A stretch of DNA of 48,382 bases from Cyclobacteriaceae bacterium (lineage in GTDB: Bacteria; Bacteroidota; Bacteroidia; Cytophagales; Cyclobacteriaceae), in NCBI GenBank assembly GCA_947458585.1, contig CANGYY010000021.1, positions 1-48,382 of the forward strand. The letters run 5' to 3'. This document shows, one piece after another, positions 1 to 48,382 of the stretch; the stretch's first letter is position 1, and every line of letters begins with the position of its first letter. The translations under genes were made by a program, and so were the position numbers. The notes beneath the pieces were generated by a model. The model saw only the letters and a program-made list of their open reading frames with translations. It was not told the origin of the DNA and ran no database searches.

Positions 1-70
1 GCTCATAGATTTCAAAGGCCATTCGGGTGATCTTCTGCCCTACTTGCTTATGGTTCAGTACTTCGCTCAT
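1..70 (-). CDS. pyrR: N-terminal fragment of PyrR-like uracil phosphoribosyltransferase/regulator
   Basis: Only the first 23 codons lie in the window; the gene continues beyond base 1. The ATG is at 68-70 on the minus strand. The visible peptide contains QKITRMAFEIYE, which resembles the N-terminal helix of the PyrR family (pyrimidine operon attenuator with uracil phosphoribosyltransferase activity). It lies 55 bases downstream of rsgA on the same strand, so it could be the distal gene of the waaA-rsgA transcript. With so few residues this is a family-resemblance call; the PRPP-binding motif would lie outside the window. Confidence 0.55.
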   Translation of the reverse strand, partial: MSEVLNHKQVGQKITRMAFEIYE

Positions 71-125
71 GGAATGAATTTTAGAAAAGGAAAATTAGGC
101 CAATTTGCCCTAGATTCAAAACACT

Positions 126-1049
126 TTATCGATGACTATCCTCCTCACTCAGGATATTCAGGTAACTCTGGTACCGGTAAGGATGGATATAGCCTTCGTT
201 TAACTTTTCCAGCACTACACAACCTGGCTCATTGACATGGGTGCAATTGTTGTATTTGCACTGACCCAGGTACTGCCGCATCTCTGGGAAAAAGTGGGAG
301 AGCTCTTCGTCAGCCACATCCAAAATGCCAAACTCTTTGATGCCTGGCGTATCTATGAGATCTCCTGACCCTGGCAAGAAAAATAGTTCCGCAAAGGTGG
401 TCGTGTGCACCCCTTTGGCACTGTAATCAGATACCTCCTTGGTTTCCTGCTTTGCGTGCGGAAGGAGCGCATTGAGCAAGGTGCTCTTCCCTACGCCCGA
501 ATGCCCTGAAATTAAATTGGATTTGTCTTGAATATAAGGAAGCAGCTTGGAGTCAAGATCCTGGTCCTCCAAGGCGGAAACTTCTACTACCGGATAGCCG
601 AGGGGCACATAGATTTCATGAATGTCCTGGAGCCAATCGGTTTCATCTTCCCCTTCCAACTGATCCATCTTGTTGACGACAAGCAAGGTTGGGATGCCAT
701 AACTCTCCGTGGCCACCAAAAACCGATCAATAAAGCCTAGCGAGGTTCTTGGCTTCTTCATCGTAATCACCAAAATCGCCTGATCGATGTTGCTGGCAAT
801 GATGTGTGAAAAATGCTGCTTTCGCGTAGATTTCCGAATGACATAGTTGTCCCGAGGCAAAATTTCGTGAATCACCGCCGACTCCTGCCCCTCTTCCTTT
901 TCCAATTCCACCCAATCACCAACGGCAATCGGGTTGGTCAGTTTGAGTTCATCCTGCTTAAACTTCCCTTTCAAGCGCGCAGAAAGGATCCCCTGATCCG
1001 TATGGACCTGGTACCAACTCCCTGTAGATTTGATAACTCTTCCTTTCAT
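126..1049 (-). CDS. rsgA: Ribosome small subunit-dependent GTPase RsgA
   Basis: RsgA (YjeQ) is a circularly permuted GTPase that checks late 30S ribosome assembly. The 307-residue protein shows the permuted motif order: an N-terminal OB-fold region, G4 (NKMD, about 126-129), then G1 (GHSGVGKST, 182-190), G3 (DTPG, 233-236), and a C-terminal zinc site made of C264, C269, H271 and C277. The open frame extends upstream to 1217, but that part lies inside waaA and looks unlike any RsgA N-terminus. The ATG at 1047-1049 gives the family start (MKGRVIKSTGS) and overlaps the waaA stop as ATGA, which points to translational coupling. Confidence 0.95.
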   Translation of the reverse strand: MKGRVIKSTGSWYQVHTDQGILSARLKGKFKQDELKLTNPIAVGDWVELEKEEGQESAVIHEILPRDNYVIRKSTRKQHFSHIIASNIDQAILVITMKKPRTSLGFIDRFLVATESYGIPTLLVVNKMDQLEGEDETDWLQDIHEIYVPLGYPVVEVSALEDQDLDSKLLPYIQDKSNLISGHSGVGKSTLLNALLPHAKQETKEVSDYSAKGVHTTTFAELFFLPGSGDLIDTPGIKEFGILDVADEELSHFFPEMRQYLGQCKYNNCTHVNEPGCVVLEKLNEGYIHPYRYQSYLNILSEEDSHR

Positions 1050-2293
1050 TTGGTGCTTGTTGAGGTAATTAGGTGTTCGGTAATTCGGGTAGCGGCGCCA
1101 AGATTTGCCTTTACCCAGCGTTGAGCAGCAGCTACGGATTGGGAATAAAATTCTGACTGCTCCAGCTTTTCTACTACTTCTTGAAGTTCTTTGGCAGTAG
1201 TGACTGCAAAGCCACATCCTTCTGCTTCACTTTGAGCGGCCTCTGGAAATTTGGACGCTCGTATCGGTTTTCCAAAAATCACCGGAACCCCAAATCCCAA
1301 AGGTTCTAAGATATTGTGAAGCCCTTTGCCAAAGCCACCGCCCACGTAGGCAATGTGAGCAAATTGGTACAAGGAAGAAAGCATTCCGATATTGTCAATG
1401 AATAAAATTCGATGGGATTGCTCCTCCTTCCACTGGGAATATTTTTGAAAAGGAACCCCAAGAGTAGTTGCCCATCGGTCGATAACTGCTGCGTCTATTG
1501 CATGCGGCGCTATGATCCATAGCCAATCCGGTTTGGATTGGATCAAGGGTATGAGCAGATTCATGTCTTCCTCCCAGGCGGATCCGATCAGTACGGTAGG
1601 GCGACCCTGGATCCAATTTTTAATGGCTGGAAAATCCCTGGGTTGGGCAGCTGTGGCCGCTACCCGATCAAATCGTGTGTCTCCAGTGAGACTGGCTTGG
1701 GAAATACCTAGGCTAGACAGAAGCTGAATACTGGTTTCGTTTTGGGTAAAAATCCAATCCATTTGTGCCAGCATTTTGGAGAAAAAACTTCCATACCAAG
1801 CAAAATAGGATTGATCTGGCCGAAAGGAAGCCGCTATCAGGTAAATGGGAGTGGCACGCTTCTTTAAAGTTTGAAGGTAATGAAACCAGAGGTCGTACTT
1901 CACAAAAATGCTTCGGCTGGGCTGCAGGATCTCCACAAAACGCTCCGCCCAAGACTTGCGATCGAGTGGCAGGTAAGTAATGTAATCCACCCCAGCATGC
2001 GGCCTCCTGCTTGTAGGTTCATATCCAGAGGGGCTAAAAAAACTTACGACCACCCAAGTTTCCGGTTCGCTAGCCTTGAGCGCGGCAATGACCGGTTTTG
2101 CTTGTTCGTATTCTCCTAGGGAGGCAACGTGAAACCAGGTCAAGGGCCCTGTGTGGGCAGCTCGGAAGTCAGCAAGTTTTGAAAACAAATCGCTGCGTTG
2201 CGCCAAAAAATTCCTGATTTTTGGCACAAAAACGCCGAGGATTGGTAAAATCCTGGTGCTTAACTCCATAAACAAGGTATACAGGGCGTTCAT
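1046..2293 (-). CDS. waaA: 3-deoxy-D-manno-octulosonic acid transferase (KDO transferase)
   Basis: WaaA (KdtA) attaches KDO from CMP-KDO to lipid A precursor at the inner membrane, the first core step of lipopolysaccharide. The 415-residue protein opens with a hydrophobic membrane anchor. It shows the GT30 acceptor-side motif ASLGEYEQ, in which E61 matches the family's catalytic glutamate, the segment YDLWFHYL near 133-140, and GDTRFDR near 204-210. A GT-B glycine-rich region (YVGGGFGKGLHNILEP) follows. The ATG is preceded by GAAGG and by a TACTTTTG box four bases upstream, so the transcript may be almost leaderless. The stop overlaps rsgA by four bases. Confidence 0.93.
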   Translation of the reverse strand: MNALYTLFMELSTRILPILGVFVPKIRNFLAQRSDLFSKLADFRAAHTGPLTWFHVASLGEYEQAKPVIAALKASEPETWVVVSFFSPSGYEPTSRRPHAGVDYITYLPLDRKSWAERFVEILQPSRSIFVKYDLWFHYLQTLKKRATPIYLIAASFRPDQSYFAWYGSFFSKMLAQMDWIFTQNETSIQLLSSLGISQASLTGDTRFDRVAATAAQPRDFPAIKNWIQGRPTVLIGSAWEEDMNLLIPLIQSKPDWLWIIAPHAIDAAVIDRWATTLGVPFQKYSQWKEEQSHRILFIDNIGMLSSLYQFAHIAYVGGGFGKGLHNILEPLGFGVPVIFGKPIRASKFPEAAQSEAEGCGFAVTTAKELQEVVEKLEQSEFYSQSVAAAQRWVKANLGAATRITEHLITSTSTK

Positions 2294-2297
2294 CCTT

Positions 2298-2305
2298 CAA
2301 AAGTA
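2298..2305 (-). promoter_or_regulatory. Candidate -7 box of waaA, four bases before the ATG
   Basis: On the minus strand the bases read TACTTTTG, a match to the Bacteroidota -7 consensus TAnnTTTG, followed by AAGG and the waaA ATG. No TTG lies at the expected -33 distance, so this is a half-match. If used, transcription would start at or beside the start codon. Confidence 0.35.
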
Positions 2306-2467
2306 GGCAATCCCTTAGATTTCTATATTTTTTTTAGCTTTTGCTTGGATGAAATAACCGCGGGTCTTTTTTTTACAGTTTGATGCCTTGCAAGAGGCTC
2401 AACACCAACCCTATAGAATTGAAAGTAGGTACAATTTTGTTTGGAATTGCTTTCACTTACCTAAGAA

Positions 2468-2965
2468 ATGATTAAAGTTTTGTTTGTGTGTTTGGGCAAT
2501 ATCTGCCGATCTCCAATGGCTGAAGGAATTTTTAATGCCAAGGTGAAATCCTTGGGATTGGACAAACACCTGCAATCAGATAGCGCAGGCACTTCGGACT
2601 ACCATATCGGGGAACTCCCAGATGAGCGAACCCTTAGTTGCGCCAAGAGGAAAGGCATTGCTATTCTGCATCGCGGAAGACAGGTTCACCACACAGATTT
2701 CAGGGATTTTTCCTACCTCGTAGCGATGGATGAACACAATCTGAAAAATTTAAATCAACTGAAGGAGAAAACAGCCTTTCCAAACAAGGAAGTCTACCTC
2801 ATGCGCAACTTTGTCGCTGGGAGTACTGGCTTACCTGTACCCGACCCCTACTATGGAGGGGAAAAGGAATTTGAGGAAGTATATGCTATTCTGGATGAAG
2901 CTATGGATGGGTTCTTGAACCATCTCAAAGAGGCACACCCCCACCTTGCTGATAAAGGGAAGTAA
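2468..2965 (+). CDS. Low-molecular-weight protein-tyrosine-phosphatase
   Basis: This is a cytosolic LMW-PTP, which removes phosphate from phosphotyrosine through a cysteinyl intermediate. The P-loop CLGNICRS places the nucleophile at C8 and the phosphate-binding arginine at R14. The general acid is in DPYYG (D126). At 165 residues it has the usual family length. It is transcribed away from waaA. In other bacteria such enzymes often pair with tyrosine kinases of capsule or exopolysaccharide export; none is nearby here, so the substrate is unknown. Confidence 0.93.
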   Translation: MIKVLFVCLGNICRSPMAEGIFNAKVKSLGLDKHLQSDSAGTSDYHIGELPDERTLSCAKRKGIAILHRGRQVHHTDFRDFSYLVAMDEHNLKNLNQLKEKTAFPNKEVYLMRNFVAGSTGLPVPDPYYGGEKEFEEVYAILDEAMDGFLNHLKEAHPHLADKGK

Positions 2966-3030
2966 CTTTTGTTGATTCAATTGCCTCCTATTTATCCCTG
3001 CTTTTTGAAACTAGTCTTGCTTGGCATCCC

Positions 3031-4137
3031 TCATTTAGGAATGCTTACTTTTTGGCCTGTTTTCACAGCCTTAAATATGGCGTCCACAATATGCATATCC
3101 TTTAGTCCTTCTTCTCCATCTACTGGGATTAACGGTTGCTTGCCATCCAAGATAATCGCTGCCATTTCGTCCATTTGGGTGGTTTGATGGGTCACATGGG
3201 TATGCTCGAGTGGACCGGAATTAGTCTTGGCCTTGATGGGTCCATATCCCGTTGAAGGTTGCATTTCGGCAAAGCCTTTGGTCCCACTTAGGAAAAATTT
3301 GTCCAAATAGTTAAGAGAATAGGTGGACAAGCAAGAGGCAGTCGCGCCTGAAGGAAAGCCCATCTGAAAGGTGATGGTCTCGTCTATGCCTTCTTTAAAT
3401 TTGATTGGATCAGTTTTCGTTTCCTGCGCAGTCACCCAAATAGGTTCCTCCCCCAGCATGTAGCGAGCTCCATTGATGGAGTAAACTCCAATATCCATCA
3501 TAGCTCCACCTCCAGATAGGGCCCTGTTTAACCTCCACTGGGAAGGGTCTCCAATGATAAAACCACTTAGGCCTTGAAAAAAGAGCGTTTTGCCAAATTC
3601 ACCTGCACGCTGCTTCTTGATAATATCGAGGGTATTGGCCTCAAAGTGCATGCGGTAACCGATCAAGAGCTGCACCCCTGCTGCTTTACATGCTGCGATC
3701 ATCTCCTCCCCTTCTTGGGCGTTGATAGCCATGGGTTTTTCGCAAATCACGTGCTTACCCGCCTTGGCCAATGCAATTGTATGTTCCTTGTGCAAGGCAT
3801 TGGGAGTAATCACGTAGACTGCATCGATGTCTTTGTTGTTTTTGATTTCATCTACGTTGTCGTAGGAGTAGCAATTTTGAGCGGGTAACCCATACTTTTC
3901 TTTCCATGACTCTATTTTGGATGGGGTGCCGCTGATGACACCGACTAACTTGGCTCTTGAGCAATCCTTCATCGCTTCTGCCACCCGGGAGGCATAACTT
4001 CCGAGACCCATGAGGGCTACGCGCAATACCTTTGGCTCTTGTTGACCCAATGCCCGGGCAATGCTGTCAGAAAAAGGAAGACTAAGTGCGAGCGTGGTAA
4101 GGCCTGCTTGGTGGAGAAAGTGTCGGCGTGAAGGCAT
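3031..4137 (-). CDS. Gfo/Idh/MocA-family oxidoreductase with Tat-type signal
   Basis: This is an NAD(P)-dependent sugar-type oxidoreductase of 368 residues. The N-terminus carries a twin-arginine motif (SRRHFL, residues 3-8) followed by a hydrophobic stretch, so it is probably exported folded, as for glucose-fructose oxidoreductase. The Rossmann fold appears as ALMGLGSYA (41-49), and the family motif EKP with the conserved lysine is at 133-135. A GGGAMMDIGVYSING segment matches the family's C-terminal substrate domain. The substrate cannot be named. It is convergent with the phosphatase gene. Confidence 0.88.
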   Translation of the reverse strand: MPSRRHFLHQAGLTTLALSLPFSDSIARALGQQEPKVLRVALMGLGSYASRVAEAMKDCSRAKLVGVISGTPSKIESWKEKYGLPAQNCYSYDNVDEIKNNKDIDAVYVITPNALHKEHTIALAKAGKHVICEKPMAINAQEGEEMIAACKAAGVQLLIGYRMHFEANTLDIIKKQRAGEFGKTLFFQGLSGFIIGDPSQWRLNRALSGGGAMMDIGVYSINGARYMLGEEPIWVTAQETKTDPIKFKEGIDETITFQMGFPSGATASCLSTYSLNYLDKFFLSGTKGFAEMQPSTGYGPIKAKTNSGPLEHTHVTHQTTQMDEMAAIILDGKQPLIPVDGEEGLKDMHIVDAIFKAVKTGQKVSIPK

Positions 4138-4197
4138 GGTTGTCAGGGATTTATTTACTAAAAGTTAGCAAAACCCGCCGGCAAGTGAAGCCAAAAC

Positions 4198-5469
4198 CTA
4201 CTTTTTTCTTCGAACGGCCTGATAGGTGGTTCGGGTGGTCTGTTCCAAAAGCAAGGCATACCCTTCCATCAAGCTTGGGATTTCCTCCACTCGAGGCTTG
4301 AGGATGGTCAGGAGTTCTAGTTCCTCGTTGTATCGGATCTCAAAGGCTGTCTTTAAACTTTCCACCAGCTGCTCCAATTTAAATAGCTGGGTGTCCAACA
4401 CAATAGAAACCGTGATTGCAGATACCTGTAGCATATTCACGCGCAACTTGAGTACCTGAAGTTGTTCGTAAATTTTTTGGATGTGCTTTTCCTCAATGAA
4501 GGTAAAGTCCGTCACCTTGAAGGACACCAACACTTGATTTTTCTTCAGCACCAGGGTAGGCACCTCATGCGAGGCTGCATGCTCGTGGATTTTGGTTCCG
4601 GAAGCATCCGGATTCAAGAAGGACTTGACAAAAAGTGGGATGCCCGCATTGGCGAGCGGCTTGATGGTTTTGGGGTGAATGACCGAAGCGCCGAAATAGG
4701 TCATTTCTGCTGCCTCGCGATACCTGAGTTCATCAAATTTTAGGGTATTTGGAAACAGTTTGGGATCTGCATTGAGCACGCCAGGAACATCTTTCCAAAT
4801 GGTCACCGACTCTGCATCCAAGCTGGTGGCAAGAATCGCCGCTGTAAAATCAGAGCCCTCTCTTCCTAGCGTGGTAGTTCGTCCTAGAGGATCCCTCCCA
4901 ATAAATCCTTGGGTCAAAATCGTTTGGTGTTCCAATAGGCCAGCCCATTGATTCTGGCAAGCGCTACGGGTCTTTTCCCAATCTATTTTTGCAAATCTAA
5001 AGTCCGAGTCCGTATGGACCACGGTTCGTGCATCCTGCCAAGAAAGGGATAATCCTTTAAAACTTAGGTATTCTGATACGACAAGGGAAGAAAGCAATTC
5101 ACCGTAACAAATCAGCTGATCATACACTTCATCGTAATTGGTTTTTGAAATGGGCAAGTCCAAGATGGGTTGGGCGGTATCCAATAGCTGCTCTATTTTA
5201 TCAAATACCGGATGGGAAATAGGGAATAGCTCCTCGCAAACTTCCAAATGGAAATCTTTAATTTGCTTCCACTCCATCGAAAAATTGGCTTGCCCTAACT
5301 TTTTAGACAACACTGCCTCCAGCGCATTGGTTGTTTTTCCCATGGCAGAAACTACGATGAGCTTGTTGGTCTGAAGCCGGGACTGGAGTAGGGTATGGAG
5401 ATTAAGGAGTGCTGCGGCATCTTTTACCGAAGCCCCACCAAATTTGTACACTTGCAAAGTCCTGTTCAT
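4198..5469 (-). CDS. lysC: Aspartate kinase (monofunctional)
   Basis: Aspartokinase phosphorylates aspartate as the first step towards lysine, threonine, methionine and diaminopimelate. The 423-residue protein has the family start motif VYKFGGASV (about 7-15), the ATP/aspartate region TTLGREGSDFTAA, and ACT-like regulatory domains in its last 150 residues. A TTG two codons upstream leaves the frame open, but the ATG at 5467-5469 gives the normal family start. A second, bifunctional aspartokinase is encoded at 12724-15174, so this copy probably serves the lysine/diaminopimelate branch. The role division is inferred. It is divergent from the dehydrogenase pair. Confidence 0.92.
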   Translation of the reverse strand: MNRTLQVYKFGGASVKDAAALLNLHTLLQSRLQTNKLIVVSAMGKTTNALEAVLSKKLGQANFSMEWKQIKDFHLEVCEELFPISHPVFDKIEQLLDTAQPILDLPISKTNYDEVYDQLICYGELLSSLVVSEYLSFKGLSLSWQDARTVVHTDSDFRFAKIDWEKTRSACQNQWAGLLEHQTILTQGFIGRDPLGRTTTLGREGSDFTAAILATSLDAESVTIWKDVPGVLNADPKLFPNTLKFDELRYREAAEMTYFGASVIHPKTIKPLANAGIPLFVKSFLNPDASGTKIHEHAASHEVPTLVLKKNQVLVSFKVTDFTFIEEKHIQKIYEQLQVLKLRVNMLQVSAITVSIVLDTQLFKLEQLVESLKTAFEIRYNEELELLTILKPRVEEIPSLMEGYALLLEQTTRTTYQAVRRKK

Positions 5470-5648
5470 AGGCAAAAAGGAGCACCAAAATTCCTTGCTG
5501 CGAAGTTACGCAAAGATGAATGATCCACCTAAAAATCAGAACCCAAGGAGAAATGCCTACACGCTAATCCTCTGGAATCACCACTATTCAAAAATTGACT
5601 AAGTTTTGGTAGGAGATGTTTACATTTGTTTCTCTAACTGTAACAACC

Positions 5649-6800
5649 ATGGCATTACGCTCCCTGTACCTCTCGCTTGCTATTTTGGCAATGGCAGTCA
5701 CCACTTGGACCTCTTGTGGACCTAAGGCACCCGTCATCGACGAAACCTTCGCAACCCAAACCGAAAAACTGCTCATCAAGGTGGATACGCTACACAGCGG
5801 ATTTGAGAATCCTTGGGGCATGACCTGGCTCCCTGACGGAACCCTACTAGTCACTGAAAGAAAAGGAGAAGTCTTGGTGTTCAAGGAAGATAAATTTACA
5901 GGCGAAAAAATTCAGGGCCTTCCACCTGTTCACAACGTGAACCAAGCCGGGCTTTTGGATATCGCGGTGCATCCTAACTATGCGGAAAATGGCTGGATCT
6001 ACATCTCCTATGCCAAGCATTTTGAAGACAGTACAGCTGCCACCACCATCCTCCGATTCAAATTGGATGGCACGACTGCAGTCAATCAAGAAGAATTGAT
6101 CGTGGCAGGACCTTCCTGGAAGGGTGGCCGCCACTTTGGTAGCCGCATCGTTTTTGACAAGGCTGGCTTCCTTTATTTCTCCAATGGAGACAAGGGGAAT
6201 ATCCCGATGAATGCACAAAACTTGAACAATGCGCACGGAAAAATCCACCGTATCAAAGACGACGGCGGAATCCCTGCAGACAACCCCTTCAAGGATTCCT
6301 TGGGCAATACCAGTTCGATTTGGACCTATGGCAACAGAAACCCACAAGGGCTATTTTATGACAAGGAAGCAGATCGAATCTGGGAAGTGGAACACGGCCC
6401 AATGGGTGGTGACGAACTCAACCTGATTGAAAAAGGAAAGAATTACGGCTGGCCTGTAATTACCTACGGCATCAACTACGATGGAACGCCAATCACGGAT
6501 ATTCAGGAAAAAGAAGGCATGGAACAACCCAAGCATTATTGGGTACCTTCCATCGCTACTTGTGGTGTGGCCGTGGTGACGGGTGACAAATACCCAGCCT
6601 GGAAAGGAAACATCCTAGTAGCCGCTTTGGCGAAGCAGCACATCGCTCGCGTGGAGATGAATGGAACTGCGTATGTGAAGGAAGAAAAATTACTTCAAGA
6701 CATCGGACGCGTTCGCCAAGTAGCCCAAAGCCCAGATGGCTATATCTATGCCATCACCGAAGCAACTGGCTTGTTGGTCAAATTGCTTCCAATCCGATAA
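5649..6800 (+). CDS. PQQ-dependent aldose/sorbosone-type dehydrogenase lipoprotein, copy 1
   Basis: This six-bladed beta-propeller protein belongs to the glucose/sorbosone dehydrogenase family (YliI/Asd type), which oxidises sugars in the periplasm with PQQ. From the ATG at 5649 (383 residues) the N-terminus is a lipoprotein signal ending at TSC. An in-frame ATG at 5616 would add 11 residues before the hydrophobic core and is less likely. Motifs shared with the family are NPWGMTW, GLLDIAVHPNY, a conserved histidine in RHFGSRI, YGNRNPQGL and EHGPMGGDELN. It is followed by a strong terminator and a close paralogue, so the two are separate transcription units. Confidence 0.9.
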   Translation: MALRSLYLSLAILAMAVTTWTSCGPKAPVIDETFATQTEKLLIKVDTLHSGFENPWGMTWLPDGTLLVTERKGEVLVFKEDKFTGEKIQGLPPVHNVNQAGLLDIAVHPNYAENGWIYISYAKHFEDSTAATTILRFKLDGTTAVNQEELIVAGPSWKGGRHFGSRIVFDKAGFLYFSNGDKGNIPMNAQNLNNAHGKIHRIKDDGGIPADNPFKDSLGNTSSIWTYGNRNPQGLFYDKEADRIWEVEHGPMGGDELNLIEKGKNYGWPVITYGINYDGTPITDIQEKEGMEQPKHYWVPSIATCGVAVVTGDKYPAWKGNILVAALAKQHIARVEMNGTAYVKEEKLLQDIGRVRQVAQSPDGYIYAITEATGLLVKLLPIR

Positions 6801-6821
6801 AAATTTAGATCATAATCACTC

Positions 6822-6854
6822 AAAAGACCTTTCGTTTGAAAGGTCTTTTTTTTT
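6822..6854 (+). terminator. Rho-independent terminator after dehydrogenase copy 1
   Basis: A 12-base-pair stem pairs 6822-6833 (AAAAGACCTTTC) with 6838-6849 around the loop GTTT. A run of T to 6854 follows. It separates the two paralogous dehydrogenase genes. Confidence 0.9.
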
Positions 6855-6968
6855 GAAAAGGCTTATTCCTAAATTACTTCTCAAAATCAAAACGGAAATT
6901 TGACCTTACCTTCCAAACTCTTTCTGTCAATCAGGCGTTAGGGTGGTATATCCTTGATCACGAACTAC

Positions 6969-8126
6969 ATGAAAACCTTTCCTCTCTTTCTCCTCGCAGC
7001 TTTGGCTTTGCTTTCGCCTCTTTTTTCTTGTCAAGCCAAGGAGGGCGACTCCCTTCCAGATAGCCTGCCCAACTTGAAGTTCACTACCCAAACAGAGAAG
7101 ATGATCATCAAGGTGGACACCCTGCACCGTGGATTTCAAAACCCTTGGGGGATGACTTGGATCAATGCGGAAACCTTGTTGGTGACCGAAAAGAAAGGGG
7201 AACTCCTTATTTTCAAAAAAGACAGTTTCACAGGCCAAAAAGTGACCGGACTACCTGCATTTTATACCTCAGGACAATCCGGATTGTTAGACATTGCTAT
7301 CCATCCCAATTATGCCCAGAATGGGTGGATTTACATTGCTTATGGCAAGCCTGTAGGCGATGGAGGAGCGACGACTATTGCTCGATTTAAATTATCAGGA
7401 ACTGCTGTTGCTTCATTTGAAGAACTGATCGTCACTACCCCCGAATGGAAGGGAGGAACGCATTACGGCAGCAGAATCGTCTTTGACAACCAAAATTACC
7501 TCTACTTCAGCAATGGGGAGCGAGGCAGTCAGGACAATGCGCAAAATCTGAAAAATTCACATGGAAAGATTCACCGCATCCATGACGATGGACGAATTCC
7601 TGCCGACAATCCTTTTGTTGGTACTTCCGGAGCAATAGGTTCGATTTGGACTTATGGCAATCGAAACCCACAGGGGCTATTTTTCGACAAAGCCTCCAAC
7701 CGTCTTTGGGAAGTAGAACATGGTCCTCGAGGTGGGGATGAATTGAATCTACTCGAAAAAGGTAAAAATTACGGTTGGCCGGTCATCACCTACGGCATCA
7801 ACTACAACGGCACTCCGATTACTGACATCACCGAAAAAGAAGGGATGGAACAACCGGTAAAGTATTGGACACCTTCGATTGCTACCTGTGGGATGACCCT
7901 TGTGACATCAGATCGCTACCCCGCTTGGAAAGGTAATTTCCTGGTTGCCGCTTTGGCTGGAACGCATATCGCACGCGTGGAGATGAATGGAACAAAACCT
8001 GTGGGAGAGGAAAAATTACTTCCAGGAATCGGTCGGGTACGGCAAGTGGCTCAGAGCCCGGATGGGTATTTGTATGCCATCACCGAAGGAACAGGGCTGT
8101 TGATCAAACTAGTTCCTTCCAACTAG
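6969..8126 (+). CDS. PQQ-dependent aldose/sorbosone-type dehydrogenase lipoprotein, copy 2
   Basis: This is a 385-residue paralogue of the gene at 5649-6800. Identity by eye is high along the whole length (for example TQTEK, NPWGMTW, YGNRNPQGLF, EHGP-GGDELNL, NYGWPVITYGINY and RVRQVAQSPDGY). The frame opens with a TTG at 6954, but the ATG at 6969 begins a clean lipoprotein signal ending in LFSC. The conserved histidine is kept in THYGSRI. The signal peptides differ, while the propellers are nearly collinear, which indicates an old tandem duplication. The electron acceptor and sugar cannot be deduced. It is convergent with gpsA. Confidence 0.9.
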   Translation: MKTFPLFLLAALALLSPLFSCQAKEGDSLPDSLPNLKFTTQTEKMIIKVDTLHRGFQNPWGMTWINAETLLVTEKKGELLIFKKDSFTGQKVTGLPAFYTSGQSGLLDIAIHPNYAQNGWIYIAYGKPVGDGGATTIARFKLSGTAVASFEELIVTTPEWKGGTHYGSRIVFDNQNYLYFSNGERGSQDNAQNLKNSHGKIHRIHDDGRIPADNPFVGTSGAIGSIWTYGNRNPQGLFFDKASNRLWEVEHGPRGGDELNLLEKGKNYGWPVITYGINYNGTPITDITEKEGMEQPVKYWTPSIATCGMTLVTSDRYPAWKGNFLVAALAGTHIARVEMNGTKPVGEEKLLPGIGRVRQVAQSPDGYLYAITEGTGLLIKLVPSN

Positions 8127-8153
8127 GATTCAAAAAACTGAATCTAATCCTCT

Positions 8154-9212
8154 CTAAACAAAATCCACATCCACACTGAAGGGGTACTTCATCAAGAACT
8201 GAAGGGCCTCTTCGATGGATAGGTCTTCAAAAAGTACGCGGTGTAGATTTTCGGTAATTGGAGCACGGATGCCAGCAGTTTTCAAAAAGGCATCTACAAT
8301 TCGGATCGTGTTGACCCCTTCGGCCACCTCTTCCATGGAGGCCATTATTTGGCTGAGGCTCTCCCCTTTTGCAAGTCGGAATCCTACGGTAAAGTTTCTG
8401 GAATCTGGGGAGTTGCAGGTGGTCACTAGATCACCGATGCCAGCGAGCCCCATGACCGAACTGGCAGTGCCTCCGAGTGCTTTACTCAAATGCGCCATCT
8501 CTACAATTCCTCGAGAGATCAAGAGCCCTTTTGCATTTTCTCCTAGTCCTAATCCCGCCAAGGCTCCTGCAGCAATGGCAATGATATTTTTGAGCACTCC
8601 ACTGAGCTCCACACCAATGATGTCGGAGTTGCCATACACTTGGAATTTCTCGGAGCGAAGGAGGCGCTGTCCCTCCTGAATGACCTCGTTGTATTTGCTG
8701 GCGATCACGGTCGCTGCAGGCTGTCCATCACTGAGTTCGGTAGAAATATTCGGCCCTGCCAAGCAGCCTACTCGAACAGCAAGTGTCTCTTTTACAATCA
8801 CCTCGCTCATGGTTAGGATTTGATTGCGGCGAAGTTTTTTTAGGGTGTCCCATTGCTCTCCCTCACCCAGTTGTACCGCCAATCCTTTGGTCCCATGAAT
8901 GACTAAGTGATAGGGGTGTAAAAAGGGGGCAAAAGTGCGCGTCACTTCCAAGAATGCCGCCGATGGAATCATGAAAAACAGGACTCCACAGGAGTTGCAA
9001 AGCTCCTCCGGAGAAAAGGTAGCACGAATCTTCGAATTCAATATTTTTCCAGAAGCGCTATGCTGGGTGTTGATTTCCTCCACCACTTCTTGCTTGCGGG
9101 CATATACCATCACCTCATTCTTTTCAGCCAACATATTAGCAATGGCCGTCCCGAAGCTTCCTACCCCGATTACGCCAATGGGCTGTGATTTAGAAGAGTT
9201 TTTCAAGGCCAT
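8154..9212 (-). CDS. gpsA: NAD(P)-dependent glycerol-3-phosphate dehydrogenase
   Basis: GpsA reduces dihydroxyacetone phosphate to sn-glycerol-3-phosphate, the backbone of phospholipids. The 352-residue protein has the dinucleotide motif G16-x-G18-x-x-G21, HGTKGL, AGPNISTEL and the catalytic lysine segment LSGVLKNIIAIAAG. Its ATG lies 23 bases inside the end of the upstream acyltransferase gene, so the two are co-transcribed and probably translationally coupled. This places production and first acylation of glycerol-3-phosphate in one operon. Confidence 0.95.
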   Translation of the reverse strand: MALKNSSKSQPIGVIGVGSFGTAIANMLAEKNEVMVYARKQEVVEEINTQHSASGKILNSKIRATFSPEELCNSCGVLFFMIPSAAFLEVTRTFAPFLHPYHLVIHGTKGLAVQLGEGEQWDTLKKLRRNQILTMSEVIVKETLAVRVGCLAGPNISTELSDGQPAATVIASKYNEVIQEGQRLLRSEKFQVYGNSDIIGVELSGVLKNIIAIAAGALAGLGLGENAKGLLISRGIVEMAHLSKALGGTASSVMGLAGIGDLVTTCNSPDSRNFTVGFRLAKGESLSQIMASMEEVAEGVNTIRIVDAFLKTAGIRAPITENLHRVLFEDLSIEEALQFLMKYPFSVDVDFV

Positions 9213-10887
9213 ACCCGTGTAGTCTGTTATGGTAAAAATAGAGCAAGCTCATGTCTTCAGTAGTCAAGTTACCCGATTTATCTTTGATTATCGGGCGCTT
9301 GGCATGGTACATTCCCACGTTATCCAGTCCATGCGTGATAATCTCATCCATGGATCGATTGAGGTGAGGTGCCGAATCGATTTTACCCTGGGACTTTAGT
9401 TCAAAAATCTGATTCAATACACGTTGACAAGCAGCTTTGAACTCCTCATAGTTGAGGAGCAAATCTTCTTGTGGAAGTCGGATTAGGTCAAACAAATCCA
9501 TTTTGGCATTTTTGGATTGGATCAATTCAAAGGCTACAAAAGCCACCAAATGAGAACTAAACACCCGATTGATTTTGTGGAATTCCTCCACAATGCGTTT
9601 GCCCAGCATCTGGGTATACTCTTCCTCACGCTGGGCATCCACCGTGACCTTCCCATTGGACATAAAATACTCCTGGGTATTCACTATGCGACCCCATTTA
9701 TCTAAACTCTTTCCATCCTGGTCTACATAATTTCCCATGACATCCATGGCGCGTCCTATGGAAACAGAAATGTCAGACCCTTTGGTAAAAAACTTGAAGA
9801 GGAACTTTGAAATCTTGTAGGAGGTGGAAAATTCATCGTTTTCCTTGTAGTAGCGCTCCTGCCCCGTCTGACTCAAGTAATCTTGAATAAGCCCAGGAGC
9901 CTCTAGGACAAAGTGGTAATTGATGGTCACCGGAACTATAAAAATCTTTCCTGATACATCTGTTATGCCATTTTCAAAATTGGCACGCTGAGCTTCAATG
10001 GCTGTACTGAGGAGGCCTAGCTTCAGTTTGGATTCAATGATTCCACTTCTAGAGCGGGTACCACCAGGGAAGAACAGGCTGTGGCAACCAAATTGTATCG
10101 CCTCCTTGGAGTAGGTTTTCAGAGTCTCCAAGTACATCATGTTTTTCTTTCTACGATCCACCTTGTAAGCCCCCAGTGCATTCATGAAATAGGCAAAAAT
10201 TGAGATGTTGAACAAGTTTAGACCTGCTCCATAGATAAAAGGAGGCATACCCAAAACGGAAATAATCCATCCAATTAGGACACTGTCCAAATTCGAAAAA
10301 TGGGTAGGCACCATGACCACGGTTCCCTTGGTAGCCAATTCACGAAGCTGCGCTGTTTGCCCGGTAATTTGGATTTTATCTTGAAGGGTAAATTGATTGC
10401 TAAAAAGGGACCCAAAACCCTTCACTCGAGCAGCATTGAGTAGGCGTGAGAAGCCATAGGTCACCACTCTTCGGGTAAATTTGTAGTGAGATGCTTTGAA
10501 ATTGGATGCAATTTCTTCGGAATAGCGTGCAGTGATTTTGCGCAATACCGCTTGGTAGGCCTCTAGTTTCTTGGCTTTAGTTCCAGAGACTTCAGAGTGG
10601 ATCTGAAGCAAGTTATTTTTTACTTCCCCCCAGAATGGACCTTCATCGTCTGGATCTACATCCCAAGGATTTTGCTTGATTCGAAGCTTTTCTCGGTAGA
10701 GGGTAGTTTCGAGTTCTTCCTTTAGAATTTCAGGATTCTTCCCGATTAAATCCAAGATTCTCCCCTCAGAAAGTGTGGCTACCTTTTTGACAAATTCCTT
10801 GCGCTCGCGTGCGAGTTTAACCACAGGCCATTCGTCTTTTTCAGGCAAAATGGGAGCGTATTGGTGTTTGATGTAGTTCTCCTCCAA
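9190..10887 (-). CDS. Glycerol-3-phosphate acyltransferase-like (PlsB-type) enzyme
   Basis: This is a 565-residue acyltransferase with the family catalytic motif HFSNLD (H196, D201, the Hx4D signature) and FPGGTRS (273-279), a variant of FPEGTRS. Length and the partner gpsA suggest sn-1 acylation of glycerol-3-phosphate at the membrane rather than the later sn-2 step. A hydrophobic stretch follows the HX4D box. The only start codon after the upstream in-frame stop is a TTG at 10887, and the next codons spell GGAGGAG, so translation initiation here is unusual. A TATCTTTG box lies at 10914-10921. No SD-led ATG exists near this start. Confidence 0.85.
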   Translation of the reverse strand: MEENYIKHQYAPILPEKDEWPVVKLARERKEFVKKVATLSEGRILDLIGKNPEILKEELETTLYREKLRIKQNPWDVDPDDEGPFWGEVKNNLLQIHSEVSGTKAKKLEAYQAVLRKITARYSEEIASNFKASHYKFTRRVVTYGFSRLLNAARVKGFGSLFSNQFTLQDKIQITGQTAQLRELATKGTVVMVPTHFSNLDSVLIGWIISVLGMPPFIYGAGLNLFNISIFAYFMNALGAYKVDRRKKNMMYLETLKTYSKEAIQFGCHSLFFPGGTRSRSGIIESKLKLGLLSTAIEAQRANFENGITDVSGKIFIVPVTINYHFVLEAPGLIQDYLSQTGQERYYKENDEFSTSYKISKFLFKFFTKGSDISVSIGRAMDVMGNYVDQDGKSLDKWGRIVNTQEYFMSNGKVTVDAQREEEYTQMLGKRIVEEFHKINRVFSSHLVAFVAFELIQSKNAKMDLFDLIRLPQEDLLLNYEEFKAACQRVLNQIFELKSQGKIDSAPHLNRSMDEIITHGLDNVGMYHAKRPIIKDKSGNLTTEDMSLLYFYHNRLHGYGLEKLF

Positions 10888-10913
10888 GTGGTCGTTCTGT
10901 TTTTAAAAACTCC

Positions 10914-10921
10914 CAAAGATA
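10914..10921 (-). promoter_or_regulatory. Candidate -7 box for the plsB-like/gpsA operon
   Basis: The minus strand reads TATCTTTG, matching TAnnTTTG, 26 bases before the TTG start. There is no TTG at the exact -33 distance, so only half of the promoter is supported. Confidence 0.35.
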
Positions 10922-10947
10922 AGCAAAAAGGAACTCCGGCTTTCCAA

Positions 10948-11445
10948 TTATTCGGCGGGATCTTTCTGCGGGATAGATTTCATGAAAATCATCACCACAA
11001 GTGTCGTGAGCAAACCCATCCCTGCTGCAAAAAACACAGACATTGTCGTGTAATTCATCAGGTTAAAATAGGCCTCCGCTTCTGGCAAAGTCATTTTCCC
11101 AGAGTTGACCGTCAACTGAATGATGTTGGGGAAATAATCTGGAGAAATCAGGCCATGGGATAGGAATTGGCTCAAAGGAGTGAGCACAACTACGACAAGT
11201 GTAATCCCCAATCCAGACAGCAGTCCTTGTAAAAAAGTCATCCTGCCTCGATAAGTTTTTCTCTTTTTTTCCCAGAGTGCTATGACGTAAATGAAAATCG
11301 CCAAAGGCGCATACAGGAGGGTGTAGGTGGCATGCTGCTCGATCAAGCGATCGTGCCAACCCAGACTTTTCTCCAAAACCATCCATGCCAAGCCTGACAA
11401 GAAGAAAAGAAAACCCCACTTCAATTCGATTCGGAACTTTTTCAT
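10948..11445 (-). CDS. DUF4199-family membrane protein
   Basis: This 165-residue protein has four predicted membrane helices (about 8-26, 40-58, 72-92 and 133-155) and fits the Bacteroidota DUF4199 family, which has no known function. The N-terminus MKKFRIELKWGFLFFLSGLAW, with the following EKSLGWHD, is typical of that family. It is on the same strand as the acyltransferase, 60 bases upstream, and may share its transcript. A role in the envelope is only guessed from the neighbours. Confidence 0.75.
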   Translation of the reverse strand: MKKFRIELKWGFLFFLSGLAWMVLEKSLGWHDRLIEQHATYTLLYAPLAIFIYVIALWEKKRKTYRGRMTFLQGLLSGLGITLVVVVLTPLSQFLSHGLISPDYFPNIIQLTVNSGKMTLPEAEAYFNLMNYTTMSVFFAAGMGLLTTLVVMIFMKSIPQKDPAE

Positions 11446-11590
11446 AGATAAACAGATGGAGAAAAGTGAAAGTAAGATTTAAATTACAAAAAAAAGAAAC
11501 GTTTTCCCAGTTCTAGAGTTGAAAGAAAAGGAAGCGCTCAAATTGTTGTCCATGCCAAAAAGCGTGGTATTTTTACAGCCTTTAACGGTG

Positions 11591-12565
11591 ATGAAACTAG
11601 ACCTCAAACACATTCAAGTCCCCATTGAGTCCGAGATGGCTCAGTTTGAACATAAGTTTAGGGACTTTATGAAGAGTAAGGTCAAGTTGCTCGACCACAT
11701 CACCCACTACATCGTCAAACGCAAGGGCAAGCAAATGCGTCCCATGTTTGTTTTTCTGACAGCGGGAGTCTGTGGATCCATCAATGAATCTACCCACCGA
11801 GGTGCAGCATTGATCGAGCTCCTGCATACTGCCTCCTTGGTCCACGACGATGTGGTCGATGATGCCAACTACCGCAGGGGATTTTTTTCCATCAATGCGC
11901 TCTGGAAAAATAAGATTGCCGTATTGGTTGGAGACTACCTCCTCTCGCGAGGCTTGCTCCTCAGTGTAGAGCACAACGACTTTCATCTCTTACGGATTGT
12001 CTCCAATGCCGTACGCGAAATGTCTGAAGGGGAACTGCTGCAAAGTTACAAGGCGAGAAAACTCGATGTAGAAGAGGAAGTTTACTACCAAATCATTCGT
12101 CAAAAAACCGCCAGCTTGATCGCTTCTTGCTGCTCCGTGGGCGCCTCCAGCGTCAGTACGGACGAGGAAACCATCCAACGCATGTGGGATTTTGGCGAAA
12201 AAGTGGGGATGGCCTTCCAGATCAAGGATGACCTTTTTGATTATGGAGAGGATGAAATCGGCAAACCGCTGGGAATCGACATCAAGGAGAAAAAAATGAC
12301 CCTTCCACTCATCTATGCGCTTCGAAATGCGGATTGGTTGGAGAAAAAGAAAATCATGTACCTCATTCGCAACCGCTCTGAAGACAAAAAAGCGGTAAAC
12401 GAGGTCATTTCCTTTGTCAAGAAAAGTGGGGGACTCGATTATGCCAAGCAGAAAATGACTGCATTTTATCAGGAGGCCCTTGGACTATTGGATCATTTCC
12501 CTGATTCTCCTTACAAATCTTCTTTGCGAGATTTGGTCTTGTACTCCATCGAACGGAAAAAATAG
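11591..12565 (+). CDS. Polyprenyl (octaprenyl-type) diphosphate synthase
   Basis: This trans-prenyltransferase condenses isopentenyl diphosphate onto an allylic primer, most likely for the menaquinone side chain. The first aspartate-rich motif is DDVVD (86-90) and the second DDLFD (213-217); GKQMRP near 46-51 binds isopentenyl diphosphate. The frame is open from a TTG at 11519, but the ATG at 11591 gives 324 residues, the usual length, and the common N-terminus. Chain length cannot be fixed by eye. It is divergent from the DUF4199 gene and convergent with thrA. Confidence 0.9.
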   Translation: MKLDLKHIQVPIESEMAQFEHKFRDFMKSKVKLLDHITHYIVKRKGKQMRPMFVFLTAGVCGSINESTHRGAALIELLHTASLVHDDVVDDANYRRGFFSINALWKNKIAVLVGDYLLSRGLLLSVEHNDFHLLRIVSNAVREMSEGELLQSYKARKLDVEEEVYYQIIRQKTASLIASCCSVGASSVSTDEETIQRMWDFGEKVGMAFQIKDDLFDYGEDEIGKPLGIDIKEKKMTLPLIYALRNADWLEKKKIMYLIRNRSEDKKAVNEVISFVKKSGGLDYAKQKMTAFYQEALGLLDHFPDSPYKSSLRDLVLYSIERKK

Positions 12566-12603
12566 GGTGCTAATTATTGCCATTTCGCAACTAGTAAGTT
12601 TGT

Positions 12604-12710
12604 CAACGGTCCACAGTCCACAATCGTGGCGTTATGTGAATAGGTTTTGGATCCATACTTCGTACTTGCCTGCCTGCCGCAGGCGGGGTACCTGGTACAT
12701 TGTACTGTGG
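12604..12710. repeat. Degenerate 7-base repeat array A with a GC-rich hairpin
   Basis: Units of 7 bases run in register at 12604-12629 (such as CAACGGT and CCACAAT), and again at 12654-12667 and 12688-12708 (GTACCTG, GTACATT). The second stretch is split by a hairpin, GCCTGC at 12668-12673 against GCAGGC at 12679-12684. The array lies between two convergent genes. I see no T-tract, so it is not a classical terminator. Confidence 0.7.
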
Positions 12711-12723
12711 TTATTTTTCCTTT

Positions 12724-15174
12724 CTAATCTCGGGTATAGTTACCCACTCGGATCACATCAGCAAACACCCCCGCTGCCGTCACTTCAGCACCGGCGCCAG
12801 GACCTCGGATGATCATAGGCCGATCGTAGTAGCGGTCAGTAGTCAGCAAAATCATGTTATCGGAGCCTTCTAGTACATAAAAGGGGTGGGAAGCAGGCAA
12901 GGAACGTAAACCAATTTCCGCCTTTCCTTCCACCAACGTAGCCATAAAACGCAACTTTTCGCCCCTAGCCCTGGCTGCAGTAAGTAGTTCGGTGTAGGCT
13001 GCATCCTGATGTTTGAGCACCTCTAGAAACTCTTCAACACTCAAGCCCTGTCTTGCTTCCTCAGGTACCAGCGAGTGAACTAAAATATCTTCCACTTCCA
13101 ACTTTTGCTCCGCTTCTCTACCCAGGATTACTACTTTTCGAGCCACATCTAGGCCACTCAAATCCTCTCTAGGGTCGGGCTCGGTGTATCCTTTTTCCTT
13201 GGCCAAGGCCACCACCTCCGAAAAAGGAAGGCCCTTTTCCAACTCGGAAAAAATAAAATTCAGGGAGCCGCTCAGCACCGCTTCAATGCGGTGAACACGA
13301 TCACCAGAGAGCATCAAATCGTGAATGGTGTTGATCACCGGAAGTCCCGCCGCTACATTGGTCTCGTAGAGAAAGTGCACCCCTCGGCTTTTGGCCAGTT
13401 TCTTTAAGGTCAAATAACTTTCCAAAGAGCCCGAATTGGCTTTTTTGTTGGGGGTAACAATCGCAATCTTCGCCCCCAATATGCGAGGGTAGATTTGGGC
13501 CATCTCCTGGCTCGCCGTACAGTCGACAAGCACTGAATTGGAGAAGTTCATTTCTTCAATGGTCTGTACAAAGGCGTTCAAATCCATTTTGGCATGGGAG
13601 GAACCCAGTTCAAATAGACTAGTCAACTCAAAGCCGTCCTCATCGAAGGCCATGTATCTACTGTTAGCGATGCCGTGCACTTGGATATCCAGCTGATTTT
13701 CGAGGAGCAATTTTTCCTTTTGCTGGGCAATCATGCGCAGCAGAGCCGTACCGATGAGGCCTGTACCTACCAAAAATAGGTGGACCACTTTGTGCTCTGA
13801 GAGGAAAAATACCTCGTGCAGGGCATTCAATGCCTTTTGTAAGTCTGCCTGAGGGATGATGGCAGAAATATTCAATTCAGAACTTCCCTGGGCAATGGCC
13901 GTTACATTGATGTTATTCTGACCCAAAGCCCGAAACATTCTACCTGAAGTACCGGGATCATGTTTCATATTTTCCCCCACCACAGCGACTAAAGCCAGGC
14001 CAGGGAGTAAGGCTACCGGATCCATTTCCCCGGATTTGATTTCGTAGAAAAATTCTTGCTCGATCAATTCCTTTGCTAAAATCGCCTCATCAGTGGCCAG
14101 AGCCAGACAAATGCTATGCTGCGAGGAGGCCTGAGAAATAAGCAAACTCGAAAGTCTTGCCTCAGATAAAACGGTAAAGATTCGCCCCAAACTTCCTCCT
14201 GCAGCCATCCAGCCCGCACTTTGAAGGGTCATTAAGCTGAGGTTGGAACGCGAACTAATCCCCTTGATCCAGCCCCCTTCTCGTACCTCTCCATGGATCA
14301 AGGTACCTGGGTGAGTGGGTTCAAAGGTGTTTTTAATTTGAATTGGAATGTTCTTCTTCATCGCCGGCTGCATGGTTGCCGGAAAAATGACCTTGGCTCC
14401 AAAATGAGAAAGCTCCATCGCTTCCGCGTAACTCAACTGAGGAATGGTAAAGGCTGCATACACCATCTTGGGATCACAGGTCAAGACCCCAGACACATCG
14501 GTCCAGATCTCCAAGACTTCTGCATTCAAGGCACTTGCTAAGATTGCGGCAGTGTAATCGGAACCAGAGCGGCCCAAAGTGGTCGTCTCTCCTTTAGCAG
14601 TCGATGCAATAAAGCCGGTCACCACTTTGACTCCCTCGTGCTTGGCAAAATAGGCCTGGATTTGAGCCTGAGAAGTGGCTTCATCCACACGGGCCTGCCC
14701 AAAGCGATCGTCCGTACGGATGAGTTCACGAGCATCTACAAAACAAGTAGGGATGCCTTTAGATGCTAAGGCTTCTGCCAGAATAAAGGTACTCAATCGC
14801 TCTCCAAAGCTGGCCACGTAATCTAGAGTTCGCGGTGATTGTTCCTTGATTAGGTAGATTCCGTGGTAGAGATCTTCCAACTCGTGGAAGCGTTGTCGGA
14901 TGAAGGTGTCTACTTTCTCCCTATTATCATTCCCTAAAAGGGCACTGGCCAAACTCAAGTGTCTTTCCTCCAGGGCAAGTAATGCCTTCTTATAGCCTAG
15001 ATCTCCTGATTTTGCCAGGTTCGCTAGCGCAAAAAGTTGCTCCGTCACGCCTCCAAAGGCAGAGAAGACCACCACCAATTCCGACTCCTGGAGTTGTTCT
15101 TGAATGATCTGAAAAACCTGCTGGATGTTGTTGGGATTTTCTACGGAGGAACCTCCAAATTTGATGACTTTCAT
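12724..15174 (-). CDS. thrA: Bifunctional aspartokinase I/homoserine dehydrogenase I
   Basis: This 816-residue fusion catalyses the first and third steps of threonine/methionine synthesis. The kinase domain starts with KFGGSS (5-10) and has TTLGRSGSDYTAA near 198-210. Two ACT domains lie at about 310-460. The homoserine dehydrogenase Rossmann fold has GTGLIG (470-475), followed by GSLNFIFSELEKG, the segment GYTEPDPREDLSG and the C-terminal GPGAGAEVTA. Length matches the family. No thrB or thrC follows inside the window. The array between its stop and the polyprenyl synthase takes the place of a terminator. Confidence 0.95.
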   Translation of the reverse strand: MKVIKFGGSSVENPNNIQQVFQIIQEQLQESELVVVFSAFGGVTEQLFALANLAKSGDLGYKKALLALEERHLSLASALLGNDNREKVDTFIRQRFHELEDLYHGIYLIKEQSPRTLDYVASFGERLSTFILAEALASKGIPTCFVDARELIRTDDRFGQARVDEATSQAQIQAYFAKHEGVKVVTGFIASTAKGETTTLGRSGSDYTAAILASALNAEVLEIWTDVSGVLTCDPKMVYAAFTIPQLSYAEAMELSHFGAKVIFPATMQPAMKKNIPIQIKNTFEPTHPGTLIHGEVREGGWIKGISSRSNLSLMTLQSAGWMAAGGSLGRIFTVLSEARLSSLLISQASSQHSICLALATDEAILAKELIEQEFFYEIKSGEMDPVALLPGLALVAVVGENMKHDPGTSGRMFRALGQNNINVTAIAQGSSELNISAIIPQADLQKALNALHEVFFLSEHKVVHLFLVGTGLIGTALLRMIAQQKEKLLLENQLDIQVHGIANSRYMAFDEDGFELTSLFELGSSHAKMDLNAFVQTIEEMNFSNSVLVDCTASQEMAQIYPRILGAKIAIVTPNKKANSGSLESYLTLKKLAKSRGVHFLYETNVAAGLPVINTIHDLMLSGDRVHRIEAVLSGSLNFIFSELEKGLPFSEVVALAKEKGYTEPDPREDLSGLDVARKVVILGREAEQKLEVEDILVHSLVPEEARQGLSVEEFLEVLKHQDAAYTELLTAARARGEKLRFMATLVEGKAEIGLRSLPASHPFYVLEGSDNMILLTTDRYYDRPMIIRGPGAGAEVTAAGVFADVIRVGNYTRD

Positions 15175-15529
15175 AAAAGAATGGGTAGGAAAAGAGTGGG
15201 TCGGATTAGGGATCCAAAAAGAACTAAAAATTTACCCCTGCATGGGTTTTACCTTCTGACAAAATTGCCCTTTCCAAACCTGCTCTTTAACAGCAAAAGC
15301 ATTCCCAGCACCATTCTGTGAAGGTAAATTCAAGCCTAGGTTGGAAATTGGAAAAATCATTTTAGAAGCAATTGATTTCCAATCTTACTAGAAAAAAATA
15401 GAATTGTCAATAAAAGTGAAACAAAAGCTTCCTTTTATTGCGAATTAATTACCTAAACAATCGAAAATTTGAGAATTTAAAAATCTATTTACCTAGGCAA
15501 AAGGAAGTGCCGGGCTAGGAAATTCCCAA
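15175..15529. other. 355-base gap upstream of thrA, no confident gene
   Basis: This AT-rich stretch separates thrA from the GreA-like gene on the same strand. A 21-codon minus-strand frame (15249-15314, with four consecutive leucines) could be a leader peptide, but it has no run of threonine or isoleucine codons and no clear attenuator hairpin follows. I found no TAnnTTTG box. The promoter of thrA must lie here or within the upstream gene. Confidence 0.4.
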
Positions 15530-15985
15530 TTAATGAATCTCGGTGATGGATTGGGGCTTCCCTCTAAACTGAATCGTTTCTCCTTTTTTCTTGCCTACCA
15601 ATAGTTCCCCCAAAGGAGAATTTTTGCTCAACAGAAACACGGACTTATCCCCCACTTTTACCTGACCCACACTGACGGCCAACAAAAACCATTCGCTCCC
15701 CAATTGCACCAAAGCCCCTTCTTGTACCGTGGGAGGAGTATCTTTGATGGTTTGGAGACGATACAATTCTTCCATGTCCAAGCCGCTTTGTTTGATTTGC
15801 TTTTCTAAGGAGTTGAGATCCTGAGTCATGGTCTCTCGACTGGTCTCGTACTTATCTCCAGCACTATTCTTTTCCTCTTCGAGAATACTTTCAATGATAT
15901 TTTTACGCTCTTCGGCAAGAAGTGCGGCTTTTTGTTTCAATTGGGTGATTGCAGTCTGGTAGACAGCGCTTTTTAATTCGTTCAT
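15530..15985 (-). CDS. GreA/GreB-like C-terminal domain protein with coiled coil
   Basis: This 151-residue protein starts with a long charged helix predicted to form a coiled coil (about 1-75). It ends in a domain with SPLGELLVGKKKGE, the hallmark of the FKBP-like C-terminal domain of transcript cleavage factors GreA/GreB. It is therefore likely to act at the secondary channel of RNA polymerase, but the N-terminal tip acidic pair of true GreA cannot be assigned. The frame is open upstream to 16129 within the neighbouring gene; the ATG at 15985 gives the natural start, 5 bases after the stop of the NTF2-like gene. Confidence 0.7.
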   Translation of the reverse strand: MNELKSAVYQTAITQLKQKAALLAEERKNIIESILEEEKNSAGDKYETSRETMTQDLNSLEKQIKQSGLDMEELYRLQTIKDTPPTVQEGALVQLGSEWFLLAVSVGQVKVGDKSVFLLSKNSPLGELLVGKKKGETIQFRGKPQSITEIH

Positions 15986-15990
15986 ACAAA

Positions 15991-16470
15991 TTACTCTTGA
16001 CAAGGTTCTTTTCTTCGGGTATCGATGATGTAGACAATTTTCCATCCTTCGGACATTTTGACCAATTGGAAGGAATTCACCCCACAGTGGGAAAAGGTAT
16101 CGTTTACATAAAATTGATAGGGGGTCCATGCGCTAGCCATAGATCCATCCACTTTGATCTGGTAAGAGAGAATGCGCTCATCCAAGGTGGTTCCTGCTGG
16201 GGTACCCGCAATTCGTTTGACAAAATCAGCCACGGAATTGCTTCCTACGGTAGTTCCTTCAGGCTTCTGCTGCACGGTTTGCATCAAGCCCTCAGGAGAA
16301 AAAGCAGCAGCCACCTGTTCGGCATTTTTTTGTTTCATCCCATCAAAAAGGGAGCGAATGACTGCCTCTACTTCCTGTTCAGGAGTTTGAGCAAAGGCTG
16401 GAAGTCCAAGTAAACAGACAAGGATTCCTGCTAGAATCCATTTTTTAGGTTGCAAATTAAATTCCTCCAT
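15991..16470 (-). CDS. Exported NTF2/SnoaL-like protein
   Basis: This 159-residue protein has a signal peptide ending near AFAQ (residue 28) and a cone-shaped NTF2-like fold typical of DUF4440-type proteins (EVEAVIRSLFDGMKQKNAEQVAAAF, split as helix 1 and helix 2, then strands with SYQIKVDGSMASAWTPYQF). Such domains bind small ligands or act as accessory domains; no catalytic residues are evident. The ATG overlaps the end of the SDR gene by 14 bases, so it is translated from the same message. Confidence 0.72.
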   Translation of the reverse strand: MEEFNLQPKKWILAGILVCLLGLPAFAQTPEQEVEAVIRSLFDGMKQKNAEQVAAAFSPEGLMQTVQQKPEGTTVGSNSVADFVKRIAGTPAGTTLDERILSYQIKVDGSMASAWTPYQFYVNDTFSHCGVNSFQLVKMSEGWKIVYIIDTRRKEPCQE

Positions 16471-17134
16471 AGAGTGTAAAGGTCATGTTGGTTAATGCTG
16501 GGGTATTGATTGCATAGTGCATTGCCTCCGCAATATCGGAAGGATTCACCCATTTTGAAAAATCAGCGGCGGGCATGGCGGAACGATTGGCTTCGGAGTC
16601 CAAGATACTCGGCACAAAAACGTGGGTACGGATATCGGTATCCTTCACTTCTTCTGCAATGATTTCCGCCAAGGAATTGACCAAGCGCTTACTCAAGGCG
16701 TAAGCAACAGCTCCTTTTGCTTCCTTGGATTCCAAGGCTGTTCGAGCTCCTACAAAAAGAAAGGCTCCCCGTTGCTGCTTTTTCAGTAATGGAAGAAAGG
16801 CTGTGGCGACCGTAAATGCACTAAAAAAATTGAGTTGGATTTGCTGCGAAAGATCCTGCTGTCTCGTGGTCTCGAGATCTCCAGATGCGTAGCCACCGAC
16901 CAGCATGGCGATTGCTTCAAGATCCCCAAATTGAACCTCGTATTCAGAAACAAATTCTTGGACTGCGGCCTCGTCCGTCACATCCACTTCGTAAGTGACA
17001 TCCGCTTCGGGGGACTGTTCGTTTGCCTCTGGCCGTACAAGGGCAATGACGTAATAGCCTTCCCGCTTAAACTTGCCCACTACGGCGGTACCTAAGGCAC
17101 CTGCTGCTCCTGTAATTACTAGATTTCTGCTCAT
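16457..17134 (-). CDS. Short-chain dehydrogenase/reductase
   Basis: This 225-residue cytosolic SDR has the cofactor motif TGAAGALG (8-15) and the catalytic pair Y145 and K149 in YALSK. The usual serine, about 13 residues before the tyrosine, appears to be a threonine (T132) next to GAR, so activity is probable but the triad is altered. No substrate can be named. It is the first gene of a three-gene run with the NTF2-like and GreA-like genes and is divergent from the MscS channel gene. Confidence 0.85.
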   Translation of the reverse strand: MSRNLVITGAAGALGTAVVGKFKREGYYVIALVRPEANEQSPEADVTYEVDVTDEAAVQEFVSEYEVQFGDLEAIAMLVGGYASGDLETTRQQDLSQQIQLNFFSAFTVATAFLPLLKKQQRGAFLFVGARTALESKEAKGAVAYALSKRLVNSLAEIIAEEVKDTDIRTHVFVPSILDSEANRSAMPAADFSKWVNPSDIAEAMHYAINTPALTNMTFTLYGGI

Positions 17135-17191
17135 CAGTCCGTCAAATCCTTCCTATATTTGCTAAAATAGGGTTAATTTTTCGATAGAACC

Positions 17192-18094
17192 ATGAACCAT
17201 CTCAAAAGCAGCATCCGGGTAAAGGAAAATGTGCGCAAAACCTACTTTGCAGTAAAGCTCATTCTCCTCGTTATTTTAGAGGTTTTCTATGCTGGAGACA
17301 CCCTAGTTGCTCCATTTTTAGAGAAATACGAAGTCTTGAATCACATTGTCCGAGCCTTGATTTTTCTCTTGAGTGCCAATTTGATTTTTTCATTAGGCAG
17401 AATCATCACGCTTCGGATTTACCTGCAACAGCGGGAAGAGACCAAGGTGCAGCCCAACTTTATGCTTGGCATTGATCGAATCGAATTTTTACTCAACCTG
17501 ATTGCAGTCCTTATTTCCCTGATGCTGGCTTTTGGAATCCAGCCCTTGGAATTTTTGACCAGCATCACCATCGTGGCTGCTGCCTTAGCCTTACTGACCA
17601 AGGACTACATCACCAATATTGTGAATGGCTTGATCATGATGTTTTCGGACCAACTTGAAATCGGTGACAAGATTCAAATCGGAAGGCATACCGGCTTTAT
17701 TCGAGACATTACCTTGATCAACTTGGTGTTGAAAAACGATGCTGGGGAAATCATTTTGATCCCCAATACCATGGCCTTGTCTGAAGATGTGGTCAATTTT
17801 TCCAAAAACAATACCCATCAGGTCATCTTTGATGCCGAGATTACCTCAAAAAATGAAATTCACCTCAGCCAACTTGAGGATTCACTCCGAGTGATTTTAG
17901 GGCAATATCCGGAAGTAGTTACCAAAGAAGGAGCCCAGCTTCATATTTTGGAGCGAAGAACTGAAAACCTATTGATCCGCTACCAATTCCCAATCAAATC
18001 CGGAGAGAAGCAGACCGAGATCCAAGTAAAAAAGTCCATCAACCAAGCACTTATCGACTGGAACTATGAGCTCCGAAAAGGGGAATTACTTTGA
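17192..18094 (+). CDS. MscS-family small-conductance mechanosensitive channel
   Basis: This 300-residue inner-membrane protein has four hydrophobic segments (about 22-38, 50-72, 93-115 and 118-140). The pore-lining helix with alanine/glycine packing (TSITIVAAALALLTKDYITNI, split here at residue 130) is followed by the beta domain with FSDQLEIGDKIQIG and IPNT. MscS channels release solutes during hypo-osmotic shock. The gene ends 29 bases inside the alkyltransferase-like gene, so the two are co-transcribed. A TATATTTG box at 17154-17161 could be its -7 element. Confidence 0.9.
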   Translation: MNHLKSSIRVKENVRKTYFAVKLILLVILEVFYAGDTLVAPFLEKYEVLNHIVRALIFLLSANLIFSLGRIITLRIYLQQREETKVQPNFMLGIDRIEFLLNLIAVLISLMLAFGIQPLEFLTSITIVAAALALLTKDYITNIVNGLIMMFSDQLEIGDKIQIGRHTGFIRDITLINLVLKNDAGEIILIPNTMALSEDVVNFSKNNTHQVIFDAEITSKNEIHLSQLEDSLRVILGQYPEVVTKEGAQLHILERRTENLLIRYQFPIKSGEKQTEIQVKKSINQALIDWNYELRKGELL

Positions 18095-18404
18095 TTGGGT
18101 ATACCAGGTGGTACGCGAGATTCCTGCTGGTCGAGTGACTAGTTATGGAGCCATTGCCCATTACTTGGGCCTCAAGTCCGGGGCACGCATGGTGGGCTAT
18201 GCGATGAATGCTGCGCATGCGCTACCTGATGTCCCCGCCCATCGCGTCGTAAATAGACAAGGAATCCTGACAGGGAAGCATCATTTTTCTACACCTACAG
18301 CCATGCAAACCCTACTCGAAGCAGAGGGCGTGGTCATTCAATACGATCAGGTGGTGGATTTTGAATCCCGTTTTTGGAGCCCTGAAAAAGAACTCAAGCC
18401 TTAG
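18066..18404 (+). CDS. MGMT-family alkyltransferase-like protein lacking the catalytic cysteine
   Basis: The 112-residue protein matches the DNA-binding C-terminal domain of O6-alkylguanine-DNA alkyltransferases: helix-turn-helix part IPAGRVTSYGAIA with the arginine finger, then PAHRVV at 57-62. In active enzymes this motif is PCHRV; here the acceptor cysteine is alanine (A58). Proteins of this type (ATL) bind O6-alkylguanine and hand lesions to nucleotide excision repair in other organisms. It overlaps mscS upstream by 29 bases and the symporter gene by 11 bases at its end. Confidence 0.88.
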   Translation: MSSEKGNYFDWVYQVVREIPAGRVTSYGAIAHYLGLKSGARMVGYAMNAAHALPDVPAHRVVNRQGILTGKHHFSTPTAMQTLLEAEGVVIQYDQVVDFESRFWSPEKELKP

Positions 18405-19845
18405 ATTTTTTGCGAAGCAGGTAAAGCCCTGCAAACATCAGTCCTCCATTTAAAATAAGCGCCTCAAAGCCAAAGGTATAGCCCCAAAGCCATTCTTGGG
18501 AATTGGAAGTAATCAAAAATGTCAGGGAAGGAGCAAGCACAGCCAGGGCAGGAACCCAGGCATCTTTCACTTGATGCTTGGTAAACAAACCAAACCCAAA
18601 GAGCCCCAATAGTGGTCCATAGGTGTAGCCGGCTAAGATAAATACCGAATTGATCACACTTTGGTCATTGAGCCAGTAGAAGGCAAGGATGAGCAAAAAC
18701 ATCAGAAATGTAAAGCCAACATGCACGAGCTTGCGGATGAATATTCGTCGTTCTGGGGTATAATTTCGTTCGATTTGAAGAAAGTCGTAGCAAAAGGAAG
18801 TGGTCAAGGCAGTCAATGTGGAATCTACACTGGAATAGGCCGCCGCGATGATCCCAAGCACAAAAACAATTCCTGCAAAGGCGGAGAAATGCTCTGTGGC
18901 CAAGAGTGGAAATAGGCCATCCGACTTTGCTGGAATGGCAATTCCCTTGGTTTCGGCATACAAGTACAGCATCACTCCCAGGGATAGAAACAGCAGGTTG
19001 ACCACTACCAAAATCACGGTAAACCAAAACATGTTTTTTTGCGCGTCTCCCAGCGTCCGGCAAGTCAGATTTTTCTGCATCATGTCCTGATCCAGACCCG
19101 TCATGACAATGGTGATAAAGGCCCCAGATATAAACTGCTTGAAGAAATTGGTGCCCGCCTTCCAGTCCCAATTGAAGATCGTCGAACGCTCGTCCTCACT
19201 TATTCGGCTGACGTAATCGCCCAAACTTTTCAGTTCCAACTCAGATCCGATCAGCCCCATCGTAATTAGGACCGAAGCCAACATAAAGGTGGTCTGAAAG
19301 GTGTCCGTCCAGACAACTGTCTTGATTCCTCCCCGGTAGGTGTACAGCCAAATCAGTCCTACCGTAATCAACACCGACACCCAGAAAGGAATGCCCAAGG
19401 CATCGAATAAGATCAATTGGAGCACGCTGGCCACGAGATACAGTCGAAGGGAAGATCCTAGGGATCTTGACAGAATAAAGAAAAAAGCCCCCGTTTTGTA
19501 AGACCAAAACCCAAATCGATCCTCCAAATAGGTGTAGATAGATACTAAATTCAGGCGGTAGTAGAGCGGCAATAAGACCTTGGCAATGGTAAAGTACCCC
19601 AGGGTGTAGCCCAAAACAACTTGGAAGTAAAAGAAGTTAGAATTACCTACCTCGCCCGGTACGGAGATGAAGGTGACGCCAGAAAGGGAGGCGCCAATCA
19701 TGCCAAAGGAAACCAGAAACCAATGGGAATTGCGGTCTCCCGTAAAAAAGGTGTCTCCGGTTAACTTTCGGGTAGTCAACCAGGAAATGAAAAAAAGTAT
19801 TCCGAAATAAATGAAAATAACTGTTAAAACGAGTTGCGGATTCAT
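18394..19845 (-). CDS. Sodium:solute symporter (SSS family)
   Basis: This 483-residue inner-membrane transporter has about 13 hydrophobic helices and family landmarks such as GASLSGVTFISVPGEV near 52-67 and the segment AAYSSVDSTLTALTT near 330, both linked to the sodium site in this family. The solute (sugar, amino acid or organic acid) cannot be told. Its last codons overlap the convergent alkyltransferase-like gene by 11 bases. The start codon faces clpS, leaving 52 bases for both promoters. Confidence 0.88.
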   Translation of the reverse strand: MNPQLVLTVIFIYFGILFFISWLTTRKLTGDTFFTGDRNSHWFLVSFGMIGASLSGVTFISVPGEVGNSNFFYFQVVLGYTLGYFTIAKVLLPLYYRLNLVSIYTYLEDRFGFWSYKTGAFFFILSRSLGSSLRLYLVASVLQLILFDALGIPFWVSVLITVGLIWLYTYRGGIKTVVWTDTFQTTFMLASVLITMGLIGSELELKSLGDYVSRISEDERSTIFNWDWKAGTNFFKQFISGAFITIVMTGLDQDMMQKNLTCRTLGDAQKNMFWFTVILVVVNLLFLSLGVMLYLYAETKGIAIPAKSDGLFPLLATEHFSAFAGIVFVLGIIAAAYSSVDSTLTALTTSFCYDFLQIERNYTPERRIFIRKLVHVGFTFLMFLLILAFYWLNDQSVINSVFILAGYTYGPLLGLFGFGLFTKHQVKDAWVPALAVLAPSLTFLITSNSQEWLWGYTFGFEALILNGGLMFAGLYLLRKKSKA

Positions 19846-19885
19846 ATTGTAAGCGTATGTCGCTCGCTAAGTTGTCCATTATTAT

Positions 19886-19893
19886 TAATTTTG
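19886..19893 (+). promoter_or_regulatory. Candidate -7 box of clpS, four bases before the ATG
   Basis: The sequence TAATTTTG matches TAnnTTTG, and only CAAA separates it from the clpS ATG. No TTG sits at -33. If real, the mRNA is leaderless or nearly so. Confidence 0.4.
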
Positions 19894-19897
19894 CAAA

Positions 19898-20191
19898 ATG
19901 AATCAGTTCAGCATACCCCTTCCGCATGTAGAAGAAATTGAGGTTCTCCTCGAGGAACTCATCGATCAGGAAGCGCTAGACCTCGTGGTATTCAATGATG
20001 ATGTGAACACCTTTGAACACGTCATTCAGGTGCTCATGAAAGTTTGTGAGCATACTCATGAGCAGGCGGAGCAGTGTACCTTGATCATCCATTACAAGGG
20101 AAAGTGTGCGGTAAAAAAAGGGACGAGGCCAGAGCTCAAGCCTCTCTGTGAGGCCATTTTGGAAGAAGGTATTCAGGCTGCAATTCTTTAA
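19898..20191 (+). CDS. clpS: ATP-dependent Clp protease adaptor ClpS
   Basis: ClpS delivers N-degron substrates to ClpAP or, in Bacteroidota, to ClpC-type unfoldases. The 97-residue protein has the signature FNDDVNTFEHVI (31-42), in which the NDD and the following residues form the N-end residue pocket, and a cysteine- and histidine-rich segment HTHEQAEQCT. The length fits the family. The gene is followed after 11 bases by recR. Confidence 0.93.
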   Translation: MNQFSIPLPHVEEIEVLLEELIDQEALDLVVFNDDVNTFEHVIQVLMKVCEHTHEQAEQCTLIIHYKGKCAVKKGTRPELKPLCEAILEEGIQAAIL

Positions 20192-20202
20192 AAATAAATC
20201 AA

Positions 20203-20811
20203 GTGAACTTCCCCTCTAGATTAATCGAAGACGCAGTAACGGAAATCTCCAGGCTTCCGGGCATCGGCAAAAAAACTGCACTTCGCTTGGCTCTGCATTT
20301 GCTGAAGCAGCATGAGGCGCACACGGAGGCATTATCGCTTGCTTTGACACGCATGCGAGCGGAGGTCTCCTACTGCAAAACCTGTCATGCCTTGGCAGAT
20401 GAGGAATTGTGCACTACCTGTCAAAGTCACAAAAGAGACCGCACCATGGTCTGTGTAGTAGAGGATATTGGGGATGTATTGGCCATCGAAAACACAAATC
20501 AATACCAGGGCGTCTACCATGTTCTCGGCGGAGTCATCTCCCCCATGCAGGGCATTGGTCCTGAGGAATTGACCTGTGAAAGTTTGGTTGCTCGTGTCCA
20601 GCAAGGGGAAATTAAAGAGATCATTTTGGCCCTCTCTGCGACCATGGAAGGTGACACGACCTCTTTTTATTTGGGAAAAATCTTGACTCCACTTGGCGTA
20701 AAGATCACCAGTATTGCCCGAGGCATTCCTGTGGGAGGTGAACTTGAGTTTACGGATGAAGTAACCCTAGGCCGAAGTATCCTTACCCGAATAAATTATT
20801 CGCAGGAGTAA
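20203..20811 (+). CDS. recR: Recombination mediator RecR
   Basis: RecR works with RecO (and RecF) to load RecA at gaps. The 202-residue protein has the helix-hairpin-helix RLPGIGKKTALRLA (17-30), a C4 zinc finger of C58, C61, C70 and C73, and a Toprim domain with VVEDIGDVLAIE and the Walker-like ALSATMEGDTT. The start codon is GTG at 20203; no ATG fits. The gene follows clpS on the same strand, and the promoter of the tRNA locus begins 8 bases after its stop. Confidence 0.96.
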   Translation: MNFPSRLIEDAVTEISRLPGIGKKTALRLALHLLKQHEAHTEALSLALTRMRAEVSYCKTCHALADEELCTTCQSHKRDRTMVCVVEDIGDVLAIENTNQYQGVYHVLGGVISPMQGIGPEELTCESLVARVQQGEIKEIILALSATMEGDTTSFYLGKILTPLGVKITSIARGIPVGGELEFTDEVTLGRSILTRINYSQE

Positions 20812-20819
20812 AGAAATCC

Positions 20820-20850
20820 TTTGGAAGGAAACTTGGAGAATCTATATTTG
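20820..20850 (+). promoter_or_regulatory. Bacteroidota-type promoter of the tRNA-Ala locus
   Basis: TTTG at 20820-20823 and TATATTTG at 20843-20850 are separated by exactly 19 bases, a full match to the TTTG/TAnnTTTG promoter. Transcription should begin a few bases before 20862, where the decayed tRNA copy starts. Confidence 0.85.
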
Positions 20851-20861
20851 CAAACTCTTTA

Positions 20862-20939
20862 GGGGGATTAGCTCAGTTGGCTAGCTTGCCCCGTAGGATT
20901 ACGGGGAGCACCATCGGGTCGAATCTTAGAATAATAAAT
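20862..20939 (+). pseudogene. Decayed tRNA-Ala copy with a hairpin in place of the anticodon arm
   Basis: The first 23 bases (20862-20884) are identical to the 5' end of the tRNA-Ala that follows. The T-arm is also kept: 20912-20925 matches 20988-21001 in 13 of 14 bases. Between them the anticodon arm is replaced by a hairpin, CCCCGTA at 20889-20895 against TACGGGG at 20900-20906 with loop GGAT. The 3' acceptor strand no longer pairs. The copy sits directly behind the promoter and would be co-transcribed with the intact tRNA. Confidence 0.75.
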
Positions 20940-21013
20940 GGGGGATTAGCTCAGTTGGCTAGAGCGCTACACTGGCAGTGTAGAGGTCATCGGTTCGAAT
21001 CCGTTATCCTCCA
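20940..21013 (+). tRNA. tRNA-Ala (anticodon GGC)
   Basis: The cloverleaf folds with acceptor GGGGGAT against ATCCTCC, D-arm GCTC/GAGC, anticodon stem CTACA/TGTAG with loop CTGGCAG, and T-loop TTCGAAT. The anticodon is GGC. The T-stem has one T-T mismatch. CCA is not encoded. Confidence 0.95.
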
Positions 21014-21015
21014 CA

Positions 21016-21046
21016 GGGCCCCGCAGCATTGTGGGGCCCTTTTTTT
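21016..21046 (+). terminator. Rho-independent terminator of the tRNA-Ala locus
   Basis: A 10-base-pair stem pairs 21016-21025 (GGGCCCCGCA) with 21030-21039 around a 4-base loop, followed by T at 21040-21046. It lies three bases after the tRNA. Confidence 0.93.
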
Positions 21047-21067
21047 ATCTATTTTTTTTAATCTACT

Positions 21068-21295
21068 ATGTTCTACATCTACATCCTTTTTAGTGATAAG
21101 ACCAACCGCTATTACATCGGTTCCACGGATGATTTAGACCGCAGACTCAAACACCATAATGCCGGATCTACCCCCTCCACTAAATCAGGTGCACCAAATT
21201 GGGAGATCCGCTATACTGAAGCAGTCATCGACAGAACTACCGCGCTTAAACGTGAACTAGAAATCAAAAAGAAAAAAAGCAGAAACTACCTCTAA
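21068..21295 (+). CDS. Small GIY-YIG domain protein
   Basis: This 75-residue protein consists of one GIY-YIG domain: the motif appears as YIYIL and YYIGSTDDLDRRLKHHN (the second Tyr-Ile-Gly plus the catalytic arginine), and the C-terminus has ALKRELEIKKKKS, as in the small YhbQ-type family. The usual tail after KKKS is nearly absent, so it is at the short end of the family. These proteins are possible single-strand or structure-specific nucleases of unknown role. It lies 22 bases behind the tRNA terminator, next to a decayed tRNA copy. An ATG start is clear. Confidence 0.85.
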   Translation: MFYIYILFSDKTNRYYIGSTDDLDRRLKHHNAGSTPSTKSGAPNWEIRYTEAVIDRTTALKRELEIKKKKSRNYL

Positions 21296-21368
21296 GGGTT
21301 AATCCAAAAAGGAAAAATTCAGTAAATAATATAAAACACCTTATTAAAAAATCAATTCCTTTAAAAAA

Positions 21369-21400
21369 TTTGCCTTATTCCAAATTGGAGCTTATATTTT
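21369..21400 (+). promoter_or_regulatory. Possible promoter for the AT-rich membrane protein gene
   Basis: TTTG at 21369-21372 is followed after 20 bases by TATATTTT at 21393-21400, one mismatch to TAnnTTTG. The region is AT-rich, so chance matches are likely. Confidence 0.35.
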
Positions 21401-21472
21401 CTCTTAGAATAAATAAACCCAACAGAATCCAGAGCCCACTGCTCTTTCTGAGTTTCTTTTTTGAAATTATAC

Positions 21473-22843
21473 ATGAAGTTTAAACTACTTTTTTTCAGCC
21501 TTATTTTATTTTTCAGCTTGAGCACCAAGGCTGCTGATCCAGAGTTTTATCGGCTCACAGTCACTACGAAAAGGTGGGAAGTAGCAGAAAGATCCTCTTT
21601 CTTGAACGGAAGAGTAAGTAAGGAAATTTTAAACCAGTTAGACAGCATTTATCAAAACCTTCCAACCGGCTACAATTTAATTTACGATCCCTCGAGCCAG
21701 ACTTTAAAGGTTTCTATACAATGCTCCTTTGATTATTATTCCATCCAAGATGGCCAATTAGTAAAAGAGTACCAGTTTGCAAATAGAGGCTATACCTGCG
21801 GATCTTATTTTTTTGAAAAAAACAATGCCTACTACATACTAGGTGGAAGGGGGCTTTGGAATTACCATTCAGATTTAATGGAATTTGATACGCTAAATGG
21901 TTCTTGGGAATTCAAACAAGCCTCCTATCAACCCCTTGACTATTACCCCTTAGGGGCTTACCAAACTTCAAAAGGAATCATGACCTGGTTAGGGGAATAC
22001 ACTAATCCCCGAATTTCAAGGCTTGAAAAGGAAGCCAATGGTTTTTTTCTGGATATGGAAAAAAAATCTTGGCAGCCCTTCAAAATTAACATTGAAGAAT
22101 TTGATTTCGCTGAAATTGCCCATGCTTATGAAAGCCAGTTATACGAGACTGAAGATTACGCATTCAGTGTGACTGCTTCCCAAGTATCAAAACTAGGCTG
22201 GTACATCTGGATCATCATCGAGAAAGAAACAGGTAAACTATTTTTTTACGAGGGAAATAAACATACAGAAATGTATGATTCTCCCTTTTTAGAAGTTATT
22301 GGAAACAAATTTCGTTATTTTGAATACACCCTCAATAGTACTTCAGAAGGCAAAGAAAAGATGATTGACTTGGACCTCCTCCGAAGTCAATCACGTGAGA
22401 TCGGCCAGTTAGTCCTACTTGATCCGAAAGAAAATAAGGAGACTGCTTCCTTGTTTCCCTTAGCGCTTTGGATTGGATTTCCCGCAGTTTTACTTCTTGG
22501 ATTTTGGATGGGGAGAAAGCTTCAAAATAAGGGAAAGGGAGAAGTTCTTTCTGCACTTGATCCTGAAAAGGAAGGAGAAGATATCGAAGAGGAAAGCGAA
22601 GAAATCCTTCAGCAATTATTGACTCATGATGGAGAGAAATTGAGCACGGAGGAATTCGATAAGGTCTTGGGTATCGATCAGATCGCCAACTTTGACTCCA
22701 AACGAATCAAACGCTCCCGACTAATCAAGGCCATCAACAACCAATACGCAGAGAAAAAAGGCTTCCCCTTGATCACACGCATTAAAAATCCAGAAGATAA
22801 GCGCTTTGTCTTCTACAAGGTTAACTTTGAAAGTGAAAACTAA
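21473..22843 (+). CDS. Single-pass membrane protein with periplasmic repeat region and cytosolic helical domain
   Basis: I do not recognise a named family. The 456-residue protein starts with a signal peptide (cleavage near TKA-AD), then about 310 residues with repeated aromatic, kelch-like strands (YYILGGRGLW, GIMTWLGEYT). One strong transmembrane helix follows (FPLALWIGFPAVLLLGFWMG, about 325-344), then an acidic linker and about 80 cytosolic residues. The end (SRLIKAINNQY, then FPLITRIKNPEDKRFVFYKV) looks like a winged helix, so a one-component membrane regulator is possible. The frame opens at a TTG (21461); the ATG at 21473 is chosen. The gene is visibly richer in A and T than its neighbours. 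Confidence 0.6.
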   Translation: MKFKLLFFSLILFFSLSTKAADPEFYRLTVTTKRWEVAERSSFLNGRVSKEILNQLDSIYQNLPTGYNLIYDPSSQTLKVSIQCSFDYYSIQDGQLVKEYQFANRGYTCGSYFFEKNNAYYILGGRGLWNYHSDLMEFDTLNGSWEFKQASYQPLDYYPLGAYQTSKGIMTWLGEYTNPRISRLEKEANGFFLDMEKKSWQPFKINIEEFDFAEIAHAYESQLYETEDYAFSVTASQVSKLGWYIWIIIEKETGKLFFYEGNKHTEMYDSPFLEVIGNKFRYFEYTLNSTSEGKEKMIDLDLLRSQSREIGQLVLLDPKENKETASLFPLALWIGFPAVLLLGFWMGRKLQNKGKGEVLSALDPEKEGEDIEEESEEILQQLLTHDGEKLSTEEFDKVLGIDQIANFDSKRIKRSRLIKAINNQYAEKKGFPLITRIKNPEDKRFVFYKVNFESEN

Positions 22844-22918
22844 GGAATCCCTAGTTTTTCCATTCTCAAAATCCTAATCCTCCTTTACTTATTCTGAAAG
22901 GACGCTTACCTTAGATGT

Positions 22919-23338
22919 ATGAAAAACCAACTTTGGGCTCTGTTTCTGACCTTCTCTTTATCAGGTTGTGCCTGTGCACCAATGGAAATTGCAGAATTTG
23001 CATTTGGCGGCCTAGAAAATATGCTCGGCGATGGTTTTATGCCCTCTGAAGAACTTCGAGCCCTAGGGAAATTTCAGAATACAAGCGTCAACATTTCAAA
23101 TTCCTCCCAAAATGGGGTAGAAGAATCCATCGTTATTCTTCGACTGGAAAATGGAGACCCTAAAATCATGGCTGAGCAACGTGAACTTTTAGCCCGAAAT
23201 TGTGCAGAACTCTACTTGAAAGACTTTGAAAAGGGGACGGAATACGACAAAATCACCATACAGTTTGTACAAACAGACCCCTACAACCCGGAGAATGTTT
23301 CGATGGAAGAATACACCTTCGACACCCAGGATTTTTAA
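22919..23338 (+). CDS. Small lipoprotein of unknown function
   Basis: The 139-residue protein has a lipoprotein signal with lipobox LSGC (cysteine near residue 17) followed by two more cysteines at short distance. The mature part has mixed alpha/beta character (VEESIVILRLENGDP, then a helix with ELLARNCAELYLKD). No catalytic motif is seen. It may be co-transcribed with the AT-rich membrane protein gene, which ends 75 bases upstream. I know no function. Confidence 0.6.
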   Translation: MKNQLWALFLTFSLSGCACAPMEIAEFAFGGLENMLGDGFMPSEELRALGKFQNTSVNISNSSQNGVEESIVILRLENGDPKIMAEQRELLARNCAELYLKDFEKGTEYDKITIQFVQTDPYNPENVSMEEYTFDTQDF

Positions 23339-23407
23339 AACGAAAGTAGTGGAGTTTCCCTAGATTTGTGGCTATCCGAATCGATAAACTCCTATCCAGC
23401 ACCTTCC

Positions 23408-24226
23408 ATGAGATTTAAAGCGATCTGCTCCGATATTGACGGCACACTACTCAACTCTGAGCGCTCGCTTTCCAAAAATCTCATCTCCATTGTTTCTTCC
23501 ATTTCATCAGAAATTCCATTTTTCCTTGCAAGCGCTCGCATGCCCGCTGCCATGCGGCACTTATTGCAAGACTTGAATCGCCCCAAAGAACCCCTCATCG
23601 CTTACAACGGCGCATTGGTTTTGGATGCAGAAGGAAAGGAACTCGAATCCATCACCATCCCAATCACCCTAGTTGAAGAGATCGTCCACACTGCCCTACC
23701 GGAAGGGCTGCACCTAAGTCTTTTCCATGGGGAAAACTGGTATACTCCAGAAGAAGATCATTGGGCTGCTCGAGAGATTCAAAACACCAAAGTCCATCCT
23801 ACCTGGAAAAGTCCCCTGGAAGTCCTTGAAAACTGGTCAGCGACTAATTGTGGCGCACACAAGGTGATGTGTATGGGAGATCCGGAAAAAATTGCCCAGC
23901 TCTACCAAACCCTCCTCCAAAGACTGGGGACCCAACTACACCTCTACCGATCCAAAGATACCTATTTGGAAATTGCGCCGAAACCGATCTCCAAAGCCAC
24001 TGGGCTGAAAAAAATCCTAGCGCATGGATATGCCATTGGTCTGGACGAAATAGTGGCCTTCGGCGATGGCTACAACGACATCGACTTACTCCAGCAAGTG
24101 GGTTGGGGAGTAGCCGTAGCAAATGCATTTCCCGAGGTAAAAGCAGTGGCCAATGAGATCACCAAGCACCACAAAGAGGACGGGGTAGCGAGCACCCTGG
24201 CCCGCATTTTCCTACTCAAGAAATAA
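23408..24226 (+). CDS. Cof-type HAD-family hydrolase
   Basis: This 272-residue cytosolic phosphatase of the HAD superfamily (subfamily IIB, Cof type) has motif I CSDIDGTLL with the nucleophile and acid aspartates, motif II ending in ASAR, the lysine of motif III in GAHKVM, and motif IV FGDGYNDIDLL. Such enzymes dephosphorylate sugar phosphates or flavin precursors. The frame opens at a TTG (23366), but the ATG at 23408 gives the standard N-terminus. A TAGATTTG box at 23361-23368 could serve as -7 element. Confidence 0.93.
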   Translation: MRFKAICSDIDGTLLNSERSLSKNLISIVSSISSEIPFFLASARMPAAMRHLLQDLNRPKEPLIAYNGALVLDAEGKELESITIPITLVEEIVHTALPEGLHLSLFHGENWYTPEEDHWAAREIQNTKVHPTWKSPLEVLENWSATNCGAHKVMCMGDPEKIAQLYQTLLQRLGTQLHLYRSKDTYLEIAPKPISKATGLKKILAHGYAIGLDEIVAFGDGYNDIDLLQQVGWGVAVANAFPEVKAVANEITKHHKEDGVASTLARIFLLKK

Positions 24227-24298
24227 GTATCAAGTAGCTGGTATCCTGTCTGCCGACAGGCAGGCAAGTAGCCTGCCTACCTCAGGCAGGCAAGACGA
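24225..24298. repeat. Degenerate 7-base repeat array B1 interrupted by two hairpins
   Basis: Units AAGTATC (24225-24231, overlapping the HAD stop codon), AAGTAGC and TGGTATC run in register. Two GC-rich hairpins follow: CCTGTC/GACAGG (24245-24260) and GCCTGCCT/AGGCAGGC (24271-24291). Between them stands another AAGTAGC (24266-24272), and after them AAGACGA. The hairpins look inserted into a heptamer array. Confidence 0.72.
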
Positions 24299-24327
24299 AA
24301 AAGGAATTCTAGTCCTAATATGAATCC

Positions 24328-24370
24328 CTACTTGGTACTTGGTACATTGTACTTGGGGACATTGTACACT
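24328..24370. repeat. Degenerate 7-base repeat array B2
   Basis: Six units of the type GTACTTG or GTACATT run from 24328 to 24370, with one 8-base unit near the end (24356-24363). The units match array A at 12688-12708. The array lies between the convergent HAD gene and ccmF. Confidence 0.75.
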
Positions 24371-24412
24371 ACCCAAAGCTTTATCCCCACAGAAAAGTTG
24401 TGGCTAATCCCC

Positions 24413-26932
24413 TTATTCAAGTCCCTTGTCGCGCATTTTGACAAACTCGTCAAATCGCCGGTAAATGGCTACGGTAAATCCGAGCAACATCACGATCGTT
24501 CCAATCCAAAGTACATTGATGTAGGGCTTGACGATGGCCTTTAGCACCACATAATCTTTCTGGTATTGGTTGACCTTGAATACAAATTTGTTTTGCTCAG
24601 GGAGAATATTTTCCAAACTGATTTTGATTCCCAATTCGGAATCTGTCACAGGGAGTTTACCTACCTGTTTGTCTCGAATGATGAAAGTCGGTTCCAGCAA
24701 TTTTTCCACATCGTAATCCAAGACACGGATTTTAGCTCTCACTGCCACATCCCCTTCCTTCAAAGTGTAGCCATCTAGCTCCTTCAATACCTCTACTCCA
24801 TCAAAATAAGCTACAAAATCCGCTACGTGGAATTGCTCTCCCTTACTCAATTCGTAGGTTTCATCCTCCTTCCACTCGGGGTCGGAAAAGTCATTCATCG
24901 CTGCCACATAGGTATACAAGTCCTTATTCAGGTAAATTTTGGAGTCAGGTGAAGAAATCAAGCCCCCCATCCCTTCATTGAACTGGGACATAGGAGTCAA
25001 CGAAAACTGCAAAGCCTCGTTCTGTAGGTAATCAATCTTGAAGTAGTCGTTTTCCTCCAAGACCAACTGCACCGTATCTCCTTTTTTGAAATGGGTTTGG
25101 TAATCTTCCAAGGCAATGGCCTCATTCACCTCGCCCGTAGAAGCCAAGATCTTGGCAGGCACATATTCGGATATCCCCACTACTTTCTTTTGTCTACCTC
25201 GGTATACAACGGTGTAGTCCTTCATCTGGGTGGGCTTATTGATCCAAAGCAAGACGTGCTCCTTGTTCATTTCATCCTCCCAACTGTTGCTGTAGGTCAG
25301 TCCAGACATGTTCATGGAAATCACTTCTGAGTAGCCCGAACTGAACATGATGCCGATCAAAATCATCCCCAAGCCGATGTGCGCCAGCGAACCACCCGCG
25401 AGTTTGAAAGTGGATTTTTTAAGCAACTTAATTAAAATGAAGGTATTGGCTACGATGGTGAACATCCCCGTAAACACAATAATGAAGTATTTCCAATGAT
25501 CCACCTTGCCCAATACGATGACGGCTGTAGACAAGAGAATGGACACCACATAAGGGGTTACGAGGGAATCCCGCAAAGCCTTTTTATCGATATTTTGCCA
25601 CCAGAAAAACTGACCCACGGAAGTCAATAAGGCCAACACCACGGCAAACCACAACTGAAACATAGTGTAGAATTCTACCTGATCGGCGGGAGGAGCCATG
25701 TTGGAAATCCCTCCAAAACTTTCTACCAAGGCATTCCAAGCAGGAATGGAGGTAGGTAAAATCACTTGAAAGGCCATGAGTACTAAGGTAACCGCACCCA
25801 AGAAAATCCAAAACTCACGGGAATAGATGGATGCCTCTCGTTCGGATGTAGGTAAGTGCTTCCAAGCGCGAGCAGCAAGGAAAATCGCCATGCCCATGAA
25901 AAATAGCAAGTACAGCAACAGCTGCCCCGACAAGCCCAAATCCGTAAAAGAGTGCACCGAAGCATCACCCAAGACACCAGAGCGAACCAAAAACGTAGCG
26001 TACAATACCAAGATAAAGCTGAGTATCACCAAGATGATGGAGGTCTTCAGGGCGGTTGCACTTTTCTTGAAGGTAATCATGGTATGGATAGACGCTACCA
26101 AGATCAGCCAAGGCACATACACTGCATTTTCTACCGGATCCCAGTTCCAATACCCCCCGAAATTCAAGGTGACATAGGCCCAATAGGCACCCATGATGAT
26201 GCCCATCCCTAAAATCATGGCCGAAAAAATTGCCCAAGGCAGGGCTGGACGGATCCATTCTGCATATTTTTTGGTGACCAATCCGCCAATTAAAAAGGCA
26301 AAGGGAACCAAGGTGGAGGCATAGCCCAAAAAGAGCGTCGGTGGGTGAATCACCATCCAGATATTCTGCAACAAGGGATTGAGTCCTGTTCCATCTTCCG
26401 GTACAAAGTCCGGGTTTAAATCAAAAATCGGCGCCTGTGTAGCGTCTCGTAATAAGATAAAGGGAGAACTCCCAATCTTCAGATCTCCAACCACTACTCC
26501 CAGAATCATGGAAATTAGGAAGGCCTGGACCAAAGAGAAGACCACCATCACAGGTGCCTCCCAGAATTTGTTGGTGTGGACCAAGATCAAGCCAAGCACC
26601 ACATTCCAAAAAGCCCAAAGGATGAATGCTCCTTCTTGACCCTCCCAAAAACTGGAAATCATGTAATGGACTGGAAGCGCTTTGGAACTGTGAGAATAGG
26701 CGTAAAAATACTCGTAGCGCTGGTTGTAAATGATTTCAAACAAGGAAACCGCTATCAAGCCGGTAGAAAGTGCATGGATGTAAAAACTCACCCGGCTGAA
26801 TCTTCGCCAACTGGCTTTTTCCAGTTCGTTGGCCTTGAAATACTGACTGTAGGCAAAAGCCGTAATCAATGCACTCACAAAGGACACCAAGGTAGTCAGG
26901 TGTCCAAAATTGCCCATAAAGGTATTCATCAT
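24413..26932 (-). CDS. ccmF: Cytochrome c maturation heme lyase CcmF
   Basis: CcmF ligates heme to apocytochrome c at the outer face of the inner membrane. The 839-residue protein has about 14 membrane helices, the WWD heme-handling motif from W251 to N269 with WNWDPVENA, and conserved histidine segments (PVHYMISSFWEGQEG near 87-101, MVIHPPTLFLGYAS near 193-206). Its large C-terminal periplasmic part lies at about 560-800. It is longer than the proteobacterial form by this region, as is usual in Bacteroidota. It follows ccmE after 25 bases. Confidence 0.93.
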   Translation of the reverse strand: MMNTFMGNFGHLTTLVSFVSALITAFAYSQYFKANELEKASWRRFSRVSFYIHALSTGLIAVSLFEIIYNQRYEYFYAYSHSSKALPVHYMISSFWEGQEGAFILWAFWNVVLGLILVHTNKFWEAPVMVVFSLVQAFLISMILGVVVGDLKIGSSPFILLRDATQAPIFDLNPDFVPEDGTGLNPLLQNIWMVIHPPTLFLGYASTLVPFAFLIGGLVTKKYAEWIRPALPWAIFSAMILGMGIIMGAYWAYVTLNFGGYWNWDPVENAVYVPWLILVASIHTMITFKKSATALKTSIILVILSFILVLYATFLVRSGVLGDASVHSFTDLGLSGQLLLYLLFFMGMAIFLAARAWKHLPTSEREASIYSREFWIFLGAVTLVLMAFQVILPTSIPAWNALVESFGGISNMAPPADQVEFYTMFQLWFAVVLALLTSVGQFFWWQNIDKKALRDSLVTPYVVSILLSTAVIVLGKVDHWKYFIIVFTGMFTIVANTFILIKLLKKSTFKLAGGSLAHIGLGMILIGIMFSSGYSEVISMNMSGLTYSNSWEDEMNKEHVLLWINKPTQMKDYTVVYRGRQKKVVGISEYVPAKILASTGEVNEAIALEDYQTHFKKGDTVQLVLEENDYFKIDYLQNEALQFSLTPMSQFNEGMGGLISSPDSKIYLNKDLYTYVAAMNDFSDPEWKEDETYELSKGEQFHVADFVAYFDGVEVLKELDGYTLKEGDVAVRAKIRVLDYDVEKLLEPTFIIRDKQVGKLPVTDSELGIKISLENILPEQNKFVFKVNQYQKDYVVLKAIVKPYINVLWIGTIVMLLGFTVAIYRRFDEFVKMRDKGLE

Positions 26933-26957
26933 ACGAATTTACTTGGGATATACGCCA

Positions 26958-27374
26958 TCACATTCCAGCCGCTTGCACGTCCGTTTCCTGGTATTTGGAA
27001 GGACATTTCATGAGGATCTTGTCTGCTACAAATATTTCTTGATCACGGTAGGAGCCAATCACCACTACCTGCTCGGAGCGGTGAAAATCTGCAGGCACAG
27101 GCTGGTTGTAAAATACCTTTTGCTCAGTTCCTTCATTGTCCACCAAAAGGAAGGTAAAGGAAGTTTTATCCTCCCGAACCTCAATTCCTGAGACTTCGCC
27201 TACGGCATCTTTTTTCAATTTGCCCACCACATGGATGGCTTTGTCCTCCCCATCCTGCTTCATCTCGAGAGCAGTATTGAAACTTTCGTAACTACTTGCC
27301 TCCCCTATGGAGCTCAATATGATGAAAATTGCTACAGCAATAACTCCTAAACCAATCAGGTGTCCTTTTTTCAT
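26958..27374 (-). CDS. ccmE: Heme chaperone CcmE, CxxxY type
   Basis: CcmE carries heme from CcmABCD to CcmF. The 138-residue protein has one N-terminal transmembrane helix (about 5-21) and an OB-fold periplasmic domain (VVGKLKKDAVGE, FLLVDNEG, VVVIGSYRD). The heme-binding segment reads KCPSKY, with C124 and Y128, in place of the histidine motif HxxxY of proteobacteria. Cysteine-type CcmE proteins have been described in other lineages. It sits between ccmD and ccmF. Confidence 0.92.
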   Translation of the reverse strand: MKKGHLIGLGVIAVAIFIILSSIGEASSYESFNTALEMKQDGEDKAIHVVGKLKKDAVGEVSGIEVREDKTSFTFLLVDNEGTEQKVFYNQPVPADFHRSEQVVVIGSYRDQEIFVADKILMKCPSKYQETDVQAAGM

Positions 27375-27386
27375 GGCAGTGGTCCT

Positions 27387-27629
27387 TTAGTTTATTTTAT
27401 TTTTCTCCAACTTGGAAACGCGTCTATCTGTTTGAATCACATAGGCGAGTAGGCCAATGAAAATCAACACGATGATTCCCACCAACACATATATTTTACC
27501 TTCACTACGCATGACATCCGCCATCTCTACTTCATTGTTGCTGTAGTCAGCAGCGGTAACGGCGATTTTCTCTTGAGCCTGAGCGGCAAAGGCAAAAATT
27601 ACCAACAGGAATGCAGCTATTTTTTTCAT
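27387..27629 (-). CDS. CcmD-like small membrane protein
   Basis: The 80-residue protein has a signal-like N-terminus (cleavage near AQAQ), a short periplasmic part, one transmembrane helix (about 45-66) and a positively charged end. Position between ccmC and ccmE, size and topology agree with CcmD, which helps release holo-CcmE. Sequence similarity to proteobacterial CcmD is not obvious, so the call rests mainly on context. Confidence 0.7.
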   Translation of the reverse strand: MKKIAAFLLVIFAFAAQAQEKIAVTAADYSNNEVEMADVMRSEGKIYVLVGIIVLIFIGLLAYVIQTDRRVSKLEKNKIN

Positions 27630-27632
27630 CGA

Positions 27633-28307
27633 TTAATCGTTTACAAGATTTTCCTCCACTTCACGCTCTAGCCTACGGATACGAACACGAACAGTTGCGA
27701 TCCAAGTTCCCAAAAGTGTCCAGGCAATAATGGCAGGGTAAAACACCAGTCGGAGTTGGGAATCCAAATCGTAGGCATTGAAGCCAGGATTGCCCCCATT
27801 TCCAGGGTGCAAACTATCCGTAAGGCGAGGCAAAACAAAGATCAAGGGGATAAAGGCAGCAAAAGCAAAAAGATTATACACCGCGGCAATTCTCCCGCGC
27901 TGCTGGGCATCTGAAAGGCTTCCTCTCAAGATTAAGTAGGCAAAATACATGAGCAAGCCGATGGCAGAAGCATTCTGCTTAGGATCCCCACTCCAGTAAT
28001 CTCCCCAGGTAAACTTGGCCCACAACATGCCCGTGGCGATGCCCAATACCCCAAACAAAATGGCGGCATTCGTAAATTCCAAGGCAATGTCATCGTGCTT
28101 GAGGTCATTGCTTCGTAGGTATTTCACCGAGTACCAAGCAGCCACCAGAAGCATCAAGATCATCCCAAACCACATGGTCACGTGAAAATGGAGCGCGCGA
28201 ATGGTCTCATTGAGGATAGGAAGCCGAGGGGCATCCAGCAGCAAGCCACCCAAAAGCGTGTACATCAAAAGCCCTAGGGTAAGTATTTTCCACCAAGATT
28301 GGCGCAT
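27633..28307 (-). CDS. ccmC: Heme-handling protein CcmC
   Basis: CcmC presents heme to CcmE. The 224-residue protein has six hydrophobic helices, the tryptophan-rich motif WAKFTWGDYWSGDPKQ (96-111), and axial-ligand histidines in ALHFHVTMWF (H40 or H42) and SLHPGN (H167). The charged tail continues beyond the last helix. It is the first gene of ccmC-D-E-F, divergent from rlmN. The ABC transporter genes ccmA and ccmB are not in the window. Confidence 0.93.
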   Translation of the reverse strand: MRQSWWKILTLGLLMYTLLGGLLLDAPRLPILNETIRALHFHVTMWFGMILMLLVAAWYSVKYLRSNDLKHDDIALEFTNAAILFGVLGIATGMLWAKFTWGDYWSGDPKQNASAIGLLMYFAYLILRGSLSDAQQRGRIAAVYNLFAFAAFIPLIFVLPRLTDSLHPGNGGNPGFNAYDLDSQLRLVFYPAIIAWTLLGTWIATVRVRIRRLEREVEENLVND

Positions 28308-28469
28308 AACAAGGCGTTAGAATTTCACCTGCAAAAATAAGGGATATGTTCCTGAATCCCCTTCTTTTTCTAAGAAAAGGAAGACCTAAACTCACAATTT
28401 AACCTGAGGTTGCCCTCAGAAATTTTGTGGTGCTTGCCCACCTTTATCCGCATTCCCAATTTCAATCCC

Positions 28470-28477
28470 TACCTTTG
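28470..28477 (+). promoter_or_regulatory. Candidate -7 box of rlmN, four bases before the GTG
   Basis: The sequence TACCTTTG matches TAnnTTTG, and only TGCC separates it from the GTG start of rlmN. There is no TTG at -33. The arrangement repeats that of clpS and waaA. Confidence 0.4.
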
Positions 28478-28481
28478 TGCC

Positions 28482-29558
28482 GTGGAACTTCAGAAAAAAG
28501 ACATCCGGAAATTAACCTTACCCGAACTGGAAGAATTCTTTCTAGCGCAGGGGGAGAAAAAATTCCGTGCCAAACAAGTCTATGAATGGCTCTGGAACAA
28601 GTCGCTGAAGAATTTCGATGAGATGAGTAACATCTCTCTTTCCACGCGGGAAATGCTCAAAACGCACTTTTCCATCAACCACATTCGGGTGGACCTGATG
28701 CAGCACAGCAGTGACGGCACCATCAAAAATGCAGTCAAACTCTTCGATGACAAGATCGTGGAGTCGGTGCTTATCCCAACCACCAAACGCATCACCGCCT
28801 GCATTTCTTCGCAAGTAGGATGCAGTTTGGATTGCAACTTTTGCGCTACTGCGCGATTGAAGCGGATGAGAAACCTGAATTCCGATGAAATCTATGACCA
28901 GGTAGTGGCCATCAAAGACGAAGCGGAAACCTATTTTCAGCGACCCCTCACCAACATTGTCTTTATGGGCATGGGAGAGCCCTTGCTAAACTATGCCAAT
29001 GTGATCGATGCCATCGATAAAATCACCTCCCCGGAGGGCTTGGGTATGGCTCCCCGTCGAATCACGCTTTCTACCGTGGGCATCCCTAAGATGATCCGGA
29101 AAATGGCCGAGGACGAGGTAAAATTTAACCTAGCCATCTCCCTCCACTCTGCCATCAACGAGACCCGTTCCCGACTGATGCCGATCAATGAGGTGAATCC
29201 GCTGGAAGATCTAGCAGAAGCCTTATCCTTTTGGTACAGCCGCACCAAGCGGAAAGTAACCTACGAATACGTGATCTGGGAAGGAATCAACGACGACGAG
29301 CGGCATGCCAAAGCACTAGCCAAGTTTTGCAAGATCATCCCATCGAAAGTCAACCTCATTCAATACAACCCCATCGATGAAGGGGAATTCAGACAGGCAT
29401 CGCAAGAGGCCGTGGACATGTATGTCCGCGTACTTGAAGGCCAAGGCATCATTGCCAAGGTACGCAAGTCTAGAGGGCAGGACATCGATGCCGCCTGCGG
29501 GCAACTTGCCAATAAAAACGAAGTGGCACAACTTCAACCCTCGGACCCTAACGCTTGA
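28482..29558 (+). CDS. rlmN: 23S rRNA (adenine-2503-C2)-methyltransferase
   Basis: RlmN is a radical-SAM enzyme that methylates A2503 of 23S rRNA and A37 of some tRNAs. The cluster-binding motif is C114-x3-C118-x2-C121 (GCSLDCNFCATA), and the C-terminal catalytic cysteine is in DAACGQL. SAM-binding landmarks (FMGMGEPLLNY, STVGIPKMI) are present. The frame runs upstream to a TTG at 28410, but the GTG at 28482 gives 358 residues and a family-like N-terminus (ELQKKDIRKLTL). It is divergent from the ccm operon. Confidence 0.95.
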   Translation: MELQKKDIRKLTLPELEEFFLAQGEKKFRAKQVYEWLWNKSLKNFDEMSNISLSTREMLKTHFSINHIRVDLMQHSSDGTIKNAVKLFDDKIVESVLIPTTKRITACISSQVGCSLDCNFCATARLKRMRNLNSDEIYDQVVAIKDEAETYFQRPLTNIVFMGMGEPLLNYANVIDAIDKITSPEGLGMAPRRITLSTVGIPKMIRKMAEDEVKFNLAISLHSAINETRSRLMPINEVNPLEDLAEALSFWYSRTKRKVTYEYVIWEGINDDERHAKALAKFCKIIPSKVNLIQYNPIDEGEFRQASQEAVDMYVRVLEGQGIIAKVRKSRGQDIDAACGQLANKNEVAQLQPSDPNA

Positions 29559-29614
29559 GGCAACCCATATCCACCAAAATCGGTATATAACCCGTATACC
29601 AAATCAATTTTTCA

Positions 29615-32299
29615 ATGAGAGCTATCCAATCCCTACTTTTTTTACTAAGTCTTCTGATTCGTTCGGTTCCTACCCTCGCTCAAGAAGGACTTCCCACGCA
29701 AATCCAAACCTATTTTAAGAACTCCCAGGATGAATTTCCGGTGGAGAAAGCCTACCTCCACCTGGATAAATTTACCTACACGCTAGGGGATGACCTGTGG
29801 TTTTCAGCCTACCTGGTAGCGGGAGGAGCACAGCTACCCAGCCCAATGAGCAAAACCCTCTACGTGGACCTATTTGATGGAGATGGCTTAAAAGTGGCTC
29901 AAAAAATCATTTCCCTTGAAAATGGGCGGGGAATGGGGGACTTCAAGATTCCAAACTTTGGAAAGACGGGTACCTACCAGCTCAAGGCCTACACCACCTG
30001 GATGCGGAATTTTGGAGAGGCTTATTTTTTCACCCAACAAGTACAGGTCGTGGACGGACTGGGTGGAGCGTTTCTGCCTACGGTCCGATTTAGCGAGGTC
30101 CGGCTGGAAAATACCAGAGTCCGCTACCAAGTCACTTTGGAAGCAATCAATGCGCTGGGAGAGCCCTTGAGCAATGCCCAAATCAGTTTGCAAGCCATCG
30201 CTGGGGATGCCGAACTGCACGCCCAAACCATTCAACTCAATGCGCAAGGCACCGCAGAATTTGGTTTTTCCGTTGCCAACGCCCCCCATCCTGCGCAGCA
30301 CCTCGCCCTTTCCTTTGAAGAGAGTCCAGGGTATCTGGTCACGCACAAACTCAAACTCCCCTACTCCTTGGAGGCTGCAGACATCCAATTTTTACCAGAA
30401 GGAGGAAATTGGATTCTAGGCAAAAAATCGAAGGTGGCCGTTCGTGCTGTATTCCCCGATGGGACTCCTCTCCTACTGCAGGGCAGTATCGAAGGAGAGG
30501 AAGGTGCCTCCTTTACCACCAATGCTGCCGGTCTTGGCAAACTTGAATTTACCCCCCAGCGGGCTGATTATGCGGCCTTAGTTCAAGATTCGGCATCTGG
30601 AATTACGCGACGAATTTCACTCCCAAAAGCACTACAAAACGGACTGAGCATCCATGTCCAAAACCCAAGTGATGGAACCGTGATCTCTGCCTTAATTCAA
30701 GGAGCGGGTGTTTCCGGCAAACTCCTCTTGGTCACCCATACCCGTGGATTGGTCAATTACATGGCAGAAGGAACTCTAGCCAATGGGGTCTGGGGGGTGC
30801 GCATTCCCAAGAAAAATCTACCAAGTGGAATCCATACGATTGCCGTTTTGGATGAGCAAGGAAGGCCATTGCTGGAGCGATTGGTTTTTGTCCAGAACAA
30901 AGACGAATTAACACTGGAACTCAATGCATCCACAGAGCCGCTAAGGCCGCGTGGGAAAGTAAATTTGAACCTCAAGACTGCCTTCCAAGACAGTATCTCT
31001 CAGGCTAGTTTATCCCTCTCGGTAGTGGATCTAGATCAGGTGGAGGATCAAAGTGATTTGCAGGGAACGCTCTATTCTCACTTACTGCTTACTAGCGATT
31101 TGAAGGGGACTGTTTACCGACCTGGATATTACTTTAGAAAAGAACTGCCTAATGCTGCTGAGGAACTTGACTTGGTGCTACTCACCCACGGATGGACCCG
31201 GTTTGATTGGGAAGATGTACTTCAAAACCAACTTCCAGATCAAGGCTATTACATTGAACAGGGGATTACAATTTCGGGAAAAATAAAGGAGCAGACCCCA
31301 ACCAAAAAAGGATTGGGTGGAGGTAAAATTACTGCGCTTGTAGGAGAAGGTATCGAACTCCTCTCTACCGAATATGGTCCTGATGGTAACTTCCTACTGA
31401 CCGACCTGCAGTACCAGGATTCGGTGTCCGTTACGCTCACGGCAGAAGACCTTCGCGCGCGAAATTTTATCAATCTGTCCATCGCTGTTCCACAACTTCC
31501 CTTCACTCAACTGAGTGGTAGCTATCCTACTACTAGCAGCTGGCCCAAAGGATTGGCAGCTACGGTGGGGGAACGAAACTTGATGGAACAGCTCAACTCC
31601 AACCTCTTGGAAAAGGAACTGGAAGGAATCACGGTGGAAGCTGAGACGCTCCAGGAAGAGCAGACTCAAGCGCGAAAAATCTATGGAGAAGGCGATGCTG
31701 TGATCAAGCCCGAGGACATTCCTGGAGGACAAGGATTCATCAATATTTTTCAGTTGATCCAAGGTCGTGTGGCCGGGGTACGCGTAACCTTTGATGGGTT
31801 CAATGCCACGGTACTTATTCGAGGCGTAGGCTCGCTTCAAGCAGGGTTAGAGCCCATGTACATGCTCAACAATGTGCCGGTAGATGCTGCCACCCTTGCC
31901 CAAATCAGCCCACGTGATGTGGAGAGTGTAGAGGTATTTAAGGACCCTGCCCGAACAGCGATCTTTGGTTCTCAAGGTGGAAATGGCGTCATCGCCGTCT
32001 ACACCAAGGCAGGCACAAGCACCGTATACAGCAATGTGGGAGGTACTTTGGTCACCAAATACAGTGGCTATTCCATCCCCCGTGTTTTTTATTCTCCTAA
32101 ATACGAAGAAAACTCTCCTGCTAATAAGATCACCGACAAGCGGGCCACCTTGTACTGGAACCCACTGATTCAGACAGATCCAAGTGGAAAGGCCTCCCTA
32201 TCCTATTACAATTCTGAGACTGCAAGTAGGCATTTGCTGATTCTAGAGGGTATAGACTCGCAAGGAAGATTGGGTAGGTTGGTCAAAGTGATCGAATAA
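29615..32299 (+). CDS. Exported macroglobulin-like protein with a TonB plug domain and no barrel
   Basis: The 894-residue protein has a signal peptide (cleavage near LAQ) and an MG2-like domain with EKAYLHLDKFTYTLGDDLWF (about 43-62). Several immunoglobulin-like segments follow, then a plug domain of TonB-dependent receptors at about 695-800 (IFQLIQGRVAGVRV, DVESVEVFKDPARTAIFG). A C-terminal macroglobulin-like end follows (WNPLIQTDPSGKASLSYYN). No beta-barrel follows the plug, so it is not a transporter by itself. Proteins of this type are common in Bacteroidota and are thought to act at the outer surface; the function is unknown. Confidence 0.82.
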   Translation: MRAIQSLLFLLSLLIRSVPTLAQEGLPTQIQTYFKNSQDEFPVEKAYLHLDKFTYTLGDDLWFSAYLVAGGAQLPSPMSKTLYVDLFDGDGLKVAQKIISLENGRGMGDFKIPNFGKTGTYQLKAYTTWMRNFGEAYFFTQQVQVVDGLGGAFLPTVRFSEVRLENTRVRYQVTLEAINALGEPLSNAQISLQAIAGDAELHAQTIQLNAQGTAEFGFSVANAPHPAQHLALSFEESPGYLVTHKLKLPYSLEAADIQFLPEGGNWILGKKSKVAVRAVFPDGTPLLLQGSIEGEEGASFTTNAAGLGKLEFTPQRADYAALVQDSASGITRRISLPKALQNGLSIHVQNPSDGTVISALIQGAGVSGKLLLVTHTRGLVNYMAEGTLANGVWGVRIPKKNLPSGIHTIAVLDEQGRPLLERLVFVQNKDELTLELNASTEPLRPRGKVNLNLKTAFQDSISQASLSLSVVDLDQVEDQSDLQGTLYSHLLLTSDLKGTVYRPGYYFRKELPNAAEELDLVLLTHGWTRFDWEDVLQNQLPDQGYYIEQGITISGKIKEQTPTKKGLGGGKITALVGEGIELLSTEYGPDGNFLLTDLQYQDSVSVTLTAEDLRARNFINLSIAVPQLPFTQLSGSYPTTSSWPKGLAATVGERNLMEQLNSNLLEKELEGITVEAETLQEEQTQARKIYGEGDAVIKPEDIPGGQGFINIFQLIQGRVAGVRVTFDGFNATVLIRGVGSLQAGLEPMYMLNNVPVDAATLAQISPRDVESVEVFKDPARTAIFGSQGGNGVIAVYTKAGTSTVYSNVGGTLVTKYSGYSIPRVFYSPKYEENSPANKITDKRATLYWNPLIQTDPSGKASLSYYNSETASRHLLILEGIDSQGRLGRLVKVIE

Positions 32300-32330
32300 T
32301 TTGGGGGATTCAAGGGATTTGGTAGCTTCG
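32300..32330 (+). promoter_or_regulatory. Bacteroidota-type promoter of the small barrel gene
   Basis: TTTG at 32300-32303 and TAGCTTCG at 32323-32330 are 19 bases apart; the -7 box has one mismatch to TAnnTTTG. The ATG of the following gene is 14 bases downstream. Confidence 0.6.
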
Positions 32331-32344
32331 CAAAAAATGATGCG

Positions 32345-32821
32345 ATGAAAAATCTTCTGCTAGTCACCTTTTTTCTTTTTGGTTCGGTTACTATCCTTCA
32401 GGCACAAGAGCAGGGAGATTCCCGACTTCATGTCTTGGGACAGTACGGGTTACGCATGGATGAACCCGGAATCGGTTTTGGTTGGGAGTATTTTTTCGCA
32501 CCTCAATTTGGACTGATGCCAAGCTACACGCAGATTTTCCCAGCCGTGGGAAGAGCCAGTAATTTCAGCGCTGACCTGCGTTATTACCTCTCCAAAGAAA
32601 AGTCGCAGGTTTATGTGGTAACAGGCTATAGCTTAACTTCAGAAAATCCGCAACCTGGGGCTGCCGGTACCAAGCGAAATCTAAGTGGTGCGAATGTAGG
32701 GGTGGGAGCTGTAGTTCCACTTACAGACTGGGTGGGTCTGAGTACTGAATTCAAATTTCAAAGCCAAGGCATCCAACAAATCTACTTTCGATTTGGTCTC
32801 GATTTTCCACTCGGAAAATAA
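32345..32821 (+). CDS. Small outer-membrane beta-barrel protein
   Basis: The 158-residue protein has a signal peptide (cleavage near LQAQ) and alternating hydrophobic strands ending in the aromatic-rich IYFRFGLDFPLGK, as expected for an 8-stranded barrel of the OmpA/OmpW type. No loop or ligand motif tells a role. It has its own promoter and lies behind the plug-domain gene, with convergent array C downstream. Confidence 0.72.
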   Translation: MKNLLLVTFFLFGSVTILQAQEQGDSRLHVLGQYGLRMDEPGIGFGWEYFFAPQFGLMPSYTQIFPAVGRASNFSADLRYYLSKEKSQVYVVTGYSLTSENPQPGAAGTKRNLSGANVGVGAVVPLTDWVGLSTEFKFQSQGIQQIYFRFGLDFPLGK

Positions 32822-32842
32822 GGGATGAAGTTCAATTAAGTG

Positions 32843-32995
32843 AGCTGTGGACAATGGGCTGAAACGGTCCACAGTTGACGGTCGACGGACCACAGTCAAT
32901 TGTGTTCGGTATATGAAAACGTATTTAAATTTAGATTCTCTACTTGATACCAAACGAATCGGCTGTCGACAGTGGGCTGTGAGCTGTTGACTGAT
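32843..32995. repeat. Degenerate 7-base repeat array C
   Basis: Nine units in strict register fill 32843-32905 (for example ACGGTCC, ACAGTTG), and another eight fill 32940-32995 (for example CTACTTG, GGCTGTC). About 35 AT-rich bases separate the two blocks. The second block begins with a unit resembling arrays A and B and continues with units resembling the first block. The array fills the gap between the convergent barrel and rhomboid genes. Confidence 0.78.
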
Positions 32996-33000
32996 TGCAA

Positions 33001-33915
33001 TTACTTCTTGCTGTATTCAAACAGCTTTCTTTTTTCTTCTTTCGTCAATCCTTCGTAGCCCTTTTCGGCAATTTTATCCAAAATTTTATCCACCTCTTCC
33101 TGACTTAAGGATTCCTTAGCGACCGACTGCGTTTGCTCAGTCTTTGCAGATCGAGATCCAGTGGAAGTTGGTCTTCGGTAGCTCACTTTAGGAGCTCTCC
33201 TGCTGAACAGGTTTTCGAAAAACATCCCAATTTTTTGAATAGGCATGCCCAAGTCCCAACCTTTTCGCAACAAGAAGATGTAGCCAAAGCCAAGCATCGC
33301 CCCTCCCAGATGGGCAATTTCTCCCCCTGCATTTTCCCCAATCGAGTTGGCAAAAGATAGGAGGATATAGAATGCAGCGATGTAGACAATTTTGACAGGC
33401 CCTAGTAGAAAAAGGAAAAAAGTTGTTTGCGGGGCAAGTGTAGCCGCACCTACCACCACCGCAAATACTCCTGCGCTGGCTCCCAGCATGAGGGAACTGT
33501 CTACATTCTGGGAGAAATAAGGGGCAACATTGTAGATCAAAACATAAAATCCAGCCCCAAAAAGCCCCCCCAAGAGGTATAGGTTGGTTAGTCGCCTACT
33601 TCCGATGTATTGATGGACGAGCTGTCCGAAATAGTAGAGGAAAAGCAGGTTGAACAAAATATGGAAAAGCCCTTCATGCAAGAACATGTAGGTAAAGGGA
33701 GCCCAAGGCTGGGTAGCAAGCGTGGAAACGGAAGCGGGCATCATGATCCATTCCATCCCCTCTTTGTACAACGCTCCATAGCCACTGAGTGTCAAGAATA
33801 CCCGCGCAATGAGCAGTACAAAAAAGGCAATCAGATTGATCGCCAACAACTTGTACAAGCTATTGTCTTGTCGATTGAAGGCGTTTTTTAAATTATCCCA
33901 AAAGCTTGAATACAT
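33001..33915 (-). CDS. Rhomboid-family intramembrane serine protease, copy 2 of the pair
   Basis: This 304-residue membrane protease has about six helices, the catalytic serine in GASAG (about residue 150) and histidine in AHLGG. A conserved HILFN segment of the second helix helps form the oxyanion site. A cytosolic C-terminal tail of about 100 residues is basic, then acidic. The frame opens at a GTG (33966) inside the preceding gene; the ATG at 33915 fits, one base after the stop of the upstream rhomboid gene. It cleaves transmembrane substrates, unknown here. Confidence 0.9.
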   Translation of the reverse strand: MYSSFWDNLKNAFNRQDNSLYKLLAINLIAFFVLLIARVFLTLSGYGALYKEGMEWIMMPASVSTLATQPWAPFTYMFLHEGLFHILFNLLFLYYFGQLVHQYIGSRRLTNLYLLGGLFGAGFYVLIYNVAPYFSQNVDSSLMLGASAGVFAVVVGAATLAPQTTFFLFLLGPVKIVYIAAFYILLSFANSIGENAGGEIAHLGGAMLGFGYIFLLRKGWDLGMPIQKIGMFFENLFSRRAPKVSYRRPTSTGSRSAKTEQTQSVAKESLSQEEVDKILDKIAEKGYEGLTKEEKRKLFEYSKK

Positions 33916-33916
33916 C

Positions 33917-34708
33917 TTAGTAGAAGCTATTTCTATTTCTTTTCCACACGTATACCAGAATGGCACCTACCACGAGGCCACTCAAGTGTGCAAAGTGGGC
34001 GACGTTATCGGAAGGACTGGTAATTAATATATTGTACACCGTGTACAGACCATAGAACGTGACCATGTACTTGGCCTTAATCGGAATAGGAGGGAAAAGC
34101 AAAAAGAGTTGGGTATTCGGGAAGAGCATCCCAAAAGCAATCAAGATCCCGAAAAGTGCGCCCGAGGCACCGACCATGGGTTGGTTGACTTGCAGCTGCA
34201 AAATGGTATTCAAGGTTTGCTCCGCACGCTGGATATTCATGGGATCTTCTGGATTCCTGCTGTATTGATCCACAAAGTCAAATACTTCAGGTGTAAAATA
34301 ACCTCTGTTTTCAATCACCAAACGGTTGAAATATTCAGGATCTGGATCTGCTTCAAAGGCCAGTACTTTTTCCTCTAAGGTGCGGTATTGAACCAAGGTA
34401 TACCCGGAGTAGAGCACACCAGCTCCCATCCCACAGACCATCCAGAGAATGAATAGCTTCTTAGGTCCCAAAAACTGTTCCAGCAGTGGCCCGAAGATCA
34501 GGAGACCGAACAAGTTGCTGAAGAGGTGCCAGAAGTCGGCATGCATAAACATGTAGGAGAGAAATTGGAAGGGCTTGAAGTACGAGCTTTGGATATTGTA
34601 CAGGGCAAACCATTCATTCAGGGGCGGGAATACAAAATTGGCCACCAAAAAAACAGCGATGTTGATCAGCAACAGATTTTTAACGACCGGGGTGATGTTT
34701 CTAAACAT
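33917..34708 (-). CDS. Rhomboid-family intramembrane serine protease, copy 1 of the pair
   Basis: The 263-residue protein has the rhomboid signature: HLFSN in helix 2, catalytic serine in GASGA, and histidine in HFAHLSG. A loop of about 70 residues rich in acidic and aromatic residues (about 110-180) is inserted between helices, which is longer than in typical family members. Start and stop are each one base from the neighbours (34710 and 33915), a tight operon with mutL upstream and a second rhomboid downstream. The pair is diverged, not recent. Confidence 0.9.
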   Translation of the reverse strand: MFRNITPVVKNLLLINIAVFLVANFVFPPLNEWFALYNIQSSYFKPFQFLSYMFMHADFWHLFSNLFGLLIFGPLLEQFLGPKKLFILWMVCGMGAGVLYSGYTLVQYRTLEEKVLAFEADPDPEYFNRLVIENRGYFTPEVFDFVDQYSRNPEDPMNIQRAEQTLNTILQLQVNQPMVGASGALFGILIAFGMLFPNTQLFLLFPPIPIKAKYMVTFYGLYTVYNILITSPSDNVAHFAHLSGLVVGAILVYVWKRNRNSFY

Positions 34709-34709
34709 G

Positions 34710-36557
34710 TTATTTTGCGAAGAAGGCGTGTATGCTTGTTAAATCCAATTTCACGAAGGTTTTGTTTCCAGAAGGGGAATAATTTGGATTCGGACAGGCA
34801 AAAAGTTGCCCTACCAAGGTTTCCATCTCCTGTGCATCGAGCTTTTGACCCTTCTTTAATGCAGCTCTTTTGGAAAGAGATCGGGCCAAATTTTCTCTTT
34901 TGTCTAGGGAAAGTTCGTTTTTGAAATTTTTAAACTGCTCAATCAGTCCTTCAAAAAGTTCCTTTTCATTTTTTTCTTGCGTTTCTGCCGGCACGCCTCG
35001 GATGACCACGGTGTCTTTACCAAATTCCTCCACTTGAAAGCCAAGGCTGGTCAGCTCAGGAAGCATGTCCATCACCAAGGCAAAATCTGCCGGATTTAAG
35101 GTCAGTGCAGTAGGAAATAAGCATTGCTGCGAAGCACCCTGGGTGGATTGCAGTTGCTTGAGGTAGCGCTCGTAGAGAATCCGTTCGTGGGCCAATTGCT
35201 GCTCCACGATGAGCAGCCCCGTGGACATCTGCGCTACGATGTAGCTTTTTTCAACTTGAAAGGTAGTTCCTGTGCCAGCAGCAGCTTCCTGCTGCAATGC
35301 CAAGCTCACCTCTCCTGCTGTAGCTCGGCTTGGAAACGTGAGGAGCTCTTGCTCTTGATCTGAAAATCCAGGGGATTGCTGGGAGGTGGATTGGGGAGTA
35401 TGTCCTTCAAATAGGCGCTCCCAACCTGAAACGGATGCACGTTGAAACTCCGGGGTATTGTAGGTTTTGTAGCTGTATTCCCGGTCCACATCCAAGGAAG
35501 TTTGGGGATTTTTGGTCCAGTTTTCTTGAAAGTTAACATCCATGCTAAAGTCGAGCGCAGGCATGACCTGGTGTGCGCCAAGAGCCTGTTTGACCGCGGA
35601 GCGGATTACGGCGTAAATGGTTCGCTCGTCCTCAAACTTGATTTCTGTTTTGGTCGGATGCACATTGATATCGATGGTAGCGGGATCAATGTCCAAGAAT
35701 AAAACGTAGAAGGGGTGTTGATCTGCTTGAATCAAGCCTTCGTAGGCAGTATTTACTGCATGGTGGAGGTAGCTACTCTTGATGTAGCGATTGTTGACAA
35801 AGAAAAATTGTTCTCCTCGCGTTTTTTTGGCGTATTCCGGCTTGCCTACATAACCTTTGATACTGAGGTGCGGGGTAGCTTCCTCGCAAGGTACCAACTG
35901 ATTTTGGATTCCTTTTCCAAAAATTCCCACGATACGCTGGCTCAATTTGCCTGGAAGCAGGTTGTAGGTTTCTAATTCTCCCTGGTGCAGGGAAAAGGCA
36001 ATTTCTGGATAGGAAAGGGCCACTCGCTGAAATTCGTCTACAATATGCCGCATTTCTACGGGGTTGGACTTCAAGAAATTTCTTCGTGCGGGCACGTTGA
36101 AAAACAAGTTTTTCATGGCCACAGAAGTCCCGACAGGAAGTGCTGCTGGTTCTTGCTTTTTAACTTCCGAACCTTCAATTTGAATCAGGGTGCCTACTTC
36201 CGCTTCTTGGGTTTTGGTTTTGAGTTCCACCTGTGCCACAGCAGCAATGGAAGCCATGGCTTCGCCTCGAAAGCCAAATGTGCGAATGGCAAAAAGGTCC
36301 TGTGCCGTACGGATTTTGGAAGTGGCATGCCGCTCAAAACTCATGCGCGCATCGGTAGGGGACATGCCCTTCCCGTTGTCGATCACCTGTATGAGTTGCT
36401 TCCCCGCATCCTTGACCACTACTTGGATTTGAGTGGCTCCCGCATCTACCGCATTCTCAAGGAGTTCCTTGAGTGCAGATGCAGGGCGTTGAACTACCTC
36501 ACCAGCAGCAATTTGATTGGCAATGGCATCGGGAAGTAGCTGAATGAAATCAGGCAT
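34710..36557 (-). CDS. mutL: DNA mismatch repair protein MutL with a decayed endonuclease motif
   Basis: MutL couples mismatch recognition by MutS to strand removal. The 615-residue protein has an intact GHKL ATPase: E34 and N35 in ELLENAVDAG, GKGMS (62-66) and GFRGEA (95-100). The C-terminal nuclease motif DQHAx2Ex4E is degenerate: residues 452-463 read EQQLAHERILYE, without the metal-binding D and H. The CPHGRP motif is replaced by CPNPNYSPSG (588-597). It therefore probably lacks the latent nicking activity of most bacterial MutL proteins. It overlaps the upstream gene by 8 bases. Confidence 0.94.
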   Translation of the reverse strand: MPDFIQLLPDAIANQIAAGEVVQRPASALKELLENAVDAGATQIQVVVKDAGKQLIQVIDNGKGMSPTDARMSFERHATSKIRTAQDLFAIRTFGFRGEAMASIAAVAQVELKTKTQEAEVGTLIQIEGSEVKKQEPAALPVGTSVAMKNLFFNVPARRNFLKSNPVEMRHIVDEFQRVALSYPEIAFSLHQGELETYNLLPGKLSQRIVGIFGKGIQNQLVPCEEATPHLSIKGYVGKPEYAKKTRGEQFFFVNNRYIKSSYLHHAVNTAYEGLIQADQHPFYVLFLDIDPATIDINVHPTKTEIKFEDERTIYAVIRSAVKQALGAHQVMPALDFSMDVNFQENWTKNPQTSLDVDREYSYKTYNTPEFQRASVSGWERLFEGHTPQSTSQQSPGFSDQEQELLTFPSRATAGEVSLALQQEAAAGTGTTFQVEKSYIVAQMSTGLLIVEQQLAHERILYERYLKQLQSTQGASQQCLFPTALTLNPADFALVMDMLPELTSLGFQVEEFGKDTVVIRGVPAETQEKNEKELFEGLIEQFKNFKNELSLDKRENLARSLSKRAALKKGQKLDAQEMETLVGQLFACPNPNYSPSGNKTFVKLDLTSIHAFFAK

Positions 36558-36951
36558 TTTTTCTACTCTTGAGGAATCTGAGTAAATAATAAACTCCCCC
36601 TATACCTGCGGCGGTGTAGCCCATGTAGGTAAATATTTGTGGTCCAACGTAAATGTATCCAAATGCCGAAAGCACCATCCCTAGGAAGAGAAAGGTCCGG
36701 AGAAGCGTAGAGGAATTGAATACTGCATTTTCACGCGGCTTATTGGATCTGAAAGTAGAAAATGAACCCTTCATCATGGGACGTCTTGGGGAGTGGGCGT
36801 CGCTGTCTTGCTCAAGTTCTCCCTCCTGTTCCAATTCCATTTTTATGCGGGAAGTACGCTCCTCGATTTCTTCTTTGATTGGGTCGTAATACCTAGGCTT
36901 GATTGCAAAACGTTGATGAGAGGCGGTTCTAAAAATAGTAGGCAATTTCAT
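36550..36951 (-). CDS. Small two-helix membrane protein upstream of mutL
   Basis: The 133-residue protein has a charged N-terminal half with FAIKPRYYDPIKEEIEERT, a basic linker, and two hydrophobic helices (about 83-100 and 105-126). It is conserved, to my knowledge, in Cytophagales next to mutL, but no function is known. Its stop overlaps the mutL start by 8 bases, so it is the first gene of a four-gene operon with mutL and two rhomboids. Confidence 0.65.
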   Translation of the reverse strand: MKLPTIFRTASHQRFAIKPRYYDPIKEEIEERTSRIKMELEQEGELEQDSDAHSPRRPMMKGSFSTFRSNKPRENAVFNSSTLLRTFLFLGMVLSAFGYIYVGPQIFTYMGYTAAGIGGVYYLLRFLKSRKNA

Positions 36952-37199
36952 AAGGCGCTATTTTTTCCAAAAAGGGAAAGAGATCAGTTGGGATGAAGCC
37001 TGATTTGCTACAAGCTAAGCAGGTTTTTCTGGTAAGAAAAATCCAAACTCAAGTTGAAGTATTCCAAACTTTTGTAACTTGAAATTAAGTCTTTTTTTTG
37101 TAGGGCTTGCTTAAATCTGTATCCTAGTTTGGGATGCTGAAAAAGCCTGTTCCTGGAACAAATTTAAGTAAAAATATAGAATTAAACTGAATCTCTTCC

Positions 37200-40142
37200 A
37201 TGGCGGCAATCCAATGGTTTTTACTTTCATGGATACTTTTAGGAAGTCTTTTTTCTCCGGAAAAACCAACTCTCAAGATCCTAAATCCGGATCCCCTGGA
37301 GAGTAAAGCGGTCGATTTGCAGCAACTTTGGGTAGACAGTGTGTTTCATGCCTTGACTTTTGAGGAGCGACTAGGTCAACTGTTTATGGTAGCGGCCTAT
37401 TCCAATAAGGATCAGCGACATGTGAACGAAATTTCTGCGCTTATCCAAAAGGAAAATTTAGGAGGACTCATTTTTTTCCAAGGAGGCCCCAATCGGCAAG
37501 CGCGGCTAACCAATTTTTACCAAGCCCAAGCAAAAACTCCCTTGTTTATTGCCATGGATGCGGAATGGGGCATTGGTATGCGCCTGGACTCCACGCTCAA
37601 TTTTCCAAAAGCCATGACCTTAGGGGCCATCCAAGACCCCAATTTGGTGCACGAAATGGGAGCGGAAATTGCCAGGCAGTTTCGCGTGTTGGGCATGCAT
37701 GTCAATTTTGCTCCTGTGGTGGATGTCAATTCCAATCCTGAAAATCCCGTAATCGGATTTCGTGCTTTCGGAGAAGACAAGGAGGGGGTAACTCAGCGAG
37801 CCATTGCCTACATGAAGGGACTGCAAGAGAATGGGGTCTTGGCCAATGCGAAGCATTTTCCAGGACATGGAGACACCGAAACAGACAGTCACCACACCCT
37901 CCCGCTCATCTCTCACTCTGAAAAAAGAATTTGGGACATCGATCTCTACCCCTACCAAAAGTTGTTTAAAGAAAATTTGATGTCTGTGATGGTGGCCCAC
38001 CTCAACGTCCCCAGCCTAGACTCCGCATCACAAGTCCCTACGAGCCTTTCCAAGGCAGTGGTCACGGACCTTTTGCAGGAGCAACTAAAATTTCAAGGCT
38101 TAATTTTTACGGATGCCCTCAACATGAGCGGGGTAACGAATCGGAAAAAACCCGGTGAGGTGGAACTCAAAGCATTACTTGCCGGCAACGATATTCTCCT
38201 CCATTCAGAAGATATTTCAAAAGCAAAAGTGCTCATCCTAGAAGCCGTAGCCCAAGGACTAATCAGCGAAGAAGAAATCAATCGCCGAGTAAAAAAAGTA
38301 CTCAAAGCCAAGTATTGGGCAGGTCTCCATCGGTATGCCCCCATAGACACCTATAAAATCGCCGATAAATTGACCACCCAGGCGACTACTGAAGTGATCG
38401 AAAAACTCTATGGAGAAGCCATTACGGTGGCGGCAAACAAAAATGACTTGCTCCCCATCGGGCAGTTGGACTTGAAAAAAATCGCCAGCATTACCATTGG
38501 AGACGAAGGCAGTGTATTTAGCACTTACCTCAATCAGTATACGCAAGTGGATCACTTTTCCCTGCCCAAAGCCTCTACCGAGTCCGCACATTACAACTTG
38601 ATGAAGCAAGTAGAAGACTACGACATCGTCGTGGTGGGCCTGATGGGCATCAGCAACAACCCCCAGCGGAATTTTGGCCTTGCCCCAGGGGATTTAGCGC
38701 TCATCCGAGAACTGGAAAAGCGCCAACAAGTGGTCACCGTACTCTTTGGCAATGTCTATGCTTCCAAATTCTTAGAGGGATTGGAACATGTGGTCTTTGC
38801 CTATGAGAATTCCCCCTTTACCCAAAAACTTGTACCTCAAATTTTATTTGGTGCTCGCCCTGCAAAAGGTAGCCTACCGGTGACGGTCAGTGAGCAATTT
38901 ACCCAAGGGGTGGGTGGGCTCTTGACCCCACAAAATCGACTGGCTTACGGTAGCCCCGAAAGCGTAGGAATGAATGGGCAGAAATTGGATAAAATTGATG
39001 GGGTGGTGGCTGAAATGATTGCGGCAAAAGCAGCCCCTGGCGCACGTGTGCTCGTTGTGAAGGAGGGTACGGTGATTTTTGATCGATCCTACGGACACCT
39101 AGATTACGAAAAGTCTGCCCCAGTGACCTCCGAAACTGTTTATGATTTGGCATCGGTCACGAAGGTAGCGGCTACCACGCTTGCTGCCATGTTTTTGCAT
39201 AGTCGTGGGGAACTTGATCTCAACAAAACAATAGGAGACTACCTCCCCGAATTGAAAAAAACGAATAAAGGGGGGATTATCTTGAAGGATTTATTGGCCC
39301 ATGAAGCTGGTTTGAAAGCATTCATCCCCCACTATACCAAAACGTTGACTTCGGGAAAATGGAATCCTACCTACTACAAGGATTCAATCAGCGAAGGCTA
39401 TACCCTTCCTGTCTCCAATGAAATGTTTGCCCAAATGAGCTTACGCGACAGCTTGTGGAAATGGACCGTAGATTCCGAACTTTTACCCAAACCCCATGGC
39501 TACGTGTACTCCGATCTGACCATGTACTTCATGCAAGAAGTGATCGAACGTATCGTAAATCAGCCTTTGAATGAATTTGTGGAACAAAATTTTTACGCTC
39601 CGCTTGGCTTGCGGACGCTCACATTTAAGCCTTTTGAAAAAATGTCTCTTTCACAAATCGCCCCTACTGAGCATGATGTGGCCTTTCGCGGGAGACAAAT
39701 CCAAGGCTATGTGCACGACCCTGGAGCAGCGATGTACGGCGGAGTGGCCGGCCATGCGGGGCTGTTTGGTACCGCCCAAGACCTAGCCATAGTCTTTCAA
39801 CTTCTTTTGAATAAAGGAACCTACGGGGATGTCGCCTTACTCAAACCCGAAACCATCGAGGCATTTACCAAGCGACAGTCCAAATTAAGTCGGCGAGGAT
39901 GGGGATGGGATAAGCCCGAACCTGAAAAGGGAAAAGGTGGTTCCGCAGGGAAATTGGCTCCGAAAAGCACTTTCGGACATACTGGATTTACAGGTACTTG
40001 CGTATGGGCTGACCCGGAAAACCAGCTCACCTACATCTTCCTTTCCAACCGAGTCTATCCTCAAGCGAATAATAACACCCTGCTTGATTTAGGGATTCGC
40101 ACCCAAATTCATGACCTCATTTATGAGGCATTGAAATTTTAG
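37200..40142 (+). CDS. NagZ-type beta-N-acetylhexosaminidase fused to a beta-lactamase/PBP-like domain
   Basis: The 980-residue protein carries an N-terminal export signal and a GH3 domain (about 45-400) with the NagZ-type loop KHFPGHGDTETDSHH (near 217-231) and the nucleophile aspartate in FTDALNMSG (near 302). A second GH3 domain (about 400-590) follows. A serine beta-lactamase-like fold (about 600-980) has S652-V-T-K655, a YSD motif in place of YxN, and HTG near 926. Both parts suggest action on peptidoglycan or muropeptides at the envelope. The link between the two activities is inferred. The gene stands alone. Confidence 0.92.
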   Translation: MAAIQWFLLSWILLGSLFSPEKPTLKILNPDPLESKAVDLQQLWVDSVFHALTFEERLGQLFMVAAYSNKDQRHVNEISALIQKENLGGLIFFQGGPNRQARLTNFYQAQAKTPLFIAMDAEWGIGMRLDSTLNFPKAMTLGAIQDPNLVHEMGAEIARQFRVLGMHVNFAPVVDVNSNPENPVIGFRAFGEDKEGVTQRAIAYMKGLQENGVLANAKHFPGHGDTETDSHHTLPLISHSEKRIWDIDLYPYQKLFKENLMSVMVAHLNVPSLDSASQVPTSLSKAVVTDLLQEQLKFQGLIFTDALNMSGVTNRKKPGEVELKALLAGNDILLHSEDISKAKVLILEAVAQGLISEEEINRRVKKVLKAKYWAGLHRYAPIDTYKIADKLTTQATTEVIEKLYGEAITVAANKNDLLPIGQLDLKKIASITIGDEGSVFSTYLNQYTQVDHFSLPKASTESAHYNLMKQVEDYDIVVVGLMGISNNPQRNFGLAPGDLALIRELEKRQQVVTVLFGNVYASKFLEGLEHVVFAYENSPFTQKLVPQILFGARPAKGSLPVTVSEQFTQGVGGLLTPQNRLAYGSPESVGMNGQKLDKIDGVVAEMIAAKAAPGARVLVVKEGTVIFDRSYGHLDYEKSAPVTSETVYDLASVTKVAATTLAAMFLHSRGELDLNKTIGDYLPELKKTNKGGIILKDLLAHEAGLKAFIPHYTKTLTSGKWNPTYYKDSISEGYTLPVSNEMFAQMSLRDSLWKWTVDSELLPKPHGYVYSDLTMYFMQEVIERIVNQPLNEFVEQNFYAPLGLRTLTFKPFEKMSLSQIAPTEHDVAFRGRQIQGYVHDPGAAMYGGVAGHAGLFGTAQDLAIVFQLLLNKGTYGDVALLKPETIEAFTKRQSKLSRRGWGWDKPEPEKGKGGSAGKLAPKSTFGHTGFTGTCVWADPENQLTYIFLSNRVYPQANNNTLLDLGIRTQIHDLIYEALKF

Positions 40143-40153
40143 GAATAGGCAGC

Positions 40154-42088
40154 CTAGTTTCCCTTGATCTCAATTACTTTGAACTCCGTACGGCGGTTGG
40201 TCTGATGCTCCTCCTCGGTTTGTGCATTTGGAACCAGAAGCTTCGTTTCTCCATAGCCCTTCGCCACCAATCGATCCGCAGCAATCCCTTGGCTTACCAA
40301 GTAATCTACCGCCGACTGAGCGCGCTGCTGCGAAAGTGTCAGGTTGTAGTCATCGCTAGATCTGGAATCCGTATGGGAGCTCAATTCGATGCGAATGGAA
40401 GGATTGTCCTTCAGGATTTTGACCAATTTGTCCAATTCAGGCGAAGCATCGGAACGGATATCTGCCTTATTCAAGTCGTAATAAATATTGTCAAGGACAA
40501 TGGCTTTCTCCAAAATCAATTGATCCAAAACGATTGTGGTATCCAAAGTAATGTTGGTCACTTCTTGAATCAAGTTGGCTGGATCCGGAGTCTTGCCCTT
40601 GGTGGTGTAGGGGAAAGATTTGGAAAAATACCCACTTCTAGAAGCAATGATGCTGTATTCACTTTCTGGGGAAAGGGTAAACCGAACTCTTCCTTGGGCA
40701 TTTGACATATCTCCACCCAATTGACGCTTGTCTCCACCATACAAGACCACGCGGGTTTGAGGCAAAACTGCTTCCTTGCCATCTGCTTTGACTTCCTTGG
40801 TGTAGACGTTGAGCAATACATTGACGATTTTTGGTTTGGGGGTCTTGTCCTCAAAAAAGTAGATGTCGTCATCCCCTTTTCCACCAGCACGGTTGGAGGA
40901 AATAAACCCTGTTTTGGGGTATTCGGTAAAGAAAATTCCAAAATCATCACCTTGGCTATTGAAGCTTGGACCTAGATTGCTGACGATTTGAATGCCATCC
41001 TGATTTTTTTCAGCTACAAAAAGGTCCAGCTTCCCCAAGCCAGGATGTCCATCCGAAGCAAAGAAAAATTTTCCATCCTTAGTAGACCTAGGAAACAATT
41101 CATTGCCTGCGGTATTGATGGTAGATCCTAGATTAACGGCATTGCCAAAATCCCCATTGGCAAGTTTGGTCGCCTTGTACAAATCTATTCCGCCAAAGCC
41201 TCCTGGTCGGTTGGAAGCAAAATAGAGTTCCGCACCATCACTTGAGAAGGCAGGGGTAGAATTCCACCAGGTGTCTTCCTCATTGACAGGCATCCAGATG
41301 GGTTGGGTAAATCCCGCGCCTCGAAAGTAAGACACAAAGAGCATGGTTTCGGGGTAATCCTTTGAAGACAGGGAATTTCCTCGTGCATAAATCAGCGTAT
41401 TTCCATCGGGGCTAATGGCCAAAGCCGCTTGATTGAGTCCCTCCTCATTTTCAAATTCAGGCAAAAGTTCCACTCCAGCAGCATCCACTTTTAGTCCCTG
41501 GGCTCTAGCGCGAAAGAGTTGGTGGTAGCCTGAGCCAGTGGCAGGATAGAGTCGAGAAGAAGCTCTCCCCGAAGTAAAATACAGGAAGTCCTCGCTAATC
41601 ACTGGGGCATAATCGGCACCAGCGCTATTCAATTCGTTGTAGTTGACCAACTGGTAGTTGGTGTAGTAATCGGTAATTCCTGCCACCTTGGGAAGGGCTG
41701 AAAGCTCCTGCTTGACGCGGGCTTGAAGACGCTCGTCCGAAGTAGATGCAGCCGCAGCTTCAAAGGCAAGTTTGGCTTCCTCCCATTTTTGGTTGGCCTT
41801 CAAACTTTGGCCCAAGAAAAAATAGGTATTGAAATTGGGATCTTCTTTGGCTAATCTTTGGTAATGAGGCAAGGAGGCTTCAATGCGATTGGAAAGTCGG
41901 TAACTTTCTGCCAGCAGTCGACGAGCGGATAGGTTGCTGGAGTCCTTGGCCAACACCTGACTGAAGGTAGCAATGGCGTACTGGTATTGACCCGAGAGGT
42001 ACTGTTCATTCCCCTTTTCAAAAAGGCTTTTGCAAGACCCAAGCAGGAGCAGTGTAAAAAGAGCCAGTGCAGAAAAAATGGATTTCAT
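40154..42088 (-). CDS. PorE-like OmpA-family lipoprotein (TPR, propeller, OmpA domain)
   Basis: The 644-residue lipoprotein has lipobox LLGSC and then TPR repeats (about 20-130). A beta-propeller of PD40/WD40-like blades follows (about 150-410; motifs ISPDGNTLIYARG, FSSDGAELYFASN, STKDGKFFFASD). Next comes a carboxypeptidase regulatory-like domain (about 420-500) and a C-terminal OmpA peptidoglycan-binding domain (LSSHTDSRSSDDYNLTLSQ). This domain order matches PorE, which anchors the type IX secretion machine to peptidoglycan. Several paralogues exist in such genomes, so the exact role is uncertain. Confidence 0.82.
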   Translation of the reverse strand: MKSIFSALALFTLLLLGSCKSLFEKGNEQYLSGQYQYAIATFSQVLAKDSSNLSARRLLAESYRLSNRIEASLPHYQRLAKEDPNFNTYFFLGQSLKANQKWEEAKLAFEAAAASTSDERLQARVKQELSALPKVAGITDYYTNYQLVNYNELNSAGADYAPVISEDFLYFTSGRASSRLYPATGSGYHQLFRARAQGLKVDAAGVELLPEFENEEGLNQAALAISPDGNTLIYARGNSLSSKDYPETMLFVSYFRGAGFTQPIWMPVNEEDTWWNSTPAFSSDGAELYFASNRPGGFGGIDLYKATKLANGDFGNAVNLGSTINTAGNELFPRSTKDGKFFFASDGHPGLGKLDLFVAEKNQDGIQIVSNLGPSFNSQGDDFGIFFTEYPKTGFISSNRAGGKGDDDIYFFEDKTPKPKIVNVLLNVYTKEVKADGKEAVLPQTRVVLYGGDKRQLGGDMSNAQGRVRFTLSPESEYSIIASRSGYFSKSFPYTTKGKTPDPANLIQEVTNITLDTTIVLDQLILEKAIVLDNIYYDLNKADIRSDASPELDKLVKILKDNPSIRIELSSHTDSRSSDDYNLTLSQQRAQSAVDYLVSQGIAADRLVAKGYGETKLLVPNAQTEEEHQTNRRTEFKVIEIKGN

Positions 42089-42125
42089 CGGACAGCAAGT
42101 GAAGTCTAGAGGTGAATATGGGGAA

Positions 42126-42614
42126 TTAATTTGGAAAATAGGTGCTCAGCCAACTTTTTGACAGTGGGAGCCAAAGTTCAGAAAGATCCCCCTTGGTGTG
42201 AATTTGGGGTTGAATGACCTCCAGGTCTGGAGTGATTTCCCCGCTACTGATTCTGGATTTAATTCCAAGTGCAGGCAACACCTGTAGCTGACCGGCTTGG
42301 TTTCGTAAGGTGAGCTTGCCTTGATCCACCAAATTGACTCCTAAGTGTTGCTCCAAATTTCGTAAAGTCCGAACGGAAGAATCAATGGAACAGCCTGAGG
42401 CTCCCAACTGACTTTCATCCACCGCAAGTACGATGAGCTGCTCGTACAAAACCGCAAAAGAAGTAGGCATCCCATTGCCATGGGTAGCCCATTCCCCACA
42501 AAAATCTTTCAGGGTTGACTGAATCAAGGCCTGTTCGTCAGCGGTAAACTTACGAGCCGAAACATAAATCCAGACCCTTGAACTGTCTGGTAGCTGGTCA
42601 AAAGGAAGGTACAT
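42126..42614 (-). CDS. Conserved Bacteroidota protein of unknown function
   Basis: The 162-residue protein has no membrane segment or signal. It shows conserved motifs CGEWATHGNGM, VDESQLGASGCSIDSSVR and LPFDQLPDSSRVWIY, which I know from a Bacteroidota-wide family sometimes mislabelled ABC transporter ATPase; it has no Walker motifs. The frame opens upstream at a TTG (42662), but the ATG at 42614 fits better. It lies between the Fe-S protein gene and the PorE-like gene, all on the minus strand. Confidence 0.75.
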   Translation of the reverse strand: MYLPFDQLPDSSRVWIYVSARKFTADEQALIQSTLKDFCGEWATHGNGMPTSFAVLYEQLIVLAVDESQLGASGCSIDSSVRTLRNLEQHLGVNLVDQGKLTLRNQAGQLQVLPALGIKSRISSGEITPDLEVIQPQIHTKGDLSELWLPLSKSWLSTYFPN

Positions 42615-42691
42615 GGTGCTGTAATAATTATTCAAAGAAAAACCCTTTCTGCTTAACGGCAAAAAGGGCCTTTTGGATACAAAAGGTAAAT

Positions 42692-43483
42692 TTAAATTCC
42701 CATATCCTTGGCAAGCAGCTCAGCGAGGTCTACCACCTGAACATCGGCTTCCCGATTCTTATTTTTTACGCCATCGGTCATCATCGTCAGGCAAAAAGGG
42801 CAACCCACGGCAATGGTGGACGCTCCTGTAGCCAAGGCCTCTTCCGTGCGCTCGATATTGATGTCTTTTTTTCCTGGTTCGGGCTCTTTAAACATTTGTG
42901 CGCCCCCTGCTCCACAGCAAAGTCCTTTGGTACGGCAGCGCTTCATTTCTACTAGCTCCACATCCAAGGCTTTAATTACCTCCCGTGGCGCTTCATAGAC
43001 TCCGTTGGCTCGCCCCAGGTAACAGGAATCGTGGAAGGTGATCTTTTTACCTTTAAACTCCCCTCCTCCTTGAAGGGTCACTTTCCCTTCGTTGATGAGC
43101 TGCTGTAGAAACTCAGAGTGGTGAATCACTTCGTAGTTGCCTCCCAAGGCAGGGTATTCGTTTTTGATGGTATTGAAACAATGCGGACAGGCGGTCACCA
43201 CTTTTTTGACTTCGTAGGCATTCATCACTTGGATGTTGGCCACTGCCTGCATTTGGAAAAGAAATTCATTGCCTGCTCGTCGAGCGGGATCACCTGTACA
43301 GGCTTCTTCTGGACCCAGCACGGCAAAACTCATCCCTACTTTATTTAATATTTTGACAAAAGCCTGGGTCACCGCTTTGTAGCGCTCATCAAAGGATCCT
43401 GCACAACCCACCCAAAAGAGAACCTCAGGTGTTTGGGAGTTGGCGGCCATTTCGGCCATGGTAGGAACTTGGTAGGTAGACAT
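42692..43483 (-). CDS. CCG-domain Fe-S oxidoreductase subunit (GlpC/HdrB/LutA type)
   Basis: The 263-residue soluble protein has two cysteine-rich CCG-type domains: CPHCFNTIKNEYP and LCCGAGG (C-x30-CCG-like), with CVGCP-like GCPFC near the end and WVGCAGSFDERY at the start. Such subunits hold a non-cubane 4Fe-4S cluster and transfer electrons. It is downstream of the membrane Fe-S protein (43543-44877), separated by a heptamer array but clearly a pair. Electron donor and acceptor are not known. Confidence 0.88.
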   Translation of the reverse strand: MSTYQVPTMAEMAANSQTPEVLFWVGCAGSFDERYKAVTQAFVKILNKVGMSFAVLGPEEACTGDPARRAGNEFLFQMQAVANIQVMNAYEVKKVVTACPHCFNTIKNEYPALGGNYEVIHHSEFLQQLINEGKVTLQGGGEFKGKKITFHDSCYLGRANGVYEAPREVIKALDVELVEMKRCRTKGLCCGAGGAQMFKEPEPGKKDINIERTEEALATGASTIAVGCPFCLTMMTDGVKNKNREADVQVVDLAELLAKDMGI

Positions 43484-43486
43484 GTT

Positions 43487-43521
43487 TTAGATACTAGACG
43501 TTAGATACAAGATGCAAGACA
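43487..43521. repeat. Degenerate 7-base repeat array D
   Basis: Five perfect-length units fill 43487-43521, including TTAGATA twice (43487 and 43501) and CAAGATG. Position 4 is G and position 5 is A in every unit. The array lies between two co-oriented genes of one apparent operon, 20 bases after the upstream stop. Confidence 0.75.
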
Positions 43522-43542
43522 AAATCAGCTTTCAGGCATCCC

Positions 43543-44877
43543 TTACTTCATTTCTTCTTCTTTTACTTTTTCGGACCAGTTGAAGCGGTCGGATGAACTA
43601 AATTTCCAAGGGGAGAAACTCGTTTCCATGTTTTGGAACATCGAATTCCACTGCGCTGGAGAACCTGATTCTTCCATGGCCACATAGCGGCGCATCTGAA
43701 GAATAATGGAAAGCGGGTCAATATTTATGGGACAAGCTTCCACACAGGCATTGCAGCTGGTGCAAGCATTGATCTCTTCTTTGCTGATGTAATCTCCCAA
43801 GAGTGACTTTCCGTCTGCAAGGCCGGGACCACCAGCGTCTAGGCTATTGCCTACCTCTTCAGCTCGATCGCGAACATCCATCATGATCTTGCGAGGGGAG
43901 AGTTTTTTGCCCGTCAAATTTGCAGGACATTCGGAAGTACAGCGCCCACACTCGGTACAGGAGTAGGCATTGAGCACATTCACCCAACTGAGGTCATTGA
44001 TGTCTTTGGCTCCAAATCTCCCGATTTCAGCGGGAGGTTCGGAAGGACTTTCTGTAGGAATTCCAAGCATCATATTCACTTCTTGGGTCACCTCGGGCAT
44101 ATTTACCATTTCCCCTTTTGGTTTTAGATTAGAATACCAAGTATTGGGGAAAGCCAAGAAAATATGGAGGTGCTTGGAATAAGTCACATATACCGCAAAG
44201 ACTAAAATACCTACAATGTGAAACCACCAGGCAAAGCGCTCAAGAAGTACTAAGGATTCGGTGGAAAATCCTTCAAAAATCGGCTGAACAAGGCCGCTAA
44301 AAAACAATGGACCTAAAACAAAATAAGGAGCCACCTCCCGAGCAGCCAAAAGTTGATCACTGGCATTCATCGTAAGGATTGCAGACATCAAGACAATCTC
44401 GATCACCAAAATCAGGGTCGCATCGAGGGCAGGCCATCCCTTGAGTTCGGGCTTGGTAAATCGCTCAACCTTCAGTACATGACGACGAATGAGGAGGGCC
44501 ACACAAGAAAGGAGTACCCCAACAGCCAAAAATTCAAAAACGGTAATCGCAACGGTATACACGCCCCCTAAAAAAGGAGCCAAAACCCGGTGCGTTCCCA
44601 AAAGACCATCTAGGACAAACTCCAGCACCTCCAGGTTGATCACCAAAAAACCTACATAAAGGAGGGCATGGAGGAGTGCGGGCACCCAACGCTTGAACAT
44701 TTTTTGTTGACCAAAGGCAACCAACGCCATCGTTTTCCAGCGGTCAGCTTGCTGATCGTTTTGGGTAGCCGCCTTACCTAAGCGGATATTTCGCTGGAGG
44801 AATTTCACTCTTTTGAAGAGAAAAAAACCTGTTACTCCTAAAATTAAAACAAATACAACTTGTGGTAAACTGCTCAT
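43543..44877 (-). CDS. Membrane 4Fe-4S ferredoxin-type electron-transfer subunit
   Basis: The 444-residue protein has about six membrane helices in the first 260 residues and two 4Fe-4S motifs near the C-terminus (CTECGRCTSECP near 311-322; CTSCNACVEACP near 376-387). The layout resembles DsrM/HdrE-type quinone-interacting subunits joined to HdrC-like ferredoxin domains. Its partner is the CCG-domain protein downstream. No flavoprotein gene of HdrA type is in the window. Confidence 0.88.
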   Translation of the reverse strand: MSSLPQVVFVLILGVTGFFLFKRVKFLQRNIRLGKAATQNDQQADRWKTMALVAFGQQKMFKRWVPALLHALLYVGFLVINLEVLEFVLDGLLGTHRVLAPFLGGVYTVAITVFEFLAVGVLLSCVALLIRRHVLKVERFTKPELKGWPALDATLILVIEIVLMSAILTMNASDQLLAAREVAPYFVLGPLFFSGLVQPIFEGFSTESLVLLERFAWWFHIVGILVFAVYVTYSKHLHIFLAFPNTWYSNLKPKGEMVNMPEVTQEVNMMLGIPTESPSEPPAEIGRFGAKDINDLSWVNVLNAYSCTECGRCTSECPANLTGKKLSPRKIMMDVRDRAEEVGNSLDAGGPGLADGKSLLGDYISKEEINACTSCNACVEACPINIDPLSIILQMRRYVAMEESGSPAQWNSMFQNMETSFSPWKFSSSDRFNWSEKVKEEEMK

Positions 44878-44933
44878 AGTGATCCGATTAAGGAGTATTT
44901 TTATTATTTGGGTCTATTTTTTTCTGAAAAGGA

Positions 44934-44964
44934 TTTGTATGGAAAACTCAATTTTCTACCTTTG
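44934..44964 (+). promoter_or_regulatory. Bacteroidota-type promoter of tRNA-Phe
   Basis: TTTG at 44934-44937 and TACCTTTG at 44957-44964 are separated by exactly 19 bases, a full match. The tRNA begins 17 bases further. Confidence 0.88.
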
Positions 44965-44981
44965 CAACACTTCAAAAGGAT

Positions 44982-45054
44982 GGTGATATAGCTCAGTTGG
45001 TAGAGCATCGGACTGAAAATCCGTGAGTCGGTGGTTCGAGTCCACTTATCACCA
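44982..45054 (+). tRNA. tRNA-Phe (anticodon GAA)
   Basis: Acceptor GGTGATA pairs with TATCACC, D-arm GCTC/GAGC, anticodon loop CTGAAAA with GAA, and T-stem GGTGG/CCACT around TTCGAGT. CCA is not encoded. The outer anticodon pair is a T-T mismatch. Confidence 0.96.
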
Positions 45055-45055
45055 C

Positions 45056-45087
45056 AAACCAGGTCAAGATTGATCTGGTTTTTTTTT
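45056..45087 (+). terminator. Rho-independent terminator of tRNA-Phe
   Basis: An 11-base-pair stem pairs 45056-45066 (AAACCAGGTCA) with 45071-45081 around the loop AGAT, with one G-T pair, followed by T to 45087. Confidence 0.92.
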
Positions 45088-45328
45088 GCCCTATTTTTTG
45101 CTGCTGTATCAATTGTCTCTCCTCCTTTTGTACTGCCAAAATAGAAAATAGTCTGCATGCATACTATTTTTCAGCAAATTTAAAATTCAATTTTAGTTTA
45201 GCCTGTCTCAAAACCAAGGAAGATTTTTGAAAGCAGTCTCGTTTTTCTCCCTAAGAACAAGAAGTATCGAGATTTGTTGGGGAAGTGCGGTAGGTCTTTT
45301 GCCAAAAATATGGGCTAAATCCAGTTCC

Positions 45329-45919
45329 CTACTTTTTGAGCGATACCGCCATTTCTGCCACCCGTTTCCCCAGGCCTCTCCCCTTTACTAAAAATTGCTC
45401 CTCTACTTTTCCAGTTTGGAAAGGAGGCTCTCCTGTGATCGCGGAAGCTCCGAAGGCTGCTTCCGTCTCTTCTCCACCTAGGACCAGCATCCCATGAATC
45501 ATCATGGAATGCAACAGATTGAGCTGTACCAATTCCTCCCCAATCGACATCCCTCCACCCGTCACAAAGGCCGCGCCCAACTTATTTTTTAGTGGACGAC
45601 CTTCAAAGGGCCAACTGTTGATGAATTCCTGCACGGCTGGGGCCACATTGGCATTGTATACTGGCGAGCCAATCAGAATCGCATTGGCTTCAAGCAACTC
45701 TTTAGTGCTCACTTGATCTATGGAAAGCAATAGCACACGGACACCTGCTACCGATTTTGCCCCCTCCTCCACCGCCTGAGCCATGGTTTTGGTATGTCCA
45801 GACTGGCTGTAGTACGCAATCAATACCGTAGGTTGCCCTTGCCCATATCCCACCAAGGAGAAGGATAGGAAAAAGGAACTAAACAGGAAAAAACGGAGCA
45901 ATCTTGGAGAAATATTCAT
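45329..45919 (-). CDS. Exported flavodoxin/WrbA-like FMN reductase
   Basis: The 196-residue protein has a clear signal peptide (about residues 1-27, cleavage near GYGQ) followed by a flavodoxin-like fold: FMN phosphate loop YYSQSGHTKTMA, the segment AILIGSPVYNANVAP and GGGMSIGEE. Proteins of the WrbA/flavodoxin family are normally cytosolic; export of the flavin fold is unusual and would need FMN outside or Tat-type folding. No twin arginine is evident, so a Sec signal is inferred. Confidence 0.82.
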   Translation of the reverse strand: MNISPRLLRFFLFSSFFLSFSLVGYGQGQPTVLIAYYSQSGHTKTMAQAVEEGAKSVAGVRVLLLSIDQVSTKELLEANAILIGSPVYNANVAPAVQEFINSWPFEGRPLKNKLGAAFVTGGGMSIGEELVQLNLLHSMMIHGMLVLGGEETEAAFGASAITGEPPFQTGKVEEQFLVKGRGLGKRVAEMAVSLKK

Positions 45920-45930
45920 TCCCGAAAATA

Positions 45931-45964
45931 AAAAAAATCCCCATCTCTGTTAAGAAATGGGGAT
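45931..45964 (-). terminator. Rho-independent terminator of the M14 carboxypeptidase operon
   Basis: On the minus strand ATCCCCAT (45957-45964) pairs with ATGGGGAT (45937-45944) around a 12-base loop, followed by a T-tract (A at 45931-45936 on the plus strand). It ends 20 bases after the carboxypeptidase stop. Confidence 0.85.
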
Positions 45965-45984
45965 CTGAATCTGATGGTAATGAC

Positions 45985-47730
45985 TTATTTTTTCCAGCTT
46001 GCTTTACCGCCTTTGGCGGAATCCACCGTGATGCTCATGTTTTGTGCTGAAGAAACAATCCACCTTACTTGTACAGCTCCCATTCCAGGAATATTGGCTA
46101 CCGCCATTTTTTCAGGTGAATGGATCTGCTCTTTGTACTTTTTCATGTCGGCATCTTCGACTACAAAACCTGCCACCACCTTGGCTCCAGAAATAGTCAC
46201 GTAGTCTGGGCGCTCAATTCGATACTTCAAGTCCTGACTCGCATGTGTAGGCATCATTCGCTCGTTGAAGATCGTGGCGGTTATTGCCTTCAAACCACCC
46301 CCTAAATCCTCCTCTTTCACTTCAGTGATGGAAAGTTTCGGCGTATGGTAAGCATGGTAGATGGTAAAGGCTGCATTGCGATGCGCATCTTGTTCCAAAA
46401 GGAATCCTGGGTGCGCTCGGCCAAAGGTTTTCTTAAAGCCTCCGATCTCAACAGTTCCAAATTGCGGATGCTTAAATTCCTTGTAGTTGACAAATGCATC
46501 TCCAAAAGTCAGCAACTGATCCACTTTGAGTTGCTCCTCCTGGTTACCTCTACCCGCCTCCTTGTTGAAGTAGAGGTAAGAAACCATCAGTTCGTTGGTA
46601 TAGGTGAAAATCCCACGATTGCCATAAAACCAATCTAATTCTCCTCCAAAGACAGAATACAAATCCTTGTACACGGTCAAGTAACGGTAACCTGGAATCA
46701 TTTCTTCTCCTTTTTTGCCTATCGCATCGTAGATTCGGATATCCTCGCGATTGTAGGTATTGAGATCTTCTTCAGCCCCTGGGCCTCTTAGAATCATCCC
46801 TCCTGAGTTGTGGAAACTCTGGGCTCCTGCGATGTTCGAGTGTTTCCAAACAAACTCCATCACTGCACGATTTTCCGGCAAGGTAAAGGGATAGCGCATG
46901 GCACCTCGCTGAATGTAATCCGGCTGCCAGTTCCATCCCCAATCCCGGTTGGGATCGTAGTAGCCAATCCCATCCTCATTAACTTCACCATCTCCGTCAT
47001 TGTCGACGCCCTCTTGACCTAGCATTTCGTATTCACCTACTTGATCTGGACCTACCTGCATCAATCGTCTTGGGTCCAAAGGATCCTTGATAAATCTTCC
47101 GGTAGCAGACTTTCGGATCATCATGGTGATGTGTCCATCCCCATCCAAGTCATCCATCCGGTCCTCTCCATTTTTCCCATCGCCATCGTTGTCCAGCACA
47201 AGCATTCCTGAGCGGGGTGAACTCGCCGTATTGGGCTCCTTGAAGAAGTTATTTCGAGCATCCGGGTTGATGGTCGGGGTGATGTAAAAGGTCTTATCTT
47301 TCAAGAGTTGCTTCACAAATTCATTGTCCGCATGCATCTCGGTCAGGTACCAGGCCACATAGAGTGAAAACTCTCCTCCCTGAACCTCATTGGAGTGGAT
47401 GTTGCCATCGATCCACATGGCCGGCTTGTCAGTATCTTTACCTGTAGCGAAGTCGGTGATGGTCAAAGTCAAGATGTCTCTTCCCTCGACCGACTTGCCA
47501 ATAGACTCGATTTTGGCAATTTTGGGATGCGCTACCGCGATTTTTTTCATCAAATCCCAAAGCCCTTCCGCGCTGTAGTAGCGATTCCAGGCGATCTCTA
47601 CTTTGGGCTGGTGCGGCGTGCCGATGGCCCGAAAGTAATTTTCTTGTTGTGCACTTACTTCAAAGGAACTTAGCGATAAAGCTCCCAAAGCCAAGGCAGT
47701 GACGGTATGTTTGATATTCATGATCTTCAT
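45985..47730 (-). CDS. M14-family zinc carboxypeptidase, exported
   Basis: The 581-residue protein has a signal peptide (cleavage near VSAQ). Its zinc site has H112 and E115 in GNIHSNEVQG and a third ligand in SFHNSGG; the substrate arginine is probably in DPNRDWGW and the catalytic glutamate in FTYTNELM. Two acidic calcium-type loops (DNDGDGKNGED, VDNDGDGEVNED) are inserted after the first zinc ligands, an addition not found in pancreatic-type enzymes. A C-terminal beta-sandwich follows (about 430-581). It starts 3 bases after a paralogous gene and is followed by a terminator. Confidence 0.92.
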   Translation of the reverse strand: MKIMNIKHTVTALALGALSLSSFEVSAQQENYFRAIGTPHQPKVEIAWNRYYSAEGLWDLMKKIAVAHPKIAKIESIGKSVEGRDILTLTITDFATGKDTDKPAMWIDGNIHSNEVQGGEFSLYVAWYLTEMHADNEFVKQLLKDKTFYITPTINPDARNNFFKEPNTASSPRSGMLVLDNDGDGKNGEDRMDDLDGDGHITMMIRKSATGRFIKDPLDPRRLMQVGPDQVGEYEMLGQEGVDNDGDGEVNEDGIGYYDPNRDWGWNWQPDYIQRGAMRYPFTLPENRAVMEFVWKHSNIAGAQSFHNSGGMILRGPGAEEDLNTYNREDIRIYDAIGKKGEEMIPGYRYLTVYKDLYSVFGGELDWFYGNRGIFTYTNELMVSYLYFNKEAGRGNQEEQLKVDQLLTFGDAFVNYKEFKHPQFGTVEIGGFKKTFGRAHPGFLLEQDAHRNAAFTIYHAYHTPKLSITEVKEEDLGGGLKAITATIFNERMMPTHASQDLKYRIERPDYVTISGAKVVAGFVVEDADMKKYKEQIHSPEKMAVANIPGMGAVQVRWIVSSAQNMSITVDSAKGGKASWKK

Positions 47731-47733
47731 GGC

Positions 47734-48382
47734 TTAGAATGTTACAGTTTGGGTAGCAAAACCTGCATGCGGAGCACCTGCTTTCAGTTGCACCGGACCC
47801 TTGCTACGCACGATCCAGCTAAAGCTTATCTTTTCAAAGGCTCCCAGCGAATCAACTAGCTTCACCTTATCTCCTGAAACAAGCTGGTCTGCGGTCACAT
47901 CGATATCTATCCGAAGCTTACGCAACCAACGAGAGCGAGTTCCCATCTCTGAATGGGTAGCAAGTGGAGAATTATTAAATAAATCCACCGACAAACGCGT
48001 CAATCCATTTCCAATTGCCTCTGTTTTGAGGTTGTGGAATTCCAATTTGGGCTGCATTCCAGCCAGCTTGAGAATAAAATCCGTGTGCTGCTTGGCAATT
48101 TCTCCTACTTTTTCAAAAGGAGGATTGACCATCACAAAAGGCTTGATGCCCCCAACTTCTACCTGATGATTTGGAAAATCGGGATGCTTTACTGCAGTCC
48201 AAGGCACGAAGGAATCCTGCTTGAGTGAATCAGACCAGGCTAGGAAATTGGCTTCTGCATTGGTTTTTCCTTTGTATTCTGGATTCCAGTAGCCTGGAGT
48301 GGAGAAGCTGTAACGGGCAAAATGGAAATAGGCCCATTGGAAAAAGTCTCCATCTGTACCTTGATTGGTTTGTTGGAAAGCC
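47734..48382 (-). CDS. C-terminal part of a second M14-family carboxypeptidase
   Basis: The open frame runs to the window edge (216 codons visible) and has no credible start inside; the apparent start at 48207 is a GTG within the frame. The visible part has GTDGDFFQWAYFHFARYS and FSTPGYWNPEYKG, typical of the end of the M14 catalytic domain, followed by a beta-sandwich tail similar in layout to the gene downstream (KHPDF, then GGIKPF). Its stop is 3 bases before the next ATG. The two are tandem paralogues in one operon. Confidence 0.8.
   Translation of the reverse strand, partial: AFQQTNQGTDGDFFQWAYFHFARYSFSTPGYWNPEYKGKTNAEANFLAWSDSLKQDSFVPWTAVKHPDFPNHQVEVGGIKPFVMVNPPFEKVGEIAKQHTDFILKLAGMQPKLEFHNLKTEAIGNGLTRLSVDLFNNSPLATHSEMGTRSRWLRKLRIDIDVTADQLVSGDKVKLVDSLGAFEKISFSWIVRSKGPVQLKAGAPHAGFATQTVTF

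What the first reader, a model, noticed from the sequence alone, without database searches (positions are those of the whole stretch)
32843..32995. Seventeen degenerate 7-base units in register between two convergent genes
The gap between the barrel gene and the rhomboid gene consists of 7-mers in strict register (32843-32905 and 32940-32995). The units share a pattern but are not identical, which separates this from a microsatellite and from CRISPR. The same 7-base period recurs at three other places in this window. Heptamer repeats (STRR) are known in cyanobacteria; I know of no named counterpart in Bacteroidota. It may be a replication- or structure-derived element, or a terminator/insulator for convergent genes.
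Basis: seen in the sequence. Interest (0 to 1): 0.72.

Follow-up and report, generated by a model that had tools for sequence, protein, structure and literature searches.

The report
Heptamer-armed foldback repeat between convergent genes
The 7-base units are the two mirrored ends of a short dispersed repeat, and in this bacterial genus the same kind of 7-base mirrored ends also frame a family of small genes of unknown function, which gives these puzzling repeats a candidate partner protein.

Summary
The heptamers are real and far above chance, but not a free-standing array. Window 32867-32991 (minus) is a full-length copy of a 125-127 bp dispersed repeat whose ends are inverted arms of four heptamers around an AT-rich core (121 bits). 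Model matches: 13 in this draft genome, up to 58 in a congener (palindromic copies can count twice); 36 of 60 congeneric genomes have at least one. In each unit G1, A5 and C6 are conserved (2.9% variation, 22% at other arm positions, 28% in the core). The arms of a copy do not co-vary, against a maintained RNA hairpin or terminator. Arrays of this genome lie in 17 convergent, 14 tandem and 0 divergent gaps. Unexpectedly, genes of the 23S_rRNA_IVP family (PF05635) are framed by inverted arms at 13 of 14 sites, with period 7 at 10 of 14, each site with its own heptamer; control genes 5 and 2 of 223. I read the window element as a gene-less relative of such IVP cassettes; that step is likely, not proven. 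Period-7 arrays, often inverted, occur in many phyla.

The parts
32867..32991 (-). full-length copy of the 125-127 bp dispersed foldback repeat ('type II' in this report)
   Evidence: search with model R1: 121.1 bits, model 1-127 of 127
32962..32991 (-). 5' arm: GTCAACA GCTCACA GCCCACT GTCGACA GC
   Evidence: sequence; alignments A1, A2; arm analysis
32897..32961 (-). AT-rich core of the element, homologous to cores of other copies
   Evidence: alignment A2; core mean non-consensus 28%
32867..32896 (-). 3' arm, inverted: the + strand reads GTCCACA GTTGACG GTCGACG GACCACA GT
32826..32862 (-). extra heptamers and tail (GCCCATTGTCCACAGCTCACTTAATTGAACTTCA on the minus strand) that resemble the array-plus-tail part of a separate 145-bp MITE ('type I') of the genus
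   Evidence: seen by eye against copies; not scored
32345..32821 (+). upstream convergent gene, 158 aa, beta-barrel-like
   Evidence: PF13505 E=1.1e-4, 22.8 bits, below the curated cut-off of 28.7
33001..33966 (-). convergent rhomboid protease gene
   Evidence: PF01694 80.6 bits, PF20216 45.6 bits
12602..12711 (+). second, degraded copy of the same element family, between convergent polyprenyl synthetase and aspartokinase/homoserine dehydrogenase genes
   Evidence: 45.6 bits, E=2.5e-8; neighbours
24329..24355 (+). solo heptamer array of the TACTTGG family, between convergent HAD-hydrolase and cytochrome c assembly (CcmF-like) genes
   Evidence: TRF period 7; best match of the family pattern; neighbours
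43485..43520 (.). degenerate heptamers (AGATACT, AGACGTT, AGATACA, AGATGCA) in a tandem gap
   Evidence: period-7 score 0.49 at 43482, sequence

Best explanation
SHOWN: the heptamers are the terminal inverted arms of one copy of a 125-127 bp non-coding dispersed repeat in a genus that is most likely Algoriphagus. The copies share arms and core, differ strongly in number between species, and lie in gaps that favour convergent genes in this genome. Each heptamer is conserved at G1, A5 and C6 while the other positions and the core drift. The arms do not evolve as a base-paired stem. SHOWN, separately: in the same genus genes of the four-helix-bundle 23S_rRNA_IVP family (PF05635) are framed by inverted arms, mostly of period 7, at nearly every site examined, each site with its own heptamer family; one site (L490) has arms of the window's own GTC family. 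INFERRED: the window element is a solo, gene-less relative of a GTC-armed IVP cassette, as a MITE is of its parent element. A nucleic-acid-binding protein, best candidate IVP itself, reads the arms unit by unit, 7 nt per contact; this is why the period and the G...AC phase persist while the rest drifts and whole families are replaced. Copies spread by an unknown route without target-site duplications and survive where insertion is tolerated, such as between convergent genes. Any effect on transcription of barrel or rhomboid is incidental.
For: Discrete element: 121 bits full length; matches at E<=1e-4 in 36 of 60 congeneric genomes, 13/33/58 in G000/G160/G174 (some palindromic copies counted on both strands); 55 of 59 non-overlapping copies in fetched loci are at least 110 of 127 positions long (one copy, L396/L429, held twice). 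Phase constraint 2.9% v 22.5% v 28%, p=6e-9 and 1.5e-11, same in 30 G174 copies. No arm co-variation. Turnover at the same gap and at other loci. Placement 17/14/0. IVP: 55 loci fall into 14 sites; with one locus per site, inverted arms in 13 of 14 (cross-site pairs 8.8%), period 7 in 10 of 14; controls 5 and 2 of 223 genes. Two sites (L272, L295) came from GTC-seeded loci; without them 11 of 12 and 8 of 12. The only IVP gene in the random stretches (L221) lies 28 bp from their strongest period-7 array. GTC-armed cassette L490: element positions 1-67 match its 3' end (E=6e-7) and 84-127 its 5' end (E=1e-4), collinear, with the gene between; an 18-nt core match in the right place, p=0.012.
Against: Only one half of the consensus core gives a (weak) match to the IVP cassette; it is not significant against the whole interior (p=0.13), the other half gives none at its end (p=0.72), and the window copy's own core does not reach significance (p=0.11). 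So descent from an IVP cassette rests mainly on arms of one family. In 120 loci with GTC arrays from many phyla only 3 hold an IVP gene found by my genus-built profile, 2 of them next to the array (15 and 66 bp). 4 of 14 IVP sites do not reach the period-7 threshold. No binding activity of IVP is shown. At the 19-locus IVP site arms of one locus match each other no better than arms of other loci (p=0.31). The phase constraint was measured on copies found with a model whose seeds came from GTC-pattern or gap loci, so some ascertainment is possible; outside the genus no clear phase effect is seen. Absence from divergent gaps does not carry over to other genomes of the genus (7 of 40, counted).
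Confidence: 0.55

Rival explanations
1. Bidirectional intrinsic terminator or insulator: the inverted arms form a stem in RNA from either convergent gene and stop transcription.
For: RNA fold of the gap z=-2.75, 1 of 200 shuffles as stable; convergent gaps enriched in this genome and, less, in the 120-locus set (26 of 96 gaps with arrays against 81 of 527 without, p=0.008); the GTC-sense arm is met first after stop codons in 20 of 27 (own) and 54 of 78 (wide) cases, at a median of 16 and 9 nt; 19 of 52 copies are followed by four or more T.
Against: No co-variation, and arms of the same copy pair worse than arms of other copies; no long consensus stem; T-run of 5 or more after 7 of 52 copies, none at the window copy; several orthologous gaps have no element, some of 1-6 bp; DNA fold not significant. 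For paired arms the sense-first rule follows from the palindrome itself.
Confidence: 0.15
2. Slippage product: period-7 tandem repeats arise by replication slippage whose step is set by a polymerase contact of about 7 nt, then decay; dispersal is by recombination.
For: Heptamers dominate over other periods that are not multiples of 3 in loci of many phyla with diverse sequences and have no universal core (redundancy-reduced sets); L115/L116 gaps differ by 112 = 16x7 bp and L115/L120 by 7 bp. The polymerase idea is Mrazek 2007 as told in PMC4679880 (introduction read).
Against: Does not explain the fixed 127-bp architecture with a shared core, inverted partners (80 of 256 arrays, direct 52, 1 in shuffled flanks), the G...AC phase constraint or the IVP framing.
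Confidence: 0.15
3. Ordinary MITE mobilised by a DDE transposase that recognises the arms.
For: Short, non-coding, multicopy, inverted termini; a neighbouring family (type I, 145-146 bp) in the same genomes has flanking direct repeats of 7 bp or more in 8 of 14 copies (3% in mismatched controls) and carries GTC heptamers inside.
Against: Type II shows no duplication: 1 of 18 isolated copies with 6 bp or more. No autonomous parent was seen, but genomes were not searched for genes between type II arms; for type I ends a 12-mer search of three genomes showed no transposon-sized pair by eye.
Confidence: 0.25
4. REP-like element moved by a RAYT/Y1 transposase.
For: Palindromic, intergenic, clustered copies; Y1_Tnp in 53 of 60 genomes.
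Against: G161 and G184 (100% complete) have 8 and 9 matches and no Y1_Tnp, G196 (78% complete) 20 matches and none; G186 has 13 Y1_Tnp and 1 match.
Confidence: 0.05

Closest known systems
Cyanobacterial STRR (recalled), GGGNATC repeats of Xanthomonas/Nostoc (PMC4692102, abstract read) and TAACTGA repeats (PMC4679880, abstract, introduction and one results section read)
   Same: intergenic 7-nt repeats, dispersed, patchy; GGGNATC repeats are likewise under-represented between divergent ORFs and lie near stop codons
   Different: those are described as direct arrays of one heptamer; here degenerate heptamers are the inverted ends of a 127-bp element with a core, and many heptamer families share the inverted layout
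BrickBuilt MITE of Porphyromonas gingivalis (PMC4596501, abstract and passages read)
   Same: Bacteroidota, intergenic MITE-like repeat built around tandem units
   Different: 23-nt units inside the element with separate small inverted ends; here 7-nt units are the inverted ends
Intervening sequences of 23S rRNA genes that encode IVP (S23) proteins (recalled)
   Same: IVP gene between inverted arms
   Different: the cassettes examined are outside rRNA (Rfam: 0 matches in 15 loci) and their arms are mostly heptamer arrays
Drosophila foldback elements (recalled)
   Same: terminal inverted repeats made of short tandem repeats, gene-less and gene-bearing forms
   Different: bacterial, about 125-490 bp, 7-nt period, no known homology
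REP/BIME elements with RAYT (recalled)
   Same: palindromic intergenic repeats in clusters
   Different: longer, heptamer-built, not tied to Y1_Tnp

Membership tests
MITE | short, non-coding, multicopy with terminal inverted repeats | tested here: met
   125-127 bp, inverted arms, tens of matches in several genomes
MITE | target-site duplication | tested here: not met
   1 of 18 isolated copies with 6 bp or more, null 1.25%; met for the separate type I family
MITE | parent transposon with the same ends | tested here: inconclusive
   GTC-armed IVP cassette L490 is a candidate parent; IVP is not a known transposase
STRR / heptanucleotide simple repeats | direct tandem heptamers, dispersed in intergenic DNA | tested here: inconclusive
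   period 7 and dispersal met; the arms are inverted and part of a fixed element
REP/RAYT | presence tied to a Y1 transposase | tested here: not met
Intrinsic terminator | stem kept by selection and followed by a U-tract | tested here: not met
   (T-run of 5 or more after 7 of 52 copies, 4 or more after 19)
CRISPR | repeats separated by unrelated spacers of constant length | tested here: not met
   contiguous degenerate 7-mers in the sequence
23S rRNA intervening sequence | inside an rRNA gene | tested here: not met
   15 IVP loci without any Rfam match; the window copy lies between protein genes
Known RNA family | match to an Rfam model | tested here: not met
   window 32300-33600: one match, E=0.39, below gathering and outside the element

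The most novel reading that the evidence does not exclude
Intergenic heptamer arrays in many bacterial phyla are the arms, present or past, of one class of selfish foldback cassette whose protein is the four-helix-bundle 23S_rRNA_IVP family. The arm sequence is free to change, the 7-nt period and inverted layout are not, because IVP oligomers read the arms 7 nt at a time. The window's element would be a gene-less member.
Probability: 0.35. Interest if true: 0.88.

Novelty: new variant of a known kind. Interest (0 to 1): 0.72.

Why it matters
The preference of bacterial genomes for 7-nt repeats has been noted without a settled cause. A link between inverted heptamer arms and the abundant but unexplained IVP family gives both a testable partner: a protein family with solved structures (2gsc, 2rld) and a defined nucleic-acid ligand. 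It would also show a cassette in which period and symmetry are conserved while the sequence is not.

Tried and rejected
Universal heptamer core: aligning the heptamer consensus of all arrays gave no more information than permuted heptamers in the redundancy-reduced sets (3.38 v 3.39 bits, n=57; 3.38 v 3.66, n=14); with all 140 it was slightly higher (3.63 v 3.37, sd 0.11; best of 25 permutations 3.63). Rejected.

G...AC phase constraint across phyla: units next to the seed pattern in the 120-locus set show no clear phase effect; the claim is limited to the genus.

Global autocorrelation at lag 7 in noncoding DNA: no excess. Absence from divergent gaps: true for 31 gaps of the own genome, partly for the 120-locus set (10 of 96 array gaps divergent, 55 of 226 other gaps of 80 bp or more), not for other genomes of the genus (7 of 40, pooled by me after dropping loci listed twice). 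Gene calls are longest-ORF calls, noisy in high-GC genomes: 118 of 280 arrays of the 120-locus set fell inside called ORFs.

Statistics first obtained on 30 IVP loci (28 with arrays) overstate independence: 29 of them are orthologues of two sites, so the 14-site count replaced them. An idea that these were rRNA genes was tested and dropped.

RNA-hairpin selection, REP/RAYT and intrinsic terminator were tested and not supported. Rfam gave nothing.

Full report
Place. The window is contig C21 (48,382 b) of a 2.78-Mb, 113-contig draft genome, 82.6% complete. The genus is most likely Algoriphagus: a contig titled Algoriphagus sp. (L230) is 92% identical over 1,078 nt to a same-genus genome (G163, locus L177).

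Observation. The gap 32822-33000 lies between a 158-aa barrel-like gene (+) and a rhomboid gene (-). The same GTC heptamers occur 67 times in the genome against 0 for the reversed pattern. A second heptamer family, TACTTGG, occurs 57 times against 0. Further families are seen in stretches of the genome.

The orthologous gap. The rhomboid was searched in 41 genomes of the family and 60 of the genus, with 30 loci returned each time; the gap was examined in 39 of these loci, 6 of which had no convergent barrel gene (heptamers judged by eye). The nearest relatives (rhomboid 97% and 94% identical) have a 36-bp gap without heptamers. Most of those at 82-93% have the element, versions of it, or stubs (one, L118, is empty; one, L119, could not be resolved); L115 and L116 differ by 112 bp, 16 units of 7. 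In two more distant congeners the same gap holds other heptamers (L133, L136). So the site gains, remodels and loses heptamer elements.

The element. Alignment of copies shows a 127-position repeat with heptamer arms and a shared core. A covariance model (R1; effectively sequence only, 3 pairs) finds the window copy at 32867-32991, minus strand, 121 bits, full length. At E<=1e-4 it has 13 matches in this genome, 33 in G160, 58 in G174, and at least one in 36 of 60 congeneric genomes (stricter filters used by the tool; because the element is palindromic some copies are counted on both strands). In G174 two clusters have five copies in a row with 9- or 10-nt spacers. Isolated copies have no target-site duplication (1 of 18). 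A separate family in the same genomes, a 145-146 bp MITE with ATTATCCGC ends, has flanking direct repeats of 7-11 bp in 8 of 14 copies measured (33 loci looked at); it carries GTC heptamers inside, and one such 21-mer recurs unchanged in 23 places of G160 (copies).

Constraint. Over 52 copies the arms are conserved at phases 1, 5 and 6 of every heptamer (G, A, C: 2.9% non-consensus) against 22.5% at the other arm phases and 28% in the core. The 30 copies of G174, found with the model, give the same picture; the model's seeds came from GTC-pattern and gap loci, so some ascertainment is possible. Exchange between units could help to keep shared bases, but units 1, 3 and 4 of the 5' arm keep their own fourth base in 79-92% of copies, which argues against exchange as the whole cause. 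Base pairing is not what is kept: on 17 copies the pair counts do not exceed shuffles, and on 52 copies the two arms of a copy match worse than arms of different copies (10.6 v 11.46, sd 0.32; G174 alone 11.53 v 12.71, sd 0.41).

Placement. Of 47 array loci of the own genome, 3 at contig edges and 6 inside called ORFs were dropped. The rest fall into 31 gaps: 17 convergent, 14 tandem, 0 divergent; the 364 gaps of a 448-kb sample of the genome (window included) are 62/238/64 (p=7e-6 for convergent, 0.005 for divergent). In other genomes of the genus I count 12/21/7 of 40 after removing loci listed twice: the convergent excess is weaker and divergent gaps are not avoided.

Beyond the genus. Away from the seed arrays (500 bp masked; 758 kb left) these stretches hold 108 period-7 arrays in 58 of 120 loci, against 36 for period 8, 31 for 9, 26 for 6, and 1 to 3 for 5, 10, 11 and 13. 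This set is enriched for heptamer-rich genomes by design. In 1.25 Mb of stretches taken at fixed places plus the window the figure is 17 for period 7, 10 for 12 and 15, at most 6 for the rest. Of 256 arrays of the 120 loci that could be tested (very long ones and those near locus ends left out), 80 have an inverted partner within 300 bp and 52 a direct one, against 1 each in shuffled flanks. The heptamers share no universal core once redundancy is removed.

The IVP link. In G160 and G174 two stretches with several copies of the element contain a 116-aa ORF that is a 23S_rRNA_IVP protein (PF05635, 96-99 bits; TIGR02436 four helix bundle). IVP genes are present in 57 of 60 genomes of the genus and in 0 of 14 control genomes. 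Thirty IVP loci chosen by protein score alone have a period-7 array within 600 bp in 28 cases; rhomboid loci 9 of 58; random windows 7 of 300. But 29 of these 30 are orthologues of two sites (19 and 10 loci); none of the 15 IVP loci tested is in rRNA. With 20 more IVP places taken from the capped listing (7 genomes) and five found otherwise, 55 loci fall into 14 sites. One locus per site: inverted arms in 13 of 14, against 8.8% of cross-site pairs; period 7 in 10 of 14, other periods in 2 of 14. Control genes of 100-200 aa: 5 and 2 of 223. Leaving out L272 and L295, which came from GTC-seeded loci, gives 11 of 12 and 8 of 12. Each site has its own heptamer family, and at one site group (15 loci) species differ in family (AGTATCA, AGAGTCA, others; by eye) while gene and inverted layout stay in most. 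In the 120-locus set only 3 loci hold an IVP gene found by a profile built from this genus, 2 of them beside the GTC array (15 and 66 bp); so most GTC arrays there have no IVP gene at hand.

From cassette to solo. L490 (G130) is a 489-bp cassette: GTC arm, IVP gene, inverted GTC arm. The first 67 positions of the repeat match its 3' end and positions 84-127 its 5' end, in order, the gene being absent (E=6e-7 and 1e-4, largely arms). Outside the arms one 18-nt match of the consensus core lies in the right place (p=0.012 against the adjacent 50 nt, 0.13 against the whole interior); the other core half has none (p=0.72), and the window copy's own core gives p=0.11. The derivation is therefore plausible, not shown.

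Reading. I take the window feature to be a gene-less member of a class of heptamer-armed foldback elements, selfish or neutral, whose arms are read unit by unit by a nucleic-acid-binding protein; IVP is the best candidate on present evidence. Steps shown: element, arms, phase constraint, lack of pairing constraint, turnover, IVP framing. Steps inferred: descent from an IVP cassette, binding by IVP, lack of host function.

Literature. Heptanucleotide repeats are known to be over-represented (PMC4679880, introduction read, citing Mrazek 2007, which is not held), and GGGNATC repeats have a similar placement (PMC4692102, abstract read). Searches for heptamer repeats in Bacteroidetes, for six repeat strings, for foldback/MITE and for IVP with heptamers or inverted repeats showed no description of this element or of the IVP link. 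The library holds open-access papers only, and searches listed only the first 12-20 of more papers.

Noticed in passing
L376-L395 (G160), L166-L174 (G151, G082): 145-146 bp MITE with ATTATCCGC inverted ends, AT-rich flanking direct repeats and internal GTC heptamers; its array 21-mer recurs unchanged in 23 places of G160, so probably recently active.
   Followed up: partly
L426, L427 (G174:C56, C20): Five direct copies of the 127-bp repeat in a row with 9- or 10-nt T-rich spacers, identical (GTTATTTTA) within one cluster.
   Followed up: partly
L348 (G160) against L072 (own C14): The same gap holds about 965 bp with an IVP gene and four repeat copies in one species, and 76 bp with an unrelated heptamer family (GAAATAC) in its close relative.
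   Followed up: partly
L178 (G093:C295) 2288-2640: 60-bp tandem repeat made of GTC heptamers plus a conserved stretch, followed by CACTTAC heptamers.
   Followed up: no
120 loci: Period 8 is the second commonest short period that is not a multiple of 3 (36 arrays in 19 loci).
   Followed up: no
L129 (G082), downstream of rhomboid: 12-bp tandem repeat CTGTATTTCTAC, several copies, where most relatives have the convergent barrel gene.
   Followed up: no
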